Origin: Pseudochrobactrum sp. sp1633
GTDB lineage: Bacteria; Pseudomonadota; Alphaproteobacteria; Rhizobiales; Rhizobiaceae
DNA length: 64,000 bases
NCBI RefSeq assembly: GCF_030376605.1
Contig: NZ_JARRAE010000006.1
Span: 1 to 64,000 of the forward strand
Direction of reading: 5' to 3'
In this document: positions 1 to 64,000 of the stretch, in pieces
Numbering within the stretch: the first letter of the stretch is position 1
Layout: each line of letters opens with the position of its first letter
Position numbers and translations under genes: made by a program
Notes under the pieces: model-generated
The model's input: the letters and a program-made list of their open reading frames with translations, nothing else
What the model was told of the DNA's origin: nothing
Databases searched by the model: none

Positions 1-693
1 TTTTTTTATTTTTATTGGCTTTTGTGAATTATCCCAATCCGTATAATCCATAATTAGTGTTTCAAATTCACTATTATCTTCATTTAATATTCTACTTTGG
101 ATGCATATCGCGGGAGCCATTTGGTAAATGTTTTTTTCTTTTTTTGCCATATAGGCCCTACCAAATAAAAATTCATCAGTAATACAAGGAATAGGCATAG
201 ACTTATTTATGAGCTCTTTGGCATATTCCTTAGAAATAATATAACCTGCAGAACCATAATGCACAGATACTAGCTGATGAAGAGTATAGCCCTTTTGCAG
301 CTGATGTTTTTTGCGGGACTGAACGACTGAATGATTCAAGGTCTCAATTTTTATGCATTTCGCCCCATGAATTATCCAATTTTCATCGTTTAAAAATACT
401 TCAGCATTTTTTGATAAATAAACATCATCCTCAAATATCGCAGTGTATTCATCATCCGAATTAGCGGCAATTTCCCAGCATTTTCTATGGCTTAAAAAAC
501 ATGCTATTTCACCAGCCGTCATATCCCTGTAGGAATTATCTTGGCATTTCAATGGAAACAAATCGGCTTCATCAACGGCTTTAGCATCACAGCCTACAAC
601 TCTTTTAAACTTTCTGTCCAATCCCGCGAACTGATCATTCATGTGTCTCATTCTGTCTAAAGAACGATCAAGATTAATTACTAAGCACTGCAT
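1..693 (-). CDS. Glycosyltransferase family 25 protein (3' end outside window)
   Basis: The gene runs from ATG at 693 off the left edge, giving 231 codons with no stop. The N-terminus (CLVINLDRSLDRM), the central segment FLSHRKCW (about residues 66-73) and the acidic motif FEDDVYLS (about 87-94) match glycosyltransferase family 25, the LPS beta-galactosyl/glucosyltransferase family; the EDD is the expected metal/sugar-nucleotide site. Members add sugars to lipopolysaccharide or capsule at the cytoplasmic face of the inner membrane. The gene is strongly AT-rich with A/T-ending codons, unlike everything to its right, which suggests foreign origin as is common for surface-glycan genes. Family call is firm; acceptor and donor are unknown. 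Confidence 0.85.
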   Translation of the reverse strand, partial: MQCLVINLDRSLDRMRHMNDQFAGLDRKFKRVVGCDAKAVDEADLFPLKCQDNSYRDMTAGEIACFLSHRKCWEIAANSDDEYTAIFEDDVYLSKNAEVFLNDENWIIHGAKCIKIETLNHSVVQSRKKHQLQKGYTLHQLVSVHYGSAGYIISKEYAKELINKSMPIPCITDEFLFGRAYMAKKEKNIYQMAPAICIQSRILNEDNSEFETLIMDYTDWDNSQKPIKIKK

Positions 694-1221
694 ATTTGCA
701 TAACCTTTTACATTACCGAATTTTGCTGGCGGACACTCTCCACATTTTATCTATTCGATACGGAGTAAAATCAAACCTATCTTTAAGTTGATCAATTAAC
801 AGATCGGTACGTGTGACTTAAACAAGATATTTCCAAGAATTCAGTGTTTTGTCTCTCTGTTGCCATCAAAAAATTTAACCGATCGCTACGGGTCCTGATC
901 CGGTATGATAATGAAAACACAAATAGGGCCAGAGATCCAAGCCAGCCATACGCGCATCTTAACGCAGGAATGTGGGTCGTGAGGAATGATGTTACTTCAT
1001 TTCCTGAATAAGCTTTGGGGTGAGATTAATAACGACTGAAATCAAATATTTTAATATAGTTGGTACTTGTGTTGACCTTGGCGATTATTGTCGTCACAAA
1101 CTATGAGGTCGGCTTGTAATTTACTCGGACTTAATTGTTTTGCCCCCACAATGATGAGATGTGAAACAACGTCCAAAAGTTCAGAAGTGTAAAGCATGCG
1201 GATTTTGTGAAGAAACTACCA
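694..1221. other. Long intergenic region, no gene recognised
   Basis: About 530 bases between the glycosyltransferase start and the first tiny ORF. Stops occur often in all frames, and I see no tRNA, terminator hairpin or recognisable transposase remnant. Composition shifts from AT-rich near 700 to mixed near 900-1000, so the edge of the foreign segment may lie here. A plus-strand promoter for the small genes downstream is likely but cannot be picked out with confidence. Confidence 0.5.
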
Positions 1222-1329
1222 ATGTTTCCGAAATCACGCAAAACCCAACTAGGAACTTCAGCCTTTTCCGCTATCATAATTGTTGTCTTTACACTCACGT
1301 TCTTGGTGATTGTCTTAATGTTTCAATAA
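1222..1329 (+). CDS. Possible 35-residue single-span membrane protein
   Basis: ATG at 1222 to TAA at 1329. The product has a basic N-terminus (MFPKSRKTQ) followed by an uninterrupted hydrophobic stretch (SAIIIVVFTLTFLVIVL, about residues 16-32), so it would be a one-span membrane peptide with almost no C-terminal tail. The ribosome-binding site is weak (GAAG about 9 bases upstream). It sits directly upstream of a lipoprotein gene on the same strand. Its hydrophobic pattern argues for coding, but at this length chance cannot be excluded. No family recognised. Confidence 0.3.
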   Translation: MFPKSRKTQLGTSAFSAIIIVVFTLTFLVIVLMFQ

Positions 1330-1389
1330 AATCGCATTTGGTGGGATTAACATCAGCACATATATGCCAACAATTGAGGGGGCGAAACG

Positions 1390-1719
1390 TTGGATCAAAC
1401 GACTGAGACTGTACGCAGCAGAAGCTCATTTTTCCGCACTCTCACCCTTACGCTCCCGCTTGTCGGATTGACCGGCTGCATACCGCAGCATGTAAGGGAT
1501 CTTGAATGGTGCCGAAACCTCGAAACTGCCAAGCCCCTCATTGATGAGCGCGGGCAAGCTAATCTTAATATAGCAATGACTAAAAACAAATGCGCCGACA
1601 AGCTTCTGGAAGCGAAAAAAGCTGCTGAAGAAGCAGCAAAAAAAGCCGAAGAATTAAAAGCCGCAAAGTCCAAGCCTTCTGCATCGAAACAGACAATAAA
1701 AAAGCCCGACAGAGGGTAA
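1390..1719 (+). CDS. Small lipoprotein with Lys/Ala/Glu-rich tail
   Basis: The start is TTG at 1390, chosen because a strong ribosome-binding site (GAGGGGG) lies about 6 bases upstream. The 109-residue product has arginines at 9, 11 and 16, a hydrophobic segment and a lipobox LTGC with the lipidated Cys at residue 30. The mature part begins IPQHVRDLEWCRNLE and ends in a helical tail rich in KAAEEAAKKAEE-type heptads (about 74-92), likely an extended helix in the periplasm. No domain family recognised. A lipoprotein after a tiny membrane peptide resembles phage lysis cassettes, but no other phage gene is present, so I do not call it that. Confidence 0.6.
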   Translation: MDQTTETVRSRSSFFRTLTLTLPLVGLTGCIPQHVRDLEWCRNLETAKPLIDERGQANLNIAMTKNKCADKLLEAKKAAEEAAKKAEELKAAKSKPSASKQTIKKPDRG

Positions 1720-1768
1720 CTGTCGTGGCCAATCAATACGAACGCAGTTCAATTTTCCGGGGCAAATA

Positions 1769-2080
1769 ATGTATGAGACTGGGTTTATCGCTTTATTGTT
1801 TATGAGTTTAATCGCCATAGTTGCAAATTATAAACTCCGTCATCTGCATAGGCTTCCTATGCAATGGAGCCTGTCAGGCAAAGTTAACTGGACAGCTCCC
1901 AGAGTTATTGCCCTTGCTTCCTTTCCCGCCATTTTCGCTGTCATAGGCTCTGCGCTTATCCTTAGCAGTGCTCCTGAGCAGGAACAGTCAACAACCCGAT
2001 CCCTTATCTTTCTCGGCATCGCAATGATTGGGTTGCAAATATTGCATCTGAAGCTCGTCAATAAAAAAGGCAACATTTAA
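1769..2080 (+). CDS. Small membrane protein with DUF1648-like segment
   Basis: 103 residues from ATG at 1769, with GGGG about 7 bases upstream as ribosome-binding site. Three hydrophobic segments lie at about 4-20, 48-66 and 78-92. Between the first two is RLPMQWSLSGKVNWTAPR (28-45), which resembles the DUF1648 signature (lP-H-W-n-sG-vd-w) of SdpI/YhdP-type membrane proteins. It is shorter than typical family members and so may be a single-domain version. It lies 49 bases after the lipoprotein gene and may share its transcript. The function is unknown; the family link rests on one motif. Confidence 0.65.
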   Translation: MYETGFIALLFMSLIAIVANYKLRHLHRLPMQWSLSGKVNWTAPRVIALASFPAIFAVIGSALILSSAPEQEQSTTRSLIFLGIAMIGLQILHLKLVNKKGNI

Positions 2081-2307
2081 GCTGCCTCTCAAATCATCAA
2101 AATATACAAAACACTATATAATCTGCTTATTCGGCAAACCGGTTAGTGCGCCCTCGCACATGTTTTATTGCTTCAAATTGGTGCCCGCTCAAAACGGAAA
2201 ATTGCACGACCAATGAAATTATACTTTTCCTTGGTTATTTTACCCGTTTCCATTGATGCGCGCATATGTGATATTTCAGTTTCAATGTTTGCAGACAGGA
2301 AATAAAT

Positions 2308-2415
2308 ATGAAAACGATTACATATGCCCTGAGCATGATCTTGATTGCAGCCGTTGTAACCGGTTGCGCTAATCGCTCCTGTAGCGACTGGCCAGGCACA
2401 TGCATTATTCAGTGA
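2308..2415 (+). CDS. 35-residue lipoprotein
   Basis: ATG at 2308 to TGA at 2415, preceded by AGGA about 8 bases upstream. The product is a minimal lipoprotein: a Lys at position 3, a hydrophobic core (ALSMILIAAVV), a good lipobox VTGC with Cys at residue 20, and a 15-residue mature peptide containing two more cysteines (ANRSCSDWPGTCIIQ). In size and layout it resembles entericidin-type small lipoproteins, but the mature part lacks the entericidin motif. No function can be assigned. The lipobox plus ribosome-binding site make a real gene more likely than not. Confidence 0.55.
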   Translation: MKTITYALSMILIAAVVTGCANRSCSDWPGTCIIQ

Positions 2416-2508
2416 TTTAAAGCTTAACTGACCTGCTCGGCCTCTTACACTGTATCAGTATATACCGCCCTCAGACGGGCATGGTGAATATCACATCATA
2501 TACAGGTC

Positions 2509-2537
2509 AAAAAATAGCCGCCCATAAGGGCGGCTAT
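2509..2537 (-). terminator. Rho-independent terminator of the porin gene
   Basis: On the minus strand a perfect stem TAGCCGCCC/GGGCGGCTA with a 4-base loop is followed by a run of six T. It lies 27 bases after the porin stop codon. Confidence 0.9.
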
Positions 2538-2562
2538 CAAATCCAGTACAAGCATTCAGCTT

Positions 2563-3261
2563 TTAGAACTTGTAGTTCACACCAACACGAACAGTGTGGA
2601 ACTGAGATTTAGCTTCGCCGATACGAATGCTGCGACCATCGAAATCAGCATCGAGCTTCAACTTACCAAGGTCAGTGTACAGATATTCTGTTTTAAGCGT
2701 CACGTTGTTTGTGATTGCATATTCTGCACCGGCACCAACAGTGTAACCAACTTTAGTGTCCGACTGTGAAGAGTAGCCACCAAAAACATCGGCATAGGTT
2801 TTCACCTTACCATAGGCCACACCACCGGTTGCATAAACCATGAAGCGATCAACTGGTGTATAACCAAGGCGCAAACGGGTTGTACCGAACCAGCTCACCT
2901 TCGTTCCCAGACTAATACCGGTCATGGAATCGCTTACCGAGAAATCCGACTTCAAGCTTGAACCCTGAAAATCAGTTTCGATACCAACGATTGCCTGATC
3001 AAACTGCCAGTTATAACCAGCCTGAACACCGCCAATAAAACCGCTGGCATTGCCGCGAAGCGACAGATCGGTGAACACATCTTCATAAAAATCAGTTTTA
3101 AATTTACCACCGGCATAACCGGCATTCAGACCGATATAACCACCGGTCCAGGAGAAGGTGTCGACGACTGCCGGAGCAGGCTCGTTATACACAACAGCGT
3201 CTGCAGCAAATGCAGTGCCGGCGGTCATAACCAATGCTGTAGCTAAAAGAATGCTTTTCAT
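2563..3261 (-). CDS. Omp25/Omp31-family outer membrane beta-barrel protein
   Basis: 232 residues from ATG at 3261, chosen over an in-frame GTG at 3273 because GGTGGGG sits about 6 bases before the ATG and the signal peptide then starts cleanly (MKSILLATALVMTAGTAFA, cleavage before ADAVV). The mature protein has the family's FSWTGGYIGLNAGY opening, alternating beta-strand segments, WFGTTRLRLGYT and a C-terminal NYKF ending in Phe for barrel assembly. In Brucella and Bartonella these eight-stranded proteins are abundant surface antigens that stabilise the envelope. Monocistronic, with its own terminator. One of the best taxonomic markers in the window. Confidence 0.92.
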   Translation of the reverse strand: MKSILLATALVMTAGTAFAADAVVYNEPAPAVVDTFSWTGGYIGLNAGYAGGKFKTDFYEDVFTDLSLRGNASGFIGGVQAGYNWQFDQAIVGIETDFQGSSLKSDFSVSDSMTGISLGTKVSWFGTTRLRLGYTPVDRFMVYATGGVAYGKVKTYADVFGGYSSQSDTKVGYTVGAGAEYAITNNVTLKTEYLYTDLGKLKLDADFDGRSIRIGEAKSQFHTVRVGVNYKF

Positions 3262-3462
3262 GATATTCCCCACCTATAAAATAATAATTTTTTATACAAT
3301 TAAAATACCTTTTTAGAATATAACAAAAAAGCAACACGGAAAACTAATCGTACTTTAACAGTATCCGCACAATCCGGGCACTGTGCGCACTTATCCACCT
3401 CCAGCGCATCCTGCTGACGGAAAGTTGCTCACCGCACTCTGAATGGGACTCCTAAAATAAAA

Positions 3463-3500
3463 ACCCGCGATCATGCTCTGGCACAAGCGCGGGTTTTATT
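3463..3500 (-). terminator. Terminator of the importer/amidohydrolase operon
   Basis: Stem ACCCGCG/CGCGGGT with an 18-base loop, flanked by A-rich sequence on the left and a TTTTATT run on the right, so it could work in both directions. It lies just after the stop of the amidohydrolase gene, the last gene of the operon. Confidence 0.7.
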
Positions 3501-3524
3501 GATTTGGGTCGCGGCTTTGAGATT

Positions 3525-4949
3525 TTAGCCTTTGGACATATTCAACGGCGGTTCCACACCTTCGCTCAACGGACTGATATAAGGTGTGCGGGCTGTCTGC
3601 GCCGCCAGTGCTGCCTTGGCATCTGCCATCAGCACCGGATCACTCAGCACAGCAAGACCGGTTGCGGCCATTGCTTTTGCCACATGCACCATAGCTTTAT
3701 GTGCCGCTGGTGATTTACCCTGCGCCACCACCTGCCATGTGTGGAAAGGTGTACCGATTGCCACTGTCGGCCCATGAACCTGTACTGTCGGCACCACCCA
3801 GCTGACATCACCTATATCCGTCGAGCCGATCTGCGTTTTATGTGGCTGATCAAGCGGCACCAGAAACTCTGCCAGCGGTGCATCTGTCTCCGGCATACCA
3901 ATCACATTATAAACGGACGAAATTTCTTCCGGCGAAAGCGTTGCGCGGATTTTGCGGGCATAGTCACGATCCTGATCGTCAAACTTCGGTGCGCCCAGCT
4001 CCTGCATGGTGCGATACAGCGTCTGTTCAAGCGGCTTATTGCCCAGCGTATTAGAAACCGCACTGACGATCTTCATCTCCATGCGGGTTTCGGTCATCAT
4101 CGCCGCGCCCTGCGCAATCTTATTCACGCGGTTCACCAGCGACAACATGGTCTGCAAATCCATCGCACGGATGGAGTAACGCACCCGCGCATGAGCCTGC
4201 ACCACATTCGGTGCAATACCACCGGCATCCAGCAAGGCATAATGAATACGCGCGTCAGACGGCATATGTTCACGCATGTAATTGACGCCGACATTCATCA
4301 GTTCAACCGCATCAAGCGCACTGCGTCCGAGATGCGGCGCAGCAGCTGCATGAGAAGCACGTCCGGTAAAGATAAAGTCTGCACGGGTATTGGCCAGCGA
4401 CAAAGCCGGAGCCACTTCCCAGAAACTGTAAGGATGCCAGGAGATTGCAACATCTGCATCGTCAAAAGCACCGGCACGCACCATGAAAGCCTTGGCCGCA
4501 CCGCCTTCTTCCGCAGGACAACCGTAATAGCGCGCACGTCCCGGAATTTTATTCTCAGCGAGATAGTTTTTGAGGGCAACGGCCGCAAGCAATGCACCCG
4601 CACCCAACAGATTATGGCCGCAACCATGACCATGCCCCCCCGCTTCGATCGGTTTATGCTCAGAAGCACCGGCTTCCTGACTGAGACCCGGAAGGGCATC
4701 ATATTCGCCCATAAAAGCGATAACCGGCCCGCCTTCACCGGCTTCACCAATCACAGAAGTCGGAATACCGGCAATGCCTTCGGTCACGCGGAAACCATGA
4801 TGCAGCAACTCGGCTTTATGTTCAGCCATCGAACGCTCTTCGGTATAGCAAACCTCAGGCATTCCCCAAACGCGGTCGCTCATTTCGATGAGGCGCTGCT
4901 TTTCGTCCTCAACCTTCTGCCACAAGTCCTGACGGTCATTCATGCTCAT
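3525..4949 (-). CDS. M20-family amidohydrolase, AbgB-like
   Basis: 474 residues. Motifs of the M20/AbgB zinc amidohydrolases are visible: FMGEYDALPG, the metal-binding GHGHGCGHNLLGAG, PAEEGGAAK with the catalytic Glu, and a dimerisation domain opening FTGRASHAAAAPHLGRSALDAVEL. AbgB is a subunit of p-aminobenzoyl-glutamate hydrolase; related enzymes cleave N-acyl amino acids, peptides or indole amides in the cytoplasm. No AbgA partner is encoded nearby. It is the last gene of the ABC importer operon, so it probably hydrolyses the imported compound. Family call firm; substrate inferred from context only. Confidence 0.88.
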   Translation of the reverse strand: MSMNDRQDLWQKVEDEKQRLIEMSDRVWGMPEVCYTEERSMAEHKAELLHHGFRVTEGIAGIPTSVIGEAGEGGPVIAFMGEYDALPGLSQEAGASEHKPIEAGGHGHGCGHNLLGAGALLAAVALKNYLAENKIPGRARYYGCPAEEGGAAKAFMVRAGAFDDADVAISWHPYSFWEVAPALSLANTRADFIFTGRASHAAAAPHLGRSALDAVELMNVGVNYMREHMPSDARIHYALLDAGGIAPNVVQAHARVRYSIRAMDLQTMLSLVNRVNKIAQGAAMMTETRMEMKIVSAVSNTLGNKPLEQTLYRTMQELGAPKFDDQDRDYARKIRATLSPEEISSVYNVIGMPETDAPLAEFLVPLDQPHKTQIGSTDIGDVSWVVPTVQVHGPTVAIGTPFHTWQVVAQGKSPAAHKAMVHVAKAMAATGLAVLSDPVLMADAKAALAAQTARTPYISPLSEGVEPPLNMSKG

Positions 4950-4975
4950 TGGATCATTCCTGCATATTGCAAATT

Positions 4976-5851
4976 TTAGAGATTGGTTGCTTCTTCAAAG
5001 ACCAGTTCGGATGCCGGCGGGATACGCCCCTCAAACCAGTAAGCCGCAGCGGCACGCGACATAGCCGCACCGTCATGACCAACTCCGGCTACATCAATCA
5101 GCTTCCAGTTGAACGGCATGCCTAAGCGCTGCGCCTGTTTCTGCGCAAAATCATGAACAAAATATGCCCGTTTATAGCGGGAAGGTCCCTGCGCAAATGC
5201 TTCCGGCTGATCCGGCAAATTCGGGTCAGCTTCATCAATATCCTGATCACCGGCAAAAATATGCATCGGATAGGCAAACCAGCGGGCAAGCTGCGCCTCA
5301 TCCAGACCGATGCCACCCATACCTTCCGGAAATTTGCGGGTCAGATCAGGTAATGTGTACCAGCCCGGATTGGCCGCAACAACATCAGAGAAAATACCGT
5401 GATCCTGCGTGGCAAGCAGACGATGCGAGAACTGACCGCCAGCCGAATGGCCGTATAAACGCGCCTGTTTCTGCGTGGTCACACCACCGGCCTGAAGGGC
5501 TGCAAGAACACGCGCAGGCACACCATAGAGCCAATCCTGCTTTTCACGCACAAGCCCCGCACTTTCATCAAGGATCAGCCCGTTATTATAGCTTTCCGCC
5601 ATCGGGAACTGAGCATCAGGGAATGTCGGCGCAACAATCAGCAAGTGGTGTTTTTCAGCCGCCGGAATCCAGAAATCACGATATTCATCGCCATTACGCA
5701 GCATACCATGCTGCACGATGATTATCGGATCTTCAGGACGGTAGTTTTCAGGGCGATAGAAATTTACTTCCAGCGGTCTGTCCGGATGATACTGATCAAC
5801 AAACGGCAGCGTACTGCGTCCGATTTCTGGACGAAGAATGGTGGTAGTCAT
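4976..5851 (-). CDS. Alpha/beta hydrolase (PHB-depolymerase/esterase-like)
   Basis: 291 residues. The nucleophile elbow YGHSAGGQFSHRLL gives the GxSxG serine, IIIVQHGMLRNGDEYRDFW supplies the oxyanion-hole strand, and a late GVGHDG carries the probable catalytic His; DQDIDEADPN is the probable acid region. This pattern fits poly(3-hydroxyalkanoate) depolymerase/esterase-like proteins. No signal peptide, so cytoplasmic. Its start overlaps the stop of the upstream ATPase gene by one base (TAATG) and the amidohydrolase follows after 26 bases, so it is translationally tied to the importer. Together they suggest uptake of an ester- or amide-containing compound followed by two hydrolyses (inference). 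Confidence 0.8.
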   Translation of the reverse strand: MTTTILRPEIGRSTLPFVDQYHPDRPLEVNFYRPENYRPEDPIIIVQHGMLRNGDEYRDFWIPAAEKHHLLIVAPTFPDAQFPMAESYNNGLILDESAGLVREKQDWLYGVPARVLAALQAGGVTTQKQARLYGHSAGGQFSHRLLATQDHGIFSDVVAANPGWYTLPDLTRKFPEGMGGIGLDEAQLARWFAYPMHIFAGDQDIDEADPNLPDQPEAFAQGPSRYKRAYFVHDFAQKQAQRLGMPFNWKLIDVAGVGHDGAAMSRAAAAYWFEGRIPPASELVFEEATNL

Positions 5852-6852
5852 TATGTCTCCGGATTATGCAAATGACAGGCAGCGCTTTGGTCTGCAGTCA
5901 CACTTTCAAGTTCGGGGCGGCGCTCGCGGCATACCGGCATGGCATGAGCGCAGCGCGGATGAAACGGGCAGCCGGAAGGCGGATTAAGCGGTGACGGCAG
6001 ATCACCTGTCAGCGGCTGAAAATCGCGTTTGCGACGGCTGATCGACGGGCTGGCATTAATCAATGCCGCGCTATAGGGATGCGCAGGCTTATTGAAAATT
6101 GCAGATGCGGAACCAATCTCAACAATGCGCCCGAGATACATGATCGCAATCCGGTCACTGATATGGCGGACAACGCCAAGATCATGGCTGACAAACAGAT
6201 AGGTCAGCCCGTAGCGGGCACGCAAATCCATAAACAGATTGATCACCTGCGCCTGAATAGACACATCAAGCGCTGACACCGGCTCATCACAAACCAGAAA
6301 ATCAGGTTTTACCGACAAAGCACGAGCAATGCCGATACGCTGACGCTGACCACCGGAAAACTGGTGCGGATAGCGGTCACGATAGGCGAGATCAAGCCCG
6401 ACCTCTTCCAGCGCCTGATTTACCGCACCGGCAATCTCAGCTTTCGGCATCAGGCGATGCACTTTCAGAGCCTCGCCAACAATCTGGTTCACCTTCATGC
6501 GCGGATCGAGTGAGGCATAAGGGTCTTGAAAAATCATCTGCACTTTCAGAAGAAAGTCGAGTTTTTCACGGCCTTTAAGCTTCTCAACGGCCTGCCCGTC
6601 ATAAAGTACATTGCCTTCTGTCGGCTGATAAATCCCCGTTGCCATACGGGACAAAGTGGATTTACCGCAGCCGGATTCTCCCACCAGCCCCAGCACTTCA
6701 CCCCGTTTGATGCTCAGGTCAACACCATCAACCGCCCTCAAGACGCGCGCCGGTGCAGCCTGTCCTGTCAGGCGCAGAATGCGATCAGCCATTGTGGATT
6801 TGGAGTGAAAATGCTTCTTCACTCCGCGCATTTCAAAAAATGCATCACTCAT
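5851..6852 (-). CDS. Peptide-type ABC importer ATP-binding protein (DppF/OppF-like)
   Basis: 333 residues. Walker A GESGCGKST (58-66), signature FSGGQRQRIGIARAL, Walker B FLVCDEPVSALD and switch His in YLFVSHDLGVVRH are intact. The C-terminal segment SGCPFHPRCAHAMPVC is the Cys-containing oligopeptide/dipeptide transporter domain (oligo_HPY) of this subfamily. A 30-residue insertion before the first strand (SKSTMADRILRLTG) is typical of F-type subunits. Its start overlaps the end of the other ATPase gene (ATGA). It pairs with that ATPase on the cytoplasmic face of the two permeases. Confidence 0.93.
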   Translation of the reverse strand: MSDAFFEMRGVKKHFHSKSTMADRILRLTGQAAPARVLRAVDGVDLSIKRGEVLGLVGESGCGKSTLSRMATGIYQPTEGNVLYDGQAVEKLKGREKLDFLLKVQMIFQDPYASLDPRMKVNQIVGEALKVHRLMPKAEIAGAVNQALEEVGLDLAYRDRYPHQFSGGQRQRIGIARALSVKPDFLVCDEPVSALDVSIQAQVINLFMDLRARYGLTYLFVSHDLGVVRHISDRIAIMYLGRIVEIGSASAIFNKPAHPYSAALINASPSISRRKRDFQPLTGDLPSPLNPPSGCPFHPRCAHAMPVCRERRPELESVTADQSAACHLHNPET

Positions 6853-7850
6853 GGTCTTGCCTCCTGAGCAAATGCCTCACGGACAGGCAACGATACCGGA
6901 TTGTGACAACGGAAAACGCGCCCATCGATCAACTGTGGCTCGGGATAAATGTCAGCACAAACCGATTTGACGCGCTCACAGCGGGTGCGGAACGGACAGC
7001 CGCTTGGCCGGTCATCAATGCGCGGTGCGTTACCGTCGATCTGGTGCAGCCGTTCGCCCGGTTTCACCATGCCGGAAGACGAGTTCAGCAGACCTTGCGT
7101 ATAAGGATGCAGCGGCCTGTCCAGCACATCATCAACCGCACCGGTTTCAACAATCTGGCCTGCATACATCACCGCCACACGGTCAGCGAGTTCGGCCACA
7201 ACGGCAAGATCATGGGTGATCCACAGCACGGCCGTACCGGTGTCCCGTGCCAGTTGCTGCACTTCATAGAGGATCTGGCTTTGAATAGTCACATCCAGAG
7301 CCGTAGTCGGCTCATCAGCGATAATCAGGTCGGGATTGTTGAGCAATGCGGTGGCAATCGCCACGCGCTGGCGCATACCGCCGGAGAACTCATGCGGATA
7401 TTGCTTTAGCCGCACTTCCGGCGAGGAAATGCCAACACGCCCCAGCGCATCCGCCGCCTCTTTTATCGCCTGCGCTTTACCACAGGAACGATGCTCCAGA
7501 ATGGCCTCACACATTTGCTCACCAATGGTCAGCACCGAATTGAGCGTGGAAAGCGGATCCTGAAAAATCATCGCAATGCGGTCGCCGCGTAAATTACGCA
7601 GACGTTCATCGGATGCTTCACGCAGATTTTCGCCATTGAACAGGATTTCGCCTTCAACAATTTCCCCCGGCGGATCAATCAGTTGCACCAGTGAGAAACC
7701 GGTGACAGATTTGCCGGAGCCAGACTCCCCGACAAGGCACAGCACTTCACCGCGGGCAATGCTCAGATCAATTCCGTCCACCGCAGACCATGCGCCGCCC
7801 AGCAGATGAAAAACAGTTCTCAGTCCTTTGACTTCAAGCAAAGCTGTCAT
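6849..7850 (-). CDS. Peptide-type ABC importer ATP-binding protein (DppD/OppD-like)
   Basis: 333 residues from ATG at 7850, which overlaps the permease stop as TGATG and has GAGGGG about 6 bases upstream; an in-frame GTG one codon earlier is less well placed. Walker A GESGSGKSV (41-49), signature FSGGMRQRVAIATAL, Walker B LIIADEPTTALD and LWITHDLAVVAE are present, with the C-terminal Cys motif SGCPFRTRCERVKSVC of peptide/nickel transporter ATPases. It forms the heterodimeric motor with the DppF-like subunit. Confidence 0.93.
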   Translation of the reverse strand: MTALLEVKGLRTVFHLLGGAWSAVDGIDLSIARGEVLCLVGESGSGKSVTGFSLVQLIDPPGEIVEGEILFNGENLREASDERLRNLRGDRIAMIFQDPLSTLNSVLTIGEQMCEAILEHRSCGKAQAIKEAADALGRVGISSPEVRLKQYPHEFSGGMRQRVAIATALLNNPDLIIADEPTTALDVTIQSQILYEVQQLARDTGTAVLWITHDLAVVAELADRVAVMYAGQIVETGAVDDVLDRPLHPYTQGLLNSSSGMVKPGERLHQIDGNAPRIDDRPSGCPFRTRCERVKSVCADIYPEPQLIDGRVFRCHNPVSLPVREAFAQEARP

Positions 7851-8749
7851 CACGCGCCCCTCACGTTAAAGCTGCGACGCAGGCGGTCACCGACAAAATT
7901 GAGCGAGATAATCAGCAGAACCAGTGCAATCCCCGGAAAAACGGCAATCCAGTATTCGCCCGACAACAGATAATCAAATCCATTGGCAATCAGCAGACCG
8001 AGCGACGGCTGCGTAACCGGCACACCAACACCAAGAAACGACAATGTGGCTTCCAGCGTGATAGCACTGGCAATGCTGATGGTGGAAATCACCAGTACCG
8101 AGCCGATGGAGTTCGGCAGCAAATGCCGGAGCATAATATAATGGGTCGGCAAACCGAAATTGACAGCCGCTTCGATATATTCCTTACGGCGTTCAACCAG
8201 CGCGGAGGCACGCATCAAACGGGCATATTGCGCCCATTGCACCAGAATAATCGCGAGGATCACTTTATCGACGCCGCGTCCGACAGAGGCCAGCAGCACC
8301 AGCGCCACCAGCATCGACGGAAAGCCGAGCATAAAATCCACCACGCGCATGATGATTGCATCGGCAACACCACCGAGCTGTGCGGCCAGCAATCCGGCAC
8401 TCACACCGATGGTCATGGCACCAAGTGTCGACAGCAGACCGACCAGCAGACTGGTACGCAAACCATAGAGGATGGCGCTGACCATATCGCGGCCTTGAGC
8501 ATCTGTGCCCAACCAATAGACGGAACCCATCATACTTGTTGAGCCCGGTGCAAGGCGGTTATCCATCACACTCAAAGAGGCCAGATCATAAGGGTCTTGC
8601 GGGGCAATAAAAGGCGCCAGCACCGCCAGCAGAACCAGCAGCCCGAGCAGGATACCCGCACCGCGTGTTGTCGGTTTGTTGCGGATGCTGCGCAATATTT
8701 TCTGGCGCAGCGGCGTATTGGCATAATCCGGAATAATCGGCTTATTCAT
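7850..8749 (-). CDS. Peptide-type ABC importer permease (DppC-like)
   Basis: 299 residues with an N-terminal cytoplasmic stretch, a first membrane span (GILLGLLVLLAVLAPFIA) followed by the periplasmic motif of DppC proteins, and five further spans. The coupling-loop motif that contacts the ATPases is visible in EAAVNFGLPTHYIMLRHLLPN. The start overlaps the DppB-like gene by 4 bases (ATGA), indicating translational coupling. With DppB it forms the membrane channel. Confidence 0.92.
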   Translation of the reverse strand: MNKPIIPDYANTPLRQKILRSIRNKPTTRGAGILLGLLVLLAVLAPFIAPQDPYDLASLSVMDNRLAPGSTSMMGSVYWLGTDAQGRDMVSAILYGLRTSLLVGLLSTLGAMTIGVSAGLLAAQLGGVADAIIMRVVDFMLGFPSMLVALVLLASVGRGVDKVILAIILVQWAQYARLMRASALVERRKEYIEAAVNFGLPTHYIMLRHLLPNSIGSVLVISTISIASAITLEATLSFLGVGVPVTQPSLGLLIANGFDYLLSGEYWIAVFPGIALVLLIISLNFVGDRLRRSFNVRGA

Positions 8750-9723
8750 ACCATATCTCCGGACAGTTTGACCCGCGGATCGAGAACCGCATAGAGCACG
8801 TCGACCATGAAATTCACGGCGACAAACAGCAGTGTCGCCAGCAGCACATAGGCAACCACCACAGGGCGGTCGAGCTGGTAGATACTGTCGATCAGCAGCT
8901 TACCCATACCGGGCCACGAGAACACAGTTTCGGTAATGGTAGAGAAGGCAACAAGACTGCCGAACTCTATGCCGACAACAGTCACAACCGGTATCAGAAT
9001 ATTGCGCAGCACATGGCGGTTGACGATGCGCGTGCGGCGCACGCCTTTGGCGCGGGCGAATTTCACATAATCCTGTGTCATCGCTTCCGTGGTGCCCGCG
9101 GCCACAAGACGGATCATCAGCGCCATATTCGGAATAGCCAGATTAAGCGCAGGCAGGATCAGATGGCGCAGACCATTAGTCGTAAACAGGCTGGTCTGAA
9201 TACCCAGCACTGAGACCGTTTCGCCCCGCCCTGCTGTTGGCAGCCAGCCAAGTGCCACGCTGAACAGCAGCACCAGCATCATGCCCTTCCAGAAACTCGG
9301 CAGTGAAAAGCCGATGACTGTTCCCGCCATAATGAAACGTGACGGACGGCTGTCCGGATTGAGCCCAGCCAGAAGCCCCAGCGGAATACCGACAACGGCT
9401 GCCACTGTCATCGACAGCAAAACCAGTTCAAATGTTGCAGGCAGACGGGCAAGAATAAGCGAAACCACCGGCACACCGTGAACGAAAGATGTGCCGAGGT
9501 CGCCTTTCAGGGCATTGCCCAGAAATGTGAAATATTGCTGCCATACCGGCAGATCGAGCCCCAGCCGTTTGATCAATGCCAGCCGCTCGGCAGCGCTGAC
9601 CTGCGGGGGAACAAGAAGTTCAATCGGATCACCAATGCCATATACGGCAAAGAAAACAGCGACCGACACGGCAAGCAGCACCAAGGCGCTCTGGATAAGT
9701 CGCTGCAAAATATAAGCTGTCAT
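8746..9723 (-). CDS. Peptide-type ABC importer permease (DppB-like)
   Basis: 325 residues; starts MTAYILQRLIQSALVLLAVSV, the classic DppB/NikB N-terminus, with six predicted spans and the coupling loop DYVKFARAKGVRRTRIVNRH before the last spans. It is separated from the binding-protein gene by 143 bases holding a strong hairpin, the usual spacing by which binding proteins are made in excess over permeases. Confidence 0.92.
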   Translation of the reverse strand: MTAYILQRLIQSALVLLAVSVAVFFAVYGIGDPIELLVPPQVSAAERLALIKRLGLDLPVWQQYFTFLGNALKGDLGTSFVHGVPVVSLILARLPATFELVLLSMTVAAVVGIPLGLLAGLNPDSRPSRFIMAGTVIGFSLPSFWKGMMLVLLFSVALGWLPTAGRGETVSVLGIQTSLFTTNGLRHLILPALNLAIPNMALMIRLVAAGTTEAMTQDYVKFARAKGVRRTRIVNRHVLRNILIPVVTVVGIEFGSLVAFSTITETVFSWPGMGKLLIDSIYQLDRPVVVAYVLLATLLFVAVNFMVDVLYAVLDPRVKLSGDMV

Positions 9724-9758
9724 GACATGCTTCTCAGATTATCTGGGGCTGAAATATT

Positions 9759-9790
9759 TCACAGTCAGGCAAGAGCAAGTCTGACTGTGA
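9759..9790 (-). other. Hairpin between binding-protein and permease genes
   Basis: A perfect 10-base inverted repeat (TCACAGTCAG/CTGACTGTGA, 12-base loop) in the 143-base gap of the importer operon, without a T-run. It probably protects the upstream message or lowers permease expression rather than ending transcription fully. Confidence 0.6.
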
Positions 9791-9866
9791 TGATGCGCCC
9801 ACGAAAGACTCCAGAGCGGGTGACGGTGAGATAAACCACGCCACACGCTCCGGTCTTAACCCTCAG

Positions 9867-11492
9867 TTACTTGACCGGCTTGGCAGACATAGCCATCGTG
9901 AACTGATCTGAGCGGCCGGTATAAGTGACATTGGCCTTATAAGCCCAGACACCCGCTTCAAAATGGAGCGGGATGAAAGCATAATCTTTCATCACTTCAG
10001 TCTGCGCCTGCTGCAGCAATTCAGAGCGCTTATTGTCGTCCATAGTTGCCACTGCTTCATAAATCAGCTTGTCATAAGCAGGGTTGGAATAGCCGCCATA
10101 ATTGGAGCCGCCCAATGTACCTTCTTCATTTGGCTTTGCCGGCCACTGACGCAGGAAGGATGAAGCCTCGCCGCTGGTGGAACCCCAGCCGCCGATTGCC
10201 ACACTCAGCTCTTTCTTGGAGCGCCGCGGGAAATAGATGGCGCGGGTCATCGCATCCACATCCGATTTAATACCGACCTGTGTCAGATATTGCGCCACGG
10301 CCTGCGTGATCTGGCTGTCATTGATATAGCGGTCATTGGTCGTGGAAAGGGTCAGCTGGAAACCATCCGGATAACCGGCCTCAGCCAGAAGCTTCTTGGC
10401 AGCAGCCGGATCATAGCGCAGCTCAGGCGGATTAGGCAGTGTGCCGAACATGCCGGTTGGCAGGAACTGATAGGCAGGCTGTGCTGCGCCGTCCATCAGA
10501 CGGGCAACAATCGCATTACGGTCAATCGCCAGCGACATGGCTTCACGCACACGCACATCTTTCAGCGGATTTTTGCCGTCAGCAGCCTTCACATAAGGGC
10601 TTTCATCACGGGCAACGTCGAGCTGATAATAGATCACACGCGTTGAAGGAGTAATAACATAACCGAAACGCTTATCATCCTTGATGCGGGACAGATCGCG
10701 CGCAGCCGGATTTTCAATCACATCATAATCACCGGCGAGAAGACCGGCGAGACGCGGGCCAGCATTCGGAACCGGCAGAAAGCGCACGCTTTCCCAAGGC
10801 TCAGCATCGCCCCAATATTTGTCATTACGGTCGAGATCAATGGCTGAACCACGCACATAGCTTTTCAGCTTGTAAGGGCCTGTACCGATTGCCAGCTTGC
10901 CATCATTGAAATCACCAACCACAGGCCATGCACCGGTCACGCCGCAATTCTGTTCAGGTGCAAAGCTGATCTTGTCATGTTTGATGATGGATGAACTCAG
11001 AATGCCCACGGTTCCGATAAATGTCGGCAGCAGTGGTTCCGGCGCTTTAGTTTTGATCACAAGTGTCTGGGCATCCGGTGCTTCAACGCTTTCAAAATTC
11101 GCGGTGATATCGGCAAAAGAACCGGCAATTGCTGTTTCATTTTTCAATGTGCGGCAGAATGTGAAAACCACATCATCCGCAGAAAAAGGCGAACCATCGG
11201 AGAAAGTCACGCCTTCACGCAGTTTGAAAGTCCAGGTATTCTTGCCGTCATTTTCCCATGAGGTTGCCAGCGCCGGATGCAGCTTCTGCTGTTCATCCTG
11301 ACGGGTCAAACCTTCAAAAATATGTGCAGCTAATGCATTATTCGGTGTAAGGTCGTGATAATGCGGGTCGATTGCAGTCGGCTCTGAACCAAGAGCAATA
11401 CGCAGCGTATCCGCAGATGCTGCACTGCTCAAAAGAGCAGAACTCAGCAGAGTTGTTCCCAGCAGACTCGCCACGAGCATTTTCTTATACAT
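9867..11492 (-). CDS. ABC importer substrate-binding protein, family 5
   Basis: 541 residues with a signal peptide (MYKKMLVASLLGTTLL...SSAASA) and no lipobox, so a soluble periplasmic protein. ALGSEPTAIDPHYHD at the mature N-terminus, GAPFSADDVVFTFCRTL-like FSDGSPFSADDVVF, GTGPYKL and DVRVREAMSLAIDRNAI are hallmarks of the family 5 extracellular solute-binding proteins (DppA/OppA/NikA). Ligands range from peptides to opines, glutathione and nickel chelates and cannot be read off here. First gene of the operon, directly divergent from the RpiR-type regulator. Confidence 0.92.
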   Translation of the reverse strand: MYKKMLVASLLGTTLLSSALLSSAASADTLRIALGSEPTAIDPHYHDLTPNNALAAHIFEGLTRQDEQQKLHPALATSWENDGKNTWTFKLREGVTFSDGSPFSADDVVFTFCRTLKNETAIAGSFADITANFESVEAPDAQTLVIKTKAPEPLLPTFIGTVGILSSSIIKHDKISFAPEQNCGVTGAWPVVGDFNDGKLAIGTGPYKLKSYVRGSAIDLDRNDKYWGDAEPWESVRFLPVPNAGPRLAGLLAGDYDVIENPAARDLSRIKDDKRFGYVITPSTRVIYYQLDVARDESPYVKAADGKNPLKDVRVREAMSLAIDRNAIVARLMDGAAQPAYQFLPTGMFGTLPNPPELRYDPAAAKKLLAEAGYPDGFQLTLSTTNDRYINDSQITQAVAQYLTQVGIKSDVDAMTRAIYFPRRSKKELSVAIGGWGSTSGEASSFLRQWPAKPNEEGTLGGSNYGGYSNPAYDKLIYEAVATMDDNKRSELLQQAQTEVMKDYAFIPLHFEAGVWAYKANVTYTGRSDQFTMAMSAKPVK

Positions 11493-11538
11493 AAAAGTCT
11501 CCGTTCCCCAACGAATGTCGTTTTTGACAAGATTGTTT

Positions 11539-11567
11539 TTATTTTGACGTAGTTATTTTCAAAATAA
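11539..11567. promoter_or_regulatory. Inverted-repeat operator between importer operon and rpiR-type gene
   Basis: TTATTTTGA (11539-11547) is mirrored exactly by TCAAAATAA (11559-11567), and the right half lies in the perfect 15-base palindrome TTATTTTcAAAATAA (11553-11567). RpiR-family proteins bind AT-rich palindromes of this kind. The site lies in the divergent intergenic region, so it can control both genes. Pattern observed; regulator assignment inferred. Confidence 0.6.
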
Positions 11568-11608
11568 GAGTATATGAAAATTTTATGCCGTCAACACCGG
11601 AAACTTAC

Positions 11609-12472
11609 ATGTCGCAAACTTTGAATCCCAAATCCGATTTTGCCAACCGCATGTCTGCGGCATATCCTTCATTCAGCAAATCCTATCGCCGGATTGCCGA
11701 TTTCGTATTGGCAAGACCGCTGGATGTTGTTGCAATGTCGATTGAAGGACTGGCGCAATCCAGCGGCAGTTCAACTGCCACGATCACCCGTTTTGTACGC
11801 GCAGCAGGCTATAGCGGCTACGGGGAATTCCGTGAGAAAATCGTCACGGACTTTCAGTTTGAAACCTCTGAAAACAGCAAAACTGGCACGGAAAATGCCG
11901 ATAACGGTCAGCAGAAACCGTTTTTACACACGGCTCTCGCAGACAGTTCTGACAATATCCGCGATACGATTGCCAACATTGACGCAGCCGCATCGGAAGC
12001 CTTTATTGAAGCGCTGATCAATGCCAGACGCATCATCATTCTCGGCACCGGTGCCAGCCATTATGCGGCAACTCTGCTGGAAGAAGGACTGGCACTTTAC
12101 ACAGAGAAAAACGTTACCAATGTTCTCTCCAGAGGTGCGTCTCAATACGCGAATAATTTTATACGCTCTGTTGATGAAGGCGATGTGGTGATTGCTATTT
12201 CCATGCCGCGCTACTCTAACAACACTGTGCAGCTGTCCAAAGCGGCTAAGCAAAAAGGCGCCGTGATTCTCGCAATTACCGACAGCCCTGTATCACCGCT
12301 CGTTCCTGTTGCAGATGTCATTTTCTTCGCACCGGCACGCAACCGCCTGCTGCCGAATTCTCCGGCAGCAATCTTTGCACTGGCCGATGCCATTGTGACA
12401 GCCGTCGCTGCACGCCGTCCGGATATTGTGGCATCCACAATCGGCAGTCCGCCGGAAGATCTGTTTTTATAA
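11609..12472 (+). CDS. MurR/RpiR-family transcriptional regulator
   Basis: 287 residues from ATG at 11609, which has GGAAA about 7 bases upstream; an in-frame ATG at 11585 lacks a ribosome-binding site and lies nearer the operator. The N-terminal helix-turn-helix domain spans about 10-85 (SIEGLAQSSGSSTATITRFVRAAGYSGYGEFR), and a SIS sugar-isomerase-like sensor domain spans about 110-260 (RRIIILGTGASHYAATLLEEGL, VVIAISMPRYSNNTVQLSKAAK). Family members sense phosphosugars or small metabolites. Divergent from the importer operon and most likely its regulator. Confidence 0.9.
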   Translation: MSQTLNPKSDFANRMSAAYPSFSKSYRRIADFVLARPLDVVAMSIEGLAQSSGSSTATITRFVRAAGYSGYGEFREKIVTDFQFETSENSKTGTENADNGQQKPFLHTALADSSDNIRDTIANIDAAASEAFIEALINARRIIILGTGASHYAATLLEEGLALYTEKNVTNVLSRGASQYANNFIRSVDEGDVVIAISMPRYSNNTVQLSKAAKQKGAVILAITDSPVSPLVPVADVIFFAPARNRLLPNSPAAIFALADAIVTAVAARRPDIVASTIGSPPEDLFL

Positions 12473-12509
12473 ATAAAACAATATCATCCGGCAGTTTACT
12501 GAATCAAAA

Positions 12510-14987
12510 TCAGATCTTTACCCGTTCAGACTTCGGATCATAAGGGCTGCGCAAATGCATATGCGCCCGATAGCGCTGACCGGCAACGTCAACCTCGAAA
12601 TCCCCCTGCTCCAGCCAGTCCTTGGTGATGCCACCCGCATCGCTGACCAGACCAAGAGCAACCGCACAGCCCAGTGTATGACCATGCGCAGCAGAGCGGA
12701 CTTCACCAGCAGGCACGCCATTGCGCAGGATCAGTTCGCCACCCCACAAAACGGCGTCCCCATCCTCAAGCGTTAATTGTACAATACGGCGTGTGGCAGA
12801 CTTCGCCTTCGCCTTGACCAAGGCATCGCGTCCGATAAAGCCGCCTGTCTTATCCATTGCCACGGTAAAACCAAGACCGGCCTCATAAGGTGTAATATCC
12901 GGCGTCAGTTCGCGGCTCCATGCACGGTAGCCTTTTTCAAGACGCAGGGCTTCAAGTGCATAATATCCTGCATCTCGCAGGCCGAACTCCTGCCCCGCTT
13001 GATGCAGAGCCTCATAAACGCCGACTGCAAATTCAACAGGGACAATCAGCTCCCAGCCAAGCTCGCCCACATAGGTCATACGGTTGGCAAAAGCGGTTGC
13101 ATAGCCCACACCGATTTCACGCACCTGACCAAAAGGAAATGCTGCATTGCTGAAATCCGCATCGCTCAGCTTTTGCAATACGTTGCGAGATTGCGGCCCC
13201 ATCAGTGCCAGCACCGCATAGGCAGAGGAAACATCCGTAACAGTTACATGATCGCCAGCAGCAATATGCCGGTTGATCCAGTCTGCATCATGCACCGCCT
13301 GCGCTGATCCGGTAATGATCAGAAACTTATCCTGTCCAAGACGCAGCACTGTCAGATCAGTCTCGTAACCGCCTCGCTCATTGAGCATACCGGTATAAAC
13401 TGATGTACCAACGGCCACATCAATCTCCGCCACACAAAGATGGTTCAAAACCCGACAGGCATCACGCCCCTGCACAAGCAGCTTGGCGAAAGAACTCTGG
13501 TCAAAAAGAGCCACCCGTTCACGCACGGCCTGTATTTCGCGCCCGACATTATCATGCCAGTTTTGCCGCCCGAAACTATAGATCGTCTCTGGTTTCTGCC
13601 CCTTATCCGCGAACCAGTTTGCACGCTCCCAGCCCATTTTAGAGCCAAAGCAAGCCCCTTTTGCCTCCAGCAAATGATAAAGCGGCGAACGGCGGAACGG
13701 CCGTGCCGTATCAAGCTCTCTGTTCGGCCAGGGCATGGCATAATGCAGACCCAGCGTTTCTTTAACGCGGTCATGTAACCAGCGCTGATTATTATTAAAA
13801 CCGGCAAAGCGGCGGATATCCACCGGCCATAAATCCATTGTCGGTGCACCGTTGATAATCCACTCAGCCAGCGCGCGTCCTGCACCGCCCGCACTGGCGA
13901 TGCCCATAGAGTTAAAGCCCGCACCGACAAAGAAATTCTTCAGTTCAGGTGCTTCACCGAGTATAAAATTATTATCAGGAGTGAAGCTCTCCGGCCCGTT
14001 ATAAAACTTCTTTACCTCGGCTTCTGCCAGTTGCGGCACGCGGATCAGAGCATTTTCCATCAATGGCTCAAACTGATCCCAGTCATCTTCGAGCAAAGCA
14101 AATTCAAACTTGTCGGGAATGCCCTGCATACCCCACGGCTTGGCCTGCGGTTCAAAACCGCCCATTACCAGACCGCCAACCTCTTCTTTGAAATAAATAT
14201 AACCGTCCGGATCACGCATCACCGGCAAATCCGGATGCACGCCCTCAATTTTTCCTGTCACGATATACATATGCTCGGCAGAATGCAGCGGCACCGTTAC
14301 GCCGCACATCTGCCCGACCTTGCGCGCCCACTGCCCCGCGCAATTGACCACGATTTCCGCAGCAATATTGCCATGGTCAGTTTCAACACCACATGCCTCA
14401 CCATTTTTCACGGTAATACCGGTCACCTGAACACGTTCCAGTATTTTTGCGCCCCGCATCCGCGCACCGCGCGCCAGAGATTGCGTCAGATCACTGGGGT
14501 TTGCTTTGCCATCGTCCGGCAACCAAACGGCACCTTGCAGATCATCAATTGCCATAACCGGCCAGAGATCACCGGCCTCGTATGCTGAGATTACCTCAAC
14601 ATTCACACCCTGCGCGCGGGCGGAAGCGGCAGTGCGTTGCAGAACAGTCATACGGTCTTTCGTACGGGCAACGGAAAGAGAGCCGCATCTCTTCCATCCG
14701 GTCGCCAGACCGGTCTCCGCTTCAAGTTCACTGTAAAGCTGTGTGGAATAGCGGATAAGGCCGGTCATATTGGCATGACTGCGCAATTGCCCGACCAGCC
14801 CTGCCGCATGCCAAGTGGTGCCGCAGCTCAGACTGCCCTGCTCCAGTAACACAACATCCGTCCAGCCTGCCTTGGTCAGGTGATAAGCCACAGAACAGCC
14901 GATAATCCCCCCGCCAATAATCACCACCCGCGCCTGAGTTGGAAAGCTGTCTGCTTTTTCTTTGTTGTCTGCCTGTGACTGCACCAT
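12510..14987 (-). CDS. Dimethylglycine/sarcosine dehydrogenase-like flavoenzyme with GcvT domain
   Basis: 825 residues from ATG at 14987, chosen because GGAGGG lies about 8 bases upstream. The N-terminal half is a DAO-type FAD oxidoreductase: VVIIGGGIIGCSVAYHL (21-37) binds FAD, and CGTTWHAAG carries the His (about residue 60) that holds FAD covalently in dimethylglycine dehydrogenase. The C-terminal half (about 420-800) is a GcvT/aminomethyltransferase-like domain that passes the one-carbon unit to tetrahydrofolate. Such enzymes demethylate dimethylglycine, sarcosine or related N-methyl amines. It follows the DeoR-type gene on the same strand; a motif shared with that gene's upstream region lies about 60 bases before the start. 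Exact substrate open. Confidence 0.88.
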   Translation of the reverse strand: MVQSQADNKEKADSFPTQARVVIIGGGIIGCSVAYHLTKAGWTDVVLLEQGSLSCGTTWHAAGLVGQLRSHANMTGLIRYSTQLYSELEAETGLATGWKRCGSLSVARTKDRMTVLQRTAASARAQGVNVEVISAYEAGDLWPVMAIDDLQGAVWLPDDGKANPSDLTQSLARGARMRGAKILERVQVTGITVKNGEACGVETDHGNIAAEIVVNCAGQWARKVGQMCGVTVPLHSAEHMYIVTGKIEGVHPDLPVMRDPDGYIYFKEEVGGLVMGGFEPQAKPWGMQGIPDKFEFALLEDDWDQFEPLMENALIRVPQLAEAEVKKFYNGPESFTPDNNFILGEAPELKNFFVGAGFNSMGIASAGGAGRALAEWIINGAPTMDLWPVDIRRFAGFNNNQRWLHDRVKETLGLHYAMPWPNRELDTARPFRRSPLYHLLEAKGACFGSKMGWERANWFADKGQKPETIYSFGRQNWHDNVGREIQAVRERVALFDQSSFAKLLVQGRDACRVLNHLCVAEIDVAVGTSVYTGMLNERGGYETDLTVLRLGQDKFLIITGSAQAVHDADWINRHIAAGDHVTVTDVSSAYAVLALMGPQSRNVLQKLSDADFSNAAFPFGQVREIGVGYATAFANRMTYVGELGWELIVPVEFAVGVYEALHQAGQEFGLRDAGYYALEALRLEKGYRAWSRELTPDITPYEAGLGFTVAMDKTGGFIGRDALVKAKAKSATRRIVQLTLEDGDAVLWGGELILRNGVPAGEVRSAAHGHTLGCAVALGLVSDAGGITKDWLEQGDFEVDVAGQRYRAHMHLRSPYDPKSERVKI

Positions 14988-15044
14988 GATCTCACTCCCT
15001 CCGGTTGAGATCACTATAAAAACAAAACCATAAAAAACAACATT

Positions 15045-15054
15045 AAATGCAACA
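15045..15054. promoter_or_regulatory. Candidate regulator site before the dehydrogenase gene
   Basis: AAATGCAACA, the reverse complement of the TGTTGCATTT core found upstream of the deoR-type gene at 15892-15901. Sharing of this 10-mer upstream of both genes suggests a common regulator, probably the DeoR protein itself (inference). Confidence 0.4.
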
Positions 15055-15066
15055 AAATATCACATT

Positions 15067-15867
15067 TTAAATAATATGAAGCCGCAAGCCCTTTTCGAGC
15101 AGTGTCTGGCTAAGCAGCGCATCAGGTTTGAAATCAGTGACAATGCCGGTAGCCTGCTCAAAATGCGCAACACGTAAAGGTGTCATGCGGCCAAATTTTT
15201 CGGCACTGGCAAGAAACCATGCTTCATCAGCACTTTCAGCCATGCGCGAGCGCAATTCAGCACCATTACGCGTGAAATCAGTAATCTCGCCTTGAGGGGA
15301 AATGCCACCGGTACCGAGAAACGCCATATCAAAGCGAAAACGCTCAAGAGCCTGCAATACATCAATACCGCTGCATGCCTCTTCAACGGGATCAATCTCA
15401 CCGCCTAGCATATGTACCTTAATACCCGGCACATGACACAAATGAAGCGCAATCATCAGGCTTGCAGTACAAATCGTCAGGTTTTCCGGTACTTTATTCT
15501 GCTTTGCCAATGCCTGCGCCAAAGCCAGCATCGTGGTGCCTGTATCCAGAAACACCACCATGTCCGGCCGGATCAGCTCAGCCGCAGCCTTACCGATCGC
15601 AGCTTTTCCCGTGGTGTTTTCCTGACTGCGCAAGCCAAAGGCCGGTTCATGAAGCTGTAGTTTCGTTGCTCCGCCATGCACAAGTGCAAGCTGCCCGCGT
15701 TGCGCCAGCAGCTTGAGATCACGGCGGATTGTCTCTCTCGACACATCAAAAAACGCAGCAATCTCGCTGATGCCTGCAACGCCGTCTTCCGTCAGCCTGC
15801 GCAAAATTTCATCATGCCGTTGTGATGCCAGAATACGCTGGGCAGATTGCGAAGCATTATCCGTCAC
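15067..15867 (-). CDS. DeoR/GlpR-family transcriptional regulator
   Basis: 266 residues from GTG at 15867, with AGGAG about 8 bases upstream. The N-terminal winged helix-turn-helix (RHDEILRRLTEDGVAGISE...FDVSRETIRRDLKLLAQRG, about 17-60) is the DeoR signature, followed by VHGGAT and the DeoRC sensor domain (FLDTGTTMLALAQAL, FLGTGGISPQGEITDF). These regulators usually respond to phosphorylated sugars. It lies upstream of and co-directional with the dehydrogenase gene, which it likely controls. Confidence 0.92.
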   Translation of the reverse strand: MTDNASQSAQRILASQRHDEILRRLTEDGVAGISEIAAFFDVSRETIRRDLKLLAQRGQLALVHGGATKLQLHEPAFGLRSQENTTGKAAIGKAAAELIRPDMVVFLDTGTTMLALAQALAKQNKVPENLTICTASLMIALHLCHVPGIKVHMLGGEIDPVEEACSGIDVLQALERFRFDMAFLGTGGISPQGEITDFTRNGAELRSRMAESADEAWFLASAEKFGRMTPLRVAHFEQATGIVTDFKPDALLSQTLLEKGLRLHII

Positions 15868-15883
15868 AGATCAACTCCTGACC

Positions 15884-15909
15884 ATCTCAAATGTTGCATT
15901 TTGTGAGAT
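15884..15909. promoter_or_regulatory. Candidate DeoR-type operator
   Basis: Perfect 6-base arms ATCTCA/TGAGAT enclose TGTTGCATTT (15892-15901), 17-42 bases before the deoR-type start codon. The same core occurs inverted before the downstream dehydrogenase gene, consistent with autoregulation plus control of the target. Confidence 0.45.
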
Positions 15910-15942
15910 TTAGCAGGAAAGCATCACATAGCGCAACATATT

Positions 15943-16899
15943 CTAAATCCGCAGATAGCCTTCAGCAACTTTAACAGCACTTCCGCCGATACGCGCACCA
16001 GTGAGTTTTTTACCGGCCACATCCAGCTCCAGCCGGATACGTGACGGCCTGCCCATCTGTATACCCTGCTCAATCCACAATTGAGTCAGGCCATCTACAG
16101 GCTGGTCAAACTCGTGAATTGCACCGGCAAAAGCGGCAACCGCAGAGCCCGTGGCCGGATCTTCATAAACATGCTTGCCGGATGTGAACATACGCGCATG
16201 ATAATTACTCTCATAGAGCCGTGTTTCACGGGTATAGATATAAAACGGCACGGCACGACCATCGACCGCCAGCATATGATCTTCAACAAAAACCGGATCG
16301 ACCACAACCTTAGCCGCCGCAATCATATTTTTCACCGGCACGAGAACATAGGGCTTACCGCCACTCCACACGGAGGGCACATGGTTTTCAAACCCGATTT
16401 CATGCGTATTCAACCGCAGAGCTGCAGCCGCCTGTTCCTTCTCAACGGTGATATTCACCCGTTCCGGCAAGCGTGGCAGATCGAATTCAGCAAAGGCAAC
16501 AGGTTGCTGCCCGCCGGCATCTGCCGAGCCGTTACAATGCACGGCAATGCGCACCGGTCCGACCTTTTCTTCCAGCGTCATGATGAGGTCGGTTTGCGGT
16601 TTTTCGCCGTTGCAATTTTTATAGGCCAGCGCAATGGCAGTGCCCACTGTCGGATGACCGGCAAAATTCAGCTCATAATCTGGCGTAAAAATCCGGATTG
16701 ATGCCGTATGCAAAGGGTTTACCGGTGGCTCAACAAACACTGTCTCCGAGAGGTTAAACTCCCGTGCAATGGCCAGCATGGTGGCATCATCAAGCCCCTC
16801 GGAATCATGAACAACTGCAAGCGGATTACCGGCTAGCGGTTTCTCAGTGAAAACATCGTAGATTTCGTAGAAACGCCCCTGCATAGTCTTGCCGTTCAT
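15943..16899 (-). CDS. PhzF-family isomerase-like protein
   Basis: 318 residues from ATG at 16899 with AGGGCAGGG upstream. The N-terminal YEIYDVFTEKPLAGNPLAVV, the active-site region LSETVFVEPP with the conserved Glu, FTPDYELNFAGHPTVGTAIAL, and YEDPATGSAVAAFAGAI are PhzF (diaminopimelate-epimerase fold) signatures. PhzF itself isomerises a phenazine precursor; most homologues, including this one, stand without phenazine genes and have unknown substrates. Cytoplasmic. No clear operon partner: the DeoR gene is downstream after 75 bases. Confidence 0.88.
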   Translation of the reverse strand: MNGKTMQGRFYEIYDVFTEKPLAGNPLAVVHDSEGLDDATMLAIAREFNLSETVFVEPPVNPLHTASIRIFTPDYELNFAGHPTVGTAIALAYKNCNGEKPQTDLIMTLEEKVGPVRIAVHCNGSADAGGQQPVAFAEFDLPRLPERVNITVEKEQAAAALRLNTHEIGFENHVPSVWSGGKPYVLVPVKNMIAAAKVVVDPVFVEDHMLAVDGRAVPFYIYTRETRLYESNYHARMFTSGKHVYEDPATGSAVAAFAGAIHEFDQPVDGLTQLWIEQGIQMGRPSRIRLELDVAGKKLTGARIGGSAVKVAEGYLRI

Positions 16900-17061
16900 A
16901 ATCCCTGCCCTTCAAGATAATCCATGATTGCCCCCTGCCGCGCTTTTACTATCACGACTTTTGATTCAACACATTTGCATTGACCGCTAAAACATTCAAA
17001 TGATTCATCAAGTGAATTTTATGTTTAACAATTTACAACTGCCCTCAATCAGCTGCAGGTA

Positions 17062-17769
17062 CTATTGCGCAAAATACCAGTCAGTGAAAGCGTGGATATA
17101 AGCAGGGCTGCGCTCATCAAGCTCCCCACCCTGCACCACCATCAATATCCGCGACAATTCCGGTTGTATCTGGCTTGCAATATAATTTTCTGCCTGTGCC
17201 TGTAATTCATCCCCTGTCCGGTCAAAATGATAGCAGCGAAACAGTGCCAGACTACGCGCACTCATCACCACCACATAACCACCGGTATGGACAGCATCGT
17301 TCAGATCAATGCCGGTCTCTTCCAACACCTCTCGTCTGGCATTACCGGCAAAATCCACCTGCCCGCTGACAATATCCTGATCATCATTGGAACCGGCAGG
17401 AAAGTAAATCCTGCCGCCCACGGCATTATGAGCAGCCATCTGCCCCAGTAACAGCCGATTATCAGAAGACACGATCACGCCGCTGCCAAATATATGAAAC
17501 GGCTTGTCTGCTCTTTCATCTTTTCGCCAGTAAAGAAGGCTGCGAAAGCTCGTGCGCTGGTAAGATGCACTCAGTACGCCATCCTGCAATCTGGCCTGCG
17601 GCGCCAGATAGATTTCACCATCATAGAGATTAGGGTTGGCTGCCACTTCCTGCTGCCAGTTTTCATCAATAGCCAACCTGTTGCGCTCAACATAATCAGG
17701 CACACCTTCGCAGACGCTGACATGCACCTCGCTGACAGGATAAATCTTATTCTGATCTCTGGTTTGCAT
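17062..17769 (-). CDS. Nudix hydrolase-like protein
   Basis: 235 residues. The helix of the Nudix box is intact as NARREVLEETGIDL (REUXEEXGU pattern) but the preceding G-x5-E part is stretched (PAGSNDDQDIVSGQVDFAG), a variant also seen in some NUDIX proteins of Rhizobiales. The first about 70 residues are an extra N-terminal domain. Nudix enzymes cleave nucleoside diphosphates linked to another group; the target is not predictable. It starts 30 bases after the EEP-family gene on the same strand, implying an operon of two phosphate-ester hydrolases. Confidence 0.75.
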   Translation of the reverse strand: MQTRDQNKIYPVSEVHVSVCEGVPDYVERNRLAIDENWQQEVAANPNLYDGEIYLAPQARLQDGVLSASYQRTSFRSLLYWRKDERADKPFHIFGSGVIVSSDNRLLLGQMAAHNAVGGRIYFPAGSNDDQDIVSGQVDFAGNARREVLEETGIDLNDAVHTGGYVVVMSARSLALFRCYHFDRTGDELQAQAENYIASQIQPELSRILMVVQGGELDERSPAYIHAFTDWYFAQ

Positions 17770-17798
17770 TTCACACGGCTCCGCTGAGTTCGCCTGCC

Positions 17799-18983
17799 TT
17801 ACAGCTCAAGTGTGACAGCAACAGGACAATGATCGCTCGCCTTTGGCCGGTCCCAGCCGATGCGCGGAAAACGCGGCACGTCCTGCCCTTCCGGAAACAA
17901 TGTGCGGTAAGGCTGACCATTGCGGATAATTTGCGGTACAGCCTGCGGATTGCGCTTAGCCAGCGCAGGTGATGCCCAGATATAATCCAGCTGACACAGA
18001 TGGCGCTCCTGCGGGCCGCGTGTGTGATACAATGTCCAGCGATCAAGCACCGGACGCCGCTCCACAAGATTGACCGCAAACCCGTCTTCCAAAAACACAT
18101 TCAGGCAGTTTTCCGGTTCTTCCACCGGTGTAAAATTATGACCGTCCCACTGGTCACCGGTAATCGCAATTTTTTCATAATAATCATTGAGATCACCGCA
18201 GATCACCCATGAGGCATCAGCCGCATTTTCACGGCCGAACCTTTCTTCAATAATCATGCGAACGGCTTTTGCCTCGGCAACGCGCACCGGCAGCGTTGTC
18301 AGTTTCGGATCCTGCCCGTAACGCACACCGCCCATAGATTTGAAATGCGTTACAAACACCGTGAGCGGACGCCCGCCGATCCGCAGGTCAAGCATCAAGC
18401 AATCACGCTTGAAAACCCGCTCATGCGCTTCAATCCCCACGGATGCCAGAACCGGATCATAAATCCCTAAATCCTGATAAGTCAGATGGGCATTGCTCTC
18501 CAGCTTCACCAGTTCAATCGCATGGCCACTTTGCGTGGTATCACGCATCATCACACTGACATCAATGCCGCGACTGTCATTGCCGTCAATCAGGTATTTA
18601 TGTTTGTAACCCTGCCCCACCATTTTGAATAAATAGCCATACTCGAAGGCATTCAGCGCAGTGAGATCATCAACCTCCTGCAAACAGAGAATATCCGCCC
18701 GCGTCTGCGCAATCGACAATGCGGAAAGCTGACGGGTATCATCCGTATGCGCGACCATACGCGCCTGCTCAAGCTGCCGGTACTGTGCTTCAGTATCAAT
18801 CGCAAAGAGTTGCAGTGAGCGATCCTGTCGCAACTCGTTGCGGTAGCCGGTGAAATCAAACCGGCGCATCAGATTTTCAATATTAAATGTCGCCAGTGTA
18901 AATGAAACCGAACCTTCTGCCGGAGCACTGTTATTGACCGGTTCATGCTGCACGGAAATTGTTTCAGACATCACTTTACTCAT
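17799..18983 (-). CDS. Endonuclease/exonuclease/phosphatase-family protein
   Basis: 394 residues. The EEP fold is shown by LATFNIENL near the N-terminus (metal Asn), DILCLQEVD (metal Glu), VFVTHFKSMGG, WVICGDLNDYYE (catalytic Asp/Asn) and the terminal ASDHCPVAVTLEL (catalytic His). No signal peptide is seen, so probably cytoplasmic. Members include DNA-repair nucleases and phosphodiesterases; nothing shows which this is. First gene of a two-gene unit with the Nudix protein. Confidence 0.87.
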   Translation of the reverse strand: MSKVMSETISVQHEPVNNSAPAEGSVSFTLATFNIENLMRRFDFTGYRNELRQDRSLQLFAIDTEAQYRQLEQARMVAHTDDTRQLSALSIAQTRADILCLQEVDDLTALNAFEYGYLFKMVGQGYKHKYLIDGNDSRGIDVSVMMRDTTQSGHAIELVKLESNAHLTYQDLGIYDPVLASVGIEAHERVFKRDCLMLDLRIGGRPLTVFVTHFKSMGGVRYGQDPKLTTLPVRVAEAKAVRMIIEERFGRENAADASWVICGDLNDYYEKIAITGDQWDGHNFTPVEEPENCLNVFLEDGFAVNLVERRPVLDRWTLYHTRGPQERHLCQLDYIWASPALAKRNPQAVPQIIRNGQPYRTLFPEGQDVPRFPRIGWDRPKASDHCPVAVTLEL

Positions 18984-19300
18984 TATGGTTTCATCCGCAG
19001 GCTGGCGTGTTTCAATGCAAGATCTTGCAGTAACCGGCAGAAATCAAAGGCAGAATTAGAGTGCTTCGTCGTTATTGGCTTCAGCCGGCACACCCGACAA
19101 GACAGAAACAGGAGAATCCGGAGCAGGCATTGCCGGTGCAGTTGAATGCTGCACGCTCCAACCTAACCACCGCATAGTGAATTGCAATCACTCATCGGGG
19201 TTGAAGCAAAATTACTGCAAAATATCATGCCCCCTTAAAATAGCGGCATTTCAGGATTATATTAACAAACAATTATATATATTCACGAACGGATATCGAT
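18984..19300. other. Divergent intergenic region
   Basis: 317 bases between the EEP gene (minus) and the BA14K-like gene (plus). It should carry both promoters. A 39-codon minus-strand frame at 19056-19175 is Pro/Ala rich and has no ribosome-binding site; I do not call it a gene. Confidence 0.5.
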
Positions 19301-19732
19301 ATGTTCAGATCCATTCTGACAACCACAATGGCATTGCTGAGTGTCACGTTAGTTTCAGTAACAGCGGCCAGCGCAGGCGGCAATCAGATCAGCGGCGGCA
19401 TTCCTTCGCTCCGCGGCGATGGCATACTGATCATTGGCGGCATTACCGGCGGCAGCCGCACAGATCCCGCCACCCGTAATTGCTACGGCTCAACGCGCTG
19501 CAAAGAAAGCGGCTCGTATTATACCGAAGAAGGCATTCTCAATTATAAGAACCGCGATCCGCTGGTTCAGCGCGGTGCATCAAAACGCATAGGCTCGGCA
19601 AAATCGGTCAATGCAGGCGATAATATTAATCACAGCCAATGGTGCAGCAACCAATATCAGTCCTATCGTGCTTCCGATAATACTTACCAGCCTTATGCCG
19701 GTGTACGGAAAGCCTGTAACTCACCGTTTTAA
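19301..19732 (+). CDS. Secreted BA14K-like small protein
   Basis: 143 residues with a signal peptide (MFRSILTTTMALLSVTLVSVTAASA) and a Gly/Ser-rich mature N-terminus. The C-terminal WCSNQYQSYRASDNTYQPYAGVRKAC matches the BA14K pattern (WC-x-Y-x-SY-x-NTY-x-Y-G-x-C), named after the 14-kDa Brucella immunoreactive, lectin-like protein. Two additional cysteines (NCYGSTRC) lie in the middle. Exported to the periplasm or surface; the biochemical role in this family is poorly defined. Single gene. Confidence 0.7.
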   Translation: MFRSILTTTMALLSVTLVSVTAASAGGNQISGGIPSLRGDGILIIGGITGGSRTDPATRNCYGSTRCKESGSYYTEEGILNYKNRDPLVQRGASKRIGSAKSVNAGDNINHSQWCSNQYQSYRASDNTYQPYAGVRKACNSPF

Positions 19733-19733
19733 T

Positions 19734-19770
19734 AAAAAATTCTCCCCTCAGAAAAACATCCGAGGGGAGA
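19734..19770 (-). terminator. Terminator of the orphan binding-protein gene
   Basis: Minus-strand stem TCTCCCCTC/GAGGGGAGA (12-base loop) followed by a run of T. It lies in the short gap between two converging genes and has a T-run only for the minus strand. Confidence 0.85.
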
Positions 19771-19802
19771 ACCAATGTTTCAGCTAAAAAACGCAGCGCT
19801 TT

Positions 19803-21422
19803 TTAGTCCTTGCTTACTTCAATAATATAGTTGGCATCAGCCACCATATTGAAGTTTTTCACATTCTTTGCGGCAACGACTGTTTCAATCTGCTGATACA
19901 GCATTACAAACGGGCTGGTATCCTGAAAATCCTTCTGGATTTTGTGATACATCTGTTCACGCTTTGCTGTGTCTGTTTCTTTGGCAGCAGCCATTGTTTC
20001 TTTGGACATTTCAGGAATGTCCCAAGTGCTGCGCCATGCAGTCGTTTTCATTTCAACATCATCGCCATTGTTCGGATTATAGGCAAAGGTCGATGCATTG
20101 GTATGCGGATCCCAGTAGTCAGGCCCCCAGATGCCGAGTGAAAGCTCATGCTTACGCGCGCGCACTTTCGTGGTTGTCAGCTTGCCATCACCCTGCAACA
20201 GCTCAACTTTAATACCGGCTTTAGCAAAAGTCTGCTGAATGCTTTCGGCAATACCAACACCCGGCTGCGTATTACGCACATCGAGCGTGATGCTGAAACC
20301 ATCTTTCAGACCGGCATCAGCCAGCAGCTGCTTGGCCTTTTCAACATCCAGTTTAAACGGCTTATCATCAACCGCGCCGAACATGCCCATCGGCAGGAAA
20401 GACTGGTGGATACGGCCAATGCCTTTGATCAGCGTGTTTTCAATCGCATCATAATCCACGAGATATTTCATTGCCTGACGCACTTCAGGTTTGGCAAGAT
20501 TTGCCACGTTCTGATTGGCTGTCAGATAATAGGTGCGTCCCTTCGGGGCGCTCAAAACATTGAAATCGCTGTTTTTGGCGAATTCAGCAATATCACCCGG
20601 CTCAAGATTACGTGCGACGTCAATATCACCGGCCTGCAACAGCAGACGCTGAGACATGCTTTCTTTCACATGGCGATAAATAGCGCGCTCTACAGCCGGT
20701 TTTGTACCACTGTAATTTTCATTGCGATCCAGAAGAATAACTTCATTCGGACGCCATTCGCGCAAGGAATAAACGCCGGAGCCTGCATAGTTACGCTTCA
20801 GCCAGTCATAGCCGAAATCCGTGTCAAAAGGCTTGGCTTCAGTTTTTTCAACTTTAACCGCATGTTCTTCAACCAACTTGCTGTCAACGATGGAAGCCAC
20901 ACTGGAAGACAGTCCGTTGAGAACAAAGCTCGGCGCAAATGTTTCTTCCGTGGAGAACACGACCGTATAATCATCCGGTGCCGTGATCAGTTTTTCCACA
21001 TTGTCTTTGTTCAGGCCAAACTGGCTGATAATGAATGCAGGGCTGAGATCAAGCTTGATAGCGCGATGCAGAGAATAAACCACATCCTTCGCGGTCAGCG
21101 GATTGCCGGAAGCAAATTTAAGCCCCTGCTTGACCTTAAAGGTAATGGTCTTGCCGTCTTCTGAAATTGTCCAGCTTTCCGCAACTTGCGGAATGATCTT
21201 GCCCGGATCTTTAGGATCTGTTGTCACCAGACGTTCATAGGTATTGGTCAGAATTTCAGACGTGGTGATCTCAAAAATTTCTGCCGGATCGAGAGAAATC
21301 ACATCATCAATGGCCATAGCCATAATCAGCGTATTTGCCGGTGTTGCCGCCTGAGCATTCGCTGCCAGACCAAGCACAGATGCACAGGCCAGAGCCAGCG
21401 TGTATTTTTTAATTATAGTCAT
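19803..21422 (-). CDS. Orphan ABC substrate-binding protein, family 5
   Basis: 539 residues with a signal peptide (MTIIKKYTLALACASVLGLAANAQA). IDDVISLDPAEIFEITTSEIL, ASGNPLTAKDVVYSLHRAI, GSGVYSLREWRPNEVILL and KPEVRQAMKYLVDYDAI match family 5 solute-binding proteins. No permease or ATPase gene is next to it, so it must share membrane components with another transporter or be a stand-alone remnant. It is only distantly similar to the binding protein at 9867-11492 and is not a recent duplicate. Confidence 0.9.
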   Translation of the reverse strand: MTIIKKYTLALACASVLGLAANAQAATPANTLIMAMAIDDVISLDPAEIFEITTSEILTNTYERLVTTDPKDPGKIIPQVAESWTISEDGKTITFKVKQGLKFASGNPLTAKDVVYSLHRAIKLDLSPAFIISQFGLNKDNVEKLITAPDDYTVVFSTEETFAPSFVLNGLSSSVASIVDSKLVEEHAVKVEKTEAKPFDTDFGYDWLKRNYAGSGVYSLREWRPNEVILLDRNENYSGTKPAVERAIYRHVKESMSQRLLLQAGDIDVARNLEPGDIAEFAKNSDFNVLSAPKGRTYYLTANQNVANLAKPEVRQAMKYLVDYDAIENTLIKGIGRIHQSFLPMGMFGAVDDKPFKLDVEKAKQLLADAGLKDGFSITLDVRNTQPGVGIAESIQQTFAKAGIKVELLQGDGKLTTTKVRARKHELSLGIWGPDYWDPHTNASTFAYNPNNGDDVEMKTTAWRSTWDIPEMSKETMAAAKETDTAKREQMYHKIQKDFQDTSPFVMLYQQIETVVAAKNVKNFNMVADANYIIEVSKD

Positions 21423-21573
21423 GAGTTTCCCCTCACTCTCCGCCTGAATCCTGTCGCTGTATAAGGACTCAGATTTATTAAGTTATAACAAGGTCAGGCT
21501 ACAGGATCGCCGGATAAAGCCAAGCATCTTTTTATAAAGAAAGTCGTAAATTCAGCAGGTTAAGCACCAAAGC

Positions 21574-21609
21574 ATATCGCAATTAAATACATCCATTTAA
21601 CTGCGATAT
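21574..21609. repeat. Palindromic repeat, copy A
   Basis: Hairpin with 15-base arms (ATATCGCAATTAAAT and its near-exact complement, one mismatch) and a 6-base loop. The left arm with its flank matches copy B at 38529-38546 at 15 of 17 bases. An intergenic palindromic element of the kind scattered in Brucella-like genomes. Confidence 0.6.
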
Positions 21610-21641
21610 ACTTCAGCTGAGACTCTGCCCGCTTAAGATAT

Positions 21642-21668
21642 AAAAAAGCCGGAGCAATGCTCCGGCTT
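21642..21668 (-). terminator. Terminator of the aminotransferase gene
   Basis: Stem AGCCGGAGC/GCTCCGGCT with a 3-base loop followed on the minus strand by six T, 20 bases after the stop codon. Confidence 0.92.
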
Positions 21669-21688
21669 TGATATTTCAATGAGGACGA

Positions 21689-22906
21689 TTACTTCTGATG
21701 GGCGCGGATCAGATTGCCCAACCGCTTAATACCTTCGTCAATCATCTCATCATTGGCGCAGGAATATGCCAGTCGCAGTGTATTGGCACCGGTGCCATCC
21801 GCATGGAAAGCCTTACCCGGCACAAAGGCCACTTTTTCCGTTGCAATCGCAGCGGCGAGCAGATCAGCACCATTCATATAGTCCGGCAGCGTCACCCAGA
21901 TGAACATACCGCCCTCAGGCTTTGTCCATGTAGCCGACTTCGGCATATATTTATCCAGCGCTTCCAGCATCTTATTACGACGATGCGAGTAAACAGCCCG
22001 GATTTTGGCAATCTGCGGATCAAAACCGTTGGCAGCAACATAATGCACAGCCAGCTGGTTGATGGTTGAAGAATGCAGATCAGCAGCCTGCTTCATCAGC
22101 ACCAGCTTGCGGATAACCGTGGCATTAGCAACCACATAACCAACACGCAGACCAGGTGCCAGAGTTTTGGAGAAGCTGCCGCAATAGATAGTGCGGGTGT
22201 TTTCAATCGAACCTTTACGCTCAATTTCCAGCGCGAGAACGGGCGGAACCGGTGTACCGTCGAAACGCAGATACTGATAGGCAGCATCTTCAATCAGCGC
22301 GATATCCATTTCATCGCCCAGATCAAGCAGCTTTTCACGGCCTTCACGATCAATCGTCTCACCGGTCGGATTGCTGAAATCAGCAGAGAAATAAGCGAAT
22401 TTCACCTTACCGCCGGCATTTGCAGCAGCTTCTTCATAGGAAGCAGGCGTGCGATTGCCGTTTGGCTGCAAAGTATCATAGGTCGGCTCATAGGCATTGA
22501 AAGCCTGCAACGCACCGAGATAAGTCGGACGAACAACCAGCGCCGTATCATTTGGCGACAGGAACAGCTTGCCGATATAATCCAGCGCCTGCTGCGAACC
22601 GGAAGTAATGAAAATATTCTCCGCCGAGCAAGGCACGCCGATCTTTGCCATCTCTCCCTGCAACCATTCGCGCAGAGGCTTATAGCCTTCACTCACAGAA
22701 TATTGCAGCGCCGCATCGGACTTGCCCGAGGCAAAAATATCGGCATAGGCTGCTTTAAACTCTTCCGCCGGAAACAATTTCGGATCAGGAATACCGCCCG
22801 CGAAAGAAATAATATCCGGACGCTCAAGCAGTTTCAACAATTCACGAATTTCAGACGCCTTCATACGCGATGAGCGTGTGGCGAATATTTTTTCCCAATC
22901 CAGCAT
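21689..22906 (-). CDS. PLP-dependent aminotransferase, class I/II (2-aminoadipate type)
   Basis: 405 residues. The PLP lysine lies in GSFSKTLAPGLRVGYV; DFSNPTG and the acidic IEDAAYQYLRF give the cofactor-ring contacts. The N-terminal IISFAGGIPDPKLFPAEEF and SGSQQALDYIGKLF match the LysN/ARO8-like group that transaminates 2-aminoadipate, aromatic or branched-chain amino acids. Ile/Val/Leu genes are close by, but nothing in the sequence fixes the substrate. Single gene with its own terminator. Confidence 0.9.
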   Translation of the reverse strand: MLDWEKIFATRSSRMKASEIRELLKLLERPDIISFAGGIPDPKLFPAEEFKAAYADIFASGKSDAALQYSVSEGYKPLREWLQGEMAKIGVPCSAENIFITSGSQQALDYIGKLFLSPNDTALVVRPTYLGALQAFNAYEPTYDTLQPNGNRTPASYEEAAANAGGKVKFAYFSADFSNPTGETIDREGREKLLDLGDEMDIALIEDAAYQYLRFDGTPVPPVLALEIERKGSIENTRTIYCGSFSKTLAPGLRVGYVVANATVIRKLVLMKQAADLHSSTINQLAVHYVAANGFDPQIAKIRAVYSHRRNKMLEALDKYMPKSATWTKPEGGMFIWVTLPDYMNGADLLAAAIATEKVAFVPGKAFHADGTGANTLRLAYSCANDEMIDEGIKRLGNLIRAHQK

Positions 22907-23111
22907 GGGGGTTCCTCATAAAGTCAAAAACATGGCGTGCAATAAAACATAAAACTTAACTAAAAGCTGTGTGCCTTTGGTGATTACCTTATGCGTATTT
23001 CACAACAAAACAAGCAAAATATGTCAGCATTACTGACCTTTATTCACTTTATTGCGATCACGCCAGATAATTTGTCAGATTCAATCAAAAACAGACCTGA
23101 AAAGCTAACAA

Positions 23112-23618
23112 TCATACGTTCACAGCGATTGGACGGAACATCATCACCTCATCAAACTTTTCTCCGTTGAGAGAAATCCAATTCGGCCGGCGTCCGAATT
23201 CTGTATAGCCTTCACGCTTATAAAGCCGCCATGCAGTTTCATTATCGGCGAGAACGCTCAGCTCAAGCTGGCTGATGTTATTTTCACGCGCATAGAGCTC
23301 AACAGCCTGCATCAGTTTCTGGGCAATGCCGTTACCGCGCATCTCACTTTTCACATAAACCATCACAACAATCGCGCGATGTGCTGTTCTTATACCTGCC
23401 TGCGGCCACAGGCCGATAAGTCCGACGGTCTTGTCACCATGAAAAGCAGCAAAAACCGGTGCGCTTAATTTTGCACGCCAATCATCATCGGAAAATTTAA
23501 CCCAGTCTTCATAAGCAGAACTATAGGCCTCCGGATGCAGTTTCAGTGCCTCCAGCCGTATTTCCCGCAAGATTGCAAAGTCTTCAGGCATCAACTGCCG
23601 GACTGTAATTCCTGTCAT
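23112..23618 (-). CDS. GNAT-family N-acetyltransferase
   Basis: 168 residues from ATG at 23618, with GGGAGG about 8 bases upstream; a GTG two codons earlier is too close to that site. The acetyl-CoA motif MRGNGIAQKLMQAVELYA and the following LSVLADNETAWRLYKREGYTEFG are typical GNAT motifs A and B. The substrate is unknown. It follows ilvC in the same direction but a large hairpin separates them. Confidence 0.88.
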   Translation of the reverse strand: MTGITVRQLMPEDFAILREIRLEALKLHPEAYSSAYEDWVKFSDDDWRAKLSAPVFAAFHGDKTVGLIGLWPQAGIRTAHRAIVVMVYVKSEMRGNGIAQKLMQAVELYARENNISQLELSVLADNETAWRLYKREGYTEFGRRPNWISLNGEKFDEVMMFRPIAVNV

Positions 23619-23654
23619 TATCACATCCTCCCGTCAGCAGTACTGCCATAAATA

Positions 23655-23693
23655 ATCAGGCCCGCACAAACAAATCTTTGTGCGGGCCTGATA
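23655..23693 (-). terminator. Probable terminator of ilvC
   Basis: Long stem (CAGGCCCGCACAAA-type 14-base arms, 5-base loop) downstream of the ilvC stop; the following T-tract (ATTATTT) is short, so termination may be partial. Confidence 0.7.
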
Positions 23694-23717
23694 ATCAGTA
23701 AAATATTACCGAATGTA

Positions 23718-24795
<1,078 letters not shown>

Positions 24796-24848
24796 TTATG
24801 CTGTAACGGGTTTGTCTTGCAAAACCGGCACTGTCTCCTCCGGCTTTT

Positions 24849-25508
24849 TTAAGCGCCGGTTTTATTCCCGTAGAGTGCGAAGAACTGACGCGTTGCCGTT
24901 CTGGCATCGCGGATAATCTCCGCATCACTGACTTCATGGCGGTCGCCGAGCAGCAGACGGATCTGCATATCGCGCACCACAAGTCCGAAAAACGAGGCAA
25001 AGGCCTCATCAATATCGTTAAAATCCAGCAAACCGGCATCCCGACCGGTTTCAAGAACCGGTTTGAGGCGGCGTGCCATAGCAATTGGTCCGTTGTTCAG
25101 CACAATCTCGCCAAGCGCCGATTTACCTGAACCTGCATGGCTCACAGCCAGACGGTTCAATGCAATCGACGTGCTGCCGGAAAGCACCAGCAGCCAGTCG
25201 CGGGCAAAATGCTCAAAGCTGGTAAAGAGTGACTCTTCGTCCAGCCCTTCCCGTGCCACCGGCACAACACGAACTTTAGAGGCCTGCCACTGCACAGTTG
25301 CTGTCAGCAGTCCGTCACGGTCGTTAAACCATTTATAGAGCGTTTCCTTGGAACAGCTTGCGCGTCTTGCAACGCCAGCCATCGTCAGACTGTCACCGCC
25401 CTCAACAAGCAGTTCAAGCGCAGCATTCAGCACATCCTTTTGACGATCTGTCAGCTCTGTGCCAATCACGACATTGCTTTCGATACCCTCAGGCTGCTGC
25501 AGCTGCAC
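24849..25508 (-). CDS. TetR/AcrR-family transcriptional regulator
   Basis: 219 residues from GTG at 25508 with GGAG about 10 bases upstream. The N-terminal helix-turn-helix is clear (RQKDVLNAALELL, LTMAGVARRASCSKETLYKWFNDRDGLL, about 22-68); the remainder is the ligand-binding helical domain. It lies upstream of ilvC on the same strand with a 77-base gap, so co-transcription is possible, and has a palindromic site of its own at 25569-25583. Ligand unknown. Confidence 0.88.
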   Translation of the reverse strand: MQLQQPEGIESNVVIGTELTDRQKDVLNAALELLVEGGDSLTMAGVARRASCSKETLYKWFNDRDGLLTATVQWQASKVRVVPVAREGLDEESLFTSFEHFARDWLLVLSGSTSIALNRLAVSHAGSGKSALGEIVLNNGPIAMARRLKPVLETGRDAGLLDFNDIDEAFASFFGLVVRDMQIRLLLGDRHEVSDAEIIRDARTATRQFFALYGNKTGA

Positions 25509-25568
25509 GCTCTTACGCTCCTTGAATTCTGTGTTTGAACGGCCACCTGACAGATTCTCATCATGCGT

Positions 25569-25583
25569 ACCGTACGTTACGGT
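25569..25583. promoter_or_regulatory. TetR-type operator upstream of the regulator gene
   Basis: Perfect palindrome ACCGTA-cgt-TACGGT about 60 bases before the GTG start. On the minus strand it directly follows a plausible promoter (TTGCAT, 17-base spacer, CATAGT), the position expected for autorepression. Confidence 0.55.
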
Positions 25584-25659
25584 TCGGACTATGCCGTCAC
25601 ATTAAAAACAATGCAAGAGGGATTTTTTGAGTAGCAGCAACTTTATGCAGCAAATGCCG

Positions 25660-27609
25660 CTAAAGATTAACCTGCGTCCCGATTTCAACTACACGCCCTG
25701 TCGGAATTTGGAAATATTCCGTGGCATCCGAGGCACTGCGGGCAAGCGTAATAAACAATTTGGCCTGCCAATGCGGCATCGGAGAGCGTGGTGAAATACG
25801 CAAGACACGCCGCGACAAGAAGAATGACGTTGTCATAATATCATATTTCCAGCCGAGCTTCCGGCAGATCCCCAGCGCGCGCGGAATATTAGGCGACTGC
25901 ATGTAGCCGAAAGTCAGCGTCACCTGCATAAACCGGTCGCTATATTGCGATACACGCGCACGGTCATCCTCAGCCACCCAAGGGCGCGGTGCCGTCACGA
26001 CAGTCAGGATCACATTATTCTCGTGCAAAACTTTGTAATGCTTAAGGCTATGCATCAATGCTGTCGGCACACTGGACGGATCACCGGTCAGGAACACCGC
26101 GGTACCCGCCACAATCACCGGCTCTTTGCGCGCCATCTGGCTCACAATAATATCAAGCGGTACTTCTGTTTTGCGGGATTTCTGAAACAGGTGACGACTA
26201 CCGCGCACCCATGTCCACATCACCAGCAGCACCAGTGCGGCCACCACGATCGACGCCCAACCACCCTGATGTACTTTAACCAGATTGGCACTGAAGAACA
26301 TCAGATCCACAATAATAAAGCCAACGATCGGCACCAGCACAACCGGCAGACTCCATTTCCACAATCTGCGCATGACAAAGAACAGCAGGATAGTCGTGAC
26401 CAGCATATTACCGGTTACGGCAATACCATAGGCCGCCGCCAGATTACTGGATTTTTGAAAGGTAACGACAAGCAGAACAACAGCAATGCCCAGCAGCATA
26501 TTAATGCGTGGCATATAAATTTGTCCGTGCAGCGTTTCAGATGTATGCAGCACTTCCAGTCGCGGCAGAATATTCAGCTGTACGGCCTGACGTGCCAGTG
26601 AATAGGTACCGGTCAAAACCGCTTGACTGGCGATAACAGTGGCAGCTGTTGCCAGCACAACCATCGGCAGCAATGCCCATTGCGGCATCATCTGGAAAAA
26701 CGGGTTACGTACTTCTTCGCCGCCTGCAGCACTATGCGACAGGATAAATGCGCCCTGCCCGAAATAGTTCAGGATCAGACTCGGAAACACAATCCACAGC
26801 CAGGCACGCACAATCGGCTTACGCCCGAAATGGCCGAGATCGGCATAAAGCGCCTCGGCACCGGTAACTGCCAGAAAAATCGCGCCGATTGTTGCAAAAG
26901 ACGTGGCCGGATTGCCGCCCAGAAAAGCGAAGGCATAATAAGGATTAAGCCCTGAAAGAATGCCCGGATCATCGAAAATATGAATAAAACCGGTGAGCCC
27001 CAGCGCCAAAAACCACAGCAGCATAATCGGCCCGAAAATACTGGCCATACGCCCTGTGCCATGCCGCTGCACAAAGAAAAGCACCAGCAGAATAGTGATC
27101 GTGATCGGCACCACATAATGCGTCATCTGCGGCGCTACAATTTCAAGCCCCTCAACGGCTGACAGCACCGAGATTGCCGGTGTGATCACCGCATCGCCAA
27201 AAAACAAAGACGCGCCGATAATACCGATACCAAGAATAATATCCGGACGGCTGGCAAAGCTGGAGCGCACCAGCGCCATCAGCGAGAGAATACCGCCCTC
27301 GCCGTTATTATCGGCGCGCAGCACAAACAAGACGTATTTCACAGTCACGATTAGCGCGAGCGACCAGACGATAAGAGATATCACGCCGAGAATTTCTCCG
27401 CGCAACAGGTTACCGTCCGTAATTGAGGCATGCAGCGCTTCACGAAACGCATAAATCGGGCTGGTGCCAATATCGCCATAAACGACACCAAGCGCACCCA
27501 TCATCAAAAGCTTCAGACTTCCCGCATGGCTATGCGGATCATTATGGCCATCGTCTGCGCTGGCCGGCGCTTCCTGAATTGCAATATCTTCACGTTGCGC
27601 CTGATTCAT
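25660..27609 (-). CDS. kup: Kup-family potassium uptake protein
   Basis: 649 residues. The first span holds the diagnostic MGALGVVYGDIGTSPIYAFREAL (about 37-59), followed by eleven further spans (e.g. GEILGVISLIVWSLALIVTVKYV) and a C-terminal cytoplasmic domain (about 460-649, GTAVFLTGDPSSVPTALMHSLKH). Kup proteins are proton-coupled K+ importers of the inner membrane, important at low pH. Single gene. Rhizobiales often carry several copies. Confidence 0.95.
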   Translation of the reverse strand: MNQAQREDIAIQEAPASADDGHNDPHSHAGSLKLLMMGALGVVYGDIGTSPIYAFREALHASITDGNLLRGEILGVISLIVWSLALIVTVKYVLFVLRADNNGEGGILSLMALVRSSFASRPDIILGIGIIGASLFFGDAVITPAISVLSAVEGLEIVAPQMTHYVVPITITILLVLFFVQRHGTGRMASIFGPIMLLWFLALGLTGFIHIFDDPGILSGLNPYYAFAFLGGNPATSFATIGAIFLAVTGAEALYADLGHFGRKPIVRAWLWIVFPSLILNYFGQGAFILSHSAAGGEEVRNPFFQMMPQWALLPMVVLATAATVIASQAVLTGTYSLARQAVQLNILPRLEVLHTSETLHGQIYMPRINMLLGIAVVLLVVTFQKSSNLAAAYGIAVTGNMLVTTILLFFVMRRLWKWSLPVVLVPIVGFIIVDLMFFSANLVKVHQGGWASIVVAALVLLVMWTWVRGSRHLFQKSRKTEVPLDIIVSQMARKEPVIVAGTAVFLTGDPSSVPTALMHSLKHYKVLHENNVILTVVTAPRPWVAEDDRARVSQYSDRFMQVTLTFGYMQSPNIPRALGICRKLGWKYDIMTTSFFLSRRVLRISPRSPMPHWQAKLFITLARSASDATEYFQIPTGRVVEIGTQVNL

Positions 27610-27876
27610 AAAATACCTTTAATGCAGGGTGAGCAAAGATAACCGGATAGATGTGAGAAAACGGATTTATCTTACTCTCAATATAAACACTTTCCGACAA
27701 CAAATAAAACAGCCGGAAAGGCCGTATATAAATGCTCAAATTCAGATAAAAACAATAGTGCAACAATGCATATCTGCCCCGATGAGGCATAACAAAATCG
27801 GATAGCTCATCAGGTCATTAATTAAATGAAATCAATTCATTAAGCGCAAAAATTGAATCAAAACAAAAAATGCATT

Positions 27877-28614
27877 TTAGCCGAGCGCTTTGATAAAACG
27901 TAGCACGGACTGACGCATACCATATTCCAGCGCATCTGCTGTCAGACCGTGGCCGATTGAAACCTCACTCAAAGTCGGCATAATTTTCACGAGCGCAGGC
28001 AGATTGGCAACGGTCAGATCATGACCGGCATTAATACCAAGACCAAGTTCTGCGGCTTTAGCGGCAGCCTTTTCCAACAATGCCAGTTCACGCGCCTGCG
28101 CTTTAGGATCAGCATAAGCGCCGCCATAAGGCCCAGTGAAAAACTCCACGCGGTCAGCACCGGTCTCTTTGGCAATATCCAGCCCTTCCGGTGTCGGATC
28201 TGCAAACAGGGAAACACGCATCCCCCGTCCTTTAAGACGCTTGATGACTTCACTCAAAATCGTTTTATTCCGCGCAAAATCCCAGCCGTGATCCGAGGTA
28301 TTCTGTGCTGGATCATCTGGCACCAGTGTCACCTGTTCAGGCTCGTGCTTTTCCACCAGAGCCAGAAAATCCTCTGACGGATAGCCTTCAATATTAAACT
28401 CGGCTTGCGGAAATTCATCGTCGATCAGAGCACGAATGTCTCCAAGATCAGAGAAGCGGATATGCCGCTGATCAGGGCGCGGATGCACGGTCAGACCGGT
28501 AGCACCGGCATCAAGCGCAATACGCCCCAACCCTGTCACACTCGGCCACGGCAGATCACGGCGGTTACGCAGCATTGCCACCGCATTGAGATTAACCGAC
28601 AGAGTTGCAACCAT
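27877..28614 (-). CDS. pdxJ: Pyridoxine 5'-phosphate synthase
   Basis: 245 residues. [15 protein letters not shown] (substrate loop), [28 protein letters not shown] and the late [14 protein letters not shown] with [14 protein letters not shown] are PdxJ signatures of a TIM-barrel enzyme that joins aminoacetone phosphate and deoxyxylulose phosphate to make vitamin B6 phosphate. A GGGAG site precedes the ATG. It follows the helicase gene by 34 bases on the same strand. Confidence 0.97.
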
Positions 28615-28648
28615 GATCCGAGCTCCCTGATCAATTTCATTGCCGCAT

Positions 28649-29776
28649 TCAGCGGACGATTGTTAGTTTTTCCGCTGCGCGGGTAATTGCCGTATAGAGC
28701 CAGCGCTCGCGCGTATCGCGGAAGGCATAGCTTTCATCAAACAATACCACATTGTTCCACTGCGAGCCCTGCGCTTTATGGGTGGTCAGCGCATAGCCAT
28801 AGTCAAAATCGTCAAAACGCTTCTTAGTTTGCCAAGGAATTTCCGCATCCGGATCTTCAAACTGCGCTTTCAGAAGCTTGATCTTGGCAACGCCACGACC
28901 CGGCTCTTCATCTTCCGGCGCAATCAGCAGATTAATGCCCGGTTTCACAGTCTCTTTTGAAGATGTCATCACCTTCCAGAGCGAGCCGTTGAGCAGACCT
29001 TTGGCCGGATCATTGCGCAGGCAAACCAGCTTGTCACCGGATTGCGGATAGTCAGCTGTAAAGCCTTTTAGCTCGCGCAGACGTTGATTATAGCGCTTGC
29101 GGGTACGATTGGTGCCGACAAGCACCTGATCGGCATCCAGCACCAGATCCTGATTGACTTCCGATTTATTAATCACGCGGGCAGCGCCAAAATCACCATA
29201 CGGGATTTCACGTCCTTCACGCACATCCAGCGCCAGCCGGATAATCGGATTATCCTGCGCCTGACGGTGAATTTCTGTCAGCAGATAATCCGGCTCGTGT
29301 TCGGTAAAGAAGCCGCCACCGCTGATCGGCGGTAACTGCCCCGGATCACCCAGCACCAGAATAGGCGTACCGAAAGTCATCAAATCGCGGCCGAGCTGCT
29401 CATCAACCATCGAGCACTCATCGACAACGATCAATGCGGCCTTGGCAACAGGACTCTGGCGGTTGAGCGTAAAGGTCGGAGAGATCGACGTTTTACCGGT
29501 TGTCTCATCCTCAATCGCTTCTTCGCCTTTAGGACGGTAAATCAGCGAATGCAGTGTGCGGGCATTGCTTGCACCTTTAGAGCGCAGCACCTGCGCAGCC
29601 TTGCCCGTAAATGCGGCAAACTGCACCTCACCATCCACATGCTCGGCAAAATAGCGCGCAAGCGTCGTCTTACCCGTTCCCGCATAGCCAAAAAGGCGGA
29701 AAATCGGGGAGCCGCCTTTTGCCAACCATTGCGCCACAGCTTGGAGCGCGTTGTCCTGTTCCGGTGAAAATTCCAT
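28649..29776 (-). CDS. RecD/Dda-like ATP-dependent DNA helicase
   Basis: 375 residues. Superfamily 1B helicase motifs in order: Walker [17 protein letters not shown] (about 27-42), [25 protein letters not shown], motif [14 protein letters not shown], motif [17 protein letters not shown], and the C-terminal [19 protein letters not shown] plus [10 protein letters not shown]. The short length and absence of RecB/RecC genes place it with Dda-like or stand-alone RecD-like helicases annotated as AAA-family ATPases in Rhizobiales. It acts on DNA with 5'-3' polarity by family; the cellular role is not evident. It follows the LysE gene by 58 bases on the same strand. Confidence 0.9.
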
Positions 29777-29834
29777 TATGCTTCTGCCATCATGCCTTTC
29801 AATGACCGGATTCGCGCCTAAAGAGCAAGGTTTA

Positions 29835-30437
29835 TCACTTCAACATCGGCCACAGGCTGACTACCAGCAACAAAGCCATCGTCAGATTGAACCATTTGAG
29901 CCGCACCGGATCTTCCAGCCATTGGCGCAACAAGCTGCCGAATGCTGCCCATGATGATACGCTTGGCACATTGATGACCGCAAAAACCACACCGATCAGC
30001 AGCACAGAAAGCGCATAGGCATCGTGCACCGTATAGCTGGCCATCGCGGTTACCGCCATCACCCATGCTTTAGGGTTCACCCATTGAAAAAGCACGGCCT
30101 GCATAAAACTCATCGGCTGAGCAGCGGGATCATCGACCTTGCCGACTGATGTGGAGGTGGCAATTTTATAGGCCAGATAGAGCATATAAGCACCACCGGC
30201 GAATTTCAGTCCCACATATAAGACAGGTGCGGTTTCCAGCACAGCACCAAGACCATAGCCCACACCCAACAATAGCAGCAAAAAGCCCATGCCGATGCCC
30301 AGCATATGCGGGATTGTACGACGAAAACCGAAATTCACACCGGAGGCCAGCAACATCAGATTATTCGGGCCCGGTGTGATGGAGGTTACAAAGGCAAAAA
30401 CCACCAACGCCATGAAAATATCGTAAGAAAGCAACAT
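29835..30437 (-). CDS. LysE/RhtB-family amino-acid exporter
   Basis: 200 residues if started at ATG 30437; an ATG at 30455 is also possible, while a GTG at 30473 would lie inside the ilvN terminator. The conserved FVTSITPGPNNLMLLASG with FGFRRTIPHMLGIGMGF near the N-terminus and five to six hydrophobic spans identify the LysE/RhtB family of inner-membrane exporters for amino acids such as lysine, threonine or homoserine. Specific cargo unknown. Its location just downstream of ilvBN may be coincidence. Confidence 0.9.
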   Translation of the reverse strand: MLLSYDIFMALVVFAFVTSITPGPNNLMLLASGVNFGFRRTIPHMLGIGMGFLLLLLGVGYGLGAVLETAPVLYVGLKFAGGAYMLYLAYKIATSTSVGKVDDPAAQPMSFMQAVLFQWVNPKAWVMAVTAMASYTVHDAYALSVLLIGVVFAVINVPSVSSWAAFGSLLRQWLEDPVRLKWFNLTMALLLVVSLWPMLK

Positions 30438-30461
30438 GTTAAAACGCTCAATCATGTTCTG

Positions 30462-30500
30462 AAAAAACAACACCGCTGCCCTGACAAAAGAACAGCGGTG
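30462..30500 (-). terminator. Terminator downstream of ilvN
   Basis: Minus-strand stem CACCGCTG/CAGCGGTG (14-base loop) followed by TTGTTTTTT. It closes the ilvBN transcript directly before the LysE-type gene. Confidence 0.85.
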
Positions 30501-30555
30501 CTACAAACGATCAGCAATTTAAGTGTCTGAATCAAAAAGCGTTAGACGAGAGCGA

Positions 30556-30630
30556 AAATGGTGATTTTTGAGCACCGGAACGGAGCGTACTGATAGTACG
30601 TGAGTACCGTAGCGCAGAAAATTGCCATTT
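30556..30630. repeat. Three-tier hairpin element downstream of ilvN
   Basis: Outer arms AAATGGTGATTTT (30556-30568) and AAAATTGCCATTT (30618-30630), a middle ACGG/CCGT pair, and a 7-base-pair inner stem GCGTACT/AGTACGT (30585-30601, 3-base loop) stack into one long hairpin of about 75 bases. It lies between the ilvN stop and the terminator and is not coding. Confidence 0.55.
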
Positions 30631-30664
30631 GCAGCCAAGTCGGGCGACTTTTAGATCAGGCACT

Positions 30665-31237
30665 TTACATCCCTTCAGCACCACGGATCATGGCCGCCAC
30701 ACCTGTACGGCACACTTCGATCAAACCGAGCGGCTTCATAATCGAAATGAACTGATCAATCTTGGCGCCTTTGCCGGTGATTTCAAAAATGAAATGCTCC
30801 ACCGTGGCATCCACAACCTTGGCTTTGAAAGCATCGGCAAGACGCAGCATTTCTGCCCGTGTCTCACCTTGGCCAACAACCTTAATTAGAGCCAGCTCAC
30901 GCTCAACCGGACGGTCGTGTCCAAGTTGCTGGGCATGATAGGTCAGATCAACCACGCGGTGCACCGGCACAATACGCTCAAGCGAATGGCGGATCTGATC
31001 CAGAACATTGGCCGTACCGCGTGTCACAATGGTAATGCGGGACAGATGTTTTTCATGCTCGGTTTCAGAAACTGTGAGGCTTTCAATATTGTAGCCCCGC
31101 CCTGAAAACAGACCGATAACACGGGCAAGAACACCCGGCTCATTATCAACCAGAATAGAGAGCGTATGGGTTTCAACTAGCTGGGTTTCTTCGGTCAGGA
31201 AATAGGCTGAACCGGAAGCTGCATTTTGTGCGTTCAT
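30665..31237 (-). CDS. ilvN: Acetolactate synthase small (regulatory) subunit
   Basis: 190 residues. The N-terminal ACT domain reads THTLSILVDNEPGVLARVIGLFSGRGYNIESLTV, binding the feedback inhibitor valine; the C-terminal domain (from about residue 105, ELALIKVVGQGETRAEMLRLADAF) is the ALS small-subunit C domain. It activates the large subunit encoded just upstream and confers end-product control. Separated from ilvB by 22 bases, so co-transcribed and under the same leader. Called ilvH in many genomes. Confidence 0.96.
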   Translation of the reverse strand: MNAQNAASGSAYFLTEETQLVETHTLSILVDNEPGVLARVIGLFSGRGYNIESLTVSETEHEKHLSRITIVTRGTANVLDQIRHSLERIVPVHRVVDLTYHAQQLGHDRPVERELALIKVVGQGETRAEMLRLADAFKAKVVDATVEHFIFEITGKGAKIDQFISIMKPLGLIEVCRTGVAAMIRGAEGM

Positions 31238-31259
31238 AATGAATATCCTTGTTCCGGTA

Positions 31260-33074
31260 TTAGACTAGGTGACGGTCTTTGGCATCAATAGCATTGGCAA
31301 CAGCTTCGTCCGTCGCCTCATCCGGCAACAGCATCTCATTATGCGCCTTGCCTGAAGGGATCATCGGGAAGCAGTTGGCCAGATTGGCCACATGACAGTC
31401 AAAGATCACCGGACCGTCTGTTTCAATCATCTTCATGATTGCATCATCCAGATCAGCCGGTTTGGAGCAACGGATGCCCGTGCCGCCATAAGCTTCAGCC
31501 AGTTTCACAAAATCAGGCATAGCTTCGGTATAGGAGTGTGACAAGCGGTTGCCATGCAGCAATTGCTGCCACTGGCGCACCATGCCCATATATTGGTTAT
31601 TCATGATGAAAATCTTGATCGGCGCATTGTGCTGAATAGCCGCCGACATTTCCTGAATACACATCTGGACTGAGGCATCACCGGCAATATCAATAACTAG
31701 CGCACCCGGATGAGCAATCTGCACACCCAGCGCCGCAGGCAGACCATAGCCCATCGTACCCAGACCACCGGAGGTCATCCAATGGTGCGGTTCTTCAAAA
31801 TGCATAAACTGCGCTGCCCACATCTGATGCTGGCCAACTTCGGTCGTGATGTAAGTTTCACGATCCTTGGTCAGTGCCTGCAAACGCTCCAGCGCATATT
31901 GCGGCATGATAACATCGCGGCTGTGCTTATAAGCCAGTGAATTACGGGCACGCCATTTGTTAACCTGGCTCCACCATGCGGCCATATCCACCTTTTCAGG
32001 ACGCTTGGAAGACGCGCGATACTGGCGCACCAGATCTTCCAGAACATGCGCAACATCACCGATGATCGGCACATCAACGCGAACAGTCTTGTTGATTGAA
32101 GACGGATCAATATCAATGTGGATTTTCTTGGAGTTCGGTGAGAACGCATCAAGACGACCGGTGATGCGGTCATCAAAGCGCGCGCCGATGCACAGCATAA
32201 CATCGCATTCATGCATGGTCATATTGGCTTCGAATGTGCCGTGCATGCCGAGCATACCGAGCCAGTTCTTACCCGATGCCGGATAAGCGCCCAATCCCAT
32301 CAATGTCGAGGTGATCGGGAAATCGGTGATCTCAACCAGTTCGCGCAGCAGTTTCGAAGCTTCAACACCGGAATTGATAACACCGCCGCCGGAATAGATA
32401 ACCGGTTTTTTGGCAGTGGCCAGCAATTCAACAGCCGCACGGATAGCATTCTGATCGCCGTTCAAAACAGGATTATAGCTGGTGCGCGGAGCAGTCTGCG
32501 GTGGCGTATACATACCGGTCGCAAACTGAATATTTTTCGGAATATCAACAACAACAGGGCCAGGACGGCCGGTGCGCGCTACATGAAATGCCTCATGCAG
32601 AACACGCGCCAGATCATTCACATCTTTAACAAGCCAGTTATGCTTGGTGCAAGGACGGGTAATGCCAACGGTGTCCGCTTCCTGAAATGCATCTGTTCCA
32701 ATGAGGCTGGTCGGAACCTGACCGGTAATGCAAACCAGCGGGATCGAGTCCATCAGCGCATCCTGCAACGGTGTAACCGCATTGGTTGCACCGGGGCCTG
32801 ATGTTACCAGCATAACGCCAACCTTACCGGTTGAGCGGGCATAGCCTTCAGCCGCATGGCCTGCACCCTGCTCGTGACGCACCAGAATATGCTCAACTTT
32901 GTCCTGCTGAAACAACTCGTCATAGATAGGAAGCACTGCACCGCCCGGATAGCCGAAAATATGTGCCACGCCCTGATCGATCAGCGCCTGCACTACCATT
33001 TCCGCGCCGGTCATTTCCCGTTTGCCGGTCTCATTTTGTGCTGTGGCGCTCTTGCCGCTTGTATCTGTACTCAT
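31260..33074 (-). CDS. ilvB: Acetolactate synthase large (catalytic) subunit
   Basis: 604 residues from ATG at 33074 (MSTDTSGKSA, GGGA upstream). The frame stays open to 33218, but that start falls inside the leader's terminator hairpin, so I reject it. GAEMVVQALIDQGVAHIFGYPGGAVLPIYDEL opens the PYR domain, RHEQGAGHAAEGYAR carries the catalytic Glu, and the ThDP/Mg motif is GDASVQMCIQEMSAA with NNQYMGMVRQWQ. It condenses pyruvate with pyruvate or 2-ketobutyrate, the first common step to Val, Leu and Ile. Also named ilvI. Confidence 0.97.
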   Translation of the reverse strand: MSTDTSGKSATAQNETGKREMTGAEMVVQALIDQGVAHIFGYPGGAVLPIYDELFQQDKVEHILVRHEQGAGHAAEGYARSTGKVGVMLVTSGPGATNAVTPLQDALMDSIPLVCITGQVPTSLIGTDAFQEADTVGITRPCTKHNWLVKDVNDLARVLHEAFHVARTGRPGPVVVDIPKNIQFATGMYTPPQTAPRTSYNPVLNGDQNAIRAAVELLATAKKPVIYSGGGVINSGVEASKLLRELVEITDFPITSTLMGLGAYPASGKNWLGMLGMHGTFEANMTMHECDVMLCIGARFDDRITGRLDAFSPNSKKIHIDIDPSSINKTVRVDVPIIGDVAHVLEDLVRQYRASSKRPEKVDMAAWWSQVNKWRARNSLAYKHSRDVIMPQYALERLQALTKDRETYITTEVGQHQMWAAQFMHFEEPHHWMTSGGLGTMGYGLPAALGVQIAHPGALVIDIAGDASVQMCIQEMSAAIQHNAPIKIFIMNNQYMGMVRQWQQLLHGNRLSHSYTEAMPDFVKLAEAYGGTGIRCSKPADLDDAIMKMIETDGPVIFDCHVANLANCFPMIPSGKAHNEMLLPDEATDEAVANAIDAKDRHLV

Positions 33075-33181
33075 TGTTTCCCGATGTCCCGTCTGCTGTG
33101 TCGGTGGGTGCCTCTCATTCTCTGGGCTGACCTCACCGAAACTCCCGTATTGTTTAGCTATATTCGCTGTGTGAAGATAAT

Positions 33182-33204
33182 AAAAAAGGCCCCCTGAGGG
33201 AGCC
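33182..33204 (-). terminator. Attenuator terminator in the ilvBN leader
   Basis: On the minus strand GGCTCCC-TCA-GGGGGCC is followed by six T. It lies 34 bases after the leader-peptide stop and about 110 bases before the ilvB start, so transcription can end before ilvB. Confidence 0.85.
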
Positions 33205-33237
33205 TGTGTTTCGCGCATGGGAGCTTTCGCCGGATGG

Positions 33238-33291
33238 TTACACCATCCTGCCCATACGCTTACCCACCACGAGAATAATTTTCTTAGCCAT
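33238..33291 (-). CDS. ilvBN leader peptide (17 residues, Ile-Ile-Leu-Val-Val)
   Basis: ATG at 33291 to TAA at 33238 encodes MAKKIILVVGKRMGRMV. Five consecutive branched-chain residues (IILVV) are exactly the amino acids made by the downstream enzymes. A GGATGG/CCATCC stem overlaps the stop codon and the intrinsic terminator follows, so ribosome stalling at scarce Ile/Leu/Val-tRNA would favour read-through into ilvB. This is the established layout of amino-acid attenuators. The start has no strong ribosome-binding site, which lowers certainty slightly. Confidence 0.75.
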   Translation of the reverse strand: MAKKIILVVGKRMGRMV

Positions 33292-33461
33292 AAGGGGAGA
33301 TTAAACAGCAGTTTTTTTCACGTCAATGGCAAAAAACGTAATCTTGTTATTTTCTTTGCCGATCTGTGCAGGAAAACATCAATCTGCCGCGCAATGCAGC
33401 TTCATGAATCTATTCGGCAACCGCTCCGATCAAGACATTGAAAACAAAGAGAAGTACCAAC

Positions 33462-34214
33462 CTATACTGACTGCTTTTTCAGCAAGGCAGCACGCGCTCT
33501 TTTATAAAGCGCCGGTGCTTTTTCCTTGGCATTCCATTCAGCAACGGTGGATGCAGCGCTGATAAGGTAGCTTTCATGCCCCATGCGCATTTCATTTTGC
33601 TCCAGCGCCTTGCAGATTCTGGCAGCCATTTTATCGGCGTCTGCCATTTCCAGATCAGGCACGATCAGCGCAAACTCTCCGTCACCCATATGGGCCAACA
33701 CATCATGATAGCGGGTACAATTGCGGATACACAGCGCCGCTTCTATCAGCAGACGATCCGTGACGTCACGCCCGCGTTGTTCACATAATAGCTGTAATCT
33801 TTCAATGCCGATCAGCAGCACTGTCACAGGGCGATTAATTTTACCGAATTGCAGCAAATATTCATGCAGAGCGGCATCAAAATAGTGGCGGCTCTGCAAA
33901 CCCGTCAGCGGATCTATAAAACCAATCTGCTCAAGGTCCTGACTATTACGGGTGATCATCCATGTGATGATTTTGAGCTGTCCCTTGTTCTTCACTTGCA
34001 TGCGGACATGCGGCAGCAGCATCAGACTGCCCGCCACACCGGCAGCAATAAGAAAAAGCATTGCCGCACCCAGCGGGCCGTCCGGCAAAGAAACAGAAGC
34101 ATCCTGTAATTTAATGTCGTTCAGCAGCTGGTGCTGCATAACCAGCATCAGGCCTGCACCGCAAAGCAGTACAACCATGATGATGAAAAACAGCTCAGCC
34201 CTCAGATAACGCAT
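33462..34214 (-). CDS. Membrane GGDEF-domain protein with degenerate active site
   Basis: 250 residues from ATG at 34214 with GGCGGGGGG just upstream. Two membrane spans (about 6-24 and 45-63) are followed by a GGDEF domain from about residue 95 (FIDPLTGLQSRHYFDAALHEYL). The signature loop reads MGDGEF instead of GGDEF, so the first glycine pair and metal Asp are out of register, and an RxxD inhibitory site is not evident. It may not make cyclic di-GMP and could act as a GTP-binding sensor. Single gene. Confidence 0.8.
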   Translation of the reverse strand: MRYLRAELFFIIMVVLLCGAGLMLVMQHQLLNDIKLQDASVSLPDGPLGAAMLFLIAAGVAGSLMLLPHVRMQVKNKGQLKIITWMITRNSQDLEQIGFIDPLTGLQSRHYFDAALHEYLLQFGKINRPVTVLLIGIERLQLLCEQRGRDVTDRLLIEAALCIRNCTRYHDVLAHMGDGEFALIVPDLEMADADKMAARICKALEQNEMRMGHESYLISAASTVAEWNAKEKAPALYKRARAALLKKQSV

Positions 34215-34321
34215 AGTCCCCCCGCCTTGATCCATTGTAAAAGGACAACAGATTAGTGACGGAGATTAAATCTTAAGTGTTTCGCGGTCGTTAACAACGC
34301 GCTCACAATATCGTGCGTATT

Positions 34322-35233
34322 TTAAGAGAAATAATCCTCGGCTCGTTCCAGATGCCGCCACTCATTACCAAACTGATTGCGGAACCATGTCATCTGCCGC
34401 TTGGCATATTGGCGTGTGGCAATCACAGCCAGCTCAACAGCCTGTTCGCGCGATATCTCACCTTTGAGCCAGCTTTCAATCTCGCGCACACCGATAGCCT
34501 TCATCACCGGCAATGCTGCATCCGGCTGCAAAGCCAGTAGAGCCTCTACTTCTGCAACCGCATTGCCCTGCATCATCAGATCAAAGCGCTGCGCAATGCG
34601 TTGGCGCAGCCATGCCCTGTCCGGCATCAGCACCAGCTTTTCGGCAAGTTGCGGCTCAATCAGCGCTCTGCCAGTACTGTTCTGCCATTCAATCAGCGAA
34701 CGCCCCGTGCTGTCGACAACCTCCAGTGCACGAACAATCCGTTGACTGTCTCCCGCTTTCAGACGCTCTGCCATTGCGGGATCAAGCTTTTGCAACTCTT
34801 CATACAAACGTGGCGCACCGAGCTCAGCCATACGATTGCGCCAATAATCGCGCACTTCGTCTTTGACCTGCGGCATATCCGAGAGGCCACCGAGCAGCGC
34901 TTTGAAGTATAGCCCTGTTCCACCGGTAAAAACCGGCACCCTGCCCTGCAGCTCAGGTTTTGCCAGCAACGCTTCCACTTCCTGAAGCCAGCGGCCGGTG
35001 GAGTAAAGGTGCAAAGGCGAAACATGGCCGTAGAGATAGTGCGGCGCAGTTTCGAGATCATCGGCTTGAGGACGTGCCGTCAGTTGATCCAGCACATCAT
35101 AAACCTGCATGGAATCACTATTTATGATATAGCCGCCACAATCCCGCGCGAGCCGCAATGCCAATGCTGATTTACCGCTGGCAGTCGGCCCCGCGATCAG
35201 AATTGCCTTTTGCTTGTCTCTCTGCTCTATCAC
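34322..35233 (-). CDS. miaA: tRNA dimethylallyltransferase
   Basis: 303 residues. The P-loop [20 protein letters not shown] (about 10-29), the [18 protein letters not shown] segment, [18 protein letters not shown] and the C-terminal [15 protein letters not shown] are MiaA signatures. It transfers an isopentenyl group to A37 of tRNAs reading UNN codons, aiding translational fidelity. Divergent from serB with a 38-base gap, so their promoters overlap the 5' ends. Confidence 0.97.
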
Positions 35234-35271
35234 TCACGACTCTCCAAACGCACAAAGCGGAACCAGTTTTC

Positions 35272-36171
35272 ATGTCCCAGCCTGTCTCACACGTTGCCAC
35301 ACTGATCTGCAATCCTGCCAATCCGGTTCTGACACCTGAATTAGGGCATAAAGCCTGCGAGGCAGCTGATACGCAAGCCCTTTACTGGCTGGCAGATGGT
35401 ATTGCCTGTGATCTGCCGCTGAAAACCGGCACAGATATCGCAGAAACAACGGCAAAGATCAGAGCAGCTCTGGGCGACGCTCCTGTGGATATTGTTATTC
35501 AGGAGCAGGATACCCGTCGCAAGAAGCTGCTGATCGCAGACATGGATTCCACCATGATCCAGCAGGAGTGCATTGACGAACTGGCAGAAGAGGTTGGCCT
35601 GCGCGAACATATTGCCGGTATCACCGCCCGCGCTATGAATGGCGAAATTGCTTTTGAACCGGCATTGCGTGAGCGCGTTGCCCTGCTCAAAGGTCTTCCG
35701 GTCAGCATTATCGATCAGGTTATCGCCAACCGTATCACCCTGACACCGGGTGGTATGGAGCTGATCGCCACCATGAAAAAACACGGTGCCTATACGGCTC
35801 TTGTTTCCGGCGGCTTTACCAGCTTCACTTCCAAAATTGCTACCCAGCTCGGCTTTGATGAAAACCGTGCCAATATTCTGCTGGATGATGGCGCACATCT
35901 TACCGGTCTGGTTGAAGAACCGATCCTTGGCGCTGATGCCAAGAAAGTCAGCCTTGATGATATCTGCTCTAAACTTGGCATAACCGCTCAGGACGCTATG
36001 GCAGTGGGTGACGGTGCCAATGATCTGCCGATGATCAAACATGCAGGCAGCGGTGTGGCATTGCATGCCAAGCCAGCTGTTGCAGCGCAGGCACGTATCC
36101 GCATTGATCATGGCGATCTCACAGCGCTGCTCTATATTCAGGGTTACAGAAAAACGGATTTTGTAACATGA
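35272..36171 (+). CDS. serB: Phosphoserine phosphatase
   Basis: 299 residues from ATG at 35272; the frame is open further upstream but that part overlaps miaA antisense. HAD motifs: DMDSTMIQQECIDELA (nucleophile Asp and acid), LVSGGFTSF (motif II), then KKVSLDDICSKL and VGDGANDLPMIKHAG (motif III/IV). The first about 80 residues form an ACT-like regulatory domain as in other SerB proteins. It catalyses the last step of serine synthesis. The stop overlaps the next gene (ATGA). Confidence 0.97.
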   Translation: MSQPVSHVATLICNPANPVLTPELGHKACEAADTQALYWLADGIACDLPLKTGTDIAETTAKIRAALGDAPVDIVIQEQDTRRKKLLIADMDSTMIQQECIDELAEEVGLREHIAGITARAMNGEIAFEPALRERVALLKGLPVSIIDQVIANRITLTPGGMELIATMKKHGAYTALVSGGFTSFTSKIATQLGFDENRANILLDDGAHLTGLVEEPILGADAKKVSLDDICSKLGITAQDAMAVGDGANDLPMIKHAGSGVALHAKPAVAAQARIRIDHGDLTALLYIQGYRKTDFVT

Positions 36172-36746
36172 CCGGTATCATCGAAACTCCCCGCCTGATC
36201 CTGCGCAACTGGCAGGAAGATGATCGCGCATTTTTCCATGAGATCAATTCCGATCCGGTCGTGATGGAATTCTTCCCTGCACTGCGCAGTCGTGAAGAAT
36301 CCGACGCACTGATGGATCGCGTAGTGGCGATGATCAATGATGACAGTTTCGGCTTTTATGCGGTGCAGGATAAAGAGAGCGGCGATGTTGTCGGCTTCAC
36401 CGGATTGATGAAAACCGATCTCGAACCTTTCATGCCAAAAGGTGTACTGGAAATCGGCTGGCGCTTAGCGCAGCGTTATTGGGGCAAAGGCTATGTGACC
36501 GAGGCAGCGCTTGCCTCATTGGCTTATGCTTTTGAGAAACGCGGACAAGATCAGGTTGTCTCTTTCGCTGTGCACAACAATCACCGCTCAACAGCTGTGA
36601 TGCAGCGCATTGGCATGGTCAACAATCCGGAACGGGATTTTGGTCACCCAAAAGTGCCGGATACACATCCGCAATTGAAGCGCCATGTGCTTTATACCAT
36701 CAACAAACAGCAGTGGTTGAATCAACATGATAAGTCCGGCGTCTAA
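36168..36746 (+). CDS. GNAT acetyltransferase (RimJ/RimL-like)
   Basis: 192 residues. IETPRLILRNWQEDDRAFFHEINSDPVVMEFFP is the RimJ/RimL N-terminus; the acetyl-CoA loop lies in EIGWRLAQRYWGKGYVTEAALASLAYAFE, followed by VHNNHRSTAVMQRIGM. Such enzymes acetylate protein N-termini or small amines; the target is unknown. Its start codon overlaps the serB stop by 4 bases, so the pair is translationally coupled, though a functional link to serine is only a guess. Confidence 0.9.
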   Translation: MTGIIETPRLILRNWQEDDRAFFHEINSDPVVMEFFPALRSREESDALMDRVVAMINDDSFGFYAVQDKESGDVVGFTGLMKTDLEPFMPKGVLEIGWRLAQRYWGKGYVTEAALASLAYAFEKRGQDQVVSFAVHNNHRSTAVMQRIGMVNNPERDFGHPKVPDTHPQLKRHVLYTINKQQWLNQHDKSGV

Positions 36747-36777
36747 TCCGTTCATCTGATTCAAGTTTTTACAAATA

Positions 36778-36812
36778 AAAAGGCCGGAGGATGTACACAT
36801 CCTCCGGCCTTT
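36778..36812. terminator. Bidirectional terminator between acetyltransferase and degP-like gene
   Basis: Long perfect stem AAGGCCGGAGGATGT/ACATCCTCCGGCCTT-type arms flanked by A-run and TTTT, serving the two converging genes. Confidence 0.9.
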
Positions 36813-36835
36813 TCTGCATTCTTGTTGATGTCAGA

Positions 36836-38419
36836 TCAGTCAATACGCAAGGTTACAAAGCGCAGCTCACCACTTGGCGCGGCCAGCATCAGCAATGCAT
36901 TTTTACGTCCCTGCTGGCGCAGCTTCTCAATCTTCTTCTGAATATCCGCCGGTGCTTTCACTGTCTCCTGCGCAAACTCGACAATCACTTCACCAGCCTT
37001 GATGCGCTTTTCTTCAGCAGCAGATTTTGCTTCCACTGCGCTGATCACAACACCTTCCACATCAGCAGAAATTTCATATTGCTTGCGCTGTGCTTCATCA
37101 AGCTTGGTCATGGTCATACCAAGAACCGTCAGAGTATCCGCAGCTTTTGCCTTGTCTTTTGCTTGCTCACCGGCCTTAGCCGCAGCCTTGTCTTTGTTTT
37201 CATAATCCTCAAGGCGGCCGAGCTTGATTTTAACATCCTGCTCCTTGCCCTTACGCAGAACCCGTACTTCGACTTCTTTACCAACAGGACTTTCAGCAAC
37301 CACACGCGGCAGGTCGCGGGCACTTTCAACATCCTTACCGTCAAATTTCAGGATGATGTCACCGGCCATCAGTTCGTTATTCTCAACACCGCTATTGGCA
37401 ATCAGTCCGGCAACCAGCGCACCTTTAGGCTCGCTCATACCAAAGCTTTCAGCCACATCATCTGTCACCGGCTGAATGCGCACACCAAGCCAGCCGCGGC
37501 GTGTTTCACCAAACTCTTCCAGCTGCTTGATAACCGATACAGCAAGCTCTGAAGGGATAGCAAAACCAATACCGATAGAACCGCCGGTTGGTGAAATAAT
37601 CGCCGTATTGATACCGATAACTTTGCCGTTCATATCGAACAACGGACCACCGGAGTTACCGCGGTTAATCGCGGCATCCGTCTGAATGAAGTTATCATAT
37701 GGCCCTGCCTGAATATCACGGTTGCGGGCAGAGATAATACCCAGCGTTACCGTACCGCCGAGGCCAAACGGATTACCGATTGCCATCACCCAGTCACCGA
37801 TCCGCGATTTTTCTGAATCGCCGAAGCCAACCGCTGTGAGTTTATGCTTCGTCGGATCAACCTTCAGCAGCGCAATGTCGGTTTTGGTATCAGTGCCGAG
37901 CAGCTCTGCTTTCAGCTTTTTACCATCAGTGAAATTCACCTCGATTTCATCAGCATCGGCGATGACATGGTTGTTGGTCACAACCAGCCCCTTCTCCGCA
38001 TCAATCACGAAGCCGGAACCGAGCGACTGCATTTTACGGGCAGCACTGCCGCCGTCTTTTTGATTTTCTTCAGAGAAGAAATCATCAAAGAATTCCTGAA
38101 ACGGCGATCCTTCCGGCAGCTGTGGTGCAGGCTCGGCCTTTTCCTCTCCGTTTTCATCTTTCACGGTCTGGGATGTCGAAATATTCACCACGGAATCCAG
38201 CAGTCCCTGCGCCAGATCGGCAATCGAAGCCGGCCCTGCAACAGTCTGCCCTAAAGGCGCAAGCTTGCCTGTAATCACCGCCGGTGCCTGCGGGGCTGTA
38301 ACAGCGGCCTGCTCCTGCGCCACCACCGACGTGCCGTATAGCACCGTGCTCAGAGACAAAGCGGCAAGACCGGTACGCAGGGAAAAAGAAACCATGCTTT
38401 TATTCTGAGTGCGAACCAT
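36836..38419 (-). CDS. degP: Periplasmic serine protease, Do/DegP family
   Basis: 527 residues from ATG at 38419 (GGCGGAG upstream), with a signal peptide ending near VVAQ. The trypsin-like domain shows the triad: His in TNNHVIADADE, Asp in KTDIALLKV, Ser in INRGNSGGPLFD. Two PDZ domains follow (about 300-400, RRGWLGVRIQPV; about 425-520, LTVLGMTMTKL...) separated by a Lys/Ala-rich linker. It degrades or refolds damaged envelope proteins. The stretch SPFQEFFDDFFSEE near 100 matches the oligomerisation loop. It lies next to hflKC, but each has its own terminator. Confidence 0.95.
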   Translation of the reverse strand: MVRTQNKSMVSFSLRTGLAALSLSTVLYGTSVVAQEQAAVTAPQAPAVITGKLAPLGQTVAGPASIADLAQGLLDSVVNISTSQTVKDENGEEKAEPAPQLPEGSPFQEFFDDFFSEENQKDGGSAARKMQSLGSGFVIDAEKGLVVTNNHVIADADEIEVNFTDGKKLKAELLGTDTKTDIALLKVDPTKHKLTAVGFGDSEKSRIGDWVMAIGNPFGLGGTVTLGIISARNRDIQAGPYDNFIQTDAAINRGNSGGPLFDMNGKVIGINTAIISPTGGSIGIGFAIPSELAVSVIKQLEEFGETRRGWLGVRIQPVTDDVAESFGMSEPKGALVAGLIANSGVENNELMAGDIILKFDGKDVESARDLPRVVAESPVGKEVEVRVLRKGKEQDVKIKLGRLEDYENKDKAAAKAGEQAKDKAKAADTLTVLGMTMTKLDEAQRKQYEISADVEGVVISAVEAKSAAEEKRIKAGEVIVEFAQETVKAPADIQKKIEKLRQQGRKNALLMLAAPSGELRFVTLRID

Positions 38420-38528
38420 CTGAAACTCCGCCTGTTTTTGTTATTTAGATCGCCGTGCGCCCGATCGGCGCAAAAAGGTCGTTCTAACCCTGATACTTAC
38501 AACGGATTGCAAGCAAAATACGGCCAGA

Positions 38529-38570
38529 GCATGTCGCAGTTAAATGTCATCATTTAATATCCGCAACATA
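38529..38570. repeat. Palindromic repeat, copy B
   Basis: GCATGTCGCAGTTAAATG faces an imperfect complement ending at 38569 across a 4-base loop. The left arm matches copy A (21573-21588) closely, marking a dispersed palindromic family. Confidence 0.6.
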
Positions 38571-38661
38571 CACTCACCTGTAATTCCGAACGCCTGCTAT
38601 GAGCCGCCTGAATGCAATGCGCTCTGCTTTAAACCAATTATGCTCTACTTTTAAAGTGTTC

Positions 38662-38699
38662 GAGCGACCTTTGTACGCCCAATGGGGCGCACGGCGCTC
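38662..38699. repeat. GC-rich inverted repeat
   Basis: GAGCG ... GTACGCCC-AATG-GGGCGCAC ... GCGCTC forms a two-part stem. Unlike copies A and B in sequence; not followed by a T-run, so not an obvious terminator. Confidence 0.5.
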
Positions 38700-38762
38700 T
38701 AAAGCACATTATCAGAAGTTTGAAGCCCAGGCAGTCGCTATGATTTAATGCTGCAAATTCTG

Positions 38763-38799
38763 AAAAAAAGAGGCGTATGAAATATCATACGCCTCTTTG
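38763..38799 (-). terminator. Terminator of the hflKC-DUF2065 operon
   Basis: Stem AGAGGCGTATGA/TCATACGCCTCT with a 4-base loop and a run of seven T on the minus strand, just after the DUF2065 stop. Confidence 0.92.
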
Positions 38800-38816
38800 T
38801 AATTTTATCCGGCAGA

Positions 38817-39002
38817 TCAGCCCCGAACCAGCCAGACCACACCGACACCAAGCACCAGCGCAACCATACCTGCGGTTCGCAAATAGCTCTCCGGTGCTTC
38901 CGACACATCTTTTGCCATACGTCTGGCGAAGGTCGGAAAGCCGCCATAGAGCAGTCCCTCTAAAACGAGAAGCAAACCTATGGCTGTTATCAGATCACTC
39001 AC
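38817..39002 (-). CDS. DUF2065-family small membrane protein
   Basis: 61 residues with two membrane spans (LITAIGLLLVLEGLLYGG and AGMVALVLGVGVVWLV) around a short cytoplasmic loop (FARRMAKDV), the YjeT/DUF2065 pattern. In many proteobacteria this gene follows hflKC, as here (15 bases after hflC), suggesting a link with the FtsH-HflKC complex, but no activity is established. Confidence 0.88.
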   Translation of the reverse strand: MSDLITAIGLLLVLEGLLYGGFPTFARRMAKDVSEAPESYLRTAGMVALVLGVGVVWLVRG

Positions 39003-39017
39003 AATAACATCCGGTCT

Positions 39018-39923
39018 TTACTGGGCAGGCTGAGACGGCAACTTGCCGGCTGCATCCTTAAAGAAGCGGAAGAATTGTGAATCCGGTGACAGAACCATTG
39101 TTGTACCTTCAGCCTGCAAAGACTGACGATAGGCGTTCATTGACCGGTAGAATGCGAAGAAATCAGGATCCTGTTTAGCGGCATCCGCAAAAATACGGCC
39201 CCGCTCACCTTCACCCTCACCGCGCAGAACTTCCGAATCACGGTTCGCTTCAGAGACGATTTCCACAACCTGACGGTCAGCCACAGCCTTGATACGCTGT
39301 GCAGCTTCACGGCCACGGGCACGCAGACGTTCAGCTTCGGCAAGACGTTCGGCCTTCATGCGGTCGAATGTCTGCTGAGAAACCTCAGCGGTCAGATCAG
39401 TACGGCGGATACGCACATCCTCAATGGTCAGACCAAGGGATTCCGCATCCGGACGCAGCTGGTCGCGCACTTCACGCATCATGCTGCCACGTTCTTCCGA
39501 CAAGGCTGATTCAAAGCCACGCAGACCATAGACCTGACGCAGAGCCGCATCGAGACGGGTACGCAGACGCTGTTCTGCAAGCATTGTATTCGCCGAAACA
39601 GTCTCACGGAATTTACGGGCATCCGTAATGCGGTAAACGAGGAACGCATCCACATCATAGAATTTACCGCCGGAAACCTGAACGCGGATATCGTCCAGAT
39701 CAAAGCGCATCATACGATCATCAATGATCTGCACATTATCTGCTTCAGCAAAAGCAAATGGCAGCTTGAAGTAAATGCCAGGCTCAGTTTTTACATCAAC
39801 GATCTGACCAAAACGCGAGACAATTGCCTGCTGGCGTTCGTTGACGACGAAAAGCGATGAATAAACCAGAAATGCGACAACAGCGATCGCACCAACGATA
39901 AAAGGCAAACGATTCTGATTCAT
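39018..39923 (-). CDS. hflC: HflC, SPFH membrane protein regulating FtsH
   Basis: 301 residues. A single N-terminal membrane anchor (IVGAIAVVAFLVYSSLFVV) is followed by the SPFH domain (ERQQAIVSRFGQIVDVKTEPGIYFKLPF) and the coiled-coil segment (RMKAERLAEAERLRARGREAAQRIKA, about 185-215). It forms a large periplasmic cage with HflK that encloses and restrains FtsH. The start overlaps the hflK stop (TAATG). Confidence 0.96.
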   Translation of the reverse strand: MNQNRLPFIVGAIAVVAFLVYSSLFVVNERQQAIVSRFGQIVDVKTEPGIYFKLPFAFAEADNVQIIDDRMMRFDLDDIRVQVSGGKFYDVDAFLVYRITDARKFRETVSANTMLAEQRLRTRLDAALRQVYGLRGFESALSEERGSMMREVRDQLRPDAESLGLTIEDVRIRRTDLTAEVSQQTFDRMKAERLAEAERLRARGREAAQRIKAVADRQVVEIVSEANRDSEVLRGEGEGERGRIFADAAKQDPDFFAFYRSMNAYRQSLQAEGTTMVLSPDSQFFRFFKDAAGKLPSQPAQ

Positions 39924-41077
39924 TATTGTGCGCCTCCAGCAGTTCCGGCCGGCTTACCTTGCTGGCGCATCAGTTCCGTCAGCGGCAGGTAAGGCATAAC
40001 ATTGTTACCGCCTTCGATAATCACCTTGTTGCTGTCTTTCAGCACCTGCTCCATCGTTTCAATGAAGAGACGATCGCGGGTAACATCAGGCGACTGCTTG
40101 TAAATATTCAGGACAGAGTTAAAGCGCTGGGTTTCACCTTCTGCTTCCTGAACCATACGGGTTTTGTAACCGGCAGCATCTTCACGAACCTGCGCAGCCT
40201 CACCGCGTGCCTGACCAAGCTTCTGGTTAGAATACTGGTTGGCTTCTTCTACAAAGCGGTCTTCATCCTGTTCAGCACGCTGCACTTCATCAAAAGCATC
40301 AGCCACTTCGCGCGGTGGTGCAGCATCTTCAATGGAAAGAGCCGTAACCTGAATACCGGCGCCATAGCCGTTCAGCGTATCCTGCACAATATCACGCACC
40401 GATTCAGCAATCGCTGCACGATTGTCACGGAACACATCCTGAGCCGGACGACGGCCAACGATTTCACGGATCGCGCTTTCAGAAACCTGACGAACCATAT
40501 TGTCAGGATCCTGTACCTTGAACAGGTACGAACGCGGATCGGAAACACGGTAAAGGACAGAGAACTGAACATTAACAATGTTCTGGTCACCGGTCAGCAT
40601 CAGACCCTGTGTGGCACCGCGTGTGCCCTGACCGCCAATATTGATCTGGCGTTCACCGGTCGAGACCTTTTCATAGGTTTCAATCGGCCAGAAATGGAAA
40701 TGCAGACCTGGTTCGGAAATGGTTTCTTTCGGCACACCGAAGCGCATTTCAACCGCAAGCTCATCCGGCTGCACGGTATACATAGACTGGAACAGCCAGA
40801 AACCGGCAAGTGCAAGCGCACCAACGATATACAAAGCCGGGCCGCCACCGCCGCCACCGCCGCCCGGGATCACTTTTTTGAGGCGATCCTGGCCTTTGCG
40901 CAAAATATCTTCCAGATCAGGAGGAGTTCCGCCAGGCCCGCCGCGCGGTCCTTTAGGGCCTTGTCCCCACGGTCCGCCCTGATTAGAGCCGCCATTATTG
41001 GAACCGCCGTTACCGGACCCGCCATTCTTATCGCCGCTACCCCACGGGCCGCCGCCATTTTGATTACTCCAGGGCAT
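39923..41077 (-). CDS. hflK: HflK, SPFH membrane protein regulating FtsH
   Basis: 384 residues from ATG at 41077 (AGAGG upstream). A long Gly/Asn-rich cytoplasmic N-terminus (about 1-75, including a run of eight glycines) precedes the anchor (ALYIVGALALAGFWLFQSMY) and the SPFH domain (VQPDELAVEMRFGVPKET). The coiled coil with EEANQYSNQKLGQARGEAAQ follows. Partner of HflC in control of FtsH proteolysis. Confidence 0.96.
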   Translation of the reverse strand: MPWSNQNGGGPWGSGDKNGGSGNGGSNNGGSNQGGPWGQGPKGPRGGPGGTPPDLEDILRKGQDRLKKVIPGGGGGGGGPALYIVGALALAGFWLFQSMYTVQPDELAVEMRFGVPKETISEPGLHFHFWPIETYEKVSTGERQINIGGQGTRGATQGLMLTGDQNIVNVQFSVLYRVSDPRSYLFKVQDPDNMVRQVSESAIREIVGRRPAQDVFRDNRAAIAESVRDIVQDTLNGYGAGIQVTALSIEDAAPPREVADAFDEVQRAEQDEDRFVEEANQYSNQKLGQARGEAAQVREDAAGYKTRMVQEAEGETQRFNSVLNIYKQSPDVTRDRLFIETMEQVLKDSNKVIIEGGNNVMPYLPLTELMRQQGKPAGTAGGAQ

Positions 41078-41264
41078 CCTCACCTCTCGTGCCAGATGTC
41101 AGAGGCGGAACACCTCTATTCATCAATCAGTCTGTTCCGTTTATAGGTACGCAAAAGCAGTCTTTCAACGCAAGACACGAAGATTCATCACGCTTTTGCA
41201 ATTTTCTGACAAATTAGTTGATCGACATGGTAAAAATAGCTGTCTTTTGAGACTGCCCTACCTG

Positions 41265-41774
41265 TTAGCGTCGTTCGTAAACCACATAGCGGGTCGGATA
41301 ATTATCCTTCTCGCCCGCAGGCACATGCTCTTCACTGACAACCTGCCAGACCTGGGGATCGACAGGACCGAAAAACGCATCGCCGTCGATTGAAGCTTCA
41401 ATATGCGTCACATGCAGGTGCGTAGCCTTATCCATAGCCTGAGCATAAATCTGCGCCCCGCCGATAATACAAATTTCATCAACACCGGCTTCGCGTGCTG
41501 CCTGTTCACCAGAAATCAGCGCTTCATCAATGGTCTGCACAACCAGCGCACCTTCCGCTTTGTAACCACCATCACGGGTGATCACAATATTGGCGCGGTT
41601 CGGCAGCGGACGGCCCAGCGATTCCCATGTTTTGCGCCCCATCACCACAGGCTTGCCGAGTGTAAGTTTTTTGAAACGCTGCAAATCCGTGGAAAGACGC
41701 CACGGCATGCCGTTATCGCGCCCGATCACACCATTTTCTGACACAGCAACAACAAAAGAAATAATCATGGTCAT
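41265..41774 (-). CDS. folA: Dihydrofolate reductase
   Basis: 169 residues from ATG at 41774, overlapping the thyA stop (TGATG); an ATG two codons later is also possible. SFVVAVSENGVIGRDNGMPW with the catalytic acid region, VVMGRKTWESLGRPLPNRANIVITR, and EICIIGGAQIYAQAM are DHFR signatures. It regenerates tetrahydrofolate consumed by the adjacent thymidylate synthase, so the coupled pair is one metabolic unit. Cytoplasmic. Confidence 0.97.
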   Translation of the reverse strand: MTMIISFVVAVSENGVIGRDNGMPWRLSTDLQRFKKLTLGKPVVMGRKTWESLGRPLPNRANIVITRDGGYKAEGALVVQTIDEALISGEQAAREAGVDEICIIGGAQIYAQAMDKATHLHVTHIEASIDGDAFFGPVDPQVWQVVSEEHVPAGEKDNYPTRYVVYERR

Positions 41775-42568
41775 CACACCGCAATCGGCGCTTTGATGGA
41801 TGGCTCGGCCTCATAGCCAACCAGTTTGAAATCCTCAAAGCGGAAGGCGAAGAGATCTTTTACTTCCGTGTTGATTTCCATCACCGGCAGCGCTTTCGGC
41901 TCGCGGGTGAGCTGCAATTTCGCCTGATCGAAATGATTGTGATAGAGATGCGCATCGCCGAGCGTATGCACAAAATCACCAAGTTTCAGACCGGCAACCT
42001 GCGCAATCATCATAGTCAGCAGCGCATAGGATGCGATGTTAAATGGCACGCCGAGGAAAATATCGGCTGAACGCTGATAGAGCTGGCACGATAATTTGCC
42101 GTCCGCCACATAGAACTGGAACAGGCAATGGCATGGCGGCAGCGCCATTTCATCAACCAGCGCCGGATTCCATGCAGACACAATCAAACGTCTTGAATTA
42201 GGATTCTTCTGCAAATCTCTCATAAGATTCGCAATTTGGTCGATATGCGTACCATCAGGTTTCGGCCATGAACGCCATTGCGCACCATAGACAGGGCCGA
42301 GATCACCATTCTCGTCCGCCCATTCATCCCAGATACTCACGCCATTCTCTTTAAGGTAAGAAATATTGGTGTCGCCGCGCAAAAACCACAGCAATTCATG
42401 GATGATAGAACGCAGATGCAGCTTTTTGGTCGTCAGCACAGGAAAGCCCTGCGCGAGATCAAAACGCATCTGATAGCCAAAAACCGAACGTGTTCCCGTA
42501 CCGGTACGATCGCCACGATCAGTGCCGTTGTCGAGAACGTGCTGAAGAAGATCAAGATATGTACGCAT
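41774..42568 (-). CDS. thyA: Thymidylate synthase
   Basis: 264 residues, the usual ThyA length. Signatures are [19 protein letters not shown] near the N-terminus, the catalytic Cys in [12 protein letters not shown], and [20 protein letters not shown] with the folate/dUMP contacts. It methylates dUMP to dTMP, converting methylene-THF to dihydrofolate. Confidence 0.98.
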
Positions 42569-42638
42569 AGGCGCTATTTAGCCCTTTTGAGAATTCACAG
42601 CAATGACGCACACACAGTTTTGATCAGTAAGAGCACAT

Positions 42639-42670
42639 AAAAAAGCCCCGCTGAATGCGGGGCTTTTAAA
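42639..42670. terminator. Terminator of the DUF2853 gene
   Basis: Stem AAAAGCCCCGC/GCGGGGCTTTT with a 5-base loop and A/T tracts on both sides; serves the DUF2853 gene on the minus strand, 9 bases after its stop. Confidence 0.92.
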
Positions 42671-42675
42671 ACTTA

Positions 42676-42987
42676 TCAGAGGCTTTCCAGCTTACCGAGC
42701 GCTTTTGCGGTCAGGTAATAGAAGGTCACACGCTGCTTGTTGTGGTCGCCCTTCATGGTTTCAGCCACGCTGGCGATAACAGCATCTGCCTTTTCAGCAT
42801 CTTCAATGCCAAGCTTTTTGCCAATCCAGCTGGTGCGTACACGCGCCAGTTCTTCAGCATCGGAAGCAGCAACCAGCGACGCATCGCGGCTGCGTAGAGC
42901 AATACCGAGATGCTTCACGATTTTAGCAACAACAGCCTCATCGGCAGCAGCATCGTAACGGCGTACGTCGGCTAGATAATCAGTCAT
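42676..42987 (-). CDS. DUF2853-family protein
   Basis: 103 residues from ATG at 42987 with GGAG about 11 bases upstream. The sequence (MTDYLADVRRYDAAADEAVV..., ...HNKQRVTFYYLTAKALGKL) matches DUF2853, a small all-helical cytoplasmic family common in Alphaproteobacteria and Bacteroidetes with no assigned role. Monocistronic with a strong terminator, which suggests good expression. Confidence 0.85.
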   Translation of the reverse strand: MTDYLADVRRYDAAADEAVVAKIVKHLGIALRSRDASLVAASDAEELARVRTSWIGKKLGIEDAEKADAVIASVAETMKGDHNKQRVTFYYLTAKALGKLESL

Positions 42988-43020
42988 GAAACCAGTCTCC
43001 TTCAATCTGACCGTGGTCAC

Positions 43021-43304
43021 GGCCGTTAAACCCGAAGTAGCAAATAAGACAATGACGCAGCAATCTGCTGATGAATCATCGTTTAACTCTGTATGCCACT
43101 ATATTATGGAAAGATTGACCAGCAGACAAAGGCTGTCAATGCTGTAATGCCTCTATTCTATCAGAAAACACACCAAACTGTTATTTCAATCTTTTTTGAT
43201 AAATGACGGGCGTTCATAAATCCGGCCGGATCAATATTTTCAACGCCCGAAGACACAGGAAAATTCCTGCGCCCTCTTTTCAAGCCCGTGGAAGCCGCCT
43301 ATAT
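43021..43304. other. Region upstream of tmRNA
   Basis: About 280 bases with no gene. It should contain the tmRNA promoter and holds a nested inverted repeat at 43207-43249 (CGGGCGTT/AACGCCCG around ATCCGGCCGGAT). Confidence 0.5.
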
Positions 43305-43640
43305 AAGGTGTGTCGGCTTGACCGACTATGGTGATAAATGGACTGCGTAATAAACCCATTGGACCCGGGGGCGGTACCCGGCGCCTCCACCAGAATACAG
43401 CTTAAAATATCAGGCTGTATTGTGGCGGGGGCGAAACAGGATCGACAAGGGCGTAAAGGCTGATCTTTTGCTCGGCATTGTACCACCGTTATCGGGCTAT
43501 TGAGTAGTTGCAAATGACAACAAAGCTCAGGGTTACGCTCTCGCTGCCTAATGGCGGTGCGGGAAACCCAACCTAAGTCCTTAGGGTTAGCCCCTTAAGG
43601 CGGGGTTCGGAGGCACCTGGCAACAGAAGCCTCCACTTCT
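43305..43640 (+). ncRNA. ssrA: Two-piece (circularly permuted) tmRNA
   Basis: The acceptor piece comes first and ends in GCGCCTCCACCA at 43392; its stem pairs with GGGGGCG, the start of the coding piece at 43427. The 34 bases between them form an AATACAGC/GCTGTATT loop that is removed. The tag frame at 43510-43551 reads ANDNKAQGYALAA then TAA, and the ending ALAA is the ClpXP/ClpAP degron. The coding piece closes with a GGAGGC/GCCTCC stem near 43634. Permuted two-piece tmRNA is characteristic of Alphaproteobacteria. It frees stalled ribosomes and tags incomplete proteins for degradation. The outer ends are estimated. Confidence 0.93.
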
Positions 43641-43664
43641 TTCCCTTTATGTATACGTATGAAA

Positions 43665-43695
43665 AAGGCACCGGATTTTCCGATGCCTTATTTTA
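43665..43695. terminator. Terminator between tmRNA and efflux-pump gene
   Basis: AAGGCACCGGA/TCCGATGCCTT (one mismatch, 3-base loop) followed by ATTTTATT on the plus strand and preceded by an A-run, so usable by both converging genes. Confidence 0.8.
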
Positions 43696-43708
43696 TTATG
43701 TCAAACAC

Positions 43709-44926
43709 TCATCGAATGATCGTCTCATACGAGGCTGGCTTTTTCAGCCCGTGCCGCATGATGGTTATATAAGTCAGCACCCAACCGCAGAAGCCGCACA
43801 GCGCAATGGCAACCAGCATTGGCAAAACATTGCCGTTCATGATGAATGAACTAAGCCCCATTGCTGCGGCTGCGACCAGCAGTTGCAAAGTTCCGAGCAA
43901 TGCGGCTGCCGTTCCGGCAATCTCGCCATGATCATCCAGTGCCAGAACACTGGTTCCGGGCAGAACAAGCCCGAGAAAACCATTGCCGATAAACAGAAAT
44001 GCCATAATCATCCACAGGCTCTGAGTGAGGAATATGGCTGCAAGAACCATGACAACCATCGTCACCAGATAGCCGGTTACCGCATAGGAAACGACTTTTC
44101 CCAGGCCGTAACGGCTCGCCAACATGCCATTCAACTGAGACACGCCGAAAAACGAGATCGCATTGAGCGAGAACACCAGCGAATATTCACGTGGGGTCAA
44201 TCCGTATTTTTCGATAAAGATAAACGATGAATTGGCGATATAGACAAAGAATGCTGCCATGCAGCAACCGCCGATACAGGTAAGCCCGATAAATTTGCCG
44301 TCGCGGATCAAAAGCGCATAGCCGCGCAATGCACGTCCGACCCCACCAGAGATCCGCTTTTCAACCGGCCGCGTTTCTTCCTGCGCGAAAGTCACCAAAG
44401 CCAGCCCGAGAATAGCCGCCAGCAACACCGCCCAGAACACGCCGCGCCAGCCAAAATCATCGATAATAAAACTGCCTGTCAGCGGCGCCAGAATTGGCGA
44501 AATCGAAAACACCAGCATCAGCATCGACATCAGCCGCGCCGCATCAACACCGGTATAGAGGTCACGCACAATCGCACGGGGCACAACCATGCCCGCACTC
44601 GCCCCTACACCCTGAATGAAGCGGAAAAAGATCAGCATTTCGATATTTGTGGCCATAGCCGAGCCAACACTACCGATACCGAAGAGTACAAGCCCCAGAT
44701 AAAGCGGCAGTTTACGGCCATAAATATCGGAGAATGGTCCGCAGAACATCTGCATCAGCGCCGTCGCCAGAAAAAACACCATCAGGCTCATCTGCACAGC
44801 CGCTTCATTGGCATGCAGATCTCTGGCAATTGCAGGCAGCGCCGGCAGATACATATCAATGGCAAACGGCCCGATTGCCGAAATAAAACCAAGCACAAGC
44901 GCGGTGCGCATCAAACGAGCGGACAT
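43709..44926 (-). CDS. MFS drug efflux transporter, Bcr/CflA type
   Basis: 405 residues with twelve predicted spans. IGPFAIDMYLPALPAIARDL in the first span, SDIYGRKLPLYLGLVLFGIGS (MFS loop motif), and RFIQGVGASAGMVVPRAIVRDL are hallmarks of the Bcr/CflA subfamily of proton antiporters that export drugs such as bicyclomycin or chloramphenicol, or natural metabolites. Substrate cannot be told. Single gene. Confidence 0.92.
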   Translation of the reverse strand: MSARLMRTALVLGFISAIGPFAIDMYLPALPAIARDLHANEAAVQMSLMVFFLATALMQMFCGPFSDIYGRKLPLYLGLVLFGIGSVGSAMATNIEMLIFFRFIQGVGASAGMVVPRAIVRDLYTGVDAARLMSMLMLVFSISPILAPLTGSFIIDDFGWRGVFWAVLLAAILGLALVTFAQEETRPVEKRISGGVGRALRGYALLIRDGKFIGLTCIGGCCMAAFFVYIANSSFIFIEKYGLTPREYSLVFSLNAISFFGVSQLNGMLASRYGLGKVVSYAVTGYLVTMVVMVLAAIFLTQSLWMIMAFLFIGNGFLGLVLPGTSVLALDDHGEIAGTAAALLGTLQLLVAAAAMGLSSFIMNGNVLPMLVAIALCGFCGWVLTYITIMRHGLKKPASYETIIR

Positions 44927-45405
44927 TCTAACATCTTTCAGAATACGGAGGATTGCTCATCCGCCTCTGTGCAGAAAACCACAATCCGTCAAATAATTCA
45001 GCCGCTTGTCATCGCACTCAGATTTTTCACATAATCCGGACTGAAGGGAGTGGGAAAATAAAAGCGAAGCTACCAATGGTCAACCGTCAATTTAATCCGG
45101 ATTGGCTTCTGAGGTACCCATGCTAACTTAAAGCAGCCGGAAACACGCATAATGCGTACGAAACATGCCGGAAAAGCAGATTATTTCAGAAAGCCCTTTC
45201 ACCTTTCATTACAGGGGTATATTGATAAATGAGGTAAATTTTCTGCGCTTTTTTCACACAAATGACAAAAGCTGTTGTACCACTTAACCAGAACATGCTG
45301 CCTCTTTCAGAATGCCGGCTCCTGATTAATCAATTGATCATACGGCAATGCTGATTTAGACAACATATATGACATCACTCCTCGAATCCGCGGGATAAGG
45401 ATTTT
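44927..45405. other. Divergent intergenic region upstream of sspB
   Basis: About 480 bases between the efflux-pump gene (minus) and sspB (plus). No gene-length frame and no clear hairpin. The sspB ribosome-binding site (AAGGA) is at its right end. Confidence 0.5.
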
Positions 45406-46002
45406 ATGGTTCAGGATCTTATCCGTTACGATATTCTTGCTCAGGATGCGCTTCGCGGCGTTATCCGCAAAGTACTTATGGAAGTGAACAAGGCTGGCTT
45501 GCCCGGCAATCATCACTTCTTCATCACCTTTCTGACCGAAGCCCCGGGCGTTCGCATTTCATCCCGTCTGAAGGAAAAATATCCTGAACAGATGACAATT
45601 GTTATGCAGCACCAATATTGGGATCTGGTGGTCACTGAGCAGCTTTTTGAAGTCGGCCTTTCCTTTGGTGAAATCGCTGAAAAGCTGGTGATCCCGTTCT
45701 CCGCTATTCGCGGCTTCTACGACCCGTCAGTCAATTTCGAGTTGGAATTTGATGTGTCTATTGCCCTGCCAACCGGCGATAACGACACGGAAACACTGGA
45801 AATTGTTTCTGAGCTGAGACCACAGGACGATGCTTCAGAAGATCAGGAAGACGCATCTGCCAAGCCTGCGAAGAAACCGGCGAAGAAAGCCGACCGCAGC
45901 AAAACGACAGCAAAAGACGACGGTGCTGAAAAGCCAGCGACTGAAGAAGCTCCGAAACCATCGGCTGATGTTGTATCGCTTGATGCTTTCCGCAAAAAAT
46001 AA
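45406..46002 (+). CDS. sspB: SspB-family stringent starvation/ClpXP adaptor
   Basis: 198 residues. The N-terminal about 120 residues (IRYDILAQDALRGVIRKVL, ISSRLKEKYPEQMTIVMQHQYWDLVV, FSAIRGFYDPSVNFELEF) are the SspB fold in its alphaproteobacterial form. A Lys/Ala/Pro-rich linker follows (about 140-185), and the C-terminus DVVSLDAFRKK is the short ClpX-binding tail. SspB tethers ssrA-tagged proteins to ClpXP; the tmRNA that adds the tag is 1.8 kb upstream. Confidence 0.92.
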   Translation: MVQDLIRYDILAQDALRGVIRKVLMEVNKAGLPGNHHFFITFLTEAPGVRISSRLKEKYPEQMTIVMQHQYWDLVVTEQLFEVGLSFGEIAEKLVIPFSAIRGFYDPSVNFELEFDVSIALPTGDNDTETLEIVSELRPQDDASEDQEDASAKPAKKPAKKADRSKTTAKDDGAEKPATEEAPKPSADVVSLDAFRKK

Positions 46003-46012
46003 ATGACATGAT

Positions 46013-46038
46013 CGCATTCCGGCTCCGGCCGGAATGCG
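46013..46038. other. Hairpin between sspB and the DUF4169 gene
   Basis: Perfect 10-base arms CGCATTCCGG/CCGGAATGCG with a 6-base loop. No T-run follows, so it may process or weaken rather than end the transcript. Confidence 0.5.
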
Positions 46039-46081
46039 CACCTATATTAAAAAACGATATTTGTCTTTGAGAGGCTTGGTC

Positions 46082-46303
46082 ATGAGTGACATTATCAATC
46101 TCAGACAGTTTAAAAAACGCAAAGCTCAGGCAACAAAAGAACTTGAAGCCAACGCCAATCGCATCCTCTTCGGGCGTACCAAAGCGGAAAAGGCTTTTGC
46201 AAAAAACCAATCTGAAAAAGACACGCGGTTTCTTGAGCTGAATAAGCTTGAGCCTGAAACATCGGCTTTGAGCAGCACTTCATCAGATGATGAGCCTGCA
46301 TGA
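46082..46303 (+). CDS. DUF4169-family protein
   Basis: 73 residues from ATG at 46082. The start MSDIINLRQFKKRKAQATKE and the following basic, Asn-Arg-containing helix (ANANRILFGRTKAEK) are the DUF4169 signature. It is a small, charged, probably helical cytoplasmic protein of unknown role, restricted to Alphaproteobacteria in my knowledge. Overlaps the ribbon-helix-helix gene by 4 bases (ATGA), so the two are coupled; this pair next to sspB is a recurrent arrangement. Confidence 0.85.
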   Translation: MSDIINLRQFKKRKAQATKELEANANRILFGRTKAEKAFAKNQSEKDTRFLELNKLEPETSALSSTSSDDEPA

Positions 46304-46572
46304 GTGAGAAAACGCGGTCCCGCCCTGCAAGCACAGTAGCGCGCAGCAAAGCGCAATTGCGCAAACACTCCATAACCTTGCACGGCCACGCTACAAGCTT
46401 CTCGCTGGAAGATGCCTTCTACGAAATCATCACGCAAATCGCTGCACATAACGGCCAGTCACTGGCATCGCTCATTGCTATGATTGACGATGAGCGCGAT
46501 CGCAGCAGCAACCTTTCCTCCAGCCTGCGGCTCTATGTACTGGATTGGGTTTTAAGCAGCAAAAGTCCGTAA
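46300..46572 (+). CDS. Ribbon-helix-helix domain protein
   Basis: 90 residues. RKHSITLHGHATSFSLEDAFYEIITQIAAHNGQSLASLIAMID is the ribbon-helix-helix fold of the RHH_4 group: a beta strand (SITLHGHATSFSLE) and two helices, followed by SSLRLYVLDWV. Such proteins bind DNA as dimers, but for this subgroup targets are unknown. Coupled to the DUF4169 gene. Confidence 0.85.
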   Translation: MSEKTRSRPASTVARSKAQLRKHSITLHGHATSFSLEDAFYEIITQIAAHNGQSLASLIAMIDDERDRSSNLSSSLRLYVLDWVLSSKSP

Positions 46573-46573
46573 T

Positions 46574-49500
46574 TTATTGCAACTGTGTTTCCGGCAGAGT
46601 TTGCAGAAATTCATCCAGACTTGGCTTAAAATCCGGTGCAGGGTTTTCATGTCTTTGCTGCAACTCCTGCGGCAAGGAATTTGCTGCGCCTGCCGCCTCT
46701 TCAGCACGTTTGCGTAATGCTTCTTCAGCCTCTATGCGCTGGCGTTTTCGTGTTTCCGCCCTTGCCGTATAATAATCAGCCTCACGCTTCAGCCGCTGCT
46801 TTTCAATAATCAGCGCTTGTGCAGCCTCAACACGCTGCTGCTCGCGCAGCAAGCCACGCTGCGTCAGAAACTGCACCATAGGCTGATAATCAAAACGCAA
46901 CTGCGGCTGTTGCCATGATCCGGAAACAGTGAACTGCACTTGCGGCGCCACATCATTGCGCTCATTTTGCGGCAATACCATTTCCAGAGCACCCGTGCCG
47001 CCAAAGGCAAAGCGGTTTAGATCAAGCTGGAGATCGGCCTGCAAAATTGCTTTGTCATTTTGTAATTTAACAGACGGTGCACGGATAATACCCCCGGCTA
47101 GCGAAAGGGTAGTTTGCATCTGAGCAGCGCTCATATAGCCGTTTTCCGTAAGAGTTTTCGACAATTTGCTGCGCTCGGTCTCTGCCTGTTTCGGCTCGAC
47201 CTGTGCAACAGCGCTATCTGAAAGCGCATCCGAACGGCGCAATATTTCTGCCATTGCAGGGACATTCAAACCCGCAATACCGGCCTTGTCGATGCTCACG
47301 GCACCTTCACCCGCCAGAGAATGCACTAGATCCGCCATAGATTTTCCGCTTCCTGTGAAACCGAGTTTGATATCGCTTTCACCGGTAACGGGTGGTGTGT
47401 AGCCTTCGGGCTGATAGATAACAGCCATATCGCCGCCGGAAAGACGCAGATCACCGCTGGTCAGCAATGAACCATTGGCATTGTTCAGCTCCAGCTTGCC
47501 GGACAATTTTCCGCTTGCCCAGTTGCCGCCAATTTCACTGATTTGCAATTGCTGGTCAGCTTTAATCAAACGAGCTGAGAAATCACTGATCGAGACGGCA
47601 TCCGTCATTACAGCCTGTGCTGCGCTCACCTTCACATCCAGCCCCAGCGGCAGATTGGTTTTGTTGCCAAAAGCCGTTTCAGACCAGCCTGTACCGTCTG
47701 CAATTGTAATATCCGGCTGCGACAAGCCTGCCATTGCAGCAAACAATGCCGACAAATCAAAGCGCTCCAGTTTTATCTCGCCGCGCAACTGCGCAACGGA
47801 TTGGTCACTGAGCGAGCCATCCAGCCTTGCACTCACTGTCTCATCATCCAGCTTACCCTGCAAATTCGGCAGGCGGACAATGTTTTTTCCGAACTGGAAA
47901 TCACTGGCAATATTGACCAGCAAGCCACTGCCGAAACCACGCCCGAAAGGCAGTGCATATCCTGTGGTCGCGAGAAACGGCTCCAGATCATCGCTTTTCA
48001 ATACGGCTTTGCCGCTGGCTGCCAGTTCTTCTCCGGTCAGCGTAATCACACCGTCGAGACGCGCACGACCATCATCACCGCTGATTTCAAGGCTCGTTTT
48101 CATGCCAGCTACGGGCGCGCCCTGCGCCTGCAAATTAACTTCTGCCTCGCCCATCAACCCCAATGGCACAACCGGTAAGCCAAGCAGTACCAGCGCAGCC
48201 TCACCAGACGCTGCTTTTGCATTGGCGGTTAAAGACAGTTGCATTGGCTCCGAACCGGACAGAGTTCCCTTGGATGAGCCTGCCACGGACAGGATCATTG
48301 CCCCTGTCTGGCCATTGAGACTGAAGGATAATTCAGCAATATCGCTTTTGTCAGCCTGCTTTGCAGCATTACCATTTTTAACACGGTTGCCGCGTGTTTT
48401 GTCAGTACCGGCTTCAGCTTGCTTGTCATTTGCCTCATCTGGCTTTGCAACAGTCTCACCATTTGCAAACAGGTTTTCCGCATTAATCAGCAAGTCGAGT
48501 TTTGTACCGGCAAATAATTCAGGATAAGCGCCTGCTCTGACCGACAAGGCAGAGATTAACGGTTCGCGTGGAAAAACAGTATTTAACCTATGCAGCAAGG
48601 GTTCCAGATCATCCGCCAGAACCGTTGCATCCAGCGTTGCATTGACCGAATGATCGAACGGCCGCAGCGCGCCGGTAGCAGAAATAGTTGCACCTTCCAG
48701 CCCGCTGATCAGCAGCCGGTCGAAGTCCAGCTTGCCGCCACTGAGACGAAAAGCAGTATCAAGTTGATCCGCTTCCAGACCGGAAAACTTAACCGGCCCT
48801 GCCTTCAGATTAACGGTCAGATTTTCACCCGCAAGCGCAGACAAGTCACCTTCGCGCAAGAATATGCTGCTTAGGAGCTGCATTGTACCGGCATCGAGCG
48901 CCTTGCCTTCAATATTCAGCGCAGAGGATGCAGCGCTTTTTACGCCGCCGCTCCGTTCAAAACTCCCCTGAAGAACCGTGTCCCCCAGTACAATTTCGAG
49001 ATCATCAACACGCTGCAAATCATTGCTCAGATTGATTTTCCCTGAGAAACCGGCGGCGGGCACCTGCCCCAATACCGGCATACCTGCATCACCAGACAGC
49101 CATGAGGCGAAACCGGCTGGCTGGCGCGATGCGAGCAGAAAACTGCCCTGAAAGCCGAAGTCTGAGCCAAGCAGTAACTTGCCTTTGGCCTCAATCTGCG
49201 TGCGTCCCGGAAGATCAGCCTGCAACTGGCTGATATTCCACGCACCATCATTGGGCTCGGCACGGATAATGATAGAGCGGATCGTTGTGCCGCTGGCCAC
49301 AATGGCTGGAAGACGCAGATCAATATTGCCCGGAATATCCGGTACAGGGATACGCTCAAGCAGCGTTTGCAGAAAAGCGATTTTCTCACGGAATGACAAA
49401 ACCGGCAGCTCATCAGCAGGCTTATTATCCTGCATGCTGATATCCGGCTTCATACCATCAAGATAAACCTGCTGACCGTCCGCACTGATCATGAAATGCG

Positions 49501-50416
49501 GATTTTCAGCCAGATCGAGCTGCGCCTTGCCGTTGATAACATAGGGCGCATCCGCTTCCCCCTGTTCCATACGGAATTCTTCAATATCAAAGCCGCTGCT
49601 CTGCGCCGCGAACTTTCCTGTCAGCCGCAGCTTGTCGAGAGTAACTGCGGGCTTTTTCGCGTCCGCTTTTTTGCGCTCTTCATCGCTCAGCGTCAGAAAC
49701 GAGAACTGCCCTTTATAGAAAGGCTTGCCGTCCTGCACGGTCACATCGCCGTCTGTCTCAATCGAAAGCGCAAGATCGTCAGGCAGCAGGCGCACACGCA
49801 GCCGCAACGGTGTGTCCCGCTTTTTCTCAGCGGTGCTGATTTCAACACCAAACGGCTCACCGTCTGCCTGCATATGTCCGTTGACACGCCACGGGCCCGC
49901 CAGACTACCGGCTGACAAAGTTGCGTTAATTTGGGCAAACTGCTGCTCACGACCGCGCATCTCATCGCGCAGGGTAATCTGCCCGTTACGCAAGGTCAGT
50001 TTTTCCAACCGTACTTTTGAACCGGCAAAATCGCTTTTCTCCGGCAAATCCCAGTCCAGTTGCCCCTGAGCATCCAGTCCGGCAAAGAGATGCGGCTTTT
50101 CCATCCGCATATCAAAAATCAGGATTTGGCCGCGTAAAAAAGGCATCAGCTCCGCATCCATGGAAAATTCATCCATAGTTAAGGCGCTGCGGCCATTCTT
50201 ACCCTCAACAGTCACATCAGAAAAAGTAACAGACGGAAACGGCAGCAAACGCGCTTTGGCAGTTCCGTTCACATGAACAGGGCGGCCTAAAATCCGGCTT
50301 GCCTCTTGTTCAAAACTGTTGCGATAGCCTGTCCAGTCGACAAACGGCGGCACAACCAGCGCCAAAGTCAGCACCAGTACCAGCACCCCGCCGATAGCAA
50401 CGAACAATCGCCCCAA
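46574..50416 (-). CDS. AsmA-family protein, very large
   Basis: 1280 residues. An N-terminal signal-anchor (LFVAIGGVLVLVLTLALVVPPFVDW) leads into the AsmA N-terminal domain (RILGRPVHVNGTAKARLLPFPSVTFSDVTVEG), then a long repeated beta-rich body and the AsmA_2-type C-terminal segment (GEGAVSIDKAGIAGLNVPAMAEILRR near 1080). The end is a Gln/Arg/Glu-rich helix (about 1195-1265). AsmA/TamB-like proteins form grooves that carry phospholipid between membranes or affect outer-membrane assembly. Ends 2 bases from the convergent RHH gene. Confidence 0.9.
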   Translation of the reverse strand: MGRLFVAIGGVLVLVLTLALVVPPFVDWTGYRNSFEQEASRILGRPVHVNGTAKARLLPFPSVTFSDVTVEGKNGRSALTMDEFSMDAELMPFLRGQILIFDMRMEKPHLFAGLDAQGQLDWDLPEKSDFAGSKVRLEKLTLRNGQITLRDEMRGREQQFAQINATLSAGSLAGPWRVNGHMQADGEPFGVEISTAEKKRDTPLRLRVRLLPDDLALSIETDGDVTVQDGKPFYKGQFSFLTLSDEERKKADAKKPAVTLDKLRLTGKFAAQSSGFDIEEFRMEQGEADAPYVINGKAQLDLAENPHFMISADGQQVYLDGMKPDISMQDNKPADELPVLSFREKIAFLQTLLERIPVPDIPGNIDLRLPAIVASGTTIRSIIIRAEPNDGAWNISQLQADLPGRTQIEAKGKLLLGSDFGFQGSFLLASRQPAGFASWLSGDAGMPVLGQVPAAGFSGKINLSNDLQRVDDLEIVLGDTVLQGSFERSGGVKSAASSALNIEGKALDAGTMQLLSSIFLREGDLSALAGENLTVNLKAGPVKFSGLEADQLDTAFRLSGGKLDFDRLLISGLEGATISATGALRPFDHSVNATLDATVLADDLEPLLHRLNTVFPREPLISALSVRAGAYPELFAGTKLDLLINAENLFANGETVAKPDEANDKQAEAGTDKTRGNRVKNGNAAKQADKSDIAELSFSLNGQTGAMILSVAGSSKGTLSGSEPMQLSLTANAKAASGEAALVLLGLPVVPLGLMGEAEVNLQAQGAPVAGMKTSLEISGDDGRARLDGVITLTGEELAASGKAVLKSDDLEPFLATTGYALPFGRGFGSGLLVNIASDFQFGKNIVRLPNLQGKLDDETVSARLDGSLSDQSVAQLRGEIKLERFDLSALFAAMAGLSQPDITIADGTGWSETAFGNKTNLPLGLDVKVSAAQAVMTDAVSISDFSARLIKADQQLQISEIGGNWASGKLSGKLELNNANGSLLTSGDLRLSGGDMAVIYQPEGYTPPVTGESDIKLGFTGSGKSMADLVHSLAGEGAVSIDKAGIAGLNVPAMAEILRRSDALSDSAVAQVEPKQAETERSKLSKTLTENGYMSAAQMQTTLSLAGGIIRAPSVKLQNDKAILQADLQLDLNRFAFGGTGALEMVLPQNERNDVAPQVQFTVSGSWQQPQLRFDYQPMVQFLTQRGLLREQQRVEAAQALIIEKQRLKREADYYTARAETRKRQRIEAEEALRKRAEEAAGAANSLPQELQQRHENPAPDFKPSLDEFLQTLPETQLQ

Positions 50417-50705
50417 AGTCTCACTCCGCCCGCATAGCGGCCATCAATACATCAATATATGAATCACGATTCTGTGCTACACCATAATGGTATGCAGCCT
50501 GCGACAACAAGGTAATTTCATCGGCGCAAAGCCTTTACGTACCTGTCCACAGGCTTGAAACAAATCACCAAAGACCATCACATGGCTTGATCCGCTGCCA
50601 GCTAATCATTACAGGTATCATATAACGGCCAATATCATTTTGTTCTCATGTCGTCCGGGCAGTTTTGCCTCAACACTGAATTGACTTTATATCTGTGACA
50701 TTATC
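50417..50705. other. Divergent promoter region
   Basis: About 290 bases between the AsmA-family gene (minus) and the kinase-like gene (plus). No gene or clear structured element seen. Confidence 0.5.
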
Positions 50706-51782
50706 ATGAATTATTCAACGTCCGAGACATCATCCCAACTCATGGAAACCATTCCGGATTTTTATGAGACAGCAGTTTTCAAGCGGGATATTTTCTCGGA
50801 AACCCGCGCAGGCTATTTTGTAGGCGAGCCGGAAACCCGCATCATCCGCCGCGTTGTCAGTGCTGCGCCGTGGTGGTCGAGCCCCCTGGCATGGTGGCTG
50901 GCACGTCGTGAAATCCGCGGCCTGAAAAAAGTGCGCGGTATCAAAGGTACGCCCCAGCTTCTGGCGACAGACAAACACGGGTTGTTCCGCACATGGACAG
51001 ACGGCACACCGCTGCATCTCGCACGTCCGTCCCATCGCGAATGGTATTTGTCTGCACATCGAATTCTGCGCGATATGCGCCGCATGGGCGTTACCCATAA
51101 TGATCTGCAAAAACCACAAAACTGGCTGATGACGCCGGAAGGTGAAGCCGCTGTAATCGACTTCCAGCTGGCTTCCGTTCATCGCCGCCGTGGTGCCTAT
51201 TACCGTCTGATGGCCTATGAAGACTTTCGCCATCTCATCAAACAGAAGCGTAATTTTGCGCCTGATCTGATGACGCCGACCGAAAAACGCATTCTGGCAC
51301 GCCGCTCGCTGCCATCACGCATCTGGCTGGCGACAGGCAAGAGGGTTTATAATTTCGTGACCCGCGGTATTTTCAACTGGTCGGATGGTGAAGGCACCGG
51401 CGACCGGATTGATAATGAAGGTCCAGCCATTGTATCGGCCCTGAAATCCGACCCGCGTGTGAAAGATGTGTCTCTGAGCCTCTATTCCCTGCCTGCCAAA
51501 GGTGTGGGGATCTATGCGTTTGTTGAAACACTCAATGCTGACGAAAAGTCACTGCGTGCACGTCTCAAAGGCTACAAAGTTGAACTGATCCAGCCGGTCG
51601 CGCATTTGCCGCGCCGGGCAGATGGTTCTGTTCGTGAAGATATCCTGCGCCTCGTGGCCATGAACCAGATGACAGAGCTGGACGATCTCCTGCTGCGTGA
51701 GCCGGAAATGCGCCCGCTGGTAGAAGCATTGGCAGCGCATCGCCTCAACTTCACAGACCGCCGCATCACGCAGATGGAATAG
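50706..51782 (+). CDS. Kinase-like protein with ANL-type C-terminal domain
   Basis: 358 residues. The middle holds a protein-kinase-fold active site: VTHNDLQKPQNWL (131-133 HND, Asn139) equals the catalytic loop HxDxxxxN, and AVIDFQLAS (Asp152) stands for the DFG motif. The N-lobe is short and atypical. After about residue 230 the sequence changes to one like the C-terminal subdomain of adenylating (ANL) enzymes: DPRVKDVSLSLYSLPAKGVGIYAFVE, LRARLKGYKVELIQPVAHLPRRADGSVREDIL. In true ANL enzymes the last motif reads GK; here it is GS, so adenylation is unlikely. No signal peptide or span. Role unknown; annotated simply as kinase in relatives, I believe. Confidence 0.7.
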   Translation: MNYSTSETSSQLMETIPDFYETAVFKRDIFSETRAGYFVGEPETRIIRRVVSAAPWWSSPLAWWLARREIRGLKKVRGIKGTPQLLATDKHGLFRTWTDGTPLHLARPSHREWYLSAHRILRDMRRMGVTHNDLQKPQNWLMTPEGEAAVIDFQLASVHRRRGAYYRLMAYEDFRHLIKQKRNFAPDLMTPTEKRILARRSLPSRIWLATGKRVYNFVTRGIFNWSDGEGTGDRIDNEGPAIVSALKSDPRVKDVSLSLYSLPAKGVGIYAFVETLNADEKSLRARLKGYKVELIQPVAHLPRRADGSVREDILRLVAMNQMTELDDLLLREPEMRPLVEALAAHRLNFTDRRITQME

Positions 51783-51902
51783 CGCCAGCTTTCCCCTGCA
51801 ATTTCCATGAAAATGACCTGAATAAAGTACCTGCGTAAAATACAGGTACTTTATTTGTTCTGGTCTATGGCGTTTCGCTTAAGAATCATTACATTCGGAA
51901 CT

Positions 51903-54524
51903 ATGTCAGACTTTCCAGACGATATTCCCTTCTTCGGGGAGCCGGATGTACCGGCCACACCTAAACCGCAATCAGGTTCAAAGGCCAATTCGCAAGGCGG
52001 AATCGCCGCGCGGGCTATGCAGGCGCGCAACCAGCAGCGCCCAGAGCCTGACTATCTGCAGGGGCTTAATCCGGAGCAGCGGCAGGCGGTTGAAGCGACT
52101 GAAGGGCCGGTTCTTGTTCTGGCCGGTGCCGGCACCGGAAAAACCCGCGTTCTGACCACGCGTATTGCCCATATTATTCAGCAGGGCTTGGCGTTCCCGA
52201 GCCAGATTCTCGCAGTGACCTTTACCAATAAAGCGGCGCGCGAGATGAAAGAGCGTATCGGCCATCTGGTTGGCGGTGCGGTTGAAGGCATGCCGTGGCT
52301 CGGTACATTCCACTCCATCGGGGTGAAGCTGCTGCGCCGCCATGCGGAGCTGGCAGGATTACGCTCTGACTTTACTATTCTTGATACGGATGATGTGATC
52401 CGCCTGCTCAAACAGCTTATTCAGGCTGAAGGGCTGGATGACAAACGCTGGACGCCGCGCTCTTTCTCAATGATGATTGATGGCTGGAAGAATAAAGGCT
52501 ACGGCCCTTCCGATATTTCCGAGGGTGACGCACGCTCATTTGCCAATGGCAAAGGACGCGAACTTTATCAGGCATATCAGGAACGGTTGAAAACGCTGAA
52601 TGCCTGCGATTTCGGTGATCTGCTGCTGCATCCGATCCGGATTTTCCGTAAACATCCGGATATCCTGCGCGAGTATCACGCGAAATTCCGTTATATTCTG
52701 GTGGATGAGTATCAGGATACCAACACCGCGCAATATATGTGGCTGAGATTGCTTGCGCAAAGATCAAGTAGCAACGCCTCCTCTTCTAATCTATCAAATA
52801 GCACTTCCAACGCGACCGACTGGTCGTCGGCTGACTTTTCAGCCGCCCCTGCGGAGCGCAGCCGCGATAGCGGCGACAGCGTGAGCAAAAAAAACTCAAC
52901 ACAGCAGATTAACATCTGCTGTGTTGGCGATGATGATCAGTCGATCTATGGCTGGCGCGGGGCGGAAGTTGATAATATTTTGCGCTTTGACAAGGATTTT
53001 CCGGGTGCGACCATCATTCGACTTGAGCGCAATTACCGCTCCACACCGCATATTCTGGGCGCGGCATCACACCTGATTGCCCATAATGAAGGGCGCTTTG
53101 GTAAAACACTGCTGGCACAGGCAGCGGCTGATGATGACCAAAAAGTGCATGTTCATGCCTCGTGGGATTCTGAAGAAGAAGCGCGCGCCGTCGGTGAAGA
53201 GATTGAACAGGCGCAGCGTCAGGGGCATTTGCTCAATAATATCGCCATTCTGGTGCGAGCTTCGTTCCAGATGCGTGAGTTTGAAGACCGCTTTGTTACA
53301 CTTGGCCTGAACTATCGTGTTATCGGCGGCCCCCGTTTCTATGAACGGCAGGAAATCCGTGATGCGATGGCCTATTTCCGCGTTGTCGCGCAGCCTGCCG
53401 ATGATCTGGCGTTTGAACGTATCGTCAATACACCGAAACGCGGCCTCGGCGAAGCCAGCCTGCGTCTGGTGCATGATTATGCGCGTGCAAAAAATATGCC
53501 TATGCTGCTCGCGGCAGAAGACCTGATTGCAACGGAAGAGCTGAAACCCAAGGCCCGTTCTGCACTGCGCGAAGTGATCGAAAATTTCCGGCGCTGGCAA
53601 GGATTACTCGACAATAAATCCCACACGGAACTGGCCGAAATGATTCTTGATGAATCCGGTTATACAGCGATGTGGCAGAATGACCGCTCGGCTGAAGCGC
53701 CGGGACGTCTGGAAAACCTGAAAGAGCTCATCCGGTCTATGGAAGATTATGAAAGCCTTCGCGGCTTTCTGGAGCATGTCGCTCTGGTCATGGATACGGA
53801 AAAGAATGAAGGCATGGATGCCGTCAATATTATGACGCTGCATTCCGCCAAAGGTCTTGAATTTCAAACAGTCTTCTTACCCGGTTGGGAAGAAGGCCTG
53901 TTTCCGCATCAGCGGGCGCTGGATGAAGGCGGCCGCTCAGGTCTGGAAGAAGAACGCCGCCTTGCTTATGTCGGCGTGACGCGTGCCAAGAAAAACCTGC
54001 ATATCTGGTTTGTGTCCAACCGCCGTATTCACGGCATGTGGCAAACCACTATTCCGTCACGTTTTCTGGAAGAACTGCCGGAAGAGCATGTGGATATTGC
54101 AGAATCCGACAGCTCCTATGGCGGCGGTTACGGCCAGTCACGCTTTGATAATGTTGGGCGCGGCGATCCGTTTGCCAATTCCTATGCCACACCGGGCTGG
54201 CAGCGCGCGCAACAGAACCGCTCTGATGCCACGCGTAACAATTGGGGCTCACGCTCCGGTGCCAATGTCGAGCGTATCGGTTATGGCGAAACAGATTCCG
54301 GCTTCGGTGCCGGTCGCGGTTCAGTCAAAGGCAAAGTGATTGACGGCGAGTTGGTGGCAAAATCCGTTTCCTCAACACCGTCAGACTTTAAGGTCGGCGA
54401 CCGCGTTTTCCATATGAAATTCGGCAACGGCAATGTCGCCTCAATTGACGGCAATAAGCTGACGATTGATTTTGACCATGCCGGACAAAAGCGTGTCATC
54501 GACAGCTTCGTAAAACGGGTATAA
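51903..54524 (+). CDS. uvrD: UvrD/PcrA-type DNA helicase with an inserted loop
   Basis: 873 residues from ATG at 51903. Superfamily 1A motifs in order: GLNPEQRQAVEATEGPVLVLAGAGTGKTRVL (Q motif and Walker A), AVTFTNKAAREMKERI (Ia), ILVDEYQDTN (II), CCVGDDDQSIYGWRGA (III), IIRLERNYRS (IV), DAVNIMTLHSAKGLEFQTVFLPGWEEGLFPH (V) and RRLAYVGVTRAKK (VI). The C-terminal tail ends in a Tudor-like domain (KVGDRVFHMKFGNGNVASID). Between motifs II and III, residues 287-335 form a Ser/Asn-rich insertion encoded by palindromic DNA. It acts in nucleotide-excision and mismatch repair. Confidence 0.95.
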   Translation: MSDFPDDIPFFGEPDVPATPKPQSGSKANSQGGIAARAMQARNQQRPEPDYLQGLNPEQRQAVEATEGPVLVLAGAGTGKTRVLTTRIAHIIQQGLAFPSQILAVTFTNKAAREMKERIGHLVGGAVEGMPWLGTFHSIGVKLLRRHAELAGLRSDFTILDTDDVIRLLKQLIQAEGLDDKRWTPRSFSMMIDGWKNKGYGPSDISEGDARSFANGKGRELYQAYQERLKTLNACDFGDLLLHPIRIFRKHPDILREYHAKFRYILVDEYQDTNTAQYMWLRLLAQRSSSNASSSNLSNSTSNATDWSSADFSAAPAERSRDSGDSVSKKNSTQQINICCVGDDDQSIYGWRGAEVDNILRFDKDFPGATIIRLERNYRSTPHILGAASHLIAHNEGRFGKTLLAQAAADDDQKVHVHASWDSEEEARAVGEEIEQAQRQGHLLNNIAILVRASFQMREFEDRFVTLGLNYRVIGGPRFYERQEIRDAMAYFRVVAQPADDLAFERIVNTPKRGLGEASLRLVHDYARAKNMPMLLAAEDLIATEELKPKARSALREVIENFRRWQGLLDNKSHTELAEMILDESGYTAMWQNDRSAEAPGRLENLKELIRSMEDYESLRGFLEHVALVMDTEKNEGMDAVNIMTLHSAKGLEFQTVFLPGWEEGLFPHQRALDEGGRSGLEEERRLAYVGVTRAKKNLHIWFVSNRRIHGMWQTTIPSRFLEELPEEHVDIAESDSSYGGGYGQSRFDNVGRGDPFANSYATPGWQRAQQNRSDATRNNWGSRSGANVERIGYGETDSGFGAGRGSVKGKVIDGELVAKSVSSTPSDFKVGDRVFHMKFGNGNVASIDGNKLTIDFDHAGQKRVIDSFVKRV
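52761..52927. repeat. Palindrome-rich insertion within uvrD
   Basis: In about 115 bases there are four hairpins: CGACC-gact-GGTCG (52814-52827), GGCTGA-cttt-TCAGCC (52830-52845), GCCGC-gata-GCGGC (52862-52875), and a perfect 13-base stem CAACACAGCAGAT/ATCTGCTGTGTTG (52898-52927) whose minus strand is followed by a run of T. It stays in frame, adding residues 287-335. Confidence 0.75.
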
Positions 54525-54662
54525 AAATCTGCAAGCAATTGAGTTTAGAAATAATATTCTAATATTGATCTGTATGAGAGCATAGCATCATAAAACAGCT
54601 TTTCATTGCAGCATCACATTGCTTAACCCCACCATGAATTTTCGTTAAATTTCGAACCAACG

Positions 54663-54700
54663 AGCGAAGGAGCAAATTTGCCCCTTCGCTTCACTTGTTT
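54663..54700 (+). terminator. Probable terminator after uvrD
   Basis: AGCGAAGG/CCTTCGCT outer stem with inner GCAAA/TTTGC, followed by TTCACTTGTTTT. It lies only 25 bases before the symporter start, so it could also be a leader hairpin of that gene. Confidence 0.5.
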
Positions 54701-54714
54701 TGAAAGAATAATTC

Positions 54715-56091
54715 ATGTCCGTCGCTCATGTGAAAAAATCTTCTACGCAGGCCAAACCGCTCTATCTGAATTTCGGTTTTCAGGTATTGACGGCGATGGT
54801 TATCGGCCTGCTTCTCGGTCTCATTGCCCGCAATATGGGGCCTGATATCAATGGCAATGCCAACTGGCTTTCTGTCACACTGCAAACCATCGGCTCGATC
54901 TTCGTGCAGATGCTGCGCGCGCTTGTGCCGCCGCTGGTATTCACCGCGATTGTGGCTTCTATCGCCAATCTGGCTGCGCTTAACAATGCTGCCAAGCTGG
55001 TCTGGCAGACCTTGCTGTGGTTCGCCATTACATCCTTTATTGCTGTGCTGATTGGTATTGCACTGGGTCTGATCATTCAGCCTGGTATCGGTTCTGGCGT
55101 ATTGGCTGAAGCGGCTAAGGCTCCGGCCTCTTCCGGATCATGGCTCGACTTTCTCAAAGGTCTGGTACCTGCCAATATGCTCGGCCTTGAAGCCAGCACC
55201 AAACTGACCAAAGATGCAGCCTCCACCTCGCTCAACTTCAACGTGCTGCAAATTCTCGTTGTTGCTATTGCCTTCGGTGTGGCAGCGCTGAAAGCCGGTG
55301 AAGCCGCGAAGCCGTTCCTCGCTTTCAACCAGTCTTTGCTTGTTGTCGTGCGTAAAATTCTGTGGTGGGTTATCCGCCTCACCCCACTCGGTACTATCGG
55401 CCTGCTTGGCCGTGCTGTTGCACAATATGGCTGGGAAACACTGGTTCAGCTCAGCTGGTATGCCGCAGCCGTCTATATCGGTCTGGCAATCGTGCTGTTC
55501 GTGGTCTATCCGGCAATCCTGATCTTCCACGGCCTGAAACCATCGCGCTTTTTTGCCGGCGCATGGCCTGCAATCCAGCTGGCTTTCGTGTCCCGCTCAT
55601 CCGTCGGCACATTGCCGGTGACAGAAGCTGTAACCGAGCGCAATCTGGGTGTGCCGCGTGAATATGCAGCTTTTGCTGTGCCACTCGGAGCCACCACCAA
55701 AATGGATGGCTGTGCTGCAATCTATCCGGCCATCTCGGCCATCTTCATCGCTCAGTATTTCGGCCTGCCGCTTGGTATGCAGGAATATGTGCTGATCGCT
55801 TTTGTATCAGTGCTGGGTTCGGCAGCAACCGCTGGTCTCACCGGGGCGGTGGTGATGCTCACCCTCACGCTCTCCACCCTCGGCCTGCCGCTTGAAGGTG
55901 TCGGCCTGTTACTGGCAATCGACCCGATCCTTGATATGGGACGTACCGCTGTTAACGTCGCCGGTCAGGCACTGGTGCCGGCCGTTGTTGCCAAGCGCGA
56001 AGGTATTCTTGATGAAGCTGTCTATAACAGCGAAAAGAATATCGACGATATCGACCCGTCACGCCTGACACTTCAAGGCGCTGCGGCCTAA
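54715..56091 (+). CDS. Dicarboxylate/amino acid:cation symporter (DAACS family)
   Basis: 458 residues with about eight spans and two re-entrant loops. VTAMVIGLLLGLIARNMG opens the protein, FVQMLRALVPPLVFTAIVASIANL is the conserved third span, and SRSSVGTLPVTEAV (serine-rich hairpin), FAVPLGATTKMDG and DPILDMGRTAVNVAGQAL are transport-site motifs. It imports glutamate, aspartate or C4-dicarboxylates with Na+ or H+; choice not readable. Single gene with a bidirectional terminator. Confidence 0.94.
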   Translation: MSVAHVKKSSTQAKPLYLNFGFQVLTAMVIGLLLGLIARNMGPDINGNANWLSVTLQTIGSIFVQMLRALVPPLVFTAIVASIANLAALNNAAKLVWQTLLWFAITSFIAVLIGIALGLIIQPGIGSGVLAEAAKAPASSGSWLDFLKGLVPANMLGLEASTKLTKDAASTSLNFNVLQILVVAIAFGVAALKAGEAAKPFLAFNQSLLVVVRKILWWVIRLTPLGTIGLLGRAVAQYGWETLVQLSWYAAAVYIGLAIVLFVVYPAILIFHGLKPSRFFAGAWPAIQLAFVSRSSVGTLPVTEAVTERNLGVPREYAAFAVPLGATTKMDGCAAIYPAISAIFIAQYFGLPLGMQEYVLIAFVSVLGSAATAGLTGAVVMLTLTLSTLGLPLEGVGLLLAIDPILDMGRTAVNVAGQALVPAVVAKREGILDEAVYNSEKNIDDIDPSRLTLQGAAA

Positions 56092-56101
56092 ATCACAAAA
56101 C

Positions 56102-56132
56102 AAAAAAGCCGGAGGAAACTCCGGCTTTTTTT
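56102..56132. terminator. Bidirectional terminator between symporter and mntH
   Basis: AAAAAAGCCGGAG/CTCCGGCTTTTTT stem with a GAAA loop, 11 bases after the symporter stop and before the mntH stop of the opposite strand. Confidence 0.95.
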
Positions 56133-56136
56133 ATGA

Positions 56137-57501
56137 TCAGGCTGCGCCCGTTGCCACATCATAGATCAGCTTCAGATTAAGCACGATCACAATCAGCGCC
56201 ACCAGCCATGCCATGAGAGTCAGCCAGCGCGGTGCGCGCAAAGCCCCCATCTTTTTGGTATCCGATGTGAACAAAATCAGCGGCACAATGGCAAAAGGCA
56301 GTTGCAGGCTCAGCACCACCTGACTGAGGATCAGCAGATTGGCAGTTCCCTTATTGCCATAAATGAGCGTGACAATAATCGTCGGCACAATAGCAATGCC
56401 GCGGGTAATCAACCGGCGCAACCAAGGTTGGATGCGGAAATTGATAAAACCCTCCATCACGATCTGACCGGCCATTGTCGCCGTCACTGTTGAGTTCAGC
56501 CCAGAACAGAGCAGTGCAATACCAAACAGGATTGGTGCCATCGCATTGCCAAGCAGTGGTGCCAGCAGCGCTTCCGCCTGTTCAATTTCCACCACATCGG
56601 TGCGACCAACTTTATGAAAGGTCGCTGCGGCCAGAATAAGGATTGAGGCATTGATCGCCAGCGCCAGCATCAAGGCAATGGTGGAATCCCAAGTGGAATA
56701 AGTGATTGCCTCACGTTTTTCTTCAATATTTTGACCGTAATTGCGTGTCTGAACGATGCCCGAATGCAAATACAGATTATGCGGCATCACCGTCGCACCG
56801 ATAATCCCGAGCGACAGATACAGCATTTCCGGATTGGTCACGATCTCAGTTGTCGGCGCAAAGCCGCGCACCACGGCACCCCAGTCCGGATTGGCCAGCA
56901 CAATCTGCATGAAAAAGCACACGGCGATAACACCGAGCAGCACAATCACATAGGCCTCAACCCAGCGGAAACCCTTGCTCTGCATATACAGCACAACAAA
57001 AACATCGAGCGCGGTCAGCAGTACACCAAGCTCAAGCGGCATGCCAAACAGCAGATTCAGTGCAATCGCCGTCCCGATCACCTCGGCAAGATCGGTGGCA
57101 CAAATCGCAATCTCCGCACCAATCCATAAAAACCACGCCACTGCCGGTGAATAAGCATCGCGGCAGGCCTGTGCCAGATCACGCCCTGTTGCCACAGCCA
57201 AACGTGCGCAAAGTGACTGGAGCAGAATAGCCATGATATTGGAAACCAGCGCCACAACCAGCAGCGTATAGCCAAAGCGCGACCCGCCAGCGATGGATGT
57301 CGCCCAGTTTCCGGGATCCATATAGCCAACGGCCACCAGATAGCCCGGTCCTGCAAAGGCGGCAAATTTTCGCCAGCGCGCCCCCTGCTGCGGAACCGCG
57401 ATTGAACCATTGACCTCTGCAAGCGATTTAATGCCCTGCTCAAGACGCCAGCCAGCAGAAACATTGACACCTTCAGCTAAGGGGAATTCATTTTTCTTCA
57501 T
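56137..57501 (-). CDS. mntH: Nramp-family manganese/divalent metal importer
   Basis: 454 residues with eleven spans. The metal site is intact: [17 protein letters not shown] in span 1 and [10 protein letters not shown] in span 6. It imports Mn2+ (and Fe2+) with protons across the inner membrane. A candidate Mur/Fur-type site lies just before the start (57521-57546), consistent with manganese-responsive repression in Rhizobiales. A strong promoter-like TTGACG sits further upstream. Confidence 0.95.
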
Positions 57502-57520
57502 AAAAATAATCTTCGCTACA

Positions 57521-57546
57521 AACCGTAATGAAACTCATTTGCAACT
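57521..57546 (-). promoter_or_regulatory. Candidate Mur (Fur-family) operator of mntH
   Basis: On the minus strand GTTGCAAATGAGTTTCATTA resembles the TGCAAAT-type imperfect palindrome bound by the manganese regulator Mur in Rhizobiales. It overlaps the start region of a plausible promoter (TTGACG, 17 bases, TCTAGT). Match is partial. Confidence 0.45.
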
Positions 57547-57601
57547 AGACGCTTGATTTTAATTTCCGTCAAGAAAAATACTGAAGTAGAAAAGCAAGCA
57601 T

Positions 57602-57630
57602 AAAAAATGCCGGTTTTAACCGGCATTTTA
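57602..57630 (-). terminator. Terminator of creA
   Basis: AAAATGCCGGTT/AACCGGCATTTT stem with T-run on the minus strand, 9 bases after the creA stop. Confidence 0.93.
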
Positions 57631-57638
57631 AAAAGCGC

Positions 57639-58142
57639 TTATTGCGGTTTGCCTTTTTCCCACATCACATCCCCGCGATAAAGCGGCACAGTTGAGAGCG
57701 ATGTTTTGGCAGAACCATCCTGCACCTGTGAAGCATGCGCGAGATAAATCAGCGTATTATTGGTCTGGTCATAAATGCGGGTAATCACCAGTTTCTTCCA
57801 GATCAGGCTTGTGCGTTCGGAAAATACCCGCTCACCGCCTTTGCCCAGCTTGATATCGCCAATGGTAATCGGCCCTGTCTGCTCGCAGGAAATCGACGCA
57901 TTGGACGGGTCTTCAAACCAGTTCCCCTTCTGCAGCCGGTCAATCATACCACGCGAGAAGGATGCCAGATGGCAGGTCACACCCTGCACTTTCGGATCGC
58001 TGACCGCATCAATCACAATATCATTGCCGAGCCAGTCCACACCAACTTTGCCGATTTCTTCCGCCTGCGCCATGCTCAAGCTTGTCAAAGGAGACAAGGC
58101 CAGCATTGCGCCCAGAGCTGTAACGGTCAGAAATTGCTTCAT
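57639..58142 (-). CDS. creA: CreA family protein
   Basis: 167 residues from ATG at 58142, chosen because AGGAG lies about 7 bases upstream. A signal peptide ends at AQA; the mature part (EEIGKVGVDWLGNDIVIDAVSDPKVQGVTCHLA, FEDPSNASISCEQTGPI, VPLYRGDVMWEKGKP) is the CreA family with two conserved cysteines. It is a periplasmic protein with no assigned activity; in E. coli it sits near the creBC regulators, which are absent here. Confidence 0.92.
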   Translation of the reverse strand: MKQFLTVTALGAMLALSPLTSLSMAQAEEIGKVGVDWLGNDIVIDAVSDPKVQGVTCHLASFSRGMIDRLQKGNWFEDPSNASISCEQTGPITIGDIKLGKGGERVFSERTSLIWKKLVITRIYDQTNNTLIYLAHASQVQDGSAKTSLSTVPLYRGDVMWEKGKPQ

Positions 58143-58193
58143 AAACATCTCCTGCATTCAGGTTTGAATCATCCGTGGCAAATATGGAATGGC

Positions 58194-58841
58194 TTACGCA
58201 TCCTCCGCCAAAGGCAGCCACTTATCGAGAAAGGCATTAATCTCCATCGTCTGAATATCCGGCAGCGCTTTATAGATCAGATCCACCGGCCAGTCCCACC
58301 ATGCACTCTGCAACAGGCGCTCAATCGTCTTTTCATCAAAACGCGGACGCAGAATTTTTGCAGGCACACCGGCAACAATCATATAGGGTGGCACATCTTT
58401 AGAAACCACCGCGTTAGCGCCGATTACAGCACCAGTGCCGATGCTCACACCGGGCAATATCACCGCGCCATGACCGATCCAGACATCATTGCCGATCGTC
58501 ACACGCTTTGATGAACGGTGCGCACGATAGTCCATATCCACACCGATATTTCGGAAATATTCATTCGGCCGGTAGGTCATCTTATGCATGGTCAGGCGCT
58601 GCATCGGATGTTCCAGCGCATTGATGCGTACATTTGAGGCAATAGAGCAGAAATGCCCGATCTCGGCATAAATCCCCTCTCCGTTGCGCTCCATATAAGT
58701 GAAATTACCGATCTGCACATCGCGCAGGATCACCCGCTCACCGATTTCGGTATATTGTCCGAGTTTAACCGATTTCAGCTGTGAACTCGGATGAATTTTC
58801 GGCTGCACATCGCGCGAAAACTGCAAAACATCCTCACTCAT
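58194..58841 (-). CDS. Hexapeptide-repeat acetyltransferase
   Basis: 215 residues from ATG at 58841 (a GTG two codons earlier is an alternative). The body is a left-handed beta helix: IGERVILRDVQIGNFTYMERNGEGIYAEIGHFCSIAS, then VTIGNDVWIGHGAVILPGVSIGTGAVIGANAVVSKDVPPYMIVAGVPAKILR. The inserted HPMQRLTMHKMTYRPNEYF loop matches the transferase-hexapeptide family found with phosphonate-utilisation genes and the xenobiotic (chloramphenicol) acetyltransferases. No phosphonate genes are near, so the acceptor is open. Forms trimers by family. Confidence 0.87.
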   Translation of the reverse strand: MSEDVLQFSRDVQPKIHPSSQLKSVKLGQYTEIGERVILRDVQIGNFTYMERNGEGIYAEIGHFCSIASNVRINALEHPMQRLTMHKMTYRPNEYFRNIGVDMDYRAHRSSKRVTIGNDVWIGHGAVILPGVSIGTGAVIGANAVVSKDVPPYMIVAGVPAKILRPRFDEKTIERLLQSAWWDWPVDLIYKALPDIQTMEINAFLDKWLPLAEDA

Positions 58842-58949
58842 AGCCACTTATTCCTGCACATACTTAATTTCAAAATTTTCTGAAACTTCATTAAAGATGA
58901 GAAAATCACTCAGACAACCTTTGCCAAACAGATCAGTCCGCGTTATAAC

Positions 58950-59129
58950 ATGAATATGACCACTGCTGACAGACAAGCCGACAGGCAAGACACCAAAAAA
59001 TTGCTTTGGATTACCAGCGCGGTATTGATCTCCGCACTGGTCGCAGGCGCTTTGTTTGCCGGCTGGATGAATTACAGCGACACCATATTCATGACTATGC
59101 TCATGGATGGGATTTCATGGTGCTTCTGA
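58950..59129 (+). CDS. 59-residue single-span membrane protein upstream of SCO
   Basis: ATG at 58950 to TGA at 59129. A polar, charged N-terminus (MNMTTADRQADRQDTKK) precedes one clear span (LLWITSAVLISALVAGALFAGWM) and an outside tail (NYSDTIFMTMLMDGISWCF). It ends 11 bases before the SCO gene on the same strand, so co-transcription is likely. The Met-rich tail (MTMLMDG) with a terminal Cys could touch copper, but that is speculation. No family recognised. Confidence 0.6.
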   Translation: MNMTTADRQADRQDTKKLLWITSAVLISALVAGALFAGWMNYSDTIFMTMLMDGISWCF

Positions 59130-59140
59130 GGATCTGATTT

Positions 59141-59728
59141 ATGCGTAAATATCTTCCCGTTCTGGTGCTGTTTGTTGCCGCTTTCACAATCGGCATTGTC
59201 GGCTTTCAGGCCTATCGTGACAAACAAATGGCCTCCGGTGAAGAAAGCCCCTATGGCGGCTCGTTCAAACTTGTTTCTATGAACGGCACTGAGATTACCG
59301 ATCAGTCCCTGCGCGGCAATCCTTCGGTCGTCTTTTTCGGCTATACGCATTGTCCGGTTGTTTGCCCGACCACCCTCTTCGACCTCGACAGCTGGCTGAA
59401 AGAGCTCGGCCCTGAAGGAGCGGCTATTCGCGGCTATATGGTCACCGTTGACCCTGAGCGCGACACACCTGACTATATTCAGAAATACATCACCAATGTA
59501 TCCGACCGCATCACCGGCATTACCGGCGATCCGAAAGACATTGCTGCAATGCTGAAATCCTACAACATCTATTCCAAAAAAGTTGATGAAGACGGCGAAA
59601 ACTACACGATGGATCACACAGCTTCCATCCTCCTTCTCGATAAGAATGGCCGCCTGCGCTCGACCATCGCCTATGGTGAACCGTCTGAAACCGCAATTTC
59701 CAAGCTGAAACGCTTGGCTGCAGGCTGA
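59141..59728 (+). CDS. SCO1/SenC-family copper chaperone
   Basis: 195 residues. An N-terminal membrane anchor (YLPVLVLFVAAFTIGIVGFQ) is followed by a thioredoxin-like domain. FFGYTHCPVVCPTTLFDL carries the CxxxC copper site, VDPERDTPDYIQKYI the conserved DPxRDT segment, and YTMDHTASILLLD the third ligand His. SCO proteins deliver copper to the CuA centre of cytochrome c oxidase or act as thiol reductases in the periplasm. No oxidase genes lie in the window. Confidence 0.94.
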   Translation: MRKYLPVLVLFVAAFTIGIVGFQAYRDKQMASGEESPYGGSFKLVSMNGTEITDQSLRGNPSVVFFGYTHCPVVCPTTLFDLDSWLKELGPEGAAIRGYMVTVDPERDTPDYIQKYITNVSDRITGITGDPKDIAAMLKSYNIYSKKVDEDGENYTMDHTASILLLDKNGRLRSTIAYGEPSETAISKLKRLAAG

Positions 59729-59753
59729 TTACAATCACTAAGTACTCCCAATC

Positions 59754-59783
59754 AAACCCGCTTCATGGTAAGCGGGTTTTTTT
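59754..59783 (+). terminator. Terminator after the SCO gene
   Basis: AAACCCGCT/AGCGGGTTT stem with an 8-base loop followed by seven T. Confidence 0.9.
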
Positions 59784-59807
59784 ATAACTCCAATTCAGAG
59801 AACCCAC

Positions 59808-60686
59808 ATGGCACAGTACCGCTTATATCTCACACGGGACAAAGATCAGGCTGAGCAGATTTTCGATCTGCTGGAACCGGTATTTGAAGAAGACGGTCTG
59901 CCGCTGGCCAATACTGAAATTGATGAAGACAAGCAGATTTATGAAATCTCGCTTTATACAGAAGATAAAGCCGGCGCTGATGAAGCCCTGCCGCGCATGG
60001 CCGCATGTCTGGGTCTGAAACCGGACGAGATCGGCATGGAAGAATTGCCGGATATTGACTGGGTTCTGCATTCGCTCGAAGGCCTGAAGCCTGTTCGCGC
60101 CGGTCGCTTCTTTGTTCATGGCTCCCATGACCGCGACAAGCTGCAGGATGGCGATATCGGCATTGAAATTGATGCAGGCCTTGCTTTCGGCACAGGTCAC
60201 CACGGTACCACTGCCAGCTGCCTTGAAATGATCGAAGAAATTGTTGCGCTTGAAGAGCCGAAAAATGTGCTGGATCTCGGCACCGGCAGCGCGGTTCTGG
60301 CCATTGCGGTTGCCAAATTGCGCGACATTCCGGTACTTGCCACTGATATTGATCCTGTTGCCGTTGATGTGGCGCAGGAAAATGTGGTGAAGAACGGTGC
60401 AGATAAATGGGTTTCAACACTCACCGCCACCGGCTTTGACAATCCTGACATGCAGGCTCGCGCGCCGTTCGATCTGATCGTTGCCAATATTCTCGCCAAC
60501 CCGCTGATTGAACTGGCAAGCGAGATGCGCGCTTATGTGAAAGATAATGGCTCGCTTATCCTTTCCGGCATTCTGGAAACCCAACGCGACAGCGTGATTG
60601 CGGCCTATGAAGCAGCTGGCATTGAGCATCACAAAACTATTTACAAAGAAAGCTGGGTTGCTCTTCACCTGAAGCCAAAGCTCTGA
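59808..60686 (+). CDS. prmA: Ribosomal protein L11 methyltransferase
   Basis: 292 residues. The N-terminal domain (about 1-100) recognises L11; the methyltransferase domain has [41 protein letters not shown] (SAM motif I), [16 protein letters not shown] and [14 protein letters not shown] (NPPY-like NILA motif). It trimethylates several amino groups of ribosomal protein L11; loss is usually tolerated. Lies 39 bases before the aminopeptidase gene. Confidence 0.96.
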
Positions 60687-60725
60687 TTATAATGATGGTC
60701 TAACCTTTTTCAGGATCAGAATCTT

Positions 60726-62549
60726 ATGTTTCAGAACTTTGAAGTCAGCAGCAATCCGGCAACCGGTGCGCCGCGCGTCGCTAAATTGCGCGAGGAACTG
60801 AACCGTCTTCAGTTGGACGGTTTTCTTGTACCCCGTGCCGATGAGCATCAGGGCGAATATGTGCCGCTGCGTGCACAGCGCCTTGGCTGGCTGACTGGCT
60901 TCACCGGCACTGCCGGTGCAGCGCTGATCCTGAAAACCAAAGCCTATGTTTTTGTCGACGGTCGCTACACATTGCAGGTGCGTGTGCAAACCGATCCGGC
61001 CGTGTTTGACATTGAAAGCCTTGTCGATAATCCGCCAGCCACATGGCTGGAGAAAAACGGTAAGCGTCTGGTTATCGGCTTCGATCCGTGGCTGCACACA
61101 ATTGCAGAAACCCGTGCGCTAAAAGCCGCTCTGGAAGCACAGGGAGGCAAGCTCGTACCGGTGCAGGACAATCTAGTTGATCTGATCTGGACAGACCAGC
61201 CCGCCGCCCCATTAGAGCCGGTGACTATTCAGCCGCTGCAATATGCCGGTCAGGAACCACGCGCCAAACTCAACACGTTGAGCGTAGCTGTTGAAAACAG
61301 CGGTGCCACGGCAACCATTCTGACTGACCCCGCCTCCATTGCATGGGCGTTTAATATTCGCGGTCGCGATGTCAGCAACACACCGCTGCCACTGAGCTTC
61401 GCGCTGATTGCAGCCGATGGTCAGCACATTCTCTTCATCGACAAGCGCAAGCTACCGATTGAAACAGAGGCTTATCTCACGCAACTGACCAAGATTGTTG
61501 CCCCAAATCTGATGGAAAGCACGCTGGCACAACTCGCAGGCAAAGGTGCAAGCTTTATGCTTGATCCGGCGCTGGCTGCGGAAAAGCTGCGTATGATCAT
61601 CGCTGACGCAAACGGCACAGTGATTGAAGGTACCGACCCTGCCCGCCTGCCCCGCGCCATGAAAAACAAGGCCGAGCTTGACGGCTCCCGTGCTGCGCAT
61701 GAGCGTGACGGTGTGGCGATGGTCAAGTTCTTCTCATGGCTGGACAATCAGCCTGCCGGTAGCGTGGATGAAATCAGCGCCGCACAGCAGCTTGAGACAA
61801 GCCGCCGCACAGTCGGCGAAATGTTCCAGAAGCCGCTGGAAGACCTGTCTTTTGACAGTATCTCCGGTGCAGGTCCCGACGGGGCTATCATCCATTACCG
61901 TGTGAATACCGATACCAATCGCATGCTCAAAGACGGTGAGCTTTATCTGATCGATTCCGGCGCGCAATATCGTGACGGCACCACCGATATTACCCGTACC
62001 GTGGCGATTGGCGAAGTCTCAGCTTTCGAGAAGAAAACTTTCACGCTAGTGTTGAAAGGCGTTATCGCGCTGTCGCGTCTTCGCTTCCCTGTCGGCACAC
62101 GCGGTCAGGATATTGATGCCTTTGCCCGCGCCGCACTCTGGCAGCATGGTTTTGACTATGCGCATGGCACCGGTCATGGTGTCGGCTCCTATCTCGCTGT
62201 GCATGAAGGCCCGCAGAGCATTTCCAAACGCGGTGCGCAGGAACTCAAATCAGGCATGATCCTGTCCAACGAGCCAGGCTATTACCGTCCGGGCGAATTC
62301 GGCATCCGCTTAGAAAACCTGATTATCGTGAAAGAGCCGGAAGTAATTAATGGCGGCGACATCGCCATGCATAGCTTTGAAACACTGACCTTCTGCCCGA
62401 TTGATCGTCGTCTCATTGATGTTTCATTGCTCAATGCGGATGAACTGTCATGGCTCAACGACTACCATGCGCAGACCCGTGACAAGCTGCTGCCGCATTG
62501 CTCGAAAGACGAGAAAAGCTGGCTAATTGCCGCGACTGAAGCACTATAA
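60726..62549 (+). CDS. Aminopeptidase P-family metallopeptidase (Xaa-Pro)
   Basis: 607 residues, the long three-domain form. Two creatinase-like N-terminal domains (about 1-310) precede the pita-bread catalytic domain. Metal ligands: Asp in LIDSGAQYRDGTTDITRT (two Asp), His in GTGHGVGSYLAVHEGP, Glu in LSNEPGYYRPGEFGIRLEN and the later Glu in SFETLTFCPID. It removes the N-terminal residue before proline from peptides in the cytoplasm. Likely co-transcribed with prmA. Confidence 0.94.
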   Translation: MFQNFEVSSNPATGAPRVAKLREELNRLQLDGFLVPRADEHQGEYVPLRAQRLGWLTGFTGTAGAALILKTKAYVFVDGRYTLQVRVQTDPAVFDIESLVDNPPATWLEKNGKRLVIGFDPWLHTIAETRALKAALEAQGGKLVPVQDNLVDLIWTDQPAAPLEPVTIQPLQYAGQEPRAKLNTLSVAVENSGATATILTDPASIAWAFNIRGRDVSNTPLPLSFALIAADGQHILFIDKRKLPIETEAYLTQLTKIVAPNLMESTLAQLAGKGASFMLDPALAAEKLRMIIADANGTVIEGTDPARLPRAMKNKAELDGSRAAHERDGVAMVKFFSWLDNQPAGSVDEISAAQQLETSRRTVGEMFQKPLEDLSFDSISGAGPDGAIIHYRVNTDTNRMLKDGELYLIDSGAQYRDGTTDITRTVAIGEVSAFEKKTFTLVLKGVIALSRLRFPVGTRGQDIDAFARAALWQHGFDYAHGTGHGVGSYLAVHEGPQSISKRGAQELKSGMILSNEPGYYRPGEFGIRLENLIIVKEPEVINGGDIAMHSFETLTFCPIDRRLIDVSLLNADELSWLNDYHAQTRDKLLPHCSKDEKSWLIAATEAL

Positions 62550-62567
62550 ACACCTTGATATAAGCAT

Positions 62568-62600
62568 AAAAAAAACCGACGAATTCGCCGGTTTTTTTTG
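62568..62600. terminator. Bidirectional terminator between aminopeptidase and azlD
   Basis: AAAAACCGAC/GCCGGTTTTT-type stem around GAATTC with long A and T tracts on either side, serving the two converging genes. Confidence 0.92.
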
Positions 62601-62604
62601 CATT

Positions 62605-62904
62605 TTAATAAGGCATATATTGGCGCAGCAGCACAATCAGTACACCGCCGAAAATACAGAGCGGAATAATGCCAATACGGAAAGCTGCAAAGGTGCATAG
62701 CACCATAGTCAGAAACTCTTTCCAGCCCGCATTGAAGGCAGCCGGAGCCACCAGCGTGGTCAACACTGCGGCAGGCACAGCATTGAGACCGGCCTCAACA
62801 CGGTAATGCACGCGCGCAAATTGCGAGAGAATGAGATGGCCGCCGATACGGGTGATATAGGTCAATACCGCCGCGCCGAAAATGATCCAGATCGTTGAAC
62901 TCAT
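62605..62904 (-). CDS. azlD: AzlD-family branched-chain amino-acid exporter subunit
   Basis: 99 residues with three to four spans: IWIIFGAAVLTYITRIGGHLI near the N-terminus, the short AVPAAVLTTLVAPAAF and FRIGIIPLCIFGGVLIVLL at the end, the AzlD/YgaH pattern. It works with AzlC; the pair exports branched-chain amino acids or their analogues. The start overlaps the azlC stop by 4 bases. Confidence 0.93.
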   Translation of the reverse strand: MSSTIWIIFGAAVLTYITRIGGHLILSQFARVHYRVEAGLNAVPAAVLTTLVAPAAFNAGWKEFLTMVLCTFAAFRIGIIPLCIFGGVLIVLLRQYMPY

Positions 62905-63695
62905 TGCGCCAGCTCCTTCTCAGTCTTTGCAGGCTCATCATCCAGCGTGATTACAGTTTCACGGCCAGACAGCGGCTTGGCAATCACGACAGCGATAACA
63001 ATACCACCGATTGCACCGATGGTGACGTGCCACGGCGAACCAATCCAGAAATATGCGGCAACAGAAGTCACAGAACTCGCGGCAACAATCGGGAACCAGT
63101 TGGTGCGGGAGCGAAAGCCCATCACCAATCCGAGGAAGTAAATCGGCAACAGCATATCAAGACCGATTGCTTTCGGATCGCCGATCATGCCACCGAAAGT
63201 CGCGCCAATATAGGCTTCGACCACCCATGACAGATAAAGCGGAATGGCCAGCCCCATATACCAGACAAAGGTAATCGGCTTTTTCTGCTCCGCCTGTTTT
63301 TCGCTTTCCGCATATTGCACATCGGTCAGGAAAAAGAACGCAACAATCTGCTGCAAAGGTGTGAAATGCTTAATCAGCCGTCCGGTGCCTGCGGAATAAA
63401 GTACGTGGCGGAAATTCACCGCAAAAATCGACAGCAGGATCATCCACGGCGCAACATGCTTGCCAAACAGCTCCATGCCCACGAGCTGACTGGCACCGGC
63501 AAACAGCGCCGCGCTCATCAGCACCGATTCCCCGACATTCAGGCCGTTATCAACGGCAACAACACCAAACAATATGCCAAAAGGAGCGACCGCCGCCATA
63601 ACCGGCAGGCCACGTTTTGCGCCATCTATGAATTGCTCAAGCTTACCTGACTGCACAGCAGACAGGCTTTTCGGATTACATCCATCCATCATCAT
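62901..63695 (-). CDS. azlC: AzlC-family branched-chain amino-acid exporter subunit
   Basis: 264 residues. GAKRGLPVMAAVAPFGILFGVVAV near the N-terminus, LMSAALFAGASQLVGMEL and LSIFAVNFRHVLYSAGTGRLIKHF are AzlC/YgaZ signatures of an inner-membrane permease with about seven spans. It forms the exporter with AzlD. Given the ilv genes elsewhere in the window it may relieve excess valine, leucine or isoleucine (inference). The AAA/ATG start cluster allows minor variation of the start. Confidence 0.93.
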   Translation of the reverse strand: MMMDGCNPKSLSAVQSGKLEQFIDGAKRGLPVMAAVAPFGILFGVVAVDNGLNVGESVLMSAALFAGASQLVGMELFGKHVAPWMILLSIFAVNFRHVLYSAGTGRLIKHFTPLQQIVAFFFLTDVQYAESEKQAEQKKPITFVWYMGLAIPLYLSWVVEAYIGATFGGMIGDPKAIGLDMLLPIYFLGLVMGFRSRTNWFPIVAASSVTSVAAYFWIGSPWHVTIGAIGGIVIAVVIAKPLSGRETVITLDDEPAKTEKELAQ

Positions 63696-63858
63696 TACCA
63701 GTATTTTTTAAAACGCGCTTAGGAGACCGCATTTATAATCAGGGAACAGACTAAAGCAGAAAATCTCTCCCCATTCCTCATCTGGTTAGGAATAGGCTGA
63801 TGCAGAAAACCAATCAAGTGCAGGGCGGACACACCTGCACTGTCATTAAAACAGAACT
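63696..63858. other. Intergenic region before ligA
   Basis: About 160 bases between azlC start and ligA stop, both minus. No terminator with a T-run for ligA is obvious. Confidence 0.4.

Positions 63859-64000
<142 letters not shown>

Follow-up and report, generated by a model that had tools for sequence, protein, structure and literature searches.

Rickettsia palindromic elements are described as dispersed sequences of about 95 to 150 bp that lie in frame in unrelated genes and are translated (PMC10969869, PMC2267715, and PMC3733652, each cited here for selected passages). In those passages, Rpe-4 of Rickettsia measures 95 bp and Rpe-7 99 bp, and the Bru-RS elements are given as palindromic sequences of 103 to 105 bp (PMC2267715). 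RIMEs are known, from brief descriptions, as dispersed repeats of rhizobia. The REPs consist of single stems of 5 to 13 bp with GTAG or CGTC tags and are often paired (PMC3733652). Di Nocera et al. 2013, in the parts of that paper drawn on here, report GTAG and CGTC REPs in frame in UvrABCD, in tRNA synthetases, and in error-prone polymerases, describe a bias toward repair genes, and speculate on mutators (PMC3733652). By the same account, REPs in genes of one functional category lie at different sites, except in recB of two Xanthomonas, and Brucellaceae are among the groups that lack CGTC REPs (PMC3733652). In alphaproteobacterial 23S rRNA genes, the helix-9 intervening sequences (IVS) are described as palindromic inserts near the 5' end that are processed by RNase III (PMC2743711). 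Because in-frame REPs in UvrABCD genes and the Rickettsia palindromic elements have both been published, a palindromic insertion within a repair gene is a kind of event that is already known.

We analyzed a stretch of 64,000 nucleotides from Pseudochrobactrum sp. sp1633, referred to as the window; G000 denotes the window's own genome. The gene of interest and the segment within it are as follows.

51903..54524, plus strand: uvrD, the host gene (helicase II / PcrA type), identified by its open reading frame, Pfam UvrD-helicase and UvrD_C, and matches to PDB sequences
52761..52913, plus strand: variable loop, residues 287-337, in the interval between helicase motifs II and III, delimited by congener loops, the alignment to 3lfu_A, and an AlphaFold model
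52761..52812, plus strand: Ser/Asn-rich low-complexity part of the loop, the 3' end of which covers the place of a hairpin, H1, that is lost in the window copy

Alignment to chain 3lfu_A, which we take to be E. coli UvrD, places residue 286 of the query at 238 and residue 338 at 243, so that 51 residues (287-337) stand where the chain has 4. The initial annotation had recognized an extra Ser/Asn-rich insert in uvrD, which is real, and had counted 49 codons; its interval 52761-52910 corresponds to residues 287-336. In the AlphaFold model, which is of modest quality (pTM 0.36), residues 289-334 have a pLDDT below 50, about 26 over most of the segment, and no secondary structure, and they are flanked by a helix that runs to 284 and a strand that starts at 338. 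The segment is predicted to be disordered. The closest UvrD proteins among the matches listed, which may omit records of the window's own genome and of near ones, were those of a Rhizobiales isolate (81% identity over the best segment) and of Phyllobacterium (77%).

The loop differs among close relatives. Comparison of seven genomes of the genus revealed that the loops were all different, with one form common to G000, G002, G005, and G006 and another form in G003 and G004. The G001 loop is a remnant only; since this remnant still holds the end of the insert, it represents a deletion and not a clean empty site. Across the family, 99 loops were parsed from 100 stretches picked by place from among the matches listed, with four loci giving no loop in the parsing across relatives; the loop comprised 12 residues or fewer in 39 of the 99 and at least 25 in 47. 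The proposal of the initial annotation that the loop is tolerant is supported, the loop being short or wholly different in relatives. Peptide strings resembling translated REPs, chosen by us, occurred in 20 of the 99 family loops. The uvrD insert of G036 is a dispersed REP pair that gave 45 BLAST matches in G036, a number that counts both strands and the palindrome halves, and none in five other genomes. Among 12 stretches that hold copies, one has its copy in frame in glyS, and the rest appear intergenic by their flanking frames. Different dispersed repeats have thus landed repeatedly in the UvrD loop. Assignment of the window copy itself to the GTAG/CGTC REPs was considered and rejected, as it has five helices over about 97 nt and the G036 REP query had no match in G000.

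Between G000 and G005 the core of the insert is 99% identical over 84 nt; in the remaining uvrD sequence, overall identity is 87.9% and third-position identity 69.1%. G004 is slightly nearer to G000 over the remaining uvrD (89.7%), yet has a different loop form. These values fit either a core under constraint or a loop that recombination has replaced.

The core of the insert is a copy of a structured repeat, with the following parts.

52797..52895, plus strand: window copy of a dispersed structured repeat of about 97 nt, identified by covariance models R1 and R2
52813..52826, plus strand: hairpin H2, CGACC-GACT-GGTCG, which covaries across genera
52828..52845, plus strand: hairpin H3, CGGCTGA-CTTT-TCAGCCG, supported by a comparison of own and swapped partners in 43 loops
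52850..52887, plus strand: helix H0, TGC (52850-52852) with GCA (52885-52887), enclosing the internal loop and H4
52853-52855 / 52881-52884, plus strand: internal loop GGA / GTGA, conserved among copies
52856-52857 with 52879-52880, plus strand: helix H4, supported by covariation in an alignment independent of H4
52861..52874, plus strand: hairpin H5, GCCGC-GATA-GCGGC, supported by folding, the alignment having been fitted to H5
52887..52894, plus strand: A-rich 3' end, made up of eight A in the window copy, which read as eight T on the minus strand

In order, the repeat consists of H1, H2, H3, an enclosing helix around the conserved internal loop (GGA/GTGA), a helix with a cap, and a 3' end rich in A; H1 is lost in the window copy. 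R1 matched the window copy at 52799-52895 with 75.7 bits (E 3.2e-15), and R2 matched it with 78.7 bits (E 1e-14) and, with E values up to 1 admitted, nowhere else in the 64 kb; the window copy is among the sequences from which both models were built. None of 200 dinucleotide shuffles folded as well as the sense strand (z -4.61), and the antisense strand gave z -2.60, with 2 of 200 shuffles equally good. Folding also recovered the four tight hairpins of the initial annotation, at 52813-52826, 52828-52845, 52861-52874, and 52897-52926.

Evidence for the fold came from covariation among relatives. A plain MAFFT alignment of 43 loops resolved into a chain of hairpins whose stem sequences differ and whose pairing is kept. 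Six pairs of H2 and two inner pairs of H1 had a covariation of 0.512, compared with 0.162 (sd 0.022) for shuffled alignments (0 of 500 as high) and at most 0.093 for slid versions of the same pairs. One H2 pair was paired in all 43 loops (GC in 19, CG in 15, AU in 7, UA in 1, and UG in 1), and another (columns 36-49) was unpaired in 25 of the 43. In permutation tests, which ignore kinship among the loops, the arms of H1 (39 loops), H2, and H3 (43 loops) paired better with their own partners than with swapped ones (0 of 5,000 permutations each); a run of at least five H3 pairs was present in 26 of 43 loops. R1 was built from 17 loops and used to align 72 copies, 68 of them distinct (alignment A4); locus L228 was aligned with the loops but is omitted from alignment A1. 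The H0 and H4 pairs, which are absent from R1, showed a covariation of 0.203, against 0.089 when shuffled (0 of 500) and at most 0.076 when slid. The GGA/GTGA loop was read in an alignment in which 9 of the 68 copies were unanchored and some anchors were visibly wrong. Covariation over the full structure was 0.445 versus 0.121 shuffled; as most of the structure had guided this alignment, the independent tests are those of H1, H2, and H3 and of H0 and H4.

We then asked how far the repeat extends beyond uvrD. With R1 at E up to 0.01, a match was found in 25 of 29 chosen family genomes, 143 candidates being scored in each; the number of copies was one in G000, sixteen in G013, eighteen in G063, eight in G134, and seven in G141. 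R2, built from the 72 copies of A4, gave a match at E up to 1e-4 in at least 86 of 297 genomes of the order, 9 in the window's family and 77 in others; by our count of the listing, 31 families are represented. These order-wide counts are floors, since the filters were strict and 13 candidates were scored per genome, and E-values of the covariance models are rough. Because every row of A4 came from the window's family, the model had no part in it from the other families in which it gave matches, and those matches are independent of it. At least three H0 pairs and at least two H4 pairs, together with a G[GC]A / G[TC]GA loop, were present in 23 of 26 copies from the order search, and in 20 of 21 copies from families other than the window's. 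Dinucleotide shuffles averaged 0.05 of 26 by this measure, with at most 1 in any of 40 sets, and adjoining 125-nt stretches gave 2 of 153. The 26 copies are 30 loci less L376 (the window) and L390, L393, and L404, in which the match lies elsewhere in the locus. The sequence of H0 varied among copies (CGC/GCG, GTC/GAC, ATC/GAT, CCC/GGG, and CAC/GTG). Across 275 kb around the uvrD genes of 34 relatives, R2 gave five matches, each of them within a uvrD loop. Of the 100 family stretches it matched 25 at E up to 1e-4, and 10 of these 25 had gone into building the model.

A search for a 15-mer pattern in 20 genomes had yielded six exact matches, all at uvrD, and 31 one-mismatch matches compared with 26 for the reversed control, two of the 31 being copies in UvrB. 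The suggestion from that search, that the element is not dispersed, was overturned by the structure-aware model. The family is visible only with such a model, because the stems are rewritten between copies. The initial annotation had expected further copies within the same genome. None was found in G000 by R1 or R2, for which 143 and 13, respectively, of more than 1,100 candidate places were scored, or by BLAST, which gave only short matches with E of at least 0.5 besides a match of the hairpin to itself; mobility is accordingly inferred from relatives. Its proposal of a palindromic element in frame, like those of Rickettsia, was upheld in that the core matches models of repeats dispersed in other genomes. 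It had weighed such an element against a segment conserved across the order and single in its genome, and the result corresponds to neither outcome: the element is widely shared but turning over, and dispersed in other species but single here. What it had missed is that the first three hairpins are part of a repeat present at many places in relatives.

Copies were found in several other genes and beside stable RNA genes. In 11 genomes (G013, G016, G017, G031, G080, G116, G129, G141, G154 in part, G174, and G281), a copy lies in frame in UvrB, at an N-terminal or a C-terminal place; UvrB was identified by Pfam domains in G281, G031, and G013 and by motif in the remaining genomes. Some of the N-terminal copies may lie upstream of the true start codon. 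Further in-frame copies are in an IleRS-like protein of G063 (a class I tRNA synthetase by Pfam, IleRS being our name for it) and in a protein of G038 with a 25-bit match to IMS_C. In the congeners G004 and G005, copies occupy the 23S-5S spacer on the strand opposite to the rRNA, and in G033, of another genus, one site is the 16S-23S spacer and another the 5' part of 23S. Copies also lie within about 20 nt of 6S RNA in G020 and G260 and adjoin two G013 tRNAs at their 3' ends, and some form head-to-tail arrays with a spacing of about 100 nt. A reading phase could be assigned to 14 of 17 coding copies, every one of them in the sense direction with V-S or A-S at the anchor; the other three were from G154 (without an anchor), G167 (a short locus without a long frame), and G038 (wrong anchor chosen). 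Among the 43 of 53 copies that could be anchored, mostly non-coding, four of the other five frames were open in 25 to 37 copies and the fifth, which reads the TGA, in 2. Because other frames are often open, stop codons alone do not dictate the coding phase. A single orientation and phase in 14 coding copies is not what purely random insertion would predict, an observation that counts against the explanation that we favor below.

Downstream of the repeat lies a further palindrome.

52897..52926, no strand assigned: hairpin H6, a perfect 13-bp stem that resembles a terminator on the minus strand; the conserved codons of INICCVG form its right arm

The arms of H6 (52897-52909 and 52914-52926) are separated by a 4-nt loop, and the eight A at 52887-52894 place eight T on the minus strand two bases past the stem. 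The initial annotation described this stem and T run correctly, and its reading of the right arm as conserved coding sequence holds for the codons I-C-C-V; its treatment of H6 as part of the same element does not, since the R2 match ends at 52895 and H6 lies outside the repeat. It is conceivable, but distinctly unlikely, that H6 and the T tract form a selected intrinsic terminator acting against antisense transcription through uvrD, a reading that draws on the sequence pattern of stem, loop, and T run just described. A scan of 3 kb for such terminators found 4 versus 3.6 expected, which is not an enrichment. In 14 of 92 loops, picked by the peptide Q-[IV]-N-[ILV]-C-[CA] and not by pairing, the arms do covary, as the selected terminator would have it: the sum of own runs was 93, compared with 42.9 when permuted (0 of 20,000), and the number of pairs 136 versus 122.9 (p 0.00045). 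Over all 37 long loops, however, the comparison of own and swapped arms was not significant (p 0.12), with a stem of at least 8 in 8 of the 37, and in several relatives either the stem or the A tract is missing; by eye, A-rich sequence stands ahead of the stem in most, though not all, of the 14 loops. Templated correction, moreover, yields the same pattern without selection. H6 most likely arose through quasi-palindrome correction, in which template switching would have copied the constrained codon arm into the free arm.

For the core of the insert, membership in a repeat family, a fold conserved by covariation, dispersal in relatives, and in-frame sites in several genes are direct observations. 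We consider it probable that this core is a copy of a dispersed and presumably non-autonomous repeat whose multi-helix fold is conserved, and that it entered the UvrD loop in an ancestor and was tolerated there. Set beside this, the notion that the loop is merely fast-evolving disordered coding sequence, with hairpins arising from GC-rich low complexity, accords with its high variability and predicted disorder but is scarcely tenable. The non-coding copies, which lie in rRNA spacers and next to tRNA and 6S genes, contradict it, and the covariation controls for H1, H2, H3, and H0/H4, the shuffled and adjoining-sequence controls, and the scarcity of R2 matches (one in 64 kb, and five in 275 kb that are all uvrD loops) argue against it as well. 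We also think it improbable that the fold is functional in uvrD and uvrB mRNA, for example in translation pausing or control of mRNA decay, and thus a cis element and not a passenger. Such a role would account for the compensatory changes that different genera show at the orthologous site in uvrD, for the one sense phase of the 14 phased coding copies, and for the 99% core versus 69% third-position identity of G000 and G005; against it stand the other form in G003 and G004, the lack of most of the insert in G001, the 39 of 99 parsed loops with at most 12 residues, and the same fold at non-coding places. That the family has already been described under another name (Bru-RS, RIME, or Rickettsia palindromic element) is rather unlikely. 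By description, the level at which these families were compared, the 103-105 bp and palindromic nature of Bru-RS, the 95 and 99 bp of Rpe-4 and Rpe-7, and the dispersal of RIMEs in rhizobia speak for such an identity. The REPs of PMC3733652, in the passages drawn on, are single short hairpins, and neither the five-helix architecture nor the repeated use of one UvrD loop was found in the open-access papers searched. In Rfam 15, no family matched the element at gathering scores, and a permissive scan of 52600-53100 gave only chance-level matches, the best overlap being mir-1260b at 16 bits against a gathering score of 81.

Under the favored explanation, a dispersed repeat tolerated in the UvrD loop, the repeat would have entered the surface loop in an ancestor in sense orientation, with a reading phase that gives V-S at the 3' end of the repeat. 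Translation in this orientation and phase would yield a hydrophilic and probably disordered segment, tolerated by the helicase. The repeat may spread by copying through folded RNA or single-stranded DNA, its presence in UvrD would be neutral or nearly so, and the uvrD loop may be refreshed by recombination or re-insertion. A bolder suggestion, which we offer tentatively and hold to be rather unlikely, is that the repeat represents a structured RNA element, widespread but uncatalogued, which propagates in the form of a folded transcript and would be the bacterial counterpart of SINEs. Its 3' end tends to be A rich, arrays have a spacing of about 100 nt, sites lie by or in stable RNA genes, and coding copies share one sense phase. 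Were this so, the copies in UvrD, UvrB, IleRS, and the protein with the IMS_C (Y-family polymerase) match would be either RNA parasites that are translated or RNA signals that repair genes have co-opted.

If the favored explanation is true, a large bacterial order carries a dispersed repeat of about 100 nt, tightly conserved in its fold and absent from Rfam, and this repeat repeatedly becomes part of DNA-repair proteins. Some annotated "insertions" of UvrD and UvrB would then be translated repeats, and the question of why palindromic repeats favor repair genes would become testable in free-living, tractable bacteria. Like the Rickettsia palindromic elements, the window repeat is dispersed, lies in frame within functional genes, and is absent from orthologues; it is set apart from them, by description, in having several tight hairpins and the GGA/GTGA loop and in belonging to another alphaproteobacterial order. 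With the REPs it shares dispersed palindromes that lie in frame in repair genes, but it measures about 97 nt, has five covarying helices, and makes repeated use of one UvrD loop. One copy, in G033, lies within the 5' part of a 23S gene, as the IVS do; the IVS are defined by their site, whereas this repeat family is dispersed and defined by its fold.

Copies of the structured unit, the dispersed repeat of about 97 nt, were observed in the 23S-5S spacer of two congeners, G004 and G005 (stretches L355 2062-2167 and L356 2045-2144, with positions counted within each stretch); these two copies share the same fold, whereas their stems are very different. In two genomes of the order, the unit lies about 20 nt or less from the 3' end of the 6S RNA, on the strand opposite to it (L360 2240-2519 in G020 and L413 1538-1801 in G260).

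Clusters of three to five structured units on the same strand were detected at L412 1809-2336 (G047), L405 1604-2170 (G260) and L414 41-322 (G465), with head-to-tail order in the first and last. Tandem units spaced about 115 nt apart were found in G013 (L125 1506-1829 and L126 1512-1833), in arrays that begin where a tRNA-Ala gene and a tRNA-Met gene end. By eye, each unit of these arrays seems to be accompanied by a repeated piece of the tRNA 3' end.

Genome G036 carries an in-frame pair of REPs (short palindromic repeats, distinct from the structured unit) in glyS (L134, G036:C65:149000-151100), a gene identified by its match to Pfam tRNA_synt_2f, and this pair is of the same family as the uvrD insert of that genome. 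A second recurrent peptide, PSVAGQ...PRTD, was observed in UvrD and UvrB inserts of relatives (L018, L043, L120, L254 and L286), with its first half present in L121, and probably represents a further translated repeat family.
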